A DNA stretch of 39,726 bases from Candidatus Heimdallarchaeota archaeon (GTDB lineage Archaea; Asgardarchaeota; Heimdallarchaeia; Heimdallarchaeales; Heimdallarchaeaceae). The notes under the pieces are model-generated. The model was not told where the DNA came from. It was given only the letters and a program-made list of their open reading frames with translations, and did not search any database. A program made the position numbers and the translations under genes. The DNA lies in NCBI GenBank assembly GCA_030608385.1, contig JAUWEG010000013.1, positions 1 through 39,726 of the forward strand, written 5' to 3'. The first letter of the stretch is position 1; each line of letters opens with the position of its first letter. Positions 1 to 39,726 of the stretch are shown piece by piece.

Positions 1-1
1 T

Positions 2-889
2 TTGGAAAATATTGCTGTTTCGACTTCTGACGAGCTGATTAGAAAGGTTGAAATTAGTAAGAAGGATGCGAAAAAAGTAATAGAAGCTGCACAAAACGAA
101 CTAGGAATCCAACCAGTTACAGCTTTACAATTTCTAGAAGCAGAAGGTAAAAGGGGTAAAATCACCACTTCATCCTCAGAATTTGATGGAATACTAGGAG
201 GAGGGATCTGGACACAAGAACTGACTGAAGTAGCAGGTGGATTTGGTTCAGGCAAAACTCAACTATGTTTTCAACTATGTATTAATGTTCAACTTCCTTT
301 TGATGAAGGAGGATTGGAAGGAAATGCATTCTTTATTGATACTGAGAGAACTTTTTCTCCGAAAAGAATTGTTGAAATGGCAACTTATCGAGGATTGGAA
401 GTAGAGGAAATCCTTGAAAATATCTATATAAATCCTGCACTTAATACACATCATCTCTTTAGTATAGTTGATACTCTTGATGAGATAATTCAAAAAAAGA
501 ACATTAAACTGCTTATAGTTGATTCTTTTGCTTCCCATTTCAGATCTGAATATATAGGTAAAGAGAGATTAGTTGAGAGACAACAAAGAATTATGCAAAT
601 TGCAGAAGAGCTGATTGCATTAGCAGTAAAATATGATCTTGCAGTTGTAGTAACTAATCAGATTATTGCGAATATTGAAGAGTTTCTTTTTGGAAGTCCT
701 GAAGAACCTGCTCTGGGTTTTGCGTGGGCTCATAGACCTCAACAAAGAATATTTTTGAGAAAATCAAGGGGAAGCTCAAGAATAGCAAGACTATTTGATA
801 GTTCTAGAATGCCTGAAAGAGAGGCATTATTCTATGTCACAGAAAGTGGATTAACTGACGCACCATTTTCTTCAGATTTCTATTCGTAA
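2..889 (+). CDS. radA: DNA repair and recombination protein RadA (5'-truncated by window edge)
   Basis: Archaeal RecA/Rad51-family recombinase, which forms filaments on single-stranded DNA and drives ATP-dependent strand exchange. The first residues in view match the end of the N-terminal helix-hairpin-helix domain of RadA, so the gene begins upstream of the window and the TTG at base 2 is only the first readable codon. Numbering from there, Walker A is GGFGSGKTQ at about 79-87 (the usual RadA form is GEFGSGKTQ, so Glu is replaced by Gly), Walker B is LLIVD at 170-174, and the SHFRSEY and ERQQ motifs follow at 178-195. The VVTNQ strand and the C-terminal RIARLFDS segment are intact. The usual GGH-x-LAH loop reads LGFAWAH, a mild divergence. 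It is convergent with rps25e. The family call is secure; a RadB or RadC-like paralogue is less likely because the SHFR/ERQQ region is full-length. Confidence 0.9.
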   Translation: MENIAVSTSDELIRKVEISKKDAKKVIEAAQNELGIQPVTALQFLEAEGKRGKITTSSSEFDGILGGGIWTQELTEVAGGFGSGKTQLCFQLCINVQLPFDEGGLEGNAFFIDTERTFSPKRIVEMATYRGLEVEEILENIYINPALNTHHLFSIVDTLDEIIQKKNIKLLIVDSFASHFRSEYIGKERLVERQQRIMQIAEELIALAVKYDLAVVVTNQIIANIEEFLFGSPEEPALGFAWAHRPQQRIFLRKSRGSSRIARLFDSSRMPEREALFYVTESGLTDAPFSSDFYS

Positions 890-955
890 ACATTAGTAAA
901 AAACAATGATTACAGCAACAAGATGTTAAAATGGAATTATAAGTAAGGATGGGAT

Positions 956-1258
956 TTAGCTACTTTCTGTAGCCTTAGCTGAGGTTGCTGAATATACTTT
1001 AGTTCTTCTTGAAGCAACAATCAGTTCAATAATTTTGTTTTCTTCAGCTTCACGCAAGAATTTCTTTGCTGTGCTTACTCTGATATTGAATTTATCAGAC
1101 AAATAAGCAGGAGTAATCCCCTTAGCTCTTCGAATTTCTGCATCTATTTTCTTCTTTGTTGCTTCATCAGGAATAAGATCGCGAATTGTGGGAATGAATT
1201 CCACTACGAGACCAAATTTTTTCTTCTTTCTGATTACTTTTCTTTCTCGTGAAGACAT
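956..1258 (-). CDS. rps25e: 30S ribosomal protein S25e
   Basis: Small-subunit ribosomal protein found in archaea and eukaryotes but not bacteria. The 100-residue product has a basic N-terminal tail (RKVIRKKKKFG) followed by the winged-helix core, recognisable by ITPAYLSDKFNI and then LREAEENKIIELI and the final strand KVYSAT. Length fits archaeal S25e. It is a single gene facing radA, with a TATA-like element about 33 bp upstream and almost no leader. The Ala/Ser-rich C-terminal tail is slightly longer than usual. Another small winged-helix regulator is possible in principle, but the pattern of conserved positions fits S25e. Confidence 0.85.
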   Translation of the reverse strand: MSSRERKVIRKKKKFGLVVEFIPTIRDLIPDEATKKKIDAEIRRAKGITPAYLSDKFNIRVSTAKKFLREAEENKIIELIVASRRTKVYSATSAKATESS

Positions 1259-1286
1259 TTCTCTCGTTTTTGCGTTTATGTGCTGA

Positions 1287-1296
1287 CTTTTAAGTT
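1287..1296 (-). promoter_or_regulatory. Candidate TATA box for rps25e
   Basis: On the minus strand the sequence reads AACTTAAAAG. Its centre is about 33 bp before the S25e start codon, as in several other genes here, which implies a leader of only a few bases. No experimental start site is known. Confidence 0.4.
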
Positions 1297-1409
1297 ATTC
1301 GATTGAATTGTTTTTGTGGTCTGCATATCGAAGAGGGAATACTGAAACATCCCCCTAAGATTCTTTTCATTAACCACAACTTTGATAATATTCTCTATCA
1401 AGCTTTCTT

Positions 1410-2405
1410 ATGGATAAGCTGGAAATCCTTTTACAAACCTTCAAAGGACTAAATGATGAATATCCTCTTTTCAGTCTATGGAAGCATTTTCCGAATATTG
1501 ACAGAGATCCTTATCAGCTTGCTGAAACTCATGTAGAGTTCTATAATAAGCACAAATTTGACTTAATGAAAATATCTCCTCATGGTAGATTTCCTGTTGT
1601 TGATTATGGATGTGTTATTGCAAAGGATTATGATCCCATTACAGGAAGTACAAGCTGTGAAAAATGCTGTATCGCTACTGTTGAAGACTGGGAATCATTA
1701 GAACCCATAGATGTTGGAGAAGGGGAACTGGGTAAGCAACTAAAAACTGTTGAGCTAATCAGCAAGGATTTAGAGAGTTTGCCAAAAATGATGACTTTGT
1801 TTTCACCCTTAATGGTTGCTTCAAAAATGGACTGTGATTTAGTTTCAAACATACATCAGAAACCAAACACAATAAGAGAATCTCTATTTACAATAACCGA
1901 GGATATTATTGAATTTGCGAATGCATCAATTGATGCAGGTGCAGAAGGGATTTTTCTAGCATCTCAACACTTTAGAAAAACAGATTTAACATGGGAAGAA
2001 GTGTTAAAGTTTGAAATACCATTTATAAAGAAATTATTATCAAAAATAAGGAATAAGGCTGAGTTCATTGTAATGCACGTCCATGGACAGGATATACGTT
2101 TCAAAGAAGCAGCTGAATTGATAGAAGTTGATGCTTTAAATTGGCATGACAGATTGACATGGCCTAGTATAGAGGAAGCAGCTAACATATTCCCAAAAGG
2201 ATTACTTGCTGGTATTGATGAAACGAGAACTTTAGTAGATGGAAAACCTGATGATATTAAAAATAATATCCTTGATGCGCTTAAAAAATCAACAGAGAAT
2301 GATAATAGAGTTATTATTGCACCAGGATGTGTAATTCCCATAACTGCTCCAGACGAAAATATCGAAATTATTTCCCAAACAGTTAAAAAAACTAGAAGAG
2401 GATAG
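1410..2405 (+). CDS. Uroporphyrinogen decarboxylase (UROD)-superfamily protein, possible corrinoid methyltransferase relative
   Basis: The 331-residue product has the TIM-barrel pattern of the UROD/MtaA superfamily: FSLWKHFP at 21-28 where true UROD has its N-terminal PxWxMRQAGR motif, LNWHDR at 243-248, LAGID at 266-270 and APGCVIP at 304-310. The HemE arginine motif is absent. Instead there is HVH at 223-225 and a cysteine at 307. Methylcobamide:CoM methyltransferases (MtaA/MtbA) bind zinc through HxC and a distal Cys at comparable spacing, so a metal-dependent methyl-transfer role is more plausible than heme synthesis. No heme genes are nearby. The next gene starts 6 bp downstream, so they are probably co-transcribed. 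The substrate cannot be told from sequence. Confidence 0.75.
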   Translation: MDKLEILLQTFKGLNDEYPLFSLWKHFPNIDRDPYQLAETHVEFYNKHKFDLMKISPHGRFPVVDYGCVIAKDYDPITGSTSCEKCCIATVEDWESLEPIDVGEGELGKQLKTVELISKDLESLPKMMTLFSPLMVASKMDCDLVSNIHQKPNTIRESLFTITEDIIEFANASIDAGAEGIFLASQHFRKTDLTWEEVLKFEIPFIKKLLSKIRNKAEFIVMHVHGQDIRFKEAAELIEVDALNWHDRLTWPSIEEAANIFPKGLLAGIDETRTLVDGKPDDIKNNILDALKKSTENDNRVIIAPGCVIPITAPDENIEIISQTVKKTRRG

Positions 2406-2411
2406 AGAACG

Positions 2412-3074
2412 ATGAGTATTGAAAAAAAAGAAGAAGAGATTATTATTGCTAAACAAGCAACTAGATTCGGGTGGAAAGATTTTATCCTCAACCTTCTTTT
2501 TAGCTTGATTATGATATCAAGTTTTGTTGTTTTTGTTATTTGGGATACCCCCGCCAGCGACGATATTACAGATTGGTTACTAAGAATTTCAGTTACTTTA
2601 CTTCCTCTGTTTATTTTTGTAAATAGAACAATTAAGGAATTTTTCTATACTAAAGACTTCATCAAAATCGTAGGTGTAGAAATACATTATCGTTCAACAC
2701 CGCTTCTGATGACTGGATATAGGACAAAGAAAGGAAAAATACTAGTTAAAGAAGTAAGAAGATATGGTTTGTCACGCATTCCCAGAAAACTATCATTGGA
2801 TATGTGGAGAAAATATAGAAATAAAGCTATGCTTGTGATACAACTACGAAGTGGAAAAGAGTTTTTTATTGGTGAGTTCATTTCTAATGAAGATCTATCA
2901 GAAATCATTCTTCACATCAAACATATGCACCCAAAGGCAAAGTATTCTTCAAACTTAAGAGAAGAAATTCCTGAATTAGCAAAGAAGGAGAAGGAATTAA
3001 TAAAATCTAAGAAAGTTAAGAAGATAGAGGATTTCGATGATGAACCTGAGGGCACAGGATATAGAAAACGATGA
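2412..3074 (+). CDS. Membrane protein with two N-terminal helices and a cytosolic C-terminal domain, function unknown
   Basis: I do not recognise this 220-residue protein. It has two hydrophobic segments at about residues 18-44 and 50-68, then a soluble basic region rich in beta-type sequence (for example VEIHYRSTPLLMTG and MLVIQLRSGKEFFIG), and ends in a charged Lys/Glu tail. Two membrane helices followed by a compact beta domain is reminiscent of bacterial-PH-like membrane proteins, but that comparison is only structural impression. It follows the UROD-family gene by 6 bp and precedes the MfnF-like gene by 47 bp, so it may belong to the same transcript. Confidence 0.65.
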   Translation: MSIEKKEEEIIIAKQATRFGWKDFILNLLFSLIMISSFVVFVIWDTPASDDITDWLLRISVTLLPLFIFVNRTIKEFFYTKDFIKIVGVEIHYRSTPLLMTGYRTKKGKILVKEVRRYGLSRIPRKLSLDMWRKYRNKAMLVIQLRSGKEFFIGEFISNEDLSEIILHIKHMHPKAKYSSNLREEIPELAKKEKELIKSKKVKKIEDFDDEPEGTGYRKR

Positions 3075-3121
3075 GAAGAATATCCTAGCTTTTATTAATG
3101 AAATTCACAGATTGTAAATAG

Positions 3122-4186
3122 ATGACAACTAACAAATCATCAAGCTTTACTAGTGATAAAAGAAATATTGCGGTATTAGATTTTGGAGTTACATCACTTA
3201 AAATAGTAATAGTTGACCCTACTCATCCAGAAGAACCTTTCCATTCCCAAAGAATTTATTTACCATTAAGAACTAGAAAAGAGGAAGTCGAAGGAGATCT
3301 AAAGACTATTCTACGATCCTATGCTGATTATAATATCCGAAAGTTCATTTTAACTACAACTAATCCTCTTTTTTCTTCAGCAAAAGAAACTGTGGAATTC
3401 ATTATTAATGCAGTTACTAAATTTATACAACCTTCGAATATTGTTCTTTATACACATGGTGAAGAATTTGTATCTATTCAACAAGCTTTGGAAAATCCTT
3501 CTAAAGTGGTTTCAGTAGGATGGAAGGCACTTGGAATAGGATTATGGAAAATGATAAAGCAGGAAGGTTTGGTAGTTGATTTTTCAACAAGAACTACAAG
3601 TTTCATTCCTATTCGAGAAGGAAAAATACTTTCCAACTCTAAAAACGACCATGATCGATTGAAGAACGATGAATTGGTTTTTTTGGGATTGATGGAAACA
3701 AATGTAGCTTTTATCAATCCTATTTTCGAGTATAGTGGAGAAACATATAATCTCCCATTTGAAACTCACGCGATAACTGCGGACATTTTTACAATAACAG
3801 GAGATATACGACCATCTGATTATATTACAAATACACCTGACAAAAAAGCAAAATTCAAAGAAGATGCCTCGAATAGATTAAAGAGCATGTTTTGTATTGT
3901 TGATGAATTTGTAGATGAACTAGACTTAATCAAGATTGCTCATTTATTAAAGGTGAGAATGTTTGAAAAAATCAATCAGATAATAAAAAAGAAGATGGAA
4001 GAATATCAACTGAATAAAATTATTGTCACAGGAATTGGGGCGAATATTCTTTATCAATATCTATTGGAGAAGAATAAATATAGCGATTTATGTAGAGCAA
4101 CAGATATTATTAAAACAGCAGAAATAAATCCTTCTTTTAGTTTAGCTTACATTTATGCTTCCAAAAAGATGATGACAAATGACTGA
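3122..4186 (+). CDS. MfnF-like ASKHA-fold protein (hydantoinase A/oxoprolinase-related)
   Basis: The 354-residue product follows the pattern of the family that includes MfnF, the archaeal enzyme that couples the two halves of the methanofuran core. Shared marks are LDFGVTS at 19-25 (phosphate-1 strand), LPLR at 47-50, VVDFSTRTTSFIPI at 151-164, ELVFLGLMETNV at 184-195, HAITADIFTITGDI at 216-229 and a C-terminal GIGAN glycine turn. The second phosphate-binding motif is usually DIGSTTTD; here it reads DFSTRTTS, so the final Asp and the first Gly are lost and catalysis may differ. The gene overlaps the following V4R gene by 8 bp (ATGACTGA), so the two are translationally coupled. A true methanofuran role is inference. 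Confidence 0.65.
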   Translation: MTTNKSSSFTSDKRNIAVLDFGVTSLKIVIVDPTHPEEPFHSQRIYLPLRTRKEEVEGDLKTILRSYADYNIRKFILTTTNPLFSSAKETVEFIINAVTKFIQPSNIVLYTHGEEFVSIQQALENPSKVVSVGWKALGIGLWKMIKQEGLVVDFSTRTTSFIPIREGKILSNSKNDHDRLKNDELVFLGLMETNVAFINPIFEYSGETYNLPFETHAITADIFTITGDIRPSDYITNTPDKKAKFKEDASNRLKSMFCIVDEFVDELDLIKIAHLLKVRMFEKINQIIKKKMEEYQLNKIIVTGIGANILYQYLLEKNKYSDLCRATDIIKTAEINPSFSLAYIYASKKMMTND

Positions 4187-5429
4187 AAGAGTAGATCTAA
4201 GAAATAGGATTAACGTAATGTTATTTCACTTTGATCAAAGATTAGGACCTAGACTACTGTTCAATGTAGCTGAAATACAAGACCCGAGAATAACTGCTTC
4301 CCTAACAAGACTTATGGATTTTAATTTTCTTCAAGAAATGAAAGCAATAGTCAATGCAATGGCAAATGTTGTTTATTCAAGTATGTTTTTCTCAATACCA
4401 AATCCAATGGCAAGGGGCGGAGTTGAACAATTCATGATTTCATTTGTGATTTTTGATCCAACAATTACGGAATATCTTACAATATCATCACTCGAAGAGG
4501 AAATGTCAAAAACAATCAGCAAACTCATGATGCTTTCTGAGATGTTTATTATTATAACATATTCTAATCCTATTTTAGATGATTTTCCCGAAATTGAAAA
4601 TTGCTTGAATGCATTAAGAGACAATGCAATAAACATTTTTCAAGACATATTCTATGGGCAATTTGAAGGCGCTAAAGACGCAACCTCTCAAATTCTCGGG
4701 AAAATAGGCTATGAAGCAGGAAAACAAGTTATACAACAAGTTAATGAAGGGGAATTTGAAAATTTAAGGTCCTATTTGGATGCAATAGTACAATCTCCAA
4801 TAATTTCTAGATGGGGAAATATCAACATACTTCATTTTGATCCAGCAGAGAAGGTAGCAACAGTCTCACTTGATAGTTCTATTTGGACAGAATCTTTAGG
4901 AGTAATTGCTACAAAGACCTGTGCTTTTGTTGAAGGCATGCTTGAAGCAGTCTTCAGCAAAATTCTAGATGAGCATATCATCTGTGATGAGATGAGATGT
5001 GCTTCTGAATATAGTTATGTAAAGGATTGTATTTTTCAAATAGCTCCAGGTGGATCAAATAGAGAAATCACTTCTCATAGAGAAGATCAAACAATCAGGG
5101 AAATGGCTATAGAAGATAGAGAAAAAACAATAGAACACATCAGAGAGGATATAGGAGAACAGTTCTATTATGAATTTGATCCAATGATAAGACTAATTCA
5201 ATTGTTTAACAAAGCACCATTCATATCCGATCATTTTATTCAAGAAACAGAAGAAGAGGTTAAGTTTCTTGTTGTTTGCAATTATTGGAGATACCCAAAT
5301 GACGTAATCTGTAATTCTTGTGAAAAGTGGATTAAAGATTCAAGCAAAGTTCCAATTAACTTGCTTAAGAGTAAACATAGAATATGCGAAATAACATATG
5401 AAACAGAAGAAGGTGAAAAAACCTCTTAA
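4179..5429 (+). CDS. V4R (TRAPP-fold) domain protein with longin-like N-terminus
   Basis: The 416-residue protein has an N-terminal part (about 10-130) starting with NVMLFHFDQRLGPRLLF, a beta-hairpin pattern typical of longin/roadblock-type domains. Then comes a V4R domain at about 165-290 with the conserved TCAFVEGMLEAVF helix (Cys248) and the paired cysteine region CDEMRC...VKDCIFQI. V4R shares its fold with the Bet3 family of TRAPP vesicle-tethering subunits and is used elsewhere in archaea as a small-molecule sensor. A C-terminal tail (about 350-400) carries CNYW, CNSC and RIC, which could bind metal. It is coupled to the MfnF-like gene by an 8-bp overlap. Whether it senses a ligand or scaffolds a membrane complex is open. 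Confidence 0.65.
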   Translation: MTERVDLRNRINVMLFHFDQRLGPRLLFNVAEIQDPRITASLTRLMDFNFLQEMKAIVNAMANVVYSSMFFSIPNPMARGGVEQFMISFVIFDPTITEYLTISSLEEEMSKTISKLMMLSEMFIIITYSNPILDDFPEIENCLNALRDNAINIFQDIFYGQFEGAKDATSQILGKIGYEAGKQVIQQVNEGEFENLRSYLDAIVQSPIISRWGNINILHFDPAEKVATVSLDSSIWTESLGVIATKTCAFVEGMLEAVFSKILDEHIICDEMRCASEYSYVKDCIFQIAPGGSNREITSHREDQTIREMAIEDREKTIEHIREDIGEQFYYEFDPMIRLIQLFNKAPFISDHFIQETEEEVKFLVVCNYWRYPNDVICNSCEKWIKDSSKVPINLLKSKHRICEITYETEEGEKTS

Positions 5430-5444
5430 AGCGACTAAAGGAAC

Positions 5445-5882
5445 CTATTCATTCAAAATTCTTTTTGCATAATCATAAATCAATATATCATCACAAGCAT
5501 AAGAGGGAACAAATTTCTCTGCTCTCTCAATCCATAGGGCTAGAAGCTCCTTATCAACTTGTTTCATAGTTATTAGAGTATTCAAAACTTTACTAGGTAG
5601 TCTAGCAGCTAACAGAGGATTATCATTTACTTCCCAAGCAAGTGAATAATATCCAATCGCTACATCTACTTCATCCTTAATTATATGTAGTGTTCCTAGA
5701 TAAAAGTAGGATAATGAAGAGAGAGGAGAAGTTAGTGATAATTCCTGAAAGAAACGAAGAGCTGAATCAATATCACCTCGTTGAATTATATCTAACCCAA
5801 GGTTTACCAACTTTTGATATTCAAAATCATATAGACCAACAAAATTCTTAGATGTTGTTTCTTGTTTTTCGAGATTAAACAT
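5445..5882 (-). CDS. Small TPR-repeat protein
   Basis: This 145-residue helical protein has tetratricopeptide-like repeats: LGLDIIQRGDIDSALRFFQE (about 32-51) and a second at about 60-85 with YFYLGTLHI...VAIGYYSLAWE, followed by weaker helices. TPR proteins act as protein-protein scaffolds. No enzymatic domain is present. It is convergent with the V4R gene (15 bp gap). A TATA box on the minus strand at about 5914-5922 sits roughly 36 bp before the start, so it has its own promoter and a short leader. The partner is unknown. Confidence 0.65.
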   Translation of the reverse strand: MFNLEKQETTSKNFVGLYDFEYQKLVNLGLDIIQRGDIDSALRFFQELSLTSPLSSLSYFYLGTLHIIKDEVDVAIGYYSLAWEVNDNPLLAARLPSKVLNTLITMKQVDKELLALWIERAEKFVPSYACDDILIYDYAKRILNE

Positions 5883-5913
5883 GATTACTTTCGATAGAGA
5901 GTCTAGAAGTTCA

Positions 5914-5922
5914 CTATATAAG
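5914..5922 (-). promoter_or_regulatory. Candidate TATA box for the TPR gene
   Basis: The minus strand reads CTTATATAG about 36 bp before the TPR-protein start, at the usual archaeal distance from a start site with a short leader. Confidence 0.45.
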
Positions 5923-5947
5923 CACCAAAGAAATTTGTTGTCAGTTC

Positions 5948-5991
5948 TAGATGAAATAGATATGAACTGTGGTTGTAAAATAGTTCATCTA
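5948..5991. repeat. Overlapping inverted repeats (alternative hairpins)
   Basis: Two perfect inverted repeats share sequence. TAGATGAA (5948-5955) pairs with TTCATCTA (5984-5991), and ATGAACT (5962-5968) pairs with AGTTCAT (5982-5988). Because the right arms overlap, only one hairpin can form at a time. The site lies in the gap between the epimerase stop and the TPR promoter, where it could be a 3' end structure of the epimerase transcript or an operator. Confidence 0.4.
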
Positions 5992-6050
5992 AATTATTTT
6001 GAATCAACTAAATTCAAGATATAAACAACCTAAAGAGTAGAACTAGAGAT

Positions 6051-7052
6051 TTATAATCCCTGCTCTTTTTTGTTTTTCAAATACCAGTTATAAGTTTCTG
6101 TTAGAGCTGTTTCAAATGTTTTGTTACTAGTAACACCCAATATTTTATCTATTTTCTCTGTATTCACAATCCTAGTTTTTCCCATTTGTTTTACTCTATA
6201 TCTATCTAATAGAGGTCTTTTCTTGAAAAGTTTCCATTGTAACTCTCCAAAGAAACCAATGAGCATAGCAATGTTATAATTAAGGTTAAAAGAATTAAGT
6301 TCAGTTTTACAAATCTTAGCTGCTGTTTCAAACAGTTCTCTTTTCGTTATTACAAAACTAGTTTGATTAAATATTTCACCTTTCGCTTGATCAATTTCTT
6401 CCATTTTTATCAAGGAATCTACAACATCATCAACATAACTGTAAGAAAAAACAGGCTTACCTTTATTTATCAAAGGAATTTTTTTATTATTTCCAATTAA
6501 ATTGAATATAGTGGGAATCCAATGATCTCCTGGACCAAAAATGATAGGAGGTCTTAAAGATGAAGCGTTAAAACCAAATTCTTCAGCATACTTGAATACT
6601 TCTTTTTCCCCCAAATATTTACTTTCCCTATATCCTGGGATCAAATCAACTCTATAAGTTTCATCTATAGGATGATCTGGCAAGTTGAAGCCATAAACAC
6701 CTGCTGTAGACATATAGATGAACTTCCTTGAACCAGTTCTAATAAACTCATCAAGCAGATTCTTTGTTCCAATATGATTTATTCTGTAAAAACTAGGCAA
6801 AGGAGAAAGATCACCTACAACAGCTGCTAAATGAATAACTGATTCAACATCATCTAAACATCCTACCAAGCTTTCTTTTGAATCAAGATCCCCAAAGAAG
6901 AAATCTATTTCATACTTATTTAATGTCATACATTTCTCTTTTTCACTGGGAAGAACCAACCCTGATATTCTTTTGTTTGGGTATCTTTTCCTGATTTCCT
7001 TCACTAAATTAGTACCTAGAAAACCAGTTATACCAGTTATGAGTATTGACAT
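6051..7052 (-). CDS. NAD-dependent epimerase/dehydratase (extended SDR)
   Basis: Cytosolic nucleotide-sugar or sterol-type extended short-chain dehydrogenase. The 333-residue length is normal. The Rossmann motif GITGFLG (7-13) binds NAD(P), HLAA occurs at 74-77, STAGVYG is at 115-121, and the catalytic pair is Y141-x3-K145 in YRESKYLGEK. The PPIIFGPGD segment follows (about 168-176), as in the epimerase family. The substrate cannot be assigned; UDP-sugar epimerases, dihydroflavonol reductases and 3-beta-HSD relatives share this layout. The gene downstream on the same strand (TPR) is 168 bp away with its own promoter. The acetyltransferase-like membrane protein lies 86 bp upstream on the same strand, so surface glycan work is possible. 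Confidence 0.8.
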   Translation of the reverse strand: MSILITGITGFLGTNLVKEIRKRYPNKRISGLVLPSEKEKCMTLNKYEIDFFFGDLDSKESLVGCLDDVESVIHLAAVVGDLSPLPSFYRINHIGTKNLLDEFIRTGSRKFIYMSTAGVYGFNLPDHPIDETYRVDLIPGYRESKYLGEKEVFKYAEEFGFNASSLRPPIIFGPGDHWIPTIFNLIGNNKKIPLINKGKPVFSYSYVDDVVDSLIKMEEIDQAKGEIFNQTSFVITKRELFETAAKICKTELNSFNLNYNIAMLIGFFGELQWKLFKKRPLLDRYRVKQMGKTRIVNTEKIDKILGVTSNKTFETALTETYNWYLKNKKEQGL

Positions 7053-7138
7053 TATAAATGGTAGAATCGACTTTCAGATTAAAAATACTTCTACTAGTCA
7101 ATCGTTAACATAAAAAGAGGAAAGAGAAAGAAGAAAAT

Positions 7139-8662
7139 TTATTCTTTCTTGAATATTTTTCGAAGGCCAATAACGATAAGACCTTTCTCTCTTCCAGATA
7201 GTTTCTTGTAATCTATCCATTCTACTTCGTTTAATATTTTCTTGAAATTTAGTTTGTCTGGTTTCTCCTTTGTTGAAAGACTGCTTAATCTTTGAATCAT
7301 CCACTCAAAGCTTAGAACGAAGTTAAATCTAGCCCATATCCAAACAATAAGATCAAAGAATAGAACCGTAATGAAAGCGAGAAGCAGAACCCAGTATTCT
7401 CCACCTTGACCAAATTCATCAGCTAATAAATTGACAGTTTTAAATGCTGGATTAAAGATAGCATATGGAACAAGATGATAGATTTGTAAAACAAAAATGG
7501 ACAAAGAGAGAACACCCCAAATTCTGAAATATTTGACAATAATTCTATTTCCAAATTTCTGAGATTTTCCTCTGAATTCTACAAGCCAGAGAAGAAGAGT
7601 CATCAGTCCTACCTGACTAGCTAAAAGCATGAAGAAAAATGGAAACGTCGGACGTTCAAAATTGATATCAAAGTGCATAAAGGTAGCAGTTATACCCCCT
7701 ATTGCACCCAGAATAATAGTAGTTAGTAAACCCCATAGAGGTAATCTCTTAGGTGGTTTTTCCATTGCTAAAACAATACCGAAACCTACTCCAACAAGGG
7801 AAGTTATTAAATATGGAAACAGAGGGTAGTAATCTCCAGTTAAAACCATCATTAGATACGTTCCAAAACTTGCATTTTCAACTTGCATATCCATACTTGG
7901 CCACGTAAGGTGATATGCATTTTCAGATGCAGATGAAGGAATAAGCCAGTTTATCTGTTCTGAAGCATACCATAAGAAAGGAGTAGTAACAGTTATAACA
8001 ACAATTAACCCTAGAATAATAAACAAATTCCTTTTCACTTTCTTATATCCATTATTTCTATTTAAGAAGAAAAGAACAATAGCAATAATTATCATAAGAT
8101 AACCTATTATTTGAAGGGCTTCCATACGGAAGATTTGAGTCCAGATCTTTGACACTATATTTGAATCTGCCAAAAGAGCATATTGTTCTAAAGACTCCAC
8201 TCCTTCTAAGTTGGAAATCCAAGTAGAAGCCATGAAAGGTATTTTCGTTTTAATTAGAGTTCCGAAATAGCCATAATAACCAAAAGATTCAGCTATAAAA
8301 CCTGCAATAAGAATCCCAAAACCAGTCAGAATCTGTTTAAGAAAGACTCTAGATGTAGCATCACCTCTTGAAACTCTTTTTACAAAAGAAACAGTATTTA
8401 CTACCCCTGAAACAAGGATAAAGATTCCTACCCAATTACCAAAAAATCCCGAAAAGAGGATAAAGATGGCAAAAAAGGGATTAGTAATTTGAAAAATATT
8501 TTCGATCCCTGCTTCAAAAACCCAGTCATAATTATACTTATGATTGAAAACATGAAGGAAGACCATCATCCAAATAGCCAAACCCCTAAGGAAGTCAATA
8601 GAAGCAATCCGTTTCATTCTTTTAGAAGAATTTACATCTTCATTTTTTAAATCGGTGCTCAT
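7139..8662 (-). CDS. Heparan-alpha-glucosaminide N-acetyltransferase-like membrane protein (DUF1624-type)
   Basis: This 507-residue integral membrane protein has about ten hydrophobic segments. It begins with RIASIDFLRGLAIWMMVFLH (about 18-37), the signature of the heparan-alpha-glucosaminide acetyltransferase/DUF1624 catalytic domain family, where a His in the first helix is implicated in moving an acyl group across the membrane. The C-terminal part has WARFNF and ends in a Lys-rich tail. In prokaryotes such proteins are thought to acylate surface sugars, but substrates are mostly unknown. It is followed on the same strand by the epimerase. An A-rich tract at 8745-8758 probably ends the preceding fhs transcript, so this gene may be transcribed separately. 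Confidence 0.7.
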   Translation of the reverse strand: MSTDLKNEDVNSSKRMKRIASIDFLRGLAIWMMVFLHVFNHKYNYDWVFEAGIENIFQITNPFFAIFILFSGFFGNWVGIFILVSGVVNTVSFVKRVSRGDATSRVFLKQILTGFGILIAGFIAESFGYYGYFGTLIKTKIPFMASTWISNLEGVESLEQYALLADSNIVSKIWTQIFRMEALQIIGYLMIIIAIVLFFLNRNNGYKKVKRNLFIILGLIVVITVTTPFLWYASEQINWLIPSSASENAYHLTWPSMDMQVENASFGTYLMMVLTGDYYPLFPYLITSLVGVGFGIVLAMEKPPKRLPLWGLLTTIILGAIGGITATFMHFDINFERPTFPFFFMLLASQVGLMTLLLWLVEFRGKSQKFGNRIIVKYFRIWGVLSLSIFVLQIYHLVPYAIFNPAFKTVNLLADEFGQGGEYWVLLLAFITVLFFDLIVWIWARFNFVLSFEWMIQRLSSLSTKEKPDKLNFKKILNEVEWIDYKKLSGREKGLIVIGLRKIFKKE

Positions 8663-8744
8663 TTTAACTACATCAAGAATTATAGGAGAAAAACCAGTCT
8701 GTAACTATAAAAGTCTAACCCAAAATAATTGGGATTGAATTCCT

Positions 8745-8758
8745 AAAAAAATTAAAAA
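8745..8758 (-). terminator. T-rich terminator after fhs
   Basis: On the minus strand the bases after the fhs stop contain two T runs (5 and 7), the usual intrinsic termination signal in archaea. Confidence 0.4.
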
Positions 8759-8765
8759 GTAGGGC

Positions 8766-10457
8766 TTAATTTAACCCTATAATTTCGCCATCTTCTGTAT
8801 AGTCCATTTTGTTAGCAGCTGGAACGGGAGGTAAGCCAGGCAGTAAGAACATGCTACCACAAATGGGGACGATAAAACGAGCACCAGTGTAAAGACGAAC
8901 TTCATCTACATTGAGAGTCCAACCTTTTGGAGCACCCATCAAACCAATTTTATCAGAAAGACTTAGTTGGGTTTTAGCCATACACATTGGAAAATCAGCG
9001 AAACCTAGTTTCTCGATTGCTGCGATTTCCTGTAAAGCTCGAGGAGTATATTCAACATCTTCTGCTCCATAGACTTTCTTAGCGATTTTCTCGATTTTAA
9101 CTTTAATAGGATCAGAGAATTCGTATGCGAATTTAACATCACCTTTACCCTTTTCAATTGCTTCCAAAACAGCTTCAGCTAAAGCAATACCACCTTCACC
9201 ACCTTTCATGAAAACTTCACTTTCAGCGGCAGTAACACCAAATTCAGAGCACTTATCTTTAATCCATTTAATCTCTTCATCAGAATCAAAGGGGAAGCGG
9301 TTAATAGCAACAACAGGGGGAATGTTAAAGACGTTAAGCATGTTATCAAGATGTTTTTCAACATTTTCGAAACCTTTAGCCAACTCTTCCATGTGAATAT
9401 TTTTAGCTTCATCAAGGTCTTTGATACCACCGTGGAGTTTGAGGGCACGAGCTGTAACAACAAGAACCACTGCGTTTGGTAAAGTGTCATATTGGCGAGC
9501 AACAATATCAACAAATTTTTCGAAACCTAAGTCAGCTGCGAAACCACCTTCAGTGATGGTATAATCAGCTAATTTCATAGCTAATTTAGTTCCAATAATA
9601 GAACTATTTCCATGTGCAATATTAGCAAATGGACCGCAGTGAATGAAACCTGGTACTCCTTCAAAGTTTTGCACTAGGTTTGGTTTTATTGCATCTTTCA
9701 GTATAAGTGTCATTGCTCCTACTGCTTCAATATCCTTAGCGAAGACTGGCTTATCATCATAAGTGTATCCTAATAGAATACTACCTAACCTTTCTTTCAG
9801 TTCTCCCACATCAGCTGACAGAGCTAAAATAGCCATAATTTCTGAAGCTGCAGTAATAACAAAACCTGTGTTTCGGACATCACCACCCATTCTTCTTCCA
9901 CCAAGTCCAGTAATGATATTTCTTAAAGCTCTATCATTCATATCAATTGATCTTGGCCAGGTTACTTTGGTTGGATCTATGTTACACTTATTTCCTTTTG
10001 TTAAGTGATTGTCAAGCAAAGCTGCAAGTAAATTATGTGCAGAAGTTATAGCATGTAAATCTCCTGTAAAGTGCAGATTTATGTCCCACATTGGAAAAAC
10101 TTGCGAAAGATGACCTCCTGTTGCTCCTCCTTTTATTCCAAAAGTTGGACCCATTGAAGGTTCTCTCAATGCGAACATGACTTTCTTACCCATCTTTTGC
10201 ATTGCTTGTGATAGACCTATTGTGGTTACTGTTTTTCCTTCCCCAGCTCTTGAAGCTGTCATTGCTGTTACAGCGATCAGTTTTCCATTTGGTTTGTCAG
10301 AATTAAGTATTTTAAGCATAGTTTGATAATTTATCTTAGCAACATACTTTCCAAATTGCTCTAGGTCATCTTCTTCTAGACCTACTTTTGCAGCAATTTC
10401 TCTAATGTTTTTCATATCTTTTGCTTTTTCTTGAGCAATTTCAATATCTTTCTTCAT
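8766..10457 (-). CDS. fhs: Formate-tetrahydrofolate ligase
   Basis: Cytosolic enzyme that makes 10-formyl-tetrahydrofolate from formate, tetrahydrofolate and ATP, the entry step of the folate-linked one-carbon pathway. The product is full-length (563 residues from the chosen start; the family norm is about 555-560). It has the P-loop RAGEGKTVTT, EPSMGPTFGIKGGATGG, the HFTGDLHAI segment, the GGRRMGG motif, NIAHGNSSI and the C-terminal GLPPVPAA. An in-frame ATG occurs 12 bp upstream (10469); I prefer 10457 because the upstream GATGAT can then serve as ribosome binding site, but either is possible. The enzyme is bacterial-type and patchy in archaea, consistent with old transfer. No other folate genes are adjacent. 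Confidence 0.93.
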   Translation of the reverse strand: MKKDIEIAQEKAKDMKNIREIAAKVGLEEDDLEQFGKYVAKINYQTMLKILNSDKPNGKLIAVTAMTASRAGEGKTVTTIGLSQAMQKMGKKVMFALREPSMGPTFGIKGGATGGHLSQVFPMWDINLHFTGDLHAITSAHNLLAALLDNHLTKGNKCNIDPTKVTWPRSIDMNDRALRNIITGLGGRRMGGDVRNTGFVITAASEIMAILALSADVGELKERLGSILLGYTYDDKPVFAKDIEAVGAMTLILKDAIKPNLVQNFEGVPGFIHCGPFANIAHGNSSIIGTKLAMKLADYTITEGGFAADLGFEKFVDIVARQYDTLPNAVVLVVTARALKLHGGIKDLDEAKNIHMEELAKGFENVEKHLDNMLNVFNIPPVVAINRFPFDSDEEIKWIKDKCSEFGVTAAESEVFMKGGEGGIALAEAVLEAIEKGKGDVKFAYEFSDPIKVKIEKIAKKVYGAEDVEYTPRALQEIAAIEKLGFADFPMCMAKTQLSLSDKIGLMGAPKGWTLNVDEVRLYTGARFIVPICGSMFLLPGLPPVPAANKMDYTEDGEIIGLN

Positions 10458-10753
10458 TATAATCATCATCTAAGATTGTTAGTTGAACCCCCTTTCTGAG
10501 TTTCGATTAAAAAATATTTGGATGTAGTAATAATATGATTCCAACAATCTTGTTCTGTTAAAACCATTTTTAAAGAAAATTTATTTGCTAAATTATATAA
10601 CAGAATTCAGATAATTAGATTACTCACTATTTTAGTAGTAAAACCCCTTTCTAATAGTTTTTTTCTGATAGAATGTTGTCAAATAGATACGTTCTAAAAT
10701 GTCCATATCCCTTTAAGCATAGAATTCAAAATCATAGAGTAGTGTATAGTTTA
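10458..10753. other. Divergent intergenic region between fhs and the AN1-protease gene
   Basis: About 295 bp, very AT-rich. A minus-strand TATA-like stretch near 10506-10518 could serve fhs. On the plus strand CCCTTTAAGC (about 10708-10717) sits about 41 bp before the preferred AN1-protease start. A T-rich run lies at 10657-10666. I see no tRNA or conserved RNA fold. Confidence 0.35.
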
Positions 10754-11713
10754 ATGAGATGCGAACACCCACAATGTAATGTTGATGCTGACATACTTTT
10801 CTATTGTAGATTCTGTAGGGGATCATTCTGTCAAAACCACAGAGATTCGCAAAATCACAACTGTCCTTCAGTAAATCAAAGAGTAGGTACAGCTCCTGGT
10901 GCACCTCAAAGTTCTGTTACACCTGCTGAAGCTATGCGAAGATTTGCTCAAAGCGTCACTCAAGCTGCTCAACAATCTCAACAATCACAACAATCACAAC
11001 CTGCACCTAAGTACTTTGCAGATGAAAAAAGTCATAAAAAGTTCATAGTACAACGTCTTACTGAATCTGGACAGCTTTTTACATTGGGTAATGAAGTATT
11101 GGACATTCTTTTCGGTTTTGCTCTAATAGTTCTTGTTTTCGGTCTCTTTCAATATTTAGCTGGTTCTACAGGAATTTGGTGGTGGGGATTTGTAGTTTCC
11201 ATTGCTTTAGTTGGCACTGCTTTTCTACCTCATGAACTTGCTCATAAGTTTGTAGCTATAAGAAAAGGTCAATATGCTAGATACATCCTTTGGGTAAGGG
11301 GGTTGATGTTTACTCTTTTAACACTGGTAATCGGAATAGGTCTAATCGTTCCTGGTTTTGTTGCCATTGTTCCGATGAAGAGACAAATGGACAAAAGGGA
11401 TCTTGGATTGGTTGCTTTTGCTGGACCTTTTACAAATGCAATAATAGGATTTGTTAGCTTGATTTTTGGTTTCTTGACTCATTATGGTGCTATAGCTTTA
11501 CCTCCTCTCTTAGCAAGTCCAAATATCTTCATCCTAGTTGCTCAGTTTAACGGTTTAATTGCTCTCTTCAATTGCATACCAGTCTGGCAGCTTGATGGTA
11601 AGAAAATATTGAATTGGAATAAAATCGTATATTTTGCACTAATCGCTGCTAATCTGGCACTAGTCATACCCGCATTCATAATTAATCCCTCCTTTCTTTC
11701 GGGAGGATCATGA
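10754..11713 (+). CDS. AN1-type zinc finger fused to M50 (site-2-protease-like) membrane metalloprotease
   Basis: The preferred start gives 319 residues beginning MRCEHPQC. An AN1 finger is complete: C3, C8, C18-x2-C21-x4-C26-x2-H29-x5-H35-x-C37. A Gln/Ser-rich linker with a QSQQSQQSQ run follows (about 73-82), then a membrane domain with about six segments. It carries the zinc-protease motif HELAH (H160, E161, H164) in a helix and the second-site LDG (D281), so intramembrane proteolysis is likely active. AN1 fingers in eukaryotes bind ubiquitin-pathway or proteasome factors; the archaeal role is unknown. An in-frame ATG 81 bp upstream (10673) would add residues unlike the family, and the likely TATA box lies inside that extension. 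Confidence 0.8.
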   Translation: MRCEHPQCNVDADILFYCRFCRGSFCQNHRDSQNHNCPSVNQRVGTAPGAPQSSVTPAEAMRRFAQSVTQAAQQSQQSQQSQPAPKYFADEKSHKKFIVQRLTESGQLFTLGNEVLDILFGFALIVLVFGLFQYLAGSTGIWWWGFVVSIALVGTAFLPHELAHKFVAIRKGQYARYILWVRGLMFTLLTLVIGIGLIVPGFVAIVPMKRQMDKRDLGLVAFAGPFTNAIIGFVSLIFGFLTHYGAIALPPLLASPNIFILVAQFNGLIALFNCIPVWQLDGKKILNWNKIVYFALIAANLALVIPAFIINPSFLSGGS

Positions 11714-11782
11714 ACCATCTAAAATTGAGATTTTTATGATTTCAATCAAAAAAGATAATTATAGGTACTCTTAACTAGATTA

Positions 11783-11840
11783 GGGATGAACAAGGCATTA
11801 CTGAGAGCTTTTGCTCTATGACGAGTCATAGTTAGTCTGA
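11783..11840 (+). ncRNA. Candidate C/D box sRNA
   Basis: Reading on the plus strand: GGGATGA (box C, one mismatch to RTGATGA) at 11783-11789, CTGA (box D') at 11801-11804, ATGACGA (box C', one mismatch) at 11818-11824, CTGA (box D) at 11837-11840. The gaps before D' and D are 11 and 12 bases, the usual archaeal guide lengths. The D'-C' interval contains a perfect hairpin AGAGC-TTTT-GCTCT. The flanks pair at 5 of 7 positions. It ends at the last base before the idi2 stop. Chance occurrence cannot be excluded. Confidence 0.3.
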
Positions 11841-12896
11841 TTAACTATATCTTCTTCCTATTTTTTTATATCTCTTCTTCTTTAATTTGTGTAAGTTCTC
11901 TGATCCTAACATAGCCATTGTGGTTCGTAGCTCAAAAATAAAAGTAGTAATAAACTTCCTCAATTCACTTACTCCACCTTTCGCCAGAGCTCTTAAAACT
12001 GGGAGCGCAAAGGCTACATAATCGGCACCTAAAATTAGCGCTTTTACAGCGTCCGTACCATTCCATATTCCACCAGAGGCTACTAATTTTACAGTTTTAT
12101 TTTTCGTTGCTGAACGTGCATGATTCAGACTAACAGCAGTAGCTATACCTTGTTCCACAAATTCTTCTGAAACATATTCCATACTCTTATTTCTAAGAAA
12201 TTCAATTTTTGTCCAATTAGTACCTCCAGCACCTGAAACATCGATAGCATAAGGTTGTAATTTTGTTAAATTACTCAAATCCTTTTTTGAAAAACCGGTT
12301 CCTACGCCTTTTAGAATAACAGGAAACTGCACATTCGATATTAGCTGTTTGAGAGGTTCTAAGGAATAATTATCTTGCTTATCTCCTTCTAGTTGTATCA
12401 GCTCTTGTAATGGGTTTATATGAATAGCTAGTGCATCTGCATTAATCATCTCCACGGCTAATTTTGCTTCCTCTATACCATATCTTTTGTTGAATTGAGC
12501 TAAACCTAAATTAGCAATTAAGGGGATGTCTGGTGCAATATCTCTTACTTCAAATGTTTCACTGAATTTAGAGTCTTCTATGGCAGCCCTTTGTGAACCA
12601 ACCCCCATCCCAATATTAAATTCCTGACATATCTCTGCTATTTGTTCATTGTACTGTTTTCCTAACTTAGACCCACCAGTCATACCAGAAACAATGAGTG
12701 GATAGTCTATTTTCTTCCCAAAAACAGTTGTGTTTAGATCTATTTTCTCAGGTGAAAGATTTACAAGAGTTGCAGGACGAAGCTCAATATCTTGAAAGCC
12801 GTTGTTATGTAACTTGTACTCAACATCGTGTTCCAAGCAAATCCTAATGTGGTCATCTTTCCTTTTAGATGTTACTTCATCCTTTTCTTGTTCCAT
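11841..12896 (-). CDS. fni: Isopentenyl-diphosphate delta-isomerase, type 2 (FMN-dependent)
   Basis: Converts isopentenyl diphosphate to dimethylallyl diphosphate for archaeal isoprenoid lipids, using reduced FMN. The 351-residue product fits the family. Motifs in order are RICLEHDVEY, VSGMTGGS, GVGSQRAA, LIANLGLAQF, HINPLQE, FPVILKGVGTG, DVSGAGGTNW and the late VASGGIWNGTDA flavin-phosphate loop. It stands alone on the minus strand between two plus-strand genes. The Lys-rich C-terminus (KKKRYKKIGRRYS) is somewhat more basic than usual. No other mevalonate gene is in the window. Confidence 0.93.
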   Translation of the reverse strand: MEQEKDEVTSKRKDDHIRICLEHDVEYKLHNNGFQDIELRPATLVNLSPEKIDLNTTVFGKKIDYPLIVSGMTGGSKLGKQYNEQIAEICQEFNIGMGVGSQRAAIEDSKFSETFEVRDIAPDIPLIANLGLAQFNKRYGIEEAKLAVEMINADALAIHINPLQELIQLEGDKQDNYSLEPLKQLISNVQFPVILKGVGTGFSKKDLSNLTKLQPYAIDVSGAGGTNWTKIEFLRNKSMEYVSEEFVEQGIATAVSLNHARSATKNKTVKLVASGGIWNGTDAVKALILGADYVAFALPVLRALAKGGVSELRKFITTFIFELRTTMAMLGSENLHKLKKKRYKKIGRRYS

Positions 12897-13040
12897 ATTG
12901 ATTATTTGTGGTATGCTAAATAAAAACTTTGTACATCAGAGTTAGAATTTTAAGTGTTTGAGTAATTTTGTATCAAACAGAAAAGTTCAAATGCCTAAAA
13001 TGACAAATAGCAAAAAAATCAGATATTTTGAGTGATAATA

Positions 13041-13301
13041 ATGGAATTCTGCCCAGAATGTGGAAAGCTACTGATTCCTAAGAAGAAAGGAAAATCAAAA
13101 ATGTTAGTATGTGCCAAATGTGGTTATGAAGGCAAACTAGAGAAAGGGGAAAGTTACGAGGTTCAAGATGAAGTTGAACACAAAGCTAGTGACTTAACTG
13201 AAGTAGTCGAAGTAACAAATGAAGAAGGTTTATCCGAAGCAGAACTTGAGGCAAGGCGAGAACGATTTATTGAAGGAATAGATTTTCTTGAAACAGAATA
13301 A
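13041..13301 (+). CDS. Short TFS/RpoM-like N-terminal zinc-ribbon protein
   Basis: The 86-residue product has one zinc ribbon, C4-x2-C7 and C24-x2-C27 (FCPECG...CAKCGYEG), as at the N-terminus of archaeal transcript-cleavage factor TFS and RNA polymerase subunit M. The C-terminal TFIIS ribbon with its catalytic acidic pair is absent and is replaced by an acidic helical tail, so cleavage activity is not expected. A GTG 9 bp upstream could also start the frame, but GTGAT at 13032-13036 makes a good ribosome binding site for the ATG at 13041. The stop overlaps the next gene by 14 bp. Confidence 0.7.
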   Translation: MEFCPECGKLLIPKKKGKSKMLVCAKCGYEGKLEKGESYEVQDEVEHKASDLTEVVEVTNEEGLSEAELEARRERFIEGIDFLETE

Positions 13302-14262
13302 TCCTAAGAGCACACCAAAATCTGATAACGGCTATTCTTCTTTTATTATGGTTAGGTTTTCAGAGATAGCTATAAAGGGTTCTAAAACACGAAGATGGTT
13401 GACTAAACGTTTGGTAACACACATTGAGTATGTTTTAAGATTATATGGAATATCAGATCATAAGGTCATAAATGATTACAGTCGTATTTTTGTTGAAAGC
13501 TCTCAGCTACTTGAAATAGAAAGGTTTATAGCTAATTTGGTACCTGGTGTTTCTAGTTTGAGCATTGTAAGATCCTGTTCATCGAATTTGGAAGAAATGA
13601 AAGAATGTGTTAAAGAATTTTTCTTTCAAAATTTTAAAGAAGGAATGTCTTTCGCAGTAAGAGCTAGAAGAACAGGAAAACATCCTTTTTCCAGTGTAGA
13701 ATTAGGAGCTATTATTGGTGAATTTATTCTTGAAAAAAATGTCAGTAAAAAACTAAAAGTCAATCTTGATAAACCAGAGTACACCTTGCAGGTTGAAGTA
13801 AGAGATAAGAGCGCTTACATTTTCGACAGTATATCTAAAGGCATGGGAGGCCTTCCAGTTGAAAGTCAAGGTCGAGTATTAGTTATTGCTTCAAATAAAG
13901 ATGAAGATATTTCAAATATTTTACATCTCTATAAAAGAGGAGGAATAACATATGTTTATTCGATTGAAAATCAAGAGAATATTAATAATGAAACCTTACA
14001 ATTATTAAACAAAATGTTAGACTTACAGCCAAGGCTAAAAAATGAAGAAAATCGTTTGTTTGTACTAGCTAACGAATTAGAAATCAGCCAAATGCTTGAG
14101 TTCTATAAAGAGAATCAATGTCTAGCAATAACAATGACAAAAGCAATTTTCAATAAGATTTCATCTGAAATCCCCACTTCAATTCCAATATTTGTCCCTC
14201 ATTTAGCAGTTGATGTTGATAAACACGAAATAGAAGATTTTCTTTCAGTACTAATCAATTAA
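13288..14262 (+). CDS. ThiI-like THUMP protein with degenerate PP-loop
   Basis: The product, up to 324 residues, resembles ThiI, the tRNA 4-thiouridine synthase. The NFLD opening VRFSEIAIKGSKTRRW is followed by a THUMP RNA-binding domain (about 85-185, with FAVRARRTGKHPFSS), and the GMGGLPVESQGRVLVIA segment that in ThiI runs into the PP-loop SGGxDS. Here that loop reads ASNKDEDIS, so the adenylation motif is lost while the RGG of the following strand is kept. No rhodanese domain is present. It probably binds tRNA without thiolating it. The start is uncertain: TTG 13288 keeps the full first strand and overlaps the zinc-ribbon gene; ATG 13348 is the alternative. Confidence 0.7.
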   Translation: MKQNNPKSTPKSDNGYSSFIMVRFSEIAIKGSKTRRWLTKRLVTHIEYVLRLYGISDHKVINDYSRIFVESSQLLEIERFIANLVPGVSSLSIVRSCSSNLEEMKECVKEFFFQNFKEGMSFAVRARRTGKHPFSSVELGAIIGEFILEKNVSKKLKVNLDKPEYTLQVEVRDKSAYIFDSISKGMGGLPVESQGRVLVIASNKDEDISNILHLYKRGGITYVYSIENQENINNETLQLLNKMLDLQPRLKNEENRLFVLANELEISQMLEFYKENQCLAITMTKAIFNKISSEIPTSIPIFVPHLAVDVDKHEIEDFLSVLIN

Positions 14263-14864
14263 TGTCTAATAATTTCTCCATCAGGATATTCTTCAGAAAA
14301 AATTATTCCTTGGAATTTTTGAACAATAATCGTTTCTTTTTTCCAAATGTCTGTTGGTAAGTAAGCTTTTCTGCATGTATAAGATAGAAATTCTTCCCTA
14401 TTCCAATTCTGCTCTATTGGAACTTGAGGAAGTAACAAGCCTTTAGATCCTTTATATTCAACTATGAGACCATCACCAGGTACAGTTATTTGATCAAGTA
14501 ATTCTTGTGGTGTTTCATATACTATTGTTTGAGGAGGAGTCATAATTGTAACTTCAAAAACTAACTTAGAAAACTCAGCTTTCTCAACTGGAGGAAACCT
14601 AGGATCTTCCATCGTGGAAGATTTGGCTAAATCAATAATCTCCTCATATAATGGCTTTATACCTATTGGATAACCTATACATCCTCTCAGAGATGTTAGA
14701 CCATCAACTTGGGTTTTGACTGTAACAAAAGCTCCTGTTACAGTTTCAGCTTGCGGAGGGATTGGCTCTACAGCTTGTGGCTTTAAATTATCTACAATCC
14801 ATTGTTTAGCAGCTAACCTCGCTAATTTAACTAAATAAATACCAGTTTCATCCTCAATTTCCAT
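14259..14864 (-). CDS. AMMECR1-domain protein
   Basis: The product of about 200 residues holds the AMMECR1 domain, with the hallmark LRGCIG (62-67 when counted from the upstream GTG) and the later SSTMEDPRFPPV. The fold is conserved in all domains of life but the biochemical role is not settled. The chosen ATG at 14864 is preceded by GTGAG on the minus strand as ribosome binding site; a GTG at 14873 is in frame. It is 2-11 bp from the Mut7-C gene, so the two are one operon, and its stop overlaps the stop of the ThiI-like gene on the other strand by 4 bp. Confidence 0.85.
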   Translation of the reverse strand: MEIEDETGIYLVKLARLAAKQWIVDNLKPQAVEPIPPQAETVTGAFVTVKTQVDGLTSLRGCIGYPIGIKPLYEEIIDLAKSSTMEDPRFPPVEKAEFSKLVFEVTIMTPPQTIVYETPQELLDQITVPGDGLIVEYKGSKGLLLPQVPIEQNWNREEFLSYTCRKAYLPTDIWKKETIIVQKFQGIIFSEEYPDGEIIRH

Positions 14865-14875
14865 ATATCTCACTA

Positions 14876-15337
14876 TTACTGTAGTTCACTTATTGTCTTT
14901 TTTATATCTTCCCAGTGGCTTCCAACCCAATAAATTTTGAAGCACTTTGAGCACTCCCAAAAATCATCGTATTCCTTAGCTGTTCCCTCAGGGATTCTAT
15001 TCAAAATATCTAGTTTGGTTTTCTTTTTCAAATCACCATTGCAGACACTGCATCGCATTTCTAAAGGGGGATAAACAAAGTCAACACTAAAGGTGTCTTT
15101 TATTTCTCTAAGCTGCCCAGAAATGTCTATATTAGTAAGTAAAAGAGTTATTATCTCCCTTTTTATACATAATTGAAAAACTTCTTGAGATCTAGAAAGG
15201 ACATTTCTATTATCATCTACTGAGATCTGGAGCATTTCATCTATAGATTCATCAGTACGATACAAAGTATCAAAACCTAAAAAGCGTAAATATCGGGATA
15301 ATTTCCCGAGCATTGAATCCGCATAAAATTTACACAT
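14876..15337 (-). CDS. Mut7-C RNase-domain protein with zinc ribbon
   Basis: The 153-residue product opens with KFYADSMLGKLSRYLRFLGFDT, the signature of the Mut7-C family, a PIN-like ribonuclease fold whose acidic residue (D7) is part of the metal site. The family zinc ribbon follows: C96-x2-C99 and C129-x2-C132, ending in YWVGSHWE. The length is typical for archaeal members. It is translated in overlap with the upstream CBS gene (8 bp) and 2-11 bp before AMMECR1. The target RNA is unknown. Confidence 0.85.
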   Translation of the reverse strand: MCKFYADSMLGKLSRYLRFLGFDTLYRTDESIDEMLQISVDDNRNVLSRSQEVFQLCIKREIITLLLTNIDISGQLREIKDTFSVDFVYPPLEMRCSVCNGDLKKKTKLDILNRIPEGTAKEYDDFWECSKCFKIYWVGSHWEDIKKTISELQ

Positions 15338-15920
15338 TACTTTCTATCAACTCTTCAGGAGCACAACTTGAACACATGTATAAACCTTGACTGAGAATCA
15401 GTTTATCAGAATATTCTCTACAATCATCACAATAACCTGCAAAATCTAGAGCTTCATCGTGTTCTGTGTCTTCTGCCATTAATTTAAGATATTCTTGTTC
15501 TAGTAAGATTAATTGTGGAACTACTTTGAATACATCTGAATCTGTACATATTCCAATAATTTTTCCTTCAGGGTTTGTAATAACTAGATGTCTTATGCCT
15601 TCTGTGAACATAGTTTGCATAGCTTGGATGATTGTTAGGGATGGAGAAGCTGTAATCAATGGTGAAGACATAGCCTCTTTTGCTGTAACGCTATCCGCTC
15701 TTTTGTTCTTAGCAATAACATGTTTGATTAGATTCTCTTTAGTAATGATACCAACATTTTTTTCACCACTATCAACTACTACAACAGAACCGATTCTATT
15801 TTCAATTAGAAGCTTTGCACAAACTTCAGTTGAGGTATTTGGTGTAACTGTAATAACGTTCTTAGTCATAATTTCTTTTACAGCCATATCGAATTTTTTC
15901 TCATCGAAGATAGATTTCAT
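15330..15920 (-). CDS. Tandem CBS-domain protein with C-terminal zinc ribbon
   Basis: Two CBS domains, which bind adenine nucleotides and act as energy sensors, are recognisable from AVKEIMTKNVITVTPNTS and AKEAMSSPLITASPSLT, each followed by a GxxVVxxxGxxxGI strand pair. A zinc ribbon ends the protein (YCDDCREYS...MCSSC). The open frame reaches back to 16052 but that would overlap rqcH by 50 bp and begins with sequence foreign to CBS proteins. The ATG at 15920 has GGATGG five bases before it, so I prefer it; 15929 is the alternative. It heads the operon with Mut7-C and AMMECR1. Confidence 0.8.
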   Translation of the reverse strand: MKSIFDEKKFDMAVKEIMTKNVITVTPNTSTEVCAKLLIENRIGSVVVVDSGEKNVGIITKENLIKHVIAKNKRADSVTAKEAMSSPLITASPSLTIIQAMQTMFTEGIRHLVITNPEGKIIGICTDSDVFKVVPQLILLEQEYLKLMAEDTEHDEALDFAGYCDDCREYSDKLILSQGLYMCSSCAPEELIESNV

Positions 15921-15960
15921 TTTTTCCATCCTTTGTTTTACGATAACAAGTAAATTTGGT

Positions 15961-15972
15961 ACCTTTAAAGGT
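15961..15972. promoter_or_regulatory. 12-bp palindrome ACCTTTAAAGGT in the CBS-gene promoter
   Basis: This perfect palindrome contains CTTTAAAG, which can be the TATA box for the CBS-Mut7-C-AMMECR1 operon, about 46 bp before the preferred start. It could also be a regulator site placed on top of the TATA box. Confidence 0.4.
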
Positions 15973-16002
15973 TTTACACTAATAGTAAATATGGCCCAGA
16001 TT

Positions 16003-18021
16003 TTACATTTCAACCATATCTGAATCTCCTGGGATGAATGGTAAAAAATCATTTACTGTCAACGCATCAATTTTGTATTTCTCTTCATCTTGACATCGTT
16101 TGAGCAGTTTTCCTTTTACCTCTTTTACAATTTTTCCCTTAGGAATATCGCCAGGTTTTATCTGAACATAAATATCTGTCTTACTGCTAATATTACTTGC
16201 AGGGCCCCCAATTACTTGTGCATAGTTCTCATAAAGTATTACCCCTATTGCATGATTTATTTCAATATTTTTTGAATAGATTTTTTCACCATAGATCATT
16301 ACACTTCCTTTAGCTAAGAATTGACCTGAGGGAGCCGTTAAACTAACTTGATCTGGAAGTACATGGTAAACATCTCCAACCAATTTTTTGCCCTTCCATA
16401 AACTAGAATAGTTAAGTGCAAAAGTAGCTATTTCTTTTATGCACTCATCAGAAAGACCACTTTGACCATCTTTAACTACAACATAAGGAGCTCCATGAAC
16501 ATCAGCATGGAAGAATAAATCGTTATCATCTAGATATGTTTTCAAGATTCTTTCGTTCACTTTTGCGTCAGTACCTCCAATAACTATGTGTTCTTGACAA
16601 ATGAGCCAATGGAATTTCTCATACCATTTCTTTGAGCGTTTAACAACCATGGGTTTGCTTTCCTTCTCTTTCACAATTACTTCTTTGGTTGATTCAGTAT
16701 CGGCAATTTGGATTTTAGTCCGTTCTATAGCTTTTAATGCTCCAGGTATTTTTCTTCTTCCTTTCTTAGCCTTTTCATAGAATAAATTTGCACTTTCAGT
16801 TAATGTTTTAGTGAAATCTAATTCAAGTAATTCATGATTCCCTGATTCAGTATCTAGAAGTTTAACAACAATTGATTTTGTTTTGGGTTCTATTTTCTCC
16901 AAAATCATAGCAGAAGGGATTTCTTTTTCTTTTGCTAATGATAATTTGCTCATTATTTCCTCCCAAGGAACATCAGACCTTCTAGCCTGCAAAATTGTAG
17001 TTAAAAGCTCTTCTACATCTACAAAACTGGAATATATTAAATCACCTTTCTTCTTCTCATCAATTTCTTGATTCCTGAGTTTCTCTAGATGTTTCTCTTG
17101 ATTTGAAAGCTTTTTCTGATATTTTGCTAATTTACTAGAAACATGTGACCTATCTTCAACAAATTCAGGTTCTTCTTCAAAAAGTGAAAAGAACTCATCA
17201 AGCTCATCATTAAATGAACTCACTTCTTCTTGTTCCAGGTCTTCATAACGGGAAAGAGGTATGGGCGTAATATCAACCATTTCACCCTCATCTAAGTATT
17301 TGATTGGTTCGAAGTCAGTGCTATTAATAATTTCTTGAAGGGATAGAATCTCTTCACTTAATTTCTTAATTTCATTCTCTTTTAGTTCTTCTGAGTTCTT
17401 TGAAACTATCCCTGCACGAGCAAGTACTTCTTTTGAGTAAATAGGTCCTAAGTCCATAAGTTCATTTAAAACAGCAACAATTTTACCTGAAGAACTAGTG
17501 ATCTTCTCAATAATGGTGGATTCAGTAAGATTAGTGACATTATCTGAAGTTGTAGGGGGGAAAATGTATTCTTTTCCAGGATGAATATCACGATCTCTCA
17601 TTCTTCGGTATTTGTATGCAAGAATGATTTTATCGTTAGGACCGATTAAAATGAGATTTCCATTCCCAAAAAGTTCTACTACAAGCTTGTAAAATCCGCC
17701 TTTATATGCAATTTCAATAACAATCACTCTATCAATTTTTCTTTGATAAAAATTCTTAACTGGTAAATCCCTAATATGCTTCCTCATTGATAAGACTTTA
17801 TTGTTAGGGGTAGTAGGTTTCTTTCTCTCATAGTTGGTTATATGGATTCGCTTTCCCGGTTCTATTAGGAGTTCAAAAGGACTTTCTGTTGACTTGCGAA
17901 ACCTTAATATAACCAAATTTTCCCCGATTGAATAAATATTGTTAACCCAGCTGTCAACAATCTTTGGCCGTATTTCAGTAACCAGAGCAGCTAAATCAAT
18001 GCTTGATAATGAAGTCTTCAT
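16003..18021 (-). CDS. rqcH: RqcH/NEMF-type ribosome quality control factor (NFACT family)
   Basis: Homologue of eukaryotic Rqc2/NEMF and bacterial RqcH, which bind stalled 60S/50S subunits and tRNA and extend stuck chains with tails. The 672-residue protein has the NFACT-N domain with D9 in SSIDL and the D97-R98 pair in KIDRVIVIEI, which match positions needed for tailing in characterised homologues. A helix-hairpin and long coiled-coil (about 290-340) follow, then the NFACT-R (DUF814) domain from about 460 with WYEKFHWL, GGTDAKVNE and HADVHGAPYVVVK. Its start overlaps the divergent EMC6-like gene by 13 bp, so the two probably share promoter sequences. Confidence 0.9.
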   Translation of the reverse strand: MKTSLSSIDLAALVTEIRPKIVDSWVNNIYSIGENLVILRFRKSTESPFELLIEPGKRIHITNYERKKPTTPNNKVLSMRKHIRDLPVKNFYQRKIDRVIVIEIAYKGGFYKLVVELFGNGNLILIGPNDKIILAYKYRRMRDRDIHPGKEYIFPPTTSDNVTNLTESTIIEKITSSSGKIVAVLNELMDLGPIYSKEVLARAGIVSKNSEELKENEIKKLSEEILSLQEIINSTDFEPIKYLDEGEMVDITPIPLSRYEDLEQEEVSSFNDELDEFFSLFEEEPEFVEDRSHVSSKLAKYQKKLSNQEKHLEKLRNQEIDEKKKGDLIYSSFVDVEELLTTILQARRSDVPWEEIMSKLSLAKEKEIPSAMILEKIEPKTKSIVVKLLDTESGNHELLELDFTKTLTESANLFYEKAKKGRRKIPGALKAIERTKIQIADTESTKEVIVKEKESKPMVVKRSKKWYEKFHWLICQEHIVIGGTDAKVNERILKTYLDDNDLFFHADVHGAPYVVVKDGQSGLSDECIKEIATFALNYSSLWKGKKLVGDVYHVLPDQVSLTAPSGQFLAKGSVMIYGEKIYSKNIEINHAIGVILYENYAQVIGGPASNISSKTDIYVQIKPGDIPKGKIVKEVKGKLLKRCQDEEKYKIDALTVNDFLPFIPGDSDMVEM

Positions 18022-18446
18022 TTAAATCACCGGTGAGTAAATTGCGTCTTGATGTAAAAGGAATATTTATCCGAGTTAAAAGTTATTTGAAAGGTAAGAT
18101 ATCCCGAGGATATAAGAAAACAAAAGAGGGATTGAAACCTAAAAACATTCTTGAAAAAATAAAGAATATGCCTACACTTGACAAGGTTTACTGGTCCAAA
18201 GTTCTTACAGCATTTGTTGGTGGAATCATCTTTGGTGTGTCTAATTTTACATCATGGCCCGCAGGATTAACAATGTTAGTTATGTTCTTAGCAATTTCTA
18301 CTTTCTGGTTTCTAAAATATAGAAAGATAGAAACAGGAATTAAAGTACGTCAATATTATATGTCTGCCATGTTTCAGTATTTCCTAACATTTGTAGCTGT
18401 ATGGGCATTGATATGGAACATAGCGCTTCCAGTTCCTCCATACTAA
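18009..18446 (+). CDS. EMC6-like membrane protein
   Basis: The 145-residue protein has a basic N-terminal region (about 1-50) and three membrane segments: YWSKVLTAFVGGIIFGVSNF, then AGLTMLVMFLAISTFWF, and a C-terminal FQYFLTFVAVWALIWNIA that stops at PPY. Eukaryotic EMC6 has the same size of core, three-helix layout and aromatic C-terminal helix ending near the last residue. EMC6 and EMC3 form the insertase core of the ER membrane complex; archaeal EMC3-like (DUF106) proteins are known. Function here is by homology and topology. ATG at 18009 is preferred over TTG at 18003. It is 15 bp before the next small membrane gene. Confidence 0.6.
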   Translation: MKSSFKSPVSKLRLDVKGIFIRVKSYLKGKISRGYKKTKEGLKPKNILEKIKNMPTLDKVYWSKVLTAFVGGIIFGVSNFTSWPAGLTMLVMFLAISTFWFLKYRKIETGIKVRQYYMSAMFQYFLTFVAVWALIWNIALPVPPY

Positions 18447-18461
18447 TTAAGGTGGAAACAA

Positions 18462-18782
18462 ATGAATTCAAAAAGAAGAAAAAAGGAACCTGAATTGGAA
18501 ACTGAAATCAAACTTCCAAGGATGCAAAGACCAAAATTCAAACTATTTTATACAATGGCTGTCATAAGTTTTTTCAGCTTAGGTATAATTCTTCTTATTC
18601 TTTCATATTCAATTTGGGCTGATAATAGCTATGCTATGTTCATTGCACTCGGAGTCCTTGGAGTTGGAATTATTCTCCTTACCATGAGATCCTCACATAG
18701 AGGTTCTTCTCCCTCAAGTGATAAGCAAGAAGAAGAAAAAGAAAAAGATAAAGACACTCTTAAAATGAGAACCCGAAGATGA
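18462..18782 (+). CDS. Small two-helix membrane protein, function unknown
   Basis: The 106-residue product has a basic N-terminus, two hydrophobic segments at about 30-48 and 55-72, and a highly charged Glu/Lys tail. It starts six bases after AAGGTGG (18449-18455), a strong ribosome binding site, and follows the EMC6-like gene by 15 bp, so the pair is likely an operon. No recognised family. Confidence 0.6.
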   Translation: MNSKRRKKEPELETEIKLPRMQRPKFKLFYTMAVISFFSLGIILLILSYSIWADNSYAMFIALGVLGVGIILLTMRSSHRGSSPSSDKQEEEKEKDKDTLKMRTRR

Positions 18783-18877
18783 ATTTTTTCTCATATTAAC
18801 ACCAAACACTTTTATTTAGTAATACTATGGAGTTACCAACAATCAAATATTCCGACAAAAATTGTTAGTTGAGCGAT

Positions 18878-19240
18878 ATGGATGAATTAGGATTTCAGAA
18901 AAAAGTTGGTCAGTTTCTTAATAGATATGGTAAAGTAAAGAAACTAAATGAAGATAAGATAGATAATAGTGGCAGAATTTTGCCATATATTGTTGAAAAT
19001 GAAGACCAAAAGTTTGCAGTTTTTGCTTATCATTGGAAGAAGAGTATAGGAACGAATACCATTATCAGAACTGAGCATCAAATTAGTGATATGGATTGTG
19101 ATGGAGCAATAATCATTGGTAATAGATTTTCACAAAATTCCTATGATATGGTTAGTGACACAAATAAAAGAAGAACTACAAGAATCATTCTCATCAAGAT
19201 GAATGAGATGGAAGAAATCCTAAACATTAAAGCCTCATAA
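18878..19240 (+). CDS. Possible restriction-endonuclease-like fold protein, catalytic residues unclear
   Basis: The 120-residue product has the outline of a Holliday-junction/Mrr-type PD-(D/E)xK fold: an N-terminal helix, a strand-strand hairpin (about 30-52, ILPYIVENEDQKFAVFAYHWKK), a long helix and a late GAIIIGNRFS strand-turn that recalls the GGIIVTSGGF region of Mrr-like nucleases. The usual acidic catalytic motif (D...ExK) is not evident; Tyr-His-Trp-Lys stands where ExK would be. It is therefore either an inactive relative or an unrelated protein. TTG at 18869 is an alternative start. It is transcribed alone. Confidence 0.45.
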   Translation: MDELGFQKKVGQFLNRYGKVKKLNEDKIDNSGRILPYIVENEDQKFAVFAYHWKKSIGTNTIIRTEHQISDMDCDGAIIIGNRFSQNSYDMVSDTNKRRTTRIILIKMNEMEEILNIKAS

Positions 19241-19329
19241 TATACTGTCTATCTGGAAGGAAAAATGAATAGGAACCAAATAGATGTTTTATTTTCAGAT
19301 AATATAGTAGAGGCTTTATTTTTCAAATA

Positions 19330-19365
19330 TTTCTGTAACTTGTAATTCAACAAACATTACAGAAA
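19330..19365. repeat. 9-bp perfect inverted repeat before the phosphatidyltransferase gene
   Basis: TTTCTGTAA (19330-19338) pairs exactly with TTACAGAAA (19357-19365) across an 18-base gap. It lies directly upstream of the candidate TATA box (TTAAAA, about 19368-19374) of the next gene, as an operator or a hairpin would. Confidence 0.4.
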
Positions 19366-19401
19366 CATTAAAAAGCAGATGATATAAATTTACTTTGACT
19401 A

Positions 19402-20061
19402 ATGATTTCGCAGATACGAGAACCACTTTCAAAACTCGCTCAGCCTATAATTATTTTCTTTGCAAAAATGAAAATTCACCCAACTGTCTTCACATATATT
19501 GGTTTGTTATTATCAGTAGCAGCAGGTGTTTTTCTTGCTTATGAAAATCCGCTAGTTGGATTTATTTTTATTTGGTTTGCTGGGGCAATGGATTTCGTTG
19601 ATGGTGGAGTAGCAAGATACAGAGGTTTAGATTCGAAGAAAGGATCCTTCATCGATAGTGTCATTGATAGAGTCAGTGATTTAGCAGTCTTTACTGGTAT
19701 AATCTTCAGTGATTGGGTAGATGGAGTAACCGGTGGTATAATGGTGGGTTCAGCTCTTCTAATTAGTTATGTTCGAGCCAAAGGAGAGAGCGTAGGAGTC
19801 AAAAGAATGACTATAGGTATAATGGAAAGAGCTGAAAGGTGGATGGTTTTGATGGTGTTGCTGTTTGTAGCAGTAATTGTTCCAAATCAAGCATTCATAA
19901 CAGAAAGATGGTTGATTGCAGGAGAACCTATTTCATATTTCTCTTTAGGGTATATGATTTTAACAGCTTTGTGCGTTCTAACAGTACTTCAAAGGTTCAT
20001 CTATGTATCAATTCAACTCAAAAAAGCAGAACCTTCACAAGAGGTTCAAGTACAAAAATAG
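19402..20061 (+). CDS. CDP-alcohol phosphatidyltransferase (archaetidylinositol-phosphate-synthase-like)
   Basis: Integral membrane enzyme that joins CDP-archaeol to a polar alcohol in phospholipid synthesis. The complete motif D64-x2-D67-G-x2-A71-R72-x8-G81-x3-D85-x3-D89 is present, and the 219-residue length with about six helices fits. The closest archaeal relatives by pattern are archaetidylinositol phosphate synthases, but glycerol-phosphate or serine acceptors cannot be excluded. TTAAAA at about 19368-19374 lies near the archaeal distance from the ATG, so the leader is very short. The product is followed by a T9 run at 20077-20085. Confidence 0.8.
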   Translation: MISQIREPLSKLAQPIIIFFAKMKIHPTVFTYIGLLLSVAAGVFLAYENPLVGFIFIWFAGAMDFVDGGVARYRGLDSKKGSFIDSVIDRVSDLAVFTGIIFSDWVDGVTGGIMVGSALLISYVRAKGESVGVKRMTIGIMERAERWMVLMVLLFVAVIVPNQAFITERWLIAGEPISYFSLGYMILTALCVLTVLQRFIYVSIQLKKAEPSQEVQVQK

Positions 20062-20076
20062 AAGATAATCTGCTTC

Positions 20077-20085
20077 TTTTTTTTT
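20077..20085 (+). terminator. T9 tract terminator
   Basis: Nine consecutive T on the plus strand, 16 bases after the phosphatidyltransferase stop codon, with more T-rich sequence beyond; a typical archaeal intrinsic terminator. Confidence 0.5.
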
Positions 20086-20191
20086 ATTATTTCATGTTTT
20101 AAGCATTTAACTATGCCTAGAACACAGATTTGACCCGAAGGATAAATGTTTTATAGTTAAGAAACTTTGGAACATCAGAAATGGTGATTTT

Positions 20192-20512
20192 GTGGCTAAT
20201 AATAGAGGTAGAAAGAATAAGAAGCAAAATATTAACGACTTGAAAGCTGATAAACAAAAAGAGCCAATAAAAGATTTTTCACAAACAAAAGATATAGTTA
20301 AAGCTCTATCTGGAGAAATAGGACCTTTAGTAGATCAACTTCTTGGAGCAGTCTATAATGTCGAGGTTGCGGAAAATTTTGCTGACTCCTTAATTCAAAT
20401 TTACAAAAAACTAAGGGATGAAGGAATTACTAAAACAACAGCAGAAAAAATACTTTGTGAATACTCATCAAATGTAGACCGATTTGCCTCTATGTTGAAG
20501 AAAAAAGAATAA
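20192..20512 (+). CDS. Small helical protein of unknown function
   Basis: The 106-residue product starts at GTG and is preceded by GGTGAT at 20183-20188, a strong match to the 16S 3' end with a 3-base gap. TTTTATAG at about 20149-20156 is a likely TATA box. The N-terminus is basic (NNRGRKNKKQN); the rest is predicted helix, with a Cys at about 90. I recognise no family. It is the first of a run of small genes that ends with the small GTPase. Confidence 0.6.
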   Translation: MANNRGRKNKKQNINDLKADKQKEPIKDFSQTKDIVKALSGEIGPLVDQLLGAVYNVEVAENFADSLIQIYKKLRDEGITKTTAEKILCEYSSNVDRFASMLKKKE

Positions 20513-20592
20513 TCACCAAACAAAAGCAGTTCCTATTAACCAAGTTAAAACAAGGGATAAATTTCCAAAAAAATAACAACTGAGGTACAAAA

Positions 20593-20883
20593 ATGGGCAT
20601 GTTTTCAACATTTAAACTTATAACTATTTTGTATTATGGTATTGCACTTAGAATAAAACTCAGTTGGTACTCCAGAAAGAAACGCAAGAAGAAAAAGATG
20701 ATTAAAAATTTCTTAGTAAACAAACTGGAAAAGGAAAAATATGCTGGAAAAAATATTGAAAAAATGGCAGAAAACTATCTTAAAATTGGCGAAATCTTTT
20801 TTGATCAAAAAAATATGCGTACTGCATTTAGATTCAATCGATTATTAATTCCTAGAAAAACTAAGAATAAAAGCAAGAACTGA
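20593..20883 (+). CDS. Small basic protein of unknown function
   Basis: The 96-residue product has a hydrophobic start (about 3-20), then a very basic cluster RKKRKKKK and a Lys-rich tail (estimated pI very high). GAGGT at 20582-20586 lies six bases before the ATG. The mix of one hydrophobic stretch and positive charge could fix it on membrane or nucleic acid. A T7 tract follows at 20889-20895. No family recognised. Confidence 0.5.
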   Translation: MGMFSTFKLITILYYGIALRIKLSWYSRKKRKKKKMIKNFLVNKLEKEKYAGKNIEKMAENYLKIGEIFFDQKNMRTAFRFNRLLIPRKTKNKSKN

Positions 20884-20888
20884 GAGCC

Positions 20889-20895
20889 TTTTTTT
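20889..20895 (+). terminator. T7 tract terminator
   Basis: Seven consecutive T on the plus strand starting 6 bases after the small basic gene, before the TATA box of the next gene. Confidence 0.4.
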
Positions 20896-20924
20896 CTGAA
20901 AAGTAGTTTATCCATTTCAAAATC

Positions 20925-20932
20925 TTTATTTT
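20925..20932 (+). promoter_or_regulatory. Candidate TATA box for coiled-coil/GTPase operon
   Basis: TTTATTTT sits about 36 bp before the ATG at 20964, the spacing seen at other genes here, and supports that ATG over the GTG at 20934. Confidence 0.35.
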
Positions 20933-20963
20933 AGTGAAAGAAAATTCTAAACTGGGTTATTCT

Positions 20964-21650
20964 ATGTCCAAACCAAAGAAGTATAAAGGTGAAACTATCT
21001 ATGATTATGTTCCCGATTATTATCCAACTACAAATGTAGACAATCCTGTTTTTACAAAACTACCTCCAGGAAGAAAGGATTCAAGGATGAAAGATGTTGA
21101 AAGAGAACTTGTACAATATTGGGAGATTATTCATCCAATGGTGAAAGAATATCTAATCACATTGGTTAGATATATGAATGAGTTTGGTGAAGGATCTGAG
21201 GATCTTGAACATTTAAGAAGATCTTTAGATTTGGAATTAACAAACTCATCAGAGTTGTCTGAAGAAAACAGGCAACTGAAAGCTCAAATTTCTGACTTAG
21301 TAGTTGAGAAGAAAGCTTTGAATGAGAAGGTAGATGATCTTTTAGATGCAAGACCAAAAGCATCAGCAGAGGAAATTAATGCCATGAAACTTCTAATTTC
21401 ATCACAAACAGATTTATCAGCAGCTGATATCGATGAAAAAATGAGAAAAGCAGTTCAAGAGGTCAGAGAAAGTGTAGAGATGAAAAAAGCTAATGAAGAT
21501 CGAGCTAAGATGAAAAAGGAGCTTGAAGAAGCAAAAGTGCAATTTGAGAAAATTCAAACTGAAGTAGGTATAACATTTCAGAAGAAACTACTAGAAGCTC
21601 AGAGTAGAATAGATGAACTAGAAGAAGAATTAGCTCAGTATAAAGAGTAA
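20964..21650 (+). CDS. Coiled-coil protein co-encoded with a small GTPase
   Basis: The product of 228 residues has a folded-looking N-terminus with many Tyr and Pro (YKGETIYDYVPDYYP), a helix region, and then long coiled-coil segments from about 90 to 228 with heptad-like Leu/Glu/Lys pattern. No catalytic motif. The following GTPase gene starts 5 bp after its stop (TAACGAGGATG) and so is translated from the same message. Position and structure make it a candidate GTPase effector, regulator or tether; this is inference. A GTG start at 20934 would add 10 residues. Confidence 0.6.
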   Translation: MSKPKKYKGETIYDYVPDYYPTTNVDNPVFTKLPPGRKDSRMKDVERELVQYWEIIHPMVKEYLITLVRYMNEFGEGSEDLEHLRRSLDLELTNSSELSEENRQLKAQISDLVVEKKALNEKVDDLLDARPKASAEEINAMKLLISSQTDLSAADIDEKMRKAVQEVRESVEMKKANEDRAKMKKELEEAKVQFEKIQTEVGITFQKKLLEAQSRIDELEEELAQYKE

Positions 21651-21655
21651 CGAGG

Positions 21656-22420
21656 ATGAACGATTTGCGCAAATGGAATTTCAAAGTAGTTTTAGCAGGA
21701 CCAGGAGCAGTTGGTAAAACTTCTATTCGAGAAAGATATATGGGAAAGGGGTTTGAGACCAGTTATCTCAAAACTATTGGTGCTGATTTTGCTAGTAAAA
21801 AAATACAAAAAGATGAAGACTTGATTACATTTCAAATATGGGATTTAGCGGGTCAAGATAGCTATAAAGTTGTTCGAAGTACCTTCTATAAGGGAGCCAT
21901 TGCAGGAATTCTCGTTTTTGATTGTCAAGATCCCACTACAATGACCAATCTAAAAGAATGGCTGGATGAAGCTATCAAAGGGTCAAATAATGGTATTCTT
22001 GTTTATATTGTCATTGCCAATAAAATCGATTTAGAAGAAAAGAGACGAGTTTCTCGTGATATGGCTTTAGAGTTTTGTAATCGTATGAAAACTGAAACAG
22101 GCATTCGGTTTTATTATAGTGAAACCAGTGCTTTAACTGGACAAAACATACAAGAAACTTTTGAATTTCTTTCTGACAAATTACTTGAAGTTAACAACAT
22201 AAAAGATGCAATGCCTTTTGCAAAAACTAAAGGTATCATTGATCTTGATGATTATGATGAAACCCCAAAAGAGGTTTCAACTGTTTCAGTTTCTTCTGAT
22301 TCAGTTTCACGAGATGAATTCACTGAACTTCAGAACAGAATACATACAATTGAAGAGAGATTAAATACTATTCAAACAATAATTAAGAAAATAGTTGAAA
22401 AAATTCAAGAAGAGGAATAG
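21656..22420 (+). CDS. Ras/Rab-like small GTPase with C-terminal coiled-coil
   Basis: GTP-binding switch of the Ras superfamily, a class expanded in Asgard archaea. All five G-boxes are present: G1 GPGAVGKTS (15-23), G2 T40 in KTIGADF, G3 DLAGQ (63-67), G4 NKID (122-125), G5 ETSA (156-159). The G3 Gln needed for hydrolysis is Q67. The G domain ends near 180; an acidic linker follows and then a coiled-coil from about 218 to 254. There is no C-terminal cysteine for lipid attachment, so membrane contact would need a partner, perhaps the coiled-coil protein encoded 5 bp upstream. Faces the zinc-ribbon membrane gene convergently with an 11-bp gap. Confidence 0.9.
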   Translation: MNDLRKWNFKVVLAGPGAVGKTSIRERYMGKGFETSYLKTIGADFASKKIQKDEDLITFQIWDLAGQDSYKVVRSTFYKGAIAGILVFDCQDPTTMTNLKEWLDEAIKGSNNGILVYIVIANKIDLEEKRRVSRDMALEFCNRMKTETGIRFYYSETSALTGQNIQETFEFLSDKLLEVNNIKDAMPFAKTKGIIDLDDYDETPKEVSTVSVSSDSVSRDEFTELQNRIHTIEERLNTIQTIIKKIVEKIQEEE

Positions 22421-22431
22421 GGTTTTACACC

Positions 22432-23706
22432 CTATATAACAATCTTTTTTCCACAGTCAGTACAAAATTCTGCTCCGTCTATCATCAATGCAGAACAAGC
22501 TGGACATCTTTCTTCTCTTTCACCACTATAATGCCTTGATTCAGTTTCTTTATTCTTTTCAATTTCTGATTGTGAGGAAGAATATTTGCTTTTTATCCAA
22601 CTTAGACTTGGTGGTTCAACATATTTGTTGATCAATCCTCCATAGTGGTAAATTCCATTTATATCTACAAAACTCCCAACAACTATACTAACTGAAAAGA
22701 AGAGGAAGACTAAGCTACATATAGCATAGTCTGAACCTGAAATTGCTGATTCAACAGCTGGTGAAAAAATGCTAAGAAAAAGCTTAGAGAATGAATTTAA
22801 TCCTGCAATAAATATTGAAGCTGGTACCAAGAAGGATATCAACCCGCTTTGAATAATACGTTTCAGGCTATATTTTGGAAATTGGAAAGCATCCAAAAAA
22901 CTCTGAAAAACGCTAGATTCTCGAAGTGATGAAAGCATTTTAGCTATTCTGAATATGGGTGATATAATAGAGAGGACAATCGCTGTTAATAAGAAGGGCA
23001 AGTAGATGGCAATATTCTGATTTGATCCCTGGGAGATTCCTTGAAATATCTCAACAAATGTTATTGAGATTGCACTAATAGTAACCATTTGAATTAGATA
23101 AATTAGACCATAGGTAAATATGTTTGAATTCTTTGTTTCCGAACTATTATCGTTCCAATTCCCTATAGTTTTTGCAATTCTACTATTAAACACATAAATC
23201 AGAAATGTAATTGCAAAAAATGAAAGAATCGTAAACAACAATGATGGCCATGAAGCTGGAAGAATACCAAGCATCAATAACAGTGATAAATTAATAAAAA
23301 TAATCAACGCTAATGAGGTTAAAACACCTAAAATTCCAATGAGAAACATCTCTCCAAGGGAGAGATTTTTGAAAAACCTTAGTTGTAATTTAGGGAGTTT
23401 GAAGTTATCGCTATAGCTTATATGTCCCTTCATTCTCAATGGAACAATTGAATCAGAAGCATTCCATGCAAATTGAGTTGAATCTAATACAAAATCTCCG
23501 CTCTCGGTTTTAGTTTCTATAGGTTCATCTCTAAAAGAAGGTCGAGATGTGGGGTTATTTGATGGAAAATCGTACTGTGATTCAGTAGTTGGTGCAACTT
23601 TTGCTATTTGTGTTTCCAACTCTGTTCCGCAAATAGGACAAAATACTACTTTTATCGGGAATGTAGAGTAACATATAGGACATTTCTTATCAGAAATAAT
23701 ACTCAC
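22432..23706 (-). CDS. Membrane protein with zinc ribbons at both ends
   Basis: The 424-residue product begins and ends with short zinc ribbons (CPICYSTFPIKVVFCPICG near residue 9, and CPACSALMIDGAEFCTDCG near the end). Between are about six hydrophobic segments (about 115-360) with a Yip1-like feel, and a soluble stretch before. Zinc-ribbon/Yip1-like fusions are common in archaea and their function is unknown. The GTG start has no clear leader; TTTATATAA (about 23731-23739) on the complementary strand sits about 29 bp before it, so the mRNA may be leaderless. Divergent with the coiled-coil gene. Confidence 0.6.
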   Translation of the reverse strand: MSIISDKKCPICYSTFPIKVVFCPICGTELETQIAKVAPTTESQYDFPSNNPTSRPSFRDEPIETKTESGDFVLDSTQFAWNASDSIVPLRMKGHISYSDNFKLPKLQLRFFKNLSLGEMFLIGILGVLTSLALIIFINLSLLLMLGILPASWPSLLFTILSFFAITFLIYVFNSRIAKTIGNWNDNSSETKNSNIFTYGLIYLIQMVTISAISITFVEIFQGISQGSNQNIAIYLPFLLTAIVLSIISPIFRIAKMLSSLRESSVFQSFLDAFQFPKYSLKRIIQSGLISFLVPASIFIAGLNSFSKLFLSIFSPAVESAISGSDYAICSLVFLFFSVSIVVGSFVDINGIYHYGGLINKYVEPPSLSWIKSKYSSSQSEIEKNKETESRHYSGEREERCPACSALMIDGAEFCTDCGKKIVI

Positions 23707-23880
23707 CTTATGTTTACAACTAGTATTTTATTTATATAACTGGGCAATACGTGGATATTTTTAGAGTAAATCTTCAGCATAAAAAACTCCTTAAAACAAT
23801 GGATTCGAGTATTAACTCTCGTTAAGCAATTTCGACTAGTTTAAATATTTCGAAGGTTGATATTAAACTGGTTATAAGAC
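23707..23880. promoter_or_regulatory. Divergent promoter region
   Basis: Holds a minus-strand TATA (about 23731-23739) for the zinc-ribbon membrane gene and a plus-strand TTTAAATATT (about 23840-23849), 36 bp before the coiled-coil gene start. Confidence 0.45.
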
Positions 23881-25341
23881 ATGAGTGAATCCCCAAAAGA
23901 AAAACCTCAAACTCTTTCTGGCTATGTTTCTTTAGTAAAAAAAATAGAGAACATAATCAACCAAATTACAGAAAACGAAGAATTAACTCAAACAGAGGAG
24001 GAGGATTCACTTGAACAACAAGATTCAGAAATTGTAATTGATAAAGAATCAGCAGCAGAAGCAGTAACAAAAGTCGAAAAACAAACCTTACAATTAGAAG
24101 AAAGTATTACGCAAGTTGTAGATGAAGAAAAAAAAGAAGTTCAAGCTGAGAGACTTCCAGATTTAGTGAAAATCGAGAAAGAATTGGGAGAGTTATATCC
24201 TGGAGCAGAAGTTCAAGTTACAGACTTTTACTATGCAAAAGATGAATTGACTGATGATGAGATCAAAAAAAGGATTATGAGTAAAATCCCTTCATTAGAA
24301 GCAATAAACATCAGAAGCAAGGAAAGTTATGGTTTCCCATTTGTTCTCTGTAAACTCGAAGGGCATTATGAAGCAATAATTCCTATTAATCTAGAGAATA
24401 TCAGTTTACCAACAATTCAACATGGTGTGAACAGACAATTTAAACTTCTTTTTGCTGGGACCCAAGAGGTTCTAGAGTTAACTCCAAGCGAAAATGAGAT
24501 ATGGAATCAATCTTTTAATCGGTTCCAGATTAAGTTAACTCAACTTCTGAATACAAAGGTAAAAAGCAACCTGAGCAAGAAACCATACAAAATGAAACTC
24601 ATCAATTTAGATACTATTCTGATTAAAGACTTTATCAATGAATATCATAAGAAACTTAAAAATCTACAGAATTATCAAGATGATGTTCTATTGCACTTAA
24701 AAGAGTTAATTGGAATAGTAGAAAAGCGAGAGGGTATTTGGAAAAACACAGATGATTTCAGTAAAACTAAGAAATTACTTAAGCTGCAAATGATAGATTT
24801 TGAAAAGAAGAAAAAGAATCTGAGTAAAGAAACACAGGTAGAATTTTTTAAACTTAAAAAAACACAACGAAGGTTGGATGCCAGAACAAAGAAATTCAAG
24901 CTAGATGAAAAGAGAAACAAGACAATAACAAGGGAAGAGAAAGAAGCATTAATCAAAGATGTTAGAAAGTTCCAGAAGAAGAAAGCAGAGATACAAAAGG
25001 AAATAAATCATGCAAAGAAGATAGATGAAACGTTGAAGGAATGGATAGAAATTCTAACTAGCTTGGGACTAGAACAAGCAAATGCAAAGTTTTTGGAAGC
25101 TTTCTCAGAAGATTTTTCAAAAAACATCTTAGAGCTGCTAGAACATGAAAATCTAGATGAGTTTCTTGAAAAAGCAACAATTGAAAGTGCAGATTTCTCA
25201 AATATTACTCTACATGTCCTGTATATTCCAACACTAATCTATTCTTTTAAAGCAAAGCAAGGTAGTCAAAAAATAGAAGGAAAAATACTCTATCTTGCTC
25301 CAGCACAAGAAACTATTTTTCTCAAACCTCCAGTAGCTTAA
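23881..25341 (+). CDS. Large coiled-coil protein of unknown function
   Basis: This 486-residue protein is not recognised. It has an acidic, Gln/Glu-rich N-terminal part (about 1-95), then a mixed alpha/beta domain (about 96-230) with YPGAEVQVTDFYY and CKLEGHYEAIIPI, then long Lys/Glu-rich coiled-coils (about 240-400), and a C-terminal beta-rich piece ending LYLAPAQETIFLKPP. No signal peptide or membrane helix, so it is likely cytosolic and structural or an adaptor. It is followed by the lone ABC ATPase after 78 bp. Confidence 0.65.
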   Translation: MSESPKEKPQTLSGYVSLVKKIENIINQITENEELTQTEEEDSLEQQDSEIVIDKESAAEAVTKVEKQTLQLEESITQVVDEEKKEVQAERLPDLVKIEKELGELYPGAEVQVTDFYYAKDELTDDEIKKRIMSKIPSLEAINIRSKESYGFPFVLCKLEGHYEAIIPINLENISLPTIQHGVNRQFKLLFAGTQEVLELTPSENEIWNQSFNRFQIKLTQLLNTKVKSNLSKKPYKMKLINLDTILIKDFINEYHKKLKNLQNYQDDVLLHLKELIGIVEKREGIWKNTDDFSKTKKLLKLQMIDFEKKKKNLSKETQVEFFKLKKTQRRLDARTKKFKLDEKRNKTITREEKEALIKDVRKFQKKKAEIQKEINHAKKIDETLKEWIEILTSLGLEQANAKFLEAFSEDFSKNILELLEHENLDEFLEKATIESADFSNITLHVLYIPTLIYSFKAKQGSQKIEGKILYLAPAQETIFLKPPVA

Positions 25342-25419
25342 AACAAGACTGTTTCTTATTAAGCAAAATAATATGTCTTTGAACAAGTTTATTAGTGTTT
25401 AATTGGCTAAAAGAGACAG

Positions 25420-26139
25420 ATGACTGAAGAGATTGTTGTTTGTGAAAATTTATCAAAACGGTTTATAGTAGGAGATAGTGTTGTAAAAGCTGTAGACGGG
25501 GTGGATTTAACATTTCATAGAAAAGAATTTACTTCAGTTGTTGGACCAAGCGGAAGTGGAAAAACAACTCTGTTAAATCTAATTGGAACATTAGAAATTC
25601 CAACTACTGGAAAGATAATAGTGAATGGAACAGATTTAAGTCATTTTTCTCCAGCAGATTTGACAGAATTTAGAAGAAAGAATCTAGGATTTGTTTTTCA
25701 ATTCTTTAATCTAGTTGAAGGGTTAACAGGAAAGGAAAACGTGGAATTGCCATTGATTTTTGATGGAGTTCCATATGAAGTGAGACAAAAAAGAGTGATA
25801 GAAATATTCAAGGAATTTGAAATAGAACATCTGCATAATAAGTTCCCAGAAGAATTAAGTTCAGGAGAAAGACAAAGAGTAGCTATTATGCGGGCGTTAA
25901 TCAACGAACCTATTTTACTTCTAGCAGATGAGCCAACAGGAAATCTAGACACAAATACAGGACAAACAGTACTGGAACTGTTCAAGCAACTCAATGAGGA
26001 GAGAGGGACATCAATAGCATTAGTAACACATGATCTGTCAGCAGCAAAAAGAGCAAAAAGAATCTTACATATGCATGATGGAAAAATAACTTTTGATCAA
26101 AAAAACTTGGATGAAGAACCAAAAGGAATGCAAGAATAA
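25420..26139 (+). CDS. ABC transporter ATP-binding protein, LolD/MacB type, without permease
   Basis: ATPase of an ABC-type exporter or lipoprotein-release system. The 239-residue product is complete: Walker A GPSGSGKTT (42-50), Q-loop VFQFF (Q94), signature LSSGERQR (146-153), Walker B LLLADEP (166-172), D-loop GNLD, switch His in VTHD. The LolD/MacB class normally works with an FtsX/MacB permease; none is adjacent, so the partner is elsewhere. TTTATTAG (25388-25395) is a possible TATA box. The downstream gap of about 200 bp contains a purine-rich GA run. Confidence 0.85.
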   Translation: MTEEIVVCENLSKRFIVGDSVVKAVDGVDLTFHRKEFTSVVGPSGSGKTTLLNLIGTLEIPTTGKIIVNGTDLSHFSPADLTEFRRKNLGFVFQFFNLVEGLTGKENVELPLIFDGVPYEVRQKRVIEIFKEFEIEHLHNKFPEELSSGERQRVAIMRALINEPILLLADEPTGNLDTNTGQTVLELFKQLNEERGTSIALVTHDLSAAKRAKRILHMHDGKITFDQKNLDEEPKGMQE

Positions 26140-26275
26140 GCAAAATGAAGTAGAAGCCAAAAAGAGAGAGAGAGGGAGTAGAAAAGAACAATTTTGAGAA
26201 ATAACCCGAGACTTTCCTTACTTATATATATTTCCCCTAGTTTCTTCATAAGACTTAAAAATGCATAAACTGGCC

Positions 26276-26285
26276 ATAAATATAA
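26276..26285 (+). promoter_or_regulatory. Candidate TATA box for dppBC
   Basis: ATAAATATAA immediately before a 17-bp palindrome. Using the usual 26-bp spacing the start site would fall near 26306, just past the palindrome. Other AT-rich candidates are present at 26221-26230 and 26254-26261. Confidence 0.4.
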
Positions 26286-26301
26286 TTAGTGACTCACTAA
26301 T
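26285..26301. promoter_or_regulatory. 17-bp perfect palindrome, candidate operator of dppBC
   Basis: ATTAGTGA-C-TCACTAAT, with 8-bp perfect arms around one base. It lies between the candidate TATA box and the expected start site, 35 bp before dppB. That is where archaeal repressors block polymerase. A second, smaller inverted repeat TACTC-TTAT-GAGTA (26301-26314) abuts it. Confidence 0.55.
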
Positions 26302-26336
26302 ACTCTTATGAGTATAAACTTCGCGGAGAAAAATAC

Positions 26337-27344
26337 ATGTCATTAAAAGGATTCATAATTAGAAGAACCATATATATTATTCCAGTTATGCTTGGAATTA
26401 CATTGATGAATTTCACTCTAATCAATGTCAGTCCAGGAGATCCAGTTATCGTTAGACTTGGTTTGATTCAATGTGATCGTGATGATTGCTATAATTTAGC
26501 ATATAATACTGAAGCCATAGAAATGGGGCTTTTAGATCGCGATCTGTACACAGTCCCATGGTTTAATAGATATATAAGTTTTGTAAATGATTTGCTTCAT
26601 TTTGACCTAGGAGATTCGTGGTACTATACGCAAGCGGGTGAGGGTATACCTATATCGCAGATTATATCAGAAAGAGCCGTATATACAATTGTACTAAATG
26701 TGCTCTCATTTTTCTTCTCGCTGTTACTTGCAACAGCAATAGGTGTAGTATCAGCAACAAGACAAAACTCTTTCTGGGATAGGTCATTAACGTTCGCAAT
26801 GCTACTAGGGTATTCAATGCCCCTGTTTTGGTTGGCTAAACTATTGATGTTATTGTCATTTCAATTATTCAATTTTACAGGAGTAGCAAATAAAGATGCG
26901 TTCAAGAAACCACTGTTTTTGAATCCAAACTTCTATAAATATCTAATATTGCCAACTCTAGCGTTAACACTAGGTGGACTGGTATTTATGGCACGATTGG
27001 TAAGATCACAGCTACTGGAGATTCTAAGACAAGATTATATAACAACAGCGAAAGCGAAAGGACTAGATAACAGAGCGGTAATTTACAAACATGCCTTCAG
27101 GAACGGACTTTTACCCATTGTAACTATTATAGGAAACTCACTACCAGGACTTCTAGCAGGTTCTGTGATGATTGAAAGTGTTTTTGGATGGCCAGGTTTA
27201 GGCACAGTTTTTCTAGAAGGAGCACTCTTCAGGGACTATCCCATGATGATGGCTACGAACACGATCTTCCCACTACTTTTCTTAGTGGCTCGACTTCTGA
27301 CGGACATCACGTATGTCTTTATCGACCCGAGGATTAAATACTAA
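26337..27344 (+). CDS. dppB: Peptide/nickel-type ABC transporter permease, DppB/OppB family
   Basis: First inner-membrane subunit of a Dpp/Opp importer. The opening FIIRRTIYIIPVMLGITLMNFTLI and SPGDP is the family signature, with about six helices over 335 residues. The EAA loop is seen as TTAKAKGLDNRAVIYKHAFRNGLLPI. An extra acidic-Cys segment (about 42-60, CDRDDC) lies in the first outer loop. A ribosome binding site GGAG is at 26325-26328. It is followed by dppC with a GGTGAT site between the two genes. Confidence 0.9.
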   Translation: MSLKGFIIRRTIYIIPVMLGITLMNFTLINVSPGDPVIVRLGLIQCDRDDCYNLAYNTEAIEMGLLDRDLYTVPWFNRYISFVNDLLHFDLGDSWYYTQAGEGIPISQIISERAVYTIVLNVLSFFFSLLLATAIGVVSATRQNSFWDRSLTFAMLLGYSMPLFWLAKLLMLLSFQLFNFTGVANKDAFKKPLFLNPNFYKYLILPTLALTLGGLVFMARLVRSQLLEILRQDYITTAKAKGLDNRAVIYKHAFRNGLLPIVTIIGNSLPGLLAGSVMIESVFGWPGLGTVFLEGALFRDYPMMMATNTIFPLLFLVARLLTDITYVFIDPRIKY

Positions 27345-27350
27345 GGTGAT
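27345..27350 (+). promoter_or_regulatory. Ribosome binding site GGTGAT for dppC
   Basis: GGTGAT six bases before the dppC ATG, complementary to the 16S 3' end. It begins right after the dppB stop, so dppB and dppC are read from one message. Confidence 0.6.
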
Positions 27351-27356
27351 TTACAT

Positions 27357-28418
27357 ATGGCAACAGCAGAACAAGAACAAATTGGAGAATTTCTGTTAGA
27401 CGAAAAAACCCTTCGAGAAATCGAAACCATGAAAGGAGCCGGTCAATGGTCTATTGTCTGGAGGAGAATTAGGAAAGACAAGATGGGTATGCTTGGTCTT
27501 TACATTGTCCTTTTCCTTATCTTAATGGCTTTCGCATCTTGGATTTTACTCGGGTTTGACAACTGGCTTACTCATCAAGGCGCTCTCCTTGGAGACCCCT
27601 CTAATCCTGCCAGTCTGAATAACCTCTATGTTGAGCTATGGTTACCGGGAATGCCTGCGGACAGCCCTCTTGTATTATTCCAACATCCCCGACACCATTT
27701 CCCTGAATTAGCTAAGCTTCCCCCATCATTTGAACATCCTTTTGGTACTGATGGAGTTGGTCATGATATGGTATCACGTATTTTCTTTGGAGCAACAGTC
27801 TCCTTAGCTCTTGGTTTCATTGGTCAAATGACCACAGTTATCATTGGTACATTTCTAGGTTCAATTGCTGGATTCTATGGCGGAATCATTGATGAGGTCC
27901 TCCAAAGGGTTATAGAAATTCTTTACTCAATGCCAGGCTTCATACTGATGATATTCATCATAGTGCTCTTTGAGGATGTGAAGATACCGGGAGGTAGATA
28001 CGCAGTAGTGGTTATATTCTTTTCACTCATTGGTTGGGGTGGAACAGCGCTCATCGTAAGGTCAAACTTCTTCTCATTGAAGCACCAAGACTTCGTTGAG
28101 GCGGAACGTGCACTCGGGGCGAGTGATATGAGAATTATTTTCAAGCATATCCTACCGAACTCGTTGGCACCTCTGATCATTATCGTAACGCTAGGGATTG
28201 CAAATACAATCTTCCTCTTTGCGGCTTTAGCCTTCTTCGGCTTCGGAGATCCGAATGCTGTAAGTTGGGGTGATGATTTAAACAAATGGCAAAACGATTT
28301 GCTATATTATCCATGGATGCCGATGTTTCCAGCGCTTTTCATATTCTTTACGGTGCTAGGTTTCAACTTACTCGGTGACGCTTTAAGGGATGCTCTCGAT
28401 CCAAGACTGAAGGATTAA
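27357..28418 (+). CDS. dppC: Peptide/nickel-type ABC transporter permease, DppC/OppC family
   Basis: Second inner-membrane subunit, paired with DppB. The opening WRRIRKDKMGMLGLYIVLFLILM is the OppC N-terminal domain, and the EAA motif reads EAERALGASDMRIIFKHILPNSLAPL. Length 353, six helices. A long outer loop after the first helix (about 65-130) contains FGTDGVGHDMVSRIFFGAT, normal for the family. A T-rich tail follows the stop. It lies next to an unknown gene rather than the usual DppD. Confidence 0.9.
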   Translation: MATAEQEQIGEFLLDEKTLREIETMKGAGQWSIVWRRIRKDKMGMLGLYIVLFLILMAFASWILLGFDNWLTHQGALLGDPSNPASLNNLYVELWLPGMPADSPLVLFQHPRHHFPELAKLPPSFEHPFGTDGVGHDMVSRIFFGATVSLALGFIGQMTTVIIGTFLGSIAGFYGGIIDEVLQRVIEILYSMPGFILMIFIIVLFEDVKIPGGRYAVVVIFFSLIGWGGTALIVRSNFFSLKHQDFVEAERALGASDMRIIFKHILPNSLAPLIIIVTLGIANTIFLFAALAFFGFGDPNAVSWGDDLNKWQNDLLYYPWMPMFPALFIFFTVLGFNLLGDALRDALDPRLKD

Positions 28419-28708
28419 ACCCTTCTTTCAATTCTTTTTCTTCTTTTTATTTACTTTCTTGCAAATAAACTGTAATTATTTTTTCATCCTTTATTAATCA
28501 AAGTGGTCATTATCTATTTGATGTGCCTTTTCTGTTGCACGTCAGAGTCAAAAATCTTGTAGATTGGGTGAAGACTAAAAACTGGGAGGGAGACTCACCA
28601 TCTATTTGTAATATGAAGTACTAGTTATTCCTCTCCAGCTGCAACCTAACTGCACAAAAATTCTATTGAGTATTTAAATCAAATTCCATATATATTTTTG
28701 AGGAAAAA
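28419..28708. other. Intergenic region between dppC and unknown gene
   Basis: About 290 bp. The first 40 bases form a T/C-rich stretch (28420-28460), likely a terminator for dppBC. A near-palindromic CTGGGAGGG / CCTCTCCAG pair (7 of 9) lies near 28580-28638. TATTTAAAT at 28671-28679 is a good TATA box for the next gene. No tRNA is visible. Confidence 0.4.
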
Positions 28709-29497
28709 ATGACTACTATCGTTGACTCAGTGCACTTACAACCTCTTGAAAAGACTATCCGTGAATTGCAAACCCCACTCTTTCTAATTAATGGTAAATT
28801 GGAGCGCATAGATTGGAGCCAAGACCTACGCCATATCTTCAGATTTATTGAGATTATTTCTGATTTAGCCAAGAGATCTATACCTGAAACTATCTTTGCG
28901 GAAGCATTCATCCAATTCCAATATCTAAGTGATTTATTGCTTGAAAGTCACTCTGGTGACAATAGCTTCAACAACGATGATATGTTAGCTTATTTTCTTG
29001 CTCTTCTTGATAATACCTTAGCTTATTATGGTAGAGAATTACAACAAAAATTACTGCACAGAATCTTACGATTTTGGGGTGTTGACAGAGACATAGGTGT
29101 TTACACTAGAAAAATCACACAAGCAAAAAAAATTCTAGAAAATGCCAAATTATTGCGCAAAGATAGCGAAAATGTTACCGATGAGCTACATGCAAAAGTC
29201 AATCTCCTAGCAAAATACTTGAAACAGATTCTCCCACAGGCTAGTGAAGAGTTAGATTTAGTGTTGGAAGAAATCACTAAGCTTATCCGAAAGAAAATTA
29301 TTCCATTTGCAAGTATAAGTAATGCTGCACTAACAATGATAGTAGCTTTTTTCCCTTTCTATTTAAACTATCCAGCAGTGAAACTTTATATCATGCTTCA
29401 TTTGCAAAAAGAACTAAGTGTACACCTCCCAACGTTAAGAAAAGCTGTAATAAGATTTAGAAAAAAGCTACAAAAAGCTGATATTCTAAAAAAATGA
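28709..29497 (+). CDS. Unknown helical protein encoded inside the dpp cluster
   Basis: This 262-residue protein matches no family I recognise. It is mostly helical, with no signal peptide. About residues 100-185 form a charged helix bundle, and 195-225 (ISNAALTMIVAFFPFYLNYP) is hydrophobic, then a basic C-terminus. It has its own TATA box (28671-28679) and GAGG ribosome binding site and lies between dppBC and dppDF, so a role as a transporter accessory or regulator is possible. Position alone supports that. Confidence 0.6.
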   Translation: MTTIVDSVHLQPLEKTIRELQTPLFLINGKLERIDWSQDLRHIFRFIEIISDLAKRSIPETIFAEAFIQFQYLSDLLLESHSGDNSFNNDDMLAYFLALLDNTLAYYGRELQQKLLHRILRFWGVDRDIGVYTRKITQAKKILENAKLLRKDSENVTDELHAKVNLLAKYLKQILPQASEELDLVLEEITKLIRKKIIPFASISNAALTMIVAFFPFYLNYPAVKLYIMLHLQKELSVHLPTLRKAVIRFRKKLQKADILKK

Positions 29498-29668
29498 ACA
29501 GTCCTTAACATTTTTTTGTTTTCATCAGCTCATAGAAACTTCGTCTAAACCCATTTCTGGATGTTTTTACTCAGCTAGTGGATATATTTTAATAGGCTCT
29601 TGAAATCTTGAGTAAAAATAGGCAAACTTATAAAAGTTAGAATAACAAAATCAACCAAGTAATTTAAG

Positions 29669-29684
29669 ATTATTAGCTAATAAT
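29669..29684. promoter_or_regulatory. 16-bp perfect palindrome before dppD, candidate operator
   Basis: ATTATTAGCTAATAAT is its own reverse complement with no spacer, 15 bp before the dppD start. A likely TATA box CTTATAAAA (29628-29636) lies upstream. It shares ATTAG and CTAAT with the dppB site but with different centre spacing. Confidence 0.45.
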
Positions 29685-29699
29685 ATAAAAAGTGATTTT

Positions 29700-30770
29700 A
29701 TGAGTAGACCATCAGACGACATCTTGTTGGAGATAAACGGGCTCAAAACGTATTTCTTCACTGAAGAGGGTGTAGTTAAAGCAATAGAATCAGTTGATCT
29801 TGAGGTATATAAGTCAGAAACTCTTGGACTAGTAGGTGAGTCAGGATCAGGTAAATCAGTTACAGCTTTATCTATATTAGGTATTGTCCCAGATCCGCCC
29901 GGTAAAATACTTGGTGGCGAGGTAATTTTTCACGGACAAGATCTTCGCAAACTTAGTGATTCAGATATGCGTAAAATAAGAGGTAACCAGATAGCAATGA
30001 TTTTCCAGGACCCAATGACATCTCTAAATCCCGTCTTCACAGTAGGAGACCAAATTAGCGAAGCCATTATGCTGCACCAAAAAGTAACTAAGAAGGAAGC
30101 AAAAGAAAAGTCAATTAAAATCATGTCTCTTGTAGGTATTCCAAGTGCAGATGAACGTGTAGATAACTATCCATTCGAGTTCTCTGGCGGAATGCGTCAA
30201 CGTGTAATGATAGCCATGTCTTTAAGTTGTAATCCTGAACTCTTGATTGCTGACGAACCTTCCACTTCTCTTGACGTTACCATTCAAGCTCAAATCCTTG
30301 AATTGCTCAAAGCTACAAGTGAAGAGTTCGACATGAGTATCATACTTATCACACACGATATGGGTGTTATTGCCGAGATGTGCGATAGGGTTGCCGTCAT
30401 GTATGCCGGTTTTATTTGTGAGATTGGTGATATCATGATTATCTTCAAATCCCCTTATCACCCTTATACTCGTGGTTTATTGGGTGCGATTCCTCGTCCT
30501 GATGCAGATCGTGATGATTTACAAATTATTCGCGGAGCTATTCCCAATCTTATCAATCCTCCGTCTGCTTGTCGATTCCACCCACGTTGTGATTATCACA
30601 TGTTGGGTCTTTGTGAAAGTATCCTACCTGAATTAGTTGAAATAGAACCTGGACATTCAGTTCGATGTCACCTTTATACTGACGAAGGTAAAGCTTGGAT
30701 GGCTGAAAGAGGAGACAAACGCGTTATTGGTACTGTGCCAAAAAATATTGAAGGTGAAGTGACAAAATGA
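29700..30770 (+). CDS. dppD: Peptide ABC transporter ATP-binding protein, DppD/OppD family
   Basis: Cytosolic ATPase of the peptide importer. 356 residues: Walker A GESGSGKS (46-53), Q-loop MIFQDP, signature SGGMRQRV, Walker B LLIADEPS, switch His ITHD. The C-terminal oligopeptide-transporter extension is present, with CRFHPRCDYH and HSVRCH, a Cys-rich tail found in this family. The start is preceded by GTGATTTT. It overlaps dppF by 4 bp (ATGA), so translation is coupled. Confidence 0.92.
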   Translation: MSRPSDDILLEINGLKTYFFTEEGVVKAIESVDLEVYKSETLGLVGESGSGKSVTALSILGIVPDPPGKILGGEVIFHGQDLRKLSDSDMRKIRGNQIAMIFQDPMTSLNPVFTVGDQISEAIMLHQKVTKKEAKEKSIKIMSLVGIPSADERVDNYPFEFSGGMRQRVMIAMSLSCNPELLIADEPSTSLDVTIQAQILELLKATSEEFDMSIILITHDMGVIAEMCDRVAVMYAGFICEIGDIMIIFKSPYHPYTRGLLGAIPRPDADRDDLQIIRGAIPNLINPPSACRFHPRCDYHMLGLCESILPELVEIEPGHSVRCHLYTDEGKAWMAERGDKRVIGTVPKNIEGEVTK

Positions 30771-31990
30771 GCAGTGCAGAATCTTTTATTGATAGACTTC
30801 ATGAAAAACAACAGAAAAAAGGTTTACTTGCAGATCGTATTCGAACTAAGGAAATGGGAGAAGACGTTATTCTGGAAATAGAAAATCTGAAGAAATTCTT
30901 CGACATTCCAGTTCCCTTTGAAACTACATGGTTTATGATAGCTTTCGTAGCAGCAATCGTAGTATTTGCTTTCGAACAACTAATTGGACTAATTATTATT
31001 GGAGCCATTGTTGTTCTCTACTTTGCTTTACCATATATTCCTCCTTTTAATAAGCGACCTCGAGTAGCGCATCTGAAAGCAGTTGATGGTATTTCCATTC
31101 AGATTAAAAAAGGAAAAATTGTTGGTTTAGTTGGTGAATCTGGTTGCGGAAAAAGTACAGCCGCAAAAACAATCATAAGGTTACACGAACCTACTGATGG
31201 TGCGGTTTATTTCAAAGGTATTGACATCAATCGTTTAACTTCCGATGAAATGAAGGAGATTCGAAGACATTTACAGATAGTATTTCAAGATCCTTATGCT
31301 TCATTAAATCCAAGAGCTACAGCTCACGATATTATTATCGAACCATTTGACATTCATGGTGTTGCATCTGGTGACGAAGCTAGTTACAGAGTTTTAACTC
31401 TTCTAAAAGATGTAGGTCTTGCCCCTCACCATGCATACCGTTATCCTCACGAATTCAGTGGTGGACAACGTCAAAGATTAGGGATTGCTAGAGCTCTAGC
31501 ATTGGAGCCTGATTTTATCGTAATGGACGAACCTGTCTCGAACCTTGATGTATCAGTCCGTGCGGCCATTATCCAACTTATTTTGCATTTGCAGAAAAAA
31601 ATGGGATTAACCTATCTCTTTATTGCTCATGATCTTTCACTCGTTAAGATTCTTTGTGATGAAGTAAACGTCATGTATCTCGGCAAAATCATGGAAGCAG
31701 GAACCAGTGATGAAATTTTTGAAGCAATGATGCATCCTTATACTAAAGCTTTGATTTCAGCAGTTCCAATTGCTGATCCTACAAAACGCTCAAAGAAAAT
31801 CTTCTTGACTGGAGATATTCCAACTCCTATTAATCCTCCTCCAGGTTGCAAATTCCAAACACGCTGTCCTCTAGTATCTGATATTTGCCGTGTTGATGAC
31901 CCACCAGCCAAATGGTACACTGCATCTCATGTTGCATTTTGCCACAACATTGAAGGTGGAGAAGACAGCCCTGATTCATTTACTCAGTAA
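30767..31990 (+). CDS. dppF: Peptide ABC transporter ATP-binding protein, DppF/OppF family, with inserted membrane helices
   Basis: Second ATPase of the importer. The nucleotide-binding core is complete: Walker A GESGCGKST (123-131), QIVFQDPYASLNPR, signature SGGQRQRL, Walker B IVMDEPVS, and FIAHDL, plus the C-terminal CKFQTRCP region. Unusually, between the first strand (ILEIENLKKFF, 35-45) and the AVDGISI strand (105-111) there is a hydrophobic stretch of about 54-90 that reads as two membrane segments with a short turn, then NKRPRV. Length 407 against the usual 320-340 residues agrees with an insertion. The core keeps every catalytic motif. Confidence 0.88.
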   Translation: MSSAESFIDRLHEKQQKKGLLADRIRTKEMGEDVILEIENLKKFFDIPVPFETTWFMIAFVAAIVVFAFEQLIGLIIIGAIVVLYFALPYIPPFNKRPRVAHLKAVDGISIQIKKGKIVGLVGESGCGKSTAAKTIIRLHEPTDGAVYFKGIDINRLTSDEMKEIRRHLQIVFQDPYASLNPRATAHDIIIEPFDIHGVASGDEASYRVLTLLKDVGLAPHHAYRYPHEFSGGQRQRLGIARALALEPDFIVMDEPVSNLDVSVRAAIIQLILHLQKKMGLTYLFIAHDLSLVKILCDEVNVMYLGKIMEAGTSDEIFEAMMHPYTKALISAVPIADPTKRSKKIFLTGDIPTPINPPPGCKFQTRCPLVSDICRVDDPPAKWYTASHVAFCHNIEGGEDSPDSFTQ

Positions 31991-31991
31991 G

Positions 31992-32017
31992 CTTTTTCCT
32001 TTCTTTCTTTTTCTTTT
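31992..32017 (+). terminator. T-rich terminator after dppDF
   Basis: Pyrimidine-rich tract with several T runs just after the dppF stop codon on the plus strand. Confidence 0.45.
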
Positions 32018-32106
32018 GCCATTTAAGCTTTAACAAGATTTATTTAGCTAGGTAATGGTGTATTATTTGTTATTGTTTACACAGATTAATAATGTGAGGA
32101 AATAAA

Positions 32107-32859
32107 ATGAGTAGAGTAAATCTTGAATCAGCTCAAAACAATATTGAAAGGCTAGCTGCAAACCTCGACGAACTGCAACAAGTTTTAGCTAGCAAAAAAG
32201 AAGAGATCAACGGGAAGATTAGAGAACTTACGGAAGTACTTTCCTCCTTCTTCAAAGAAGCTGATGATATAAATCAAACGATTAATTCAGGAGAAGAAAA
32301 GAAAAGTCAAAGCTCGAATCAATTGGATCAACTCAATAATGAATTACAGGAGCTAAGTCATAGAAGAGATGTTCTTCAGTCTGAAATCACCAGCAAACAA
32401 AGAGATATTGAACAGCTTTCAGCTTTAATTCTAGAAAGAGAAAAAGTTAGTACGGAAGTCATTCTTCAAGTTGATTCCTTAAAAGAAAGAGTTGCGGACT
32501 TAAAACTCAAAATCGAAGAATTTGATGTTTTAACAGATGCATTAAATGAAGAAAACAAAGAACAAACAAGAACTAGAGAGATTAAAAACGCTGAACTTGA
32601 AAACAATTTTAATCGAATACTTTCCCGTTCTAAATCTTTACAATATTTAGTGAAGAATGATATTGTTACTTTGCCAGAAATACAGGTTTTACGTAGTTTG
32701 AATACACCCGGGGTAGATAATGCTGAAAATCTTAAGAAAACCTCTGGTGTTTCTGATGATATTATTCGTAAAATTCTCCAAGACTTAGCTCGAAGAGAAA
32801 TTATTGAATATGATCCTGCCTCTGGAAGGTTCAAAGTGCTCTCAAGGATTGATATTTAG
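32107..32859 (+). CDS. Coiled-coil protein with C-terminal winged-helix-like domain (paralogue 1)
   Basis: The 250-residue protein has an N-terminal coiled-coil of about 165 residues and a compact C-terminal domain (about 180-245) beginning LPEIQVLRSL and ending in the wing-like IIEYDPASGRFKVL, which has the look of a winged helix. The following gene has the same plan, so they are likely duplicates. GTGAGG at about 32095-32100 is a ribosome binding site. Coiled-coil plus winged helix would suit a dimeric DNA-associated or adaptor protein, but no family is recognised. Confidence 0.6.
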   Translation: MSRVNLESAQNNIERLAANLDELQQVLASKKEEINGKIRELTEVLSSFFKEADDINQTINSGEEKKSQSSNQLDQLNNELQELSHRRDVLQSEITSKQRDIEQLSALILEREKVSTEVILQVDSLKERVADLKLKIEEFDVLTDALNEENKEQTRTREIKNAELENNFNRILSRSKSLQYLVKNDIVTLPEIQVLRSLNTPGVDNAENLKKTSGVSDDIIRKILQDLARREIIEYDPASGRFKVLSRIDI

Positions 32860-32868
32860 GTGATTATG

Positions 32869-33621
32869 ATGTCAGAAGAAAAACTAACAAACTTACTTGA
32901 AGAGATTAAGAGAGATATTGAAGAATTATCTTCGCGTGTTTCAGCTACTATTTCCACTTCAAAGGTGACAATAGATTCCACAAAAGATGATGTTAAAGTC
33001 ATCCCAGACTATATTGATTCATTAAAAAATTCTTTACATGGACTGAAGGAGAACAACGAACAACTAAAAGAGAAGGATATGCATACACAACAATCAATCG
33101 AGACTACCAAAACTGAAATGGAAATCAATATTGCAAAGAAAAGTGAACTGGAATCGACGGAAAGTAGTAAAAGACAATACAAAGAAGAAATTGAACGCAA
33201 AATTATTGATTTTCAACAGAAGGTTAGTCAACTGGAATCAGAACATAAGCAATTTAGTTCTGATGTCAAAAGTAAAGAACTGATTTATACTCAACTTCAA
33301 ACTCAATCCAAGGAAACTGTTGATGCATTAGATCATAAAATAGCTGAAGCAACTGCTAGGTTAGCACAAGTAGAAAATGAAAATAAACTAATTGTGTATC
33401 TGATGGATTCTGGTCTAATGGATGTTCCTGAAGCAGAGGTTGTTGCAACAATCGCATCTCGTCCTGAAGGTCTTAAGCTAGCTGAGATTAAGGAAAAGGT
33501 CAATATGCCTCCTGTAAGAGTTCAACCTACAATCAATAATCTGTTGGAATCTGTTATAGAATATGACGCAACGAGTGATTCTTACAAAATACTTGATATT
33601 ATAAAGAAAGAACTAGAGTAA
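32869..33621 (+). CDS. Coiled-coil protein with C-terminal winged-helix-like domain (paralogue 2)
   Basis: Same architecture as the gene before it: about 170 residues of coiled-coil, then a helix-turn-helix-like end (VYLMDSGLMDVPEAEVVATI, SRPEGLKLAEIKEKV, and a final wing VIEYDATSDSYKIL). The frame is open from a GTG at 32860, but AGGTGAT at 32858-32864 followed by ATG at 32869 gives a proper ribosome binding site, so I start there. It directly follows paralogue 1, so the two proteins are made together and could form a heterodimer. Confidence 0.6.
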   Translation: MSEEKLTNLLEEIKRDIEELSSRVSATISTSKVTIDSTKDDVKVIPDYIDSLKNSLHGLKENNEQLKEKDMHTQQSIETTKTEMEINIAKKSELESTESSKRQYKEEIERKIIDFQQKVSQLESEHKQFSSDVKSKELIYTQLQTQSKETVDALDHKIAEATARLAQVENENKLIVYLMDSGLMDVPEAEVVATIASRPEGLKLAEIKEKVNMPPVRVQPTINNLLESVIEYDATSDSYKILDIIKKELE

Positions 33622-33628
33622 AAATAAG

Positions 33629-33658
33629 TTTTTAATCTATTTTTCCCTTTATTTTTTT
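33629..33658 (+). terminator. T-rich terminator after coiled-coil pair
   Basis: Three T runs (5, 5 and 7 bases) in 30 bp after the stop codon of paralogue 2. Confidence 0.5.
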
Positions 33659-33740
33659 AAGCCTCTAGTTAAACATGTACTCAACTTCCCGTATTCTTGT
33701 GAATCTATAATACGTAATTTTACAGTTATATCACAATTGT

Positions 33741-33749
33741 TTTAAATAA
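33741..33749 (+). promoter_or_regulatory. Candidate TATA box for gdhA
   Basis: TTTAAATAA about 58 bp before the gdhA start, giving a leader of about 30 bases that includes the ribosome binding site GAGGT at 33791-33795. Confidence 0.45.
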
Positions 33750-33769
33750 AATTTAGATTAGCAAATTAA

Positions 33770-35143
<1,374 letters not shown>

Positions 35144-35181
35144 TAACTATTTTTCGATGGATTATCCAGCGACAATTTTTC

Positions 35182-38148
35182 TTATTTTTCAGGTTTCAAT
35201 ATTATTCCTTCTCGTTTTTGGGCGTCTATCCTAACTGTTAAAGGGTTTTTCAGCTCAATGTGTCTTACAAATTCCAAATCAGTTTTAGATTTTTGTTTAT
35301 TTATCCAATCCCAATCTATCTTATGATGCTCAGATTTATGCTTAATATGGAAATACCCAATATTAGCTGATACAATATTATGGAAGAAATGAGTACCTTG
35401 AGAAAAATCAATTGAGAAACCTTCTAGAGATGTCTCAATTATAGTTTTTGCCCCATTAATATTACTCCATTTAGCAGGGATTCCTAAAAATCTATCAGCT
35501 GTCCCCCATCTACCAAAACCTATTAACAAGTAGGGACGATTCTTCTTAGTTAACTGGGAATTTAGTAAATCTATTTCTTCAACAATTTCTAGAGTTTTTG
35601 TCTTATCAAACATCTCTGCCTTAACATAAACAATATCCTTGATATCCGATTGGAGAAGATTTCCTGACACATGCGAAGAAAATGCTAAGATTTGATTAAC
35701 GTCTACAACCTCAAAATCATCTAATAAAAGAGCTTCTTGTTGTAAGAATGGTCTTATTTGTAATATATAGAATTTATCCTTTTCGCTCTTCGAATTACTG
35801 AAGTTTCCAGCAAACTCAATTTCTATTGAAGAACCAAGAGCTTTTTCACCAACAGATAAAATTCTGGTTACCAATCTTGCTAAAGGTGTAGTTTCAAATT
35901 TTAATTGCTGATTGAACGTTATAACAGGAGATCCTTCGCCAAAGAAACCTTCTTCTAAAGATTCTGTATTGAAATTATAACTATCTGCAATTTTGGATAA
36001 TGTTCCCTCCTTAATGGCATCTCCAAGGTCTAAGCGTTTAATATAGGGGTCATCATCAAGAATATCAAATTCAGTTTTTGTTAAATCAACACCATAGTAG
36101 TATTTCTGGCTTTGATTTAATAGTAAATCAGGTGTTGAGTAGTAATTTATTTTAGGATATTTTGGACAAAATCGCACAGAAAATTCCCCCTCAACAATTG
36201 TTTTACCAAGCCCTAGAGCAAGATGTGCAATTCTATCTTCAGGTTTCATATAATCTCCAAAGGGGTAATAATTATATGATGCTGCAGTTCCAGAGAAATC
36301 TGGATAAAAATGATTGCGTCTTTCTTTTCCTACGACTTTTTGTATAACAACAGCCATTTTCGATTCTTCAACAGTCTGTTGAATGGTTTCGACATATGAT
36401 TTTGCAAGTTTTAAGAATTGAGATGCATAAACAAGTTTTATAGCTGTACATAGTTGCTCAAGCTTTTCCTTCTTACTTCCATGATTATTTGGAATCATAT
36501 AAGTATCGAAAATTCCAGCGAACGGTTGGTACGCAGAATCTTCTAGAAGACTTGATGAACGAACAGCTAAAGGACCATCTAAATCTTTGAGAATAAATGC
36601 TAAATCATTTCTTAGACTCCTTGATAGTTTGCTATTAACGAAGCTCTTCTTTATTTCAGAATCTGGGGCATCTGATAATGCAAAATCATATAGATTATTA
36701 TCTTCCATGAACTTATCATATTCATCAGTACCAATAACAATGGTTTTTGGAATATCAATATTGACTGTAGCAAAATCATCTTTAATCATTAACGAGTTAA
36801 GGAGAAACATCAAGAAAGCAATACCCCTTCCTTTCCCGCCTAATGAACCTGGTCGTAATCTTAGATATAGAGTCTCAGGATGATAATTATCTCGAGAGAA
36901 ATCATTAATAACACCTCTTGTTTTTTCCATTACAATATTATCTATTGTTTTAATTAGAAAGTCTCTAAGCTCAATTTCAGTAAATTCAGAAACTTTCCGA
37001 GGTTTCAATGTTTCAGCAATTTCGAATTCACCTCTTGCACGTAACCAGTTAGAAAAATGATCACTTTTTCCATGATAAACTAAGGAATTTAAAGGTACTT
37101 CAGAAAGTTGCTTGTAAAAAGTAATGACATCAGTAGCATGACCATAAATATTGCCATCCTGATCTTTAAATATGAACTCTCCAAATCCAACATATTCAAG
37201 AAGCCATTTTCGAAGATCCCACAGCATACCATGTGACCGTTTATGAATGAAATAACAGTTCATCTCTTCGGCTTGTTCTCGATAAAAATCTTTACTTGAT
37301 TGTAGAACAATAGGTAAGTTAGGAAAATCTTCTTTTATTCTCTCTGCAAAGAGAAATCCAGCATTTTTGTTTAGTTCTCCATCAAGTGGAAACTCTATGT
37401 CTGAGATAACACCCATTACGTATTCTTTATAGCGTTCATAATATGACAAGGCTTCTTCATAATTCTCTGCAAGCAGAATTTTTGGTCTTACTCGCATCTT
37501 GAGCAAATCCTGAAAATCATTTGCACCTTCAGTAATTAACCGATGAGTTTGTCTCATAATTTCTCCATAAACTTCTGGAAGCATTAGAGAATAGAACCTA
37601 ATTGAATCATCAACGAAAATAAAAACTCTTACATTACCAGCATTTGTATCGAAATCTGCATTAAATCTATCCTCAAGGTGTTTGATAATAGCAATGAAAA
37701 TCTTACTGTCTCCATTCCAAACAAAGACTCTATCTATGCCTTTTCGTTTACTAAATTCAGGAAGATACTTGATTTCTACAACACTATTTAGCAGTAGAAT
37801 TACAGGAATATCTTGGATTTCCTTAACATTTGCTCCAAAAGAAAAAGCATCCATATCTCCTAATCGTCTCATGGTAATAACTAAATCAAACTTTTTCTCT
37901 TCTAGCATATCTAAAGCTTCATTAGCAGAAGATACACGAGTAATTCTTGGTAGAGTTCGAAGATTGAGATTTTGAAATTCTTCATAAATTTGATCAGATA
38001 ATCGACCATCCTCTTCTAGCATAAAACTATCATAAATACTAGAAACGAGAAGGACATTTCTCATTCTTCTATTCATAAGTTCATGAAAGATTTTGTATTT
38101 TGGTTTATATTCTAGAAAGAAGCTAACTGCTTCTTGATCAGTAGTCAA
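35182..38148 (-). CDS. Receiver-domain/PEP-synthase-like ATP-grasp fusion
   Basis: A 988-residue cytosolic protein. The first region (about 30-160) looks like a decayed response-regulator receiver. The second (about 172-330) is a receiver with a full acidic pocket: D180-D181 in FVDDS, D250 in ISDIEFP and K286 in QSSKD. From about 430 comes a PEP/pyruvate-binding ATP-grasp domain, with RPGSLGGKGRG and PLAVRSSSLLEDSAYQPFAGIFDTY. The phosphohistidine swivelling domain and the PEP barrel of PEP synthase/PPDK are missing. The C-terminal end (FGRWGTADRFLGIPAKW...) is not one I recognise. Similar receiver/PEP-synthase-like proteins exist in bacteria (my recollection, not checked). A minus-strand TATA (about 38200-38211) and a GGATGTGA-like site precede the start. 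Confidence 0.65.
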   Translation of the reverse strand: MTTDQEAVSFFLEYKPKYKIFHELMNRRMRNVLLVSSIYDSFMLEEDGRLSDQIYEEFQNLNLRTLPRITRVSSANEALDMLEEKKFDLVITMRRLGDMDAFSFGANVKEIQDIPVILLLNSVVEIKYLPEFSKRKGIDRVFVWNGDSKIFIAIIKHLEDRFNADFDTNAGNVRVFIFVDDSIRFYSLMLPEVYGEIMRQTHRLITEGANDFQDLLKMRVRPKILLAENYEEALSYYERYKEYVMGVISDIEFPLDGELNKNAGFLFAERIKEDFPNLPIVLQSSKDFYREQAEEMNCYFIHKRSHGMLWDLRKWLLEYVGFGEFIFKDQDGNIYGHATDVITFYKQLSEVPLNSLVYHGKSDHFSNWLRARGEFEIAETLKPRKVSEFTEIELRDFLIKTIDNIVMEKTRGVINDFSRDNYHPETLYLRLRPGSLGGKGRGIAFLMFLLNSLMIKDDFATVNIDIPKTIVIGTDEYDKFMEDNNLYDFALSDAPDSEIKKSFVNSKLSRSLRNDLAFILKDLDGPLAVRSSSLLEDSAYQPFAGIFDTYMIPNNHGSKKEKLEQLCTAIKLVYASQFLKLAKSYVETIQQTVEESKMAVVIQKVVGKERRNHFYPDFSGTAASYNYYPFGDYMKPEDRIAHLALGLGKTIVEGEFSVRFCPKYPKINYYSTPDLLLNQSQKYYYGVDLTKTEFDILDDDPYIKRLDLGDAIKEGTLSKIADSYNFNTESLEEGFFGEGSPVITFNQQLKFETTPLARLVTRILSVGEKALGSSIEIEFAGNFSNSKSEKDKFYILQIRPFLQQEALLLDDFEVVDVNQILAFSSHVSGNLLQSDIKDIVYVKAEMFDKTKTLEIVEEIDLLNSQLTKKNRPYLLIGFGRWGTADRFLGIPAKWSNINGAKTIIETSLEGFSIDFSQGTHFFHNIVSANIGYFHIKHKSEHHKIDWDWINKQKSKTDLEFVRHIELKNPLTVRIDAQKREGIILKPEK

Positions 38149-38228
38149 TTTATCACATCCTAAGAACTTCTTGACTGACAGTTAGACATAACATCATATG
38201 ACATTTAAATATGTTGAAGTTCAGTCCT

Positions 38229-38252
38229 TAAAAAAGAAAAAAAGTGAAAAAA
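38229..38252 (-). terminator. T-rich terminator after the MFS gene
   Basis: On the minus strand, T runs of 6, 7 and 6 bases begin 12 bp after the MFS stop codon. Confidence 0.45.
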
Positions 38253-38264
38253 TGGTAGTTTTCT

Positions 38265-39608
38265 TTATTTTGCTGCCATTTCATCAGTTTCTTGACCTGT
38301 TGTTTTTATGAAAAGTGTACTTATAAATGCACCAATAAAGAATACAACAGAATATAGGAATAGGAAGTTTATACCAATAGCATCAAATAGAGCACCTGCT
38401 AGTACAGGAGAAGTAATTGCTGCTAAAGCTGAGAAAAAATAATATATTCCTGTATAAGTTCCTAATCGAGAAGGTCCTGCGAGTTCCCAAACTATGACTA
38501 TACTGTTGACGTTTACAAAAGCCCAGAACATTCCACCAAAGAAGAGGAGGAGTCCATCTATTATAATTTCCCAAGTCCAATTAAATGGTAAGAAATTAAC
38601 TAATGTTCGTAATCCAGGTATCTGCACAATGGAAAATATAACAAGTGGAATCATTGTTAATACCAAACCAACTAGTCCTATTAGTATGGTTCTTTTTCGA
38701 CCAATTCTTTTTGCGATTAATCCTGCTGGTAATGCAAACAAGATGAAAGTTAAAGAGTAAACTCCAAGAAGCATACTCGCACTTCCAGGAGAAATATTAA
38801 GAAGATCTGGTCGCGTAGCATATGTACTAAACCACGTTTCGATTGCATTGAATCCAAAAAACCACAACAAGATGGCAAAAAGGACAGCTAATAAACTTCT
38901 ATCTTTGTCAATAAACATCTGTTTAACTGATTTGAACAAACTTATTTTCTCTCTGGTTTCAACCTCTTTTCTCACTTTTTGTTCCTTAATGCTAAAAATT
39001 AACACAACTAAACAAAGTAACATCAGTATAGAGACTATCACAAAAGAGAGTATTGGATTCGCATCATGAATTGCACCCATAACAAACAAACCAATTAAAG
39101 CGCCCACACCCCCAAGTAAGTTAATTACTGCATTTCCTCTGCTCCGATAATCTTTTGAAACAAGATCTGGCATCAATGCAACTACTGGTGCTCTATAAAG
39201 AGCCATAGCAATATTGAAACCACCTATAATAACCAATATTAGAACAAGTGATTCTCTAAAAGTTGGTAGTAATCCAAAAAATACTGCAGCAACTGGAATA
39301 CCTATTAAAATAAATGGCATCCTTCGACCCCATTTAGTCCAGATATTATCAGATACTTTCCCTACCCATGGTTGTAGGGTTATTGCAGCAATGTTATCTA
39401 AAACCATTATAAAACCGATTATGAGTTTGGGATTAGATAGATGCCCAAGTAAATCTTCTAGATATAATGGCATGTAAACATTGAACATTGCCCAAGTTAT
39501 AGCAGTTGTAAAGAAACCAAGACCTATAACTGCCGTATAAAGGTAAGAAAAGCTTTCCCGATTTCTTGCTTTGCTATAATTTTCTCTAATTCTCGTAAAA
39601 TACGACAT
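38265..39608 (-). CDS. MFS transporter, GPH/sucrose-transporter-like
   Basis: The 447-residue membrane protein has twelve predicted helices. The loop after helix 2 holds KVSDNIWTKWGRRMPFILIG, in which the D-x-W-T-x-W-G-R-R-x-P-F pattern is that of the sugar:cation symporters (GPH and plant-type SUT/SLC45), and R-x-x-P-F-I is the SUT-type form. A second-half counterpart is AKRIGRKRTIL. Substrate is probably a sugar or glycoside but cannot be specified. A TATA box (ATTTAAATATT, about 39630-39640 on the reverse strand) centred about 26 bp before the ATG points to a leaderless mRNA. Faces the receiver/ATP-grasp gene in the same direction. Confidence 0.8.
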   Translation of the reverse strand: MSYFTRIRENYSKARNRESFSYLYTAVIGLGFFTTAITWAMFNVYMPLYLEDLLGHLSNPKLIIGFIMVLDNIAAITLQPWVGKVSDNIWTKWGRRMPFILIGIPVAAVFFGLLPTFRESLVLILVIIGGFNIAMALYRAPVVALMPDLVSKDYRSRGNAVINLLGGVGALIGLFVMGAIHDANPILSFVIVSILMLLCLVVLIFSIKEQKVRKEVETREKISLFKSVKQMFIDKDRSLLAVLFAILLWFFGFNAIETWFSTYATRPDLLNISPGSASMLLGVYSLTFILFALPAGLIAKRIGRKRTILIGLVGLVLTMIPLVIFSIVQIPGLRTLVNFLPFNWTWEIIIDGLLLFFGGMFWAFVNVNSIVIVWELAGPSRLGTYTGIYYFFSALAAITSPVLAGALFDAIGINFLFLYSVVFFIGAFISTLFIKTTGQETDEMAAK

Positions 39609-39726
39609 AGACAGGGATTATTTTATCTCATTTAAATATTTTATCAGCGAAAATTTCGGAATAATAACTATAAAAATATATTCTTCATATAGTTTATATG
39701 GAAGAAATCAACTAAACGTATATGTT
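39609..39726. other. Right-edge non-coding region
   Basis: AT-rich region with the MFS promoter. Beyond about 39650 I see no frame; more of the upstream neighbour may lie outside the window. Confidence 0.4.

Follow-up and report, generated by a model that had tools for sequence, protein, structure and literature searches.

The window, a stretch of 39,726 nucleotides from Candidatus Heimdallarchaeota archaeon, an Asgard archaeon, contained a 988-codon ORF without interruption on its minus strand, together with a convergent glutamate dehydrogenase (GDH) gene and an upstream transporter gene. The features of the locus were as follows:

33803..35143, plus strand: NADP-glutamate dehydrogenase, convergent neighbour, 38-bp intergenic gap (NF006929, 759.5 bits against a cut-off of 536)
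35182..38148, minus strand: whole ORF, 988 amino acids, TTG start (ORF reading)
35185..35733, minus strand: C-terminal domain, residues 806-988, predicted swivelling beta/beta/alpha, no Pfam family (model; VIA)
35389..35391, minus strand: His920 codon, candidate phosphohistidine (His in 76/76 and 109/109 sequences)
35734..36903, minus strand: PPDK-type ATP-grasp, residues about 416-805, with K439, R530, T549, E776, E778 and Q797 (PF01326; VIA)
36919..37134, minus strand: helical linker, DUF5752-like (YHxxxxHFSxWLxAR), residues about 339-410 (PF19027 below cut-off in the window protein)
37180..37635, minus strand: REC2, residues about 172-323, with E/D180, D181, D250, S284 and K303 (VIA; conservation)
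37399..37401, minus strand: Asp250 codon, REC2 phosphoacceptor (Asp in 76/76)
37666..38064, minus strand: REC1, residues about 29-161, receiver fold without phosphoacceptor Asp (PF00072 at 62-119; VIA)
38265..39608, minus strand: MFS transporter, upstream of the ORF on the same strand, 116-bp gap (PF07690, E 6.4e-40)

An ORF arising by chance or a pseudogene was ruled out by full-length relatives with 38-96% identity, which are known from 22 named phyla; at least 582 stretches encode members of the family. Across 17 loci (L001-L017), the start codon at the same position was TTG in 14, CTG in 2 and ATG in 1, and several of these loci had a purine-rich AGGA/GGAGG shortly 5' of it. The family is uncharacterised and conserved between an Asgard archaeon and a wide range of bacteria. 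A literature search with most subscription journals outside its reach found no paper on the family, on its pair of domains or on the GDH neighbourhood. Residue conservation was counted over 76 aligned sequences, and for His920 also over 109. Alignment A2 comprised 75 loci, five of 80 (L039, L045, L060, L069 and L088) having been dropped for stops or frame breaks, and alignment A3 comprised the window protein plus 61 of those 75 loci.

The domain anatomy of the protein can be given with high confidence: an inactive receiver (REC1), a second receiver (REC2), a DUF5752-like helical linker, a PPDK-type ATP-grasp and the C-terminal domain, in that order. The AlphaFold2 model contained two receiver folds, (beta-alpha)5, with VIA Z scores of 12.7-15.1 for both; REC1 (residues 28-161) matched PorX (8tef) with a Z of 12.7, and residues about 172-323 matched REC domains with Z scores of 12.7-15.1, placing a predicted receiver fold in the 172-330 region, as the earlier note had supposed. 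The Pfam model Response_reg (PF00072) detected REC1, not REC2, in the window protein (E 3.5e-7; 30.8 bits, just over the cut-off of 30.2). The description of the first receiver as decayed holds for its phosphoacceptor, since columns 91-94, which cover or adjoin the phosphoacceptor position, contained no Asp in any of the 76 sequences, but not for the domain as a whole, which is detectable by Pfam and under constraint, with W144 and G146 both invariant (76/76).

In REC2, position 180 was Glu in 74 and Asp in 2 of the 76 sequences, position 181 was Asp in 72 and Asn in 4, and Asp250, a Ser or Thr at the switch position S284, and the lysine K303 were present in all. The site (acidic pair, phosphoacceptor Asp, Thr/Ser and Lys) was therefore found in 76/76 if Asn at 181 is allowed and in 72/76 if the pair must be strictly acidic, and REC2 appears from its sequence to be a receiver with the residue set for phosphorylation. 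D180, D181 and D250 had been correctly recognised in the earlier note; K286, its choice of receiver lysine, was Lys in just 6 of 76 sequences and was rejected in favour of K303. Weak phmmer matches of residues about 287-410, mostly to HisF or designed barrels, were likewise set aside; neither the profile search at E <= 0.001 nor the structure matches listed contained a HisF/TIM barrel.

In relatives, the linker family PF19027 was matched in 9 of 12 at E <= 0.1, with a best E of 1.5e-11. The PPDK_N model (PF01326) covered residues 435-803 of the window protein with an E of 7.1e-35 and 121.3 bits, against a cut-off of 27, and the best structural match of the ATP-grasp was rifampin phosphotransferase (RPH, 5hv1; VIA Z 26.1 over 284 residues, spanning 426-805), the best matches also including a short chain, HpeI (9goj). 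K439, R530, E536, E776, E778 and Q797 were each present in 76/76, and K439 presumably corresponds to K22 of RPH and Q797 to the Gln of PPDK. The RPH residues aligned with R530 and T549 are R117 and T136 (numbering counted by hand), which are among the residues positioning ATP according to PMC4844700. A PEP barrel had no Pfam or structural match in the protein, no rifampin-type drug domain was recognisable by Pfam or structure matches, and a third, substrate-binding domain of either kind had no Pfam match, residues 806-988 being one 183-residue domain. The PPDK/PEP-synthase N-terminal ATP-grasp and the lack of a PEP barrel were both as first described.

The same description denied the protein a swivelling His domain, and no sequence method finds one. 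The PEP-utilizers family (PF00391, GGxTxH motif) did not reach the locus at E <= 1 in a search of 21 genomes; Pfam gave no match to the C-terminal domain of the window protein and, on 62 C-termini, no PF00391 and scattered weak rows (best E 0.003, in one member). Profile-profile comparison (hhalign) with PEP-utilizers gave P values of 0.085 with small profiles and 0.2 with deeper sets, and the best hmmsearch hits of the C-terminal profile against the PDB (E 0.07) were VAMP7/longin-type chains, taken as chance. Foldseek with the C-terminal model gave no match at E <= 0.001. A conserved domain of about 180 residues escapes every Pfam model.

Folded alone, the C-terminal domain reached a pLDDT of 89.4 and a pTM of 0.88, and the top five VIA matches among 998 realigned chains were the pyruvate kinase extra domain (Z 6.6), PPDK (6.1), EI-Ntr (5.9), RPH (5.8) and aconitase X (5.7), scores of about 6 that are no better than the tool's own typical best Z of 7-8 for models without a clear match. 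The matched parts of PPDK and RPH were chain residues 381-510 and 756-865, respectively; in PMC4844700, the RPH swivel domain is 767-865 and the pyruvate kinase extra domain belongs to the swivelling class. In the full-length model, one PPDK alignment was continuous through residues 426-987. The aconitase X match presumably also represents the swivelling class, and the rows after the top five were mostly proteins of the SCOP swivelling fold (the apical domains of GroEL/TRiC, aconitase, the small subunit of carbamoyl phosphate synthetase, and PA domains), so that the matches speak more strongly for the fold class than for the family. The support that these models lend to the swivelling reading comes from the identity of the top-ranked chains, not from the height of the scores. 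His920, the opening residue of helix 920-927 in the predicted structures, was present in 109/109 sequences, of which 13 were distant paralogs, in a set collected with a profile of the C-terminal domain itself. Judged by modelled fold class and invariant His, with a weak score and no sequence match, a swivelling phosphohistidine module, which the earlier note named as a finding that would refute its reading, is probably present in divergent form after all, and phosphohistidine chemistry on the predicted site is slightly favoured.

If the ATP-grasp instead acted as the earlier note envisaged, with no phosphohistidine step, the protein would be a ligase or direct kinase, and the silence of the sequence methods, the modest structural scores and the short chain of HpeI would fit. 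This is rather improbable, given the invariant His920, the five swivelling domains at the top of the structural matches and the position of the C-terminal domain after the ATP-grasp, which was seen both in the 76 aligned members and in those paralogs that were read.

Of 80 related loci, 55 had a GDH gene within the examined flanks, and all four arrangements occurred; the count includes the five loci left out of A2. Among the aligned members, 54 of the 66 assessable had GDH, across 20 named phyla, and in 12 it was not found; the other 10 of 76 rows were not assessable, having no GDH and a flank under 2 kb. GDH was not found in the examined flanks of the window's relatives in groups f2, f3, f4 and f6 and genus g3. 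The tree of the 66 assessable members required at least 10 changes of GDH presence and at least 14 of arrangement. With paralogs on a shared contig (e.g., L153/L169) counted separately, full-length loci with GDH numbered 16 of 21 in Bacteroidota (12 of 17 when four loci on previously encountered contigs are excluded) and 3 of 3 in Gemmatimonadota, one being a re-find. In 61 Bacteroidota genomes, a GDH match was found in 8/8 carriers and 13/53 non-carriers (Fisher 6.9e-5; 6.0e-4 without the two seed genomes). A comparison of 71 kinase-linked with 12 unlinked GDHs gave no convincing residue signature, positions 32 and 219 alone passing and being confounded by phylogeny.

A functional link between the family and GDH is thus very likely, and because the adjacency recurs, the protein probably couples a signal to nitrogen metabolism. 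The partner, left blank in the earlier note, now has a strong candidate in GDH, which that note missed. Adjacency points to a pathway, not to a substrate, and does not by itself require catalysis; an idle scaffold that regulates GDH by binding alone is nevertheless very improbable, the catalytic residues of the ATP-grasp being invariant or nearly so in 76 sequences.

The enzyme half also occurs in other settings. N-terminally short paralogs of about 590 amino acids consist of the ATP-grasp and the C-terminal domain only, without the REC half, and had a GDH of a second type upstream in 5 of 7, paralogs sharing a contig being counted separately; in other paralogs the enzyme half is joined to a KaiC/RAD55-like front, which suggests that REC2 is an input. 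The short paralogs bear on whether the protein is a metabolic enzyme whose substrate is a small molecule of the GDH pathway (perhaps an amino acid or a 2-oxoacid) that binds to the linker or to a partner and is phosphorylated there, with the receivers only tuning the enzyme. PPDK, PEPS and RPH hand phosphate to small molecules (PMC4844700), and a glutamate synthase-like gene at L061 and oxidoreductase genes at L037 would be in keeping with such a role. We consider it unlikely, since neither a PEP barrel nor a rifampin-type domain is recognisable and the two-domain paralogs, tied to GDH as well, leave scant room for a substrate domain.

The search for a co-occurring histidine kinase gene suggested in the earlier note gave no clear one among representatives of the eight commonest neighbour clusters, the only cluster representatives read; the genome of the window had eight HATPase_c matches. 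That result, and the combination of an invariant candidate His with an intact-residue receiver in a single chain, would suit a relay from phospho-His920 to Asp250 of REC2 in its own or an adjacent subunit, making the protein its own ATP-driven kinase and receiver. Such a relay is nonetheless improbable: the short paralogs have the enzyme half but no receiver, the KaiC/RAD55-like front suggests that REC2 is an input, and no precedent is known for a His-to-own-receiver relay of this kind.

The reading that we prefer, at a probability of roughly 0.5, is a response regulator with a phosphotransferase as its output, transferring phosphate from ATP to histidine, gated by the receiver and acting on GDH or its pathway. 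Phosphorylation of Asp250 would gate the ATP-grasp; the C-terminal domain would swing in and His920 would accept phosphate from ATP, as in PPDK and rifampin phosphotransferase; and the phosphate would then be handed to a target in trans, because the protein lacks a substrate domain of its own. GDH itself would be the likeliest target, so that ammonium assimilation or the breakdown of glutamate could be controlled reversibly, although direct action on GDH is put forward tentatively, at less than even odds. With the site residues of REC2 and the ATP-grasp intact and no PEP barrel in the protein, it is reasonable to propose, as the earlier note did, that an external partner is phosphorylated with ATP under the control of a two-component system. 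The full combination, a new two-component output class in which a receiver-gated, ATP-driven histidine phosphocarrier, in effect an enzyme I powered by ATP, with a phosphohistidine domain that has diverged beyond the reach of present family models, phosphorylates GDH and thereby switches nitrogen assimilation in Asgard archaea and many bacterial phyla, is doubtful.

The protein shares with PPDK and PEP synthase (PF01326, PF00391 and a PEP/pyruvate barrel) the N-terminal ATP-grasp with the same catalytic residues and, probably, a swivelling His domain after it, but has no PEP/pyruvate barrel, a His domain unrecognisable by sequence, and two receivers in front. RPH, to which the ATP-grasp showed its strongest structural similarity (Z 26), has an ATP-grasp, a drug domain and a C-terminal His825 swivel domain (PMC4844700); the 988-residue protein has a predicted C-terminal His domain as well, but lacks the intervening drug-binding domain and has receivers and a GDH neighbourhood. 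PTS enzyme I and EI-Ntr, the latter in the top five of the C-terminal domain, use a swivelling domain to pass phosphate to a partner protein, as is proposed here, but the donor of enzyme I is PEP, whereas here it would be ATP through the ATP-grasp. PleD, found among the structure matches, represents REC-REC regulators with tandem receiver folds ahead of an output enzyme; its output is GGDEF rather than an ATP-grasp phosphotransferase, and its first receiver keeps the phosphorylation site, whereas here the second does.

Response regulators usually work via DNA binding or second messengers, and a PPDK-like phosphotransferase as output would be an uncommon way for a signal to reach metabolism. 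The kinase-GDH gene pair gives a function lead for the at least 582 encoding stretches. GDH connects carbon metabolism with nitrogen metabolism, and in older reports Bacteroides GDH is said to be reversibly inactivated in vivo; if those Bacteroides species carry it, the gene pair would be a concrete, testable candidate for such questions. Among individual loci, L061 also had a glutamate synthase-like gene, and L037 also had flavin/pyridine-nucleotide oxidoreductase genes.

The gene examined recurrently lies beside a glutamate dehydrogenase (GDH) gene, and this coupling is a more important result than the domain observation itself. The features of the window were as follows:

35182-38148, minus strand: single unbroken 988-codon ORF, the receiver/ATP-grasp gene, with a putative TTG start codon at 38146-38148 (among 17 close relatives, 14 read TTG, loci L003 and L005 read CTG, and L013 reads ATG)
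32107-33621: two adjoining coiled-coil-like ORFs of 250 and 253 aa, with generic coiled-coil matches only, between an OppD/OppF-like ABC pair and the GDH gene
8766-10469: formate-tetrahydrofolate ligase in an Asgard archaeon (E 2.6e-234)

The GDH gene of the window encodes an NADP-glutamate dehydrogenase (NF006929, 759.5 bits; cut-off, 536) and lies tail to tail with the kinase-like gene across a 38-bp gap. When the flanking ORFs of 80 loci holding relatives were clustered, one cluster dominated, GDH, in 51 loci, followed by the family's own paralogs in 16 loci and by others in no more than 7 loci each. A tblastn search placed GDH in the examined flank of 55 of the 80 loci and, where both flanks reached at least 2 kb, in 38 of 51 loci, 25 of those within 500 bp. 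The nearest GDH in the 55 loci was upstream in 19 and downstream in 14 on the same strand, and upstream in 12 and downstream in 10 on the opposite strand. On a FastTree tree of 76 members (the window protein and 75 intact related loci), 66 rows were assessable and 54 of these had GDH. They came from 20 named phyla, and the tree implied a minimum of 10 changes in presence and 14 in arrangement. A single inherited gene order is hard to accept as the explanation of this pairing, because the pair has been repeatedly reshuffled yet stays together.

A second sample, taken evenly across Bacteroidota, contained GDH within about 1.5 kb in 16 of 21 full-length loci, or in 12 of 17 when four loci on contigs that, by their length, had been sampled before (L152, L155, L166, and L168) were left out; in three of the five misses, the contig did carry a GDH, at distances of 2.4, 15, and 46 kb. 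Among 61 Bacteroidota genomes, a GDH match (E <= 1e-60) was found in 8 of 8 carriers of the family versus 13 of 53 noncarriers, one of the 13 being distant at 36% (Fisher test, 6.9e-5, or 6.0e-4 minus two seed genomes, kinship ignored). On the other side, the pairing was incomplete among the Asgard loci sampled: GDH was found in 23 of the 30 loci L001-L030, whose flanks extended at most about 1.5 kb, and in 6 of the 20 loci L111-L130, whose genomes partly overlap the first set. Relatives in groups f2, f3, f4, and f6 and genomes G022 and G086 had no GDH in the flanks examined.

The family is old and conserved, with a patchy distribution. The nearest named relatives, among the matches listed, were from Heimdallarchaeota and other Asgard MAGs; the gene was carried by 35 of 37 related genomes (E <= 0.001). 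A search of the phylum listed 58 genomes of the same class, 55 of which matched, some in pieces (E <= 1e-20). A one-genome-per-species scan gave at least 590 matching stretches, at least 582 of them encoding a relative, and 22 named phyla, going by MAG titles, were represented among the 76 aligned sequences. At E <= 1e-200, with seed genomes counted, the family was carried by 16 of 118 Bacteroidota and 3 of 61 Gemmatimonadota genomes. No paper on this family was found among the open-access papers searched.

A full-length structure model built from the 76 sequences (mean pLDDT, 86.1) contained two receiver folds, in tandem and reminiscent of PleD, which also has tandem receivers. The second, REC2 (residues 172 to 323), matched solved receivers with Z up to 15.1, in agreement with the earlier note, which had placed a receiver-like region around 172-330. 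E/D180, D/N181, D250, S/T284, and K303 were kept in all 76 sequences, with position 181 strictly acidic in 72; D180-D181 and D250 stand as receiver residues, and K286, which had been named as the receiver lysine and is K in 6 of 76, gives way to K303. The first receiver, REC1 (about 29-161), had been called decayed: none of the 76 sequences has Asp in columns 91-94, but the fold persists (PorX, Z 12.7) and is where the Pfam Response_reg call falls, and REC1 is a maintained pseudo-receiver. Two-component parts exist in the window genome (217 contigs), since it has 8 HATPase_c matches and 5 further receiver matches; no cognate kinase was identified.

The proposed PPDK/PEP-synthase-type ATP-grasp region was recovered as a PPDK_N match at residues 435 to 803 (121.3 bits; cut-off, 27), and its model aligned with rifampin phosphotransferase (RPH) 5hv1 (Z 26.1 over 284 residues), PEP synthase 2ols (Z 25.9), and pyruvate phosphate dikinase (PPDK) 1dik (Z 18.6). 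R530 and T549 aligned with R117 and T136 of RPH, which are among the ATP-positioning residues named in PMC4844700. With K439, R530, E536, E776, E778, and Q797 kept in 76 of 76 sequences, the predicted ATP-grasp site looks active.

The C-terminal part, residues 806 to 988, modelled well alone (pLDDT, 89.4; pTM, 0.88). Sequence methods found no phosphohistidine domain in it, as the earlier note had held, and Foldseek with the isolated model gave zero matches at E <= 0.001. When the 998 candidate chains from Foldseek were structurally realigned, the top five were the pyruvate kinase extra domain, PPDK 381-510, PTS enzyme I-Ntr, RPH 756-865, and aconitase X (Z 5.7-6.6 over 102 to 118 residues, modest values, a best Z of 7-8 being typical without a clear match). 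Aconitase X, too, presumably belongs with the swivel domains. Those of RPH, PPDK, pyruvate kinase, and enzyme I are grouped together in PMC4844700. In the full-length model, PPDK alignments extend through this domain, and His920 opens helix 920-927 after strand 900-906. This is presumably where the catalytic His of PPDK sits. In 109 sequences collected with a profile of the C-terminal domain itself, 13 of them distant paralogs (seven Asgard and six Acidobacteriota), position 920 was always His and position 924 was Asn in 97 and Asp in 12. The swivelling His domain had therefore probably been wrongly reported as lacking; in our opinion, the modelled domain is a divergent phosphohistidine domain, the substrate domain alone being absent.

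Seven stand-alone paralogs of about 590 residues (L173-L178 and L182) contain PPDK_N and the C-terminal domain without receivers, and five of the seven are preceded by a same-strand GDH gene at a distance of 41-222 bp. This GDH is of a second type, closer to that adjoining L043, which was taken for a putative NAD type. Because the receiver-less form is also tied to GDH, the data suggest that it is the ATP-grasp and C-terminal domains that deal with GDH, the receivers serving as regulatory input. Beside the observed architecture, residue conservation, and genomic coupling, a mechanism can be proposed in which REC2 phosphorylation would gate ATP-grasp activity, ATP would phosphorylate His920, and the phosphate would then pass in trans to a target that may be GDH or some component of its pathway. 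The idea of an ATP-dependent phosphotransfer under two-component control is thus partly supported, by the kept REC2 and ATP-grasp residues, with the amendment that a His domain is probably present; the underlying observation was largely right. GDH is reportedly subject to reversible inactivation in Bacteroides, although such reports were not found among the open-access papers searched.

All but one of the seven Asgard paralogs carry the same output half behind a different input module, KaiC/RAD55-like by our sequence reading. Features at these and other loci were as follows:

L145-L148, L150, and L151: Asgard paralogs, about 870-900 aa long, with a KaiC/RAD55-like N terminus, PPDK_N (confirmed in L145), and the C-terminal domain
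L094:8977-11952: example of a further family paralog, whole or partial, flanking the first copy, as in 16 of 80 loci
L089:2-2806, minus strand: PPDK_N protein of another architecture, front reading ALGERAKELNCLYHVEELL, which we take to be a sensor-kinase-like stretch; shares its locus with a full-length gene and GDHs
L032:1561-4227: multi-PAS protein upstream of the family gene (cluster in 4 of 80 loci), with no HATPase match at E <= 0.01 in the one copy scanned; possibly a degenerate sensor
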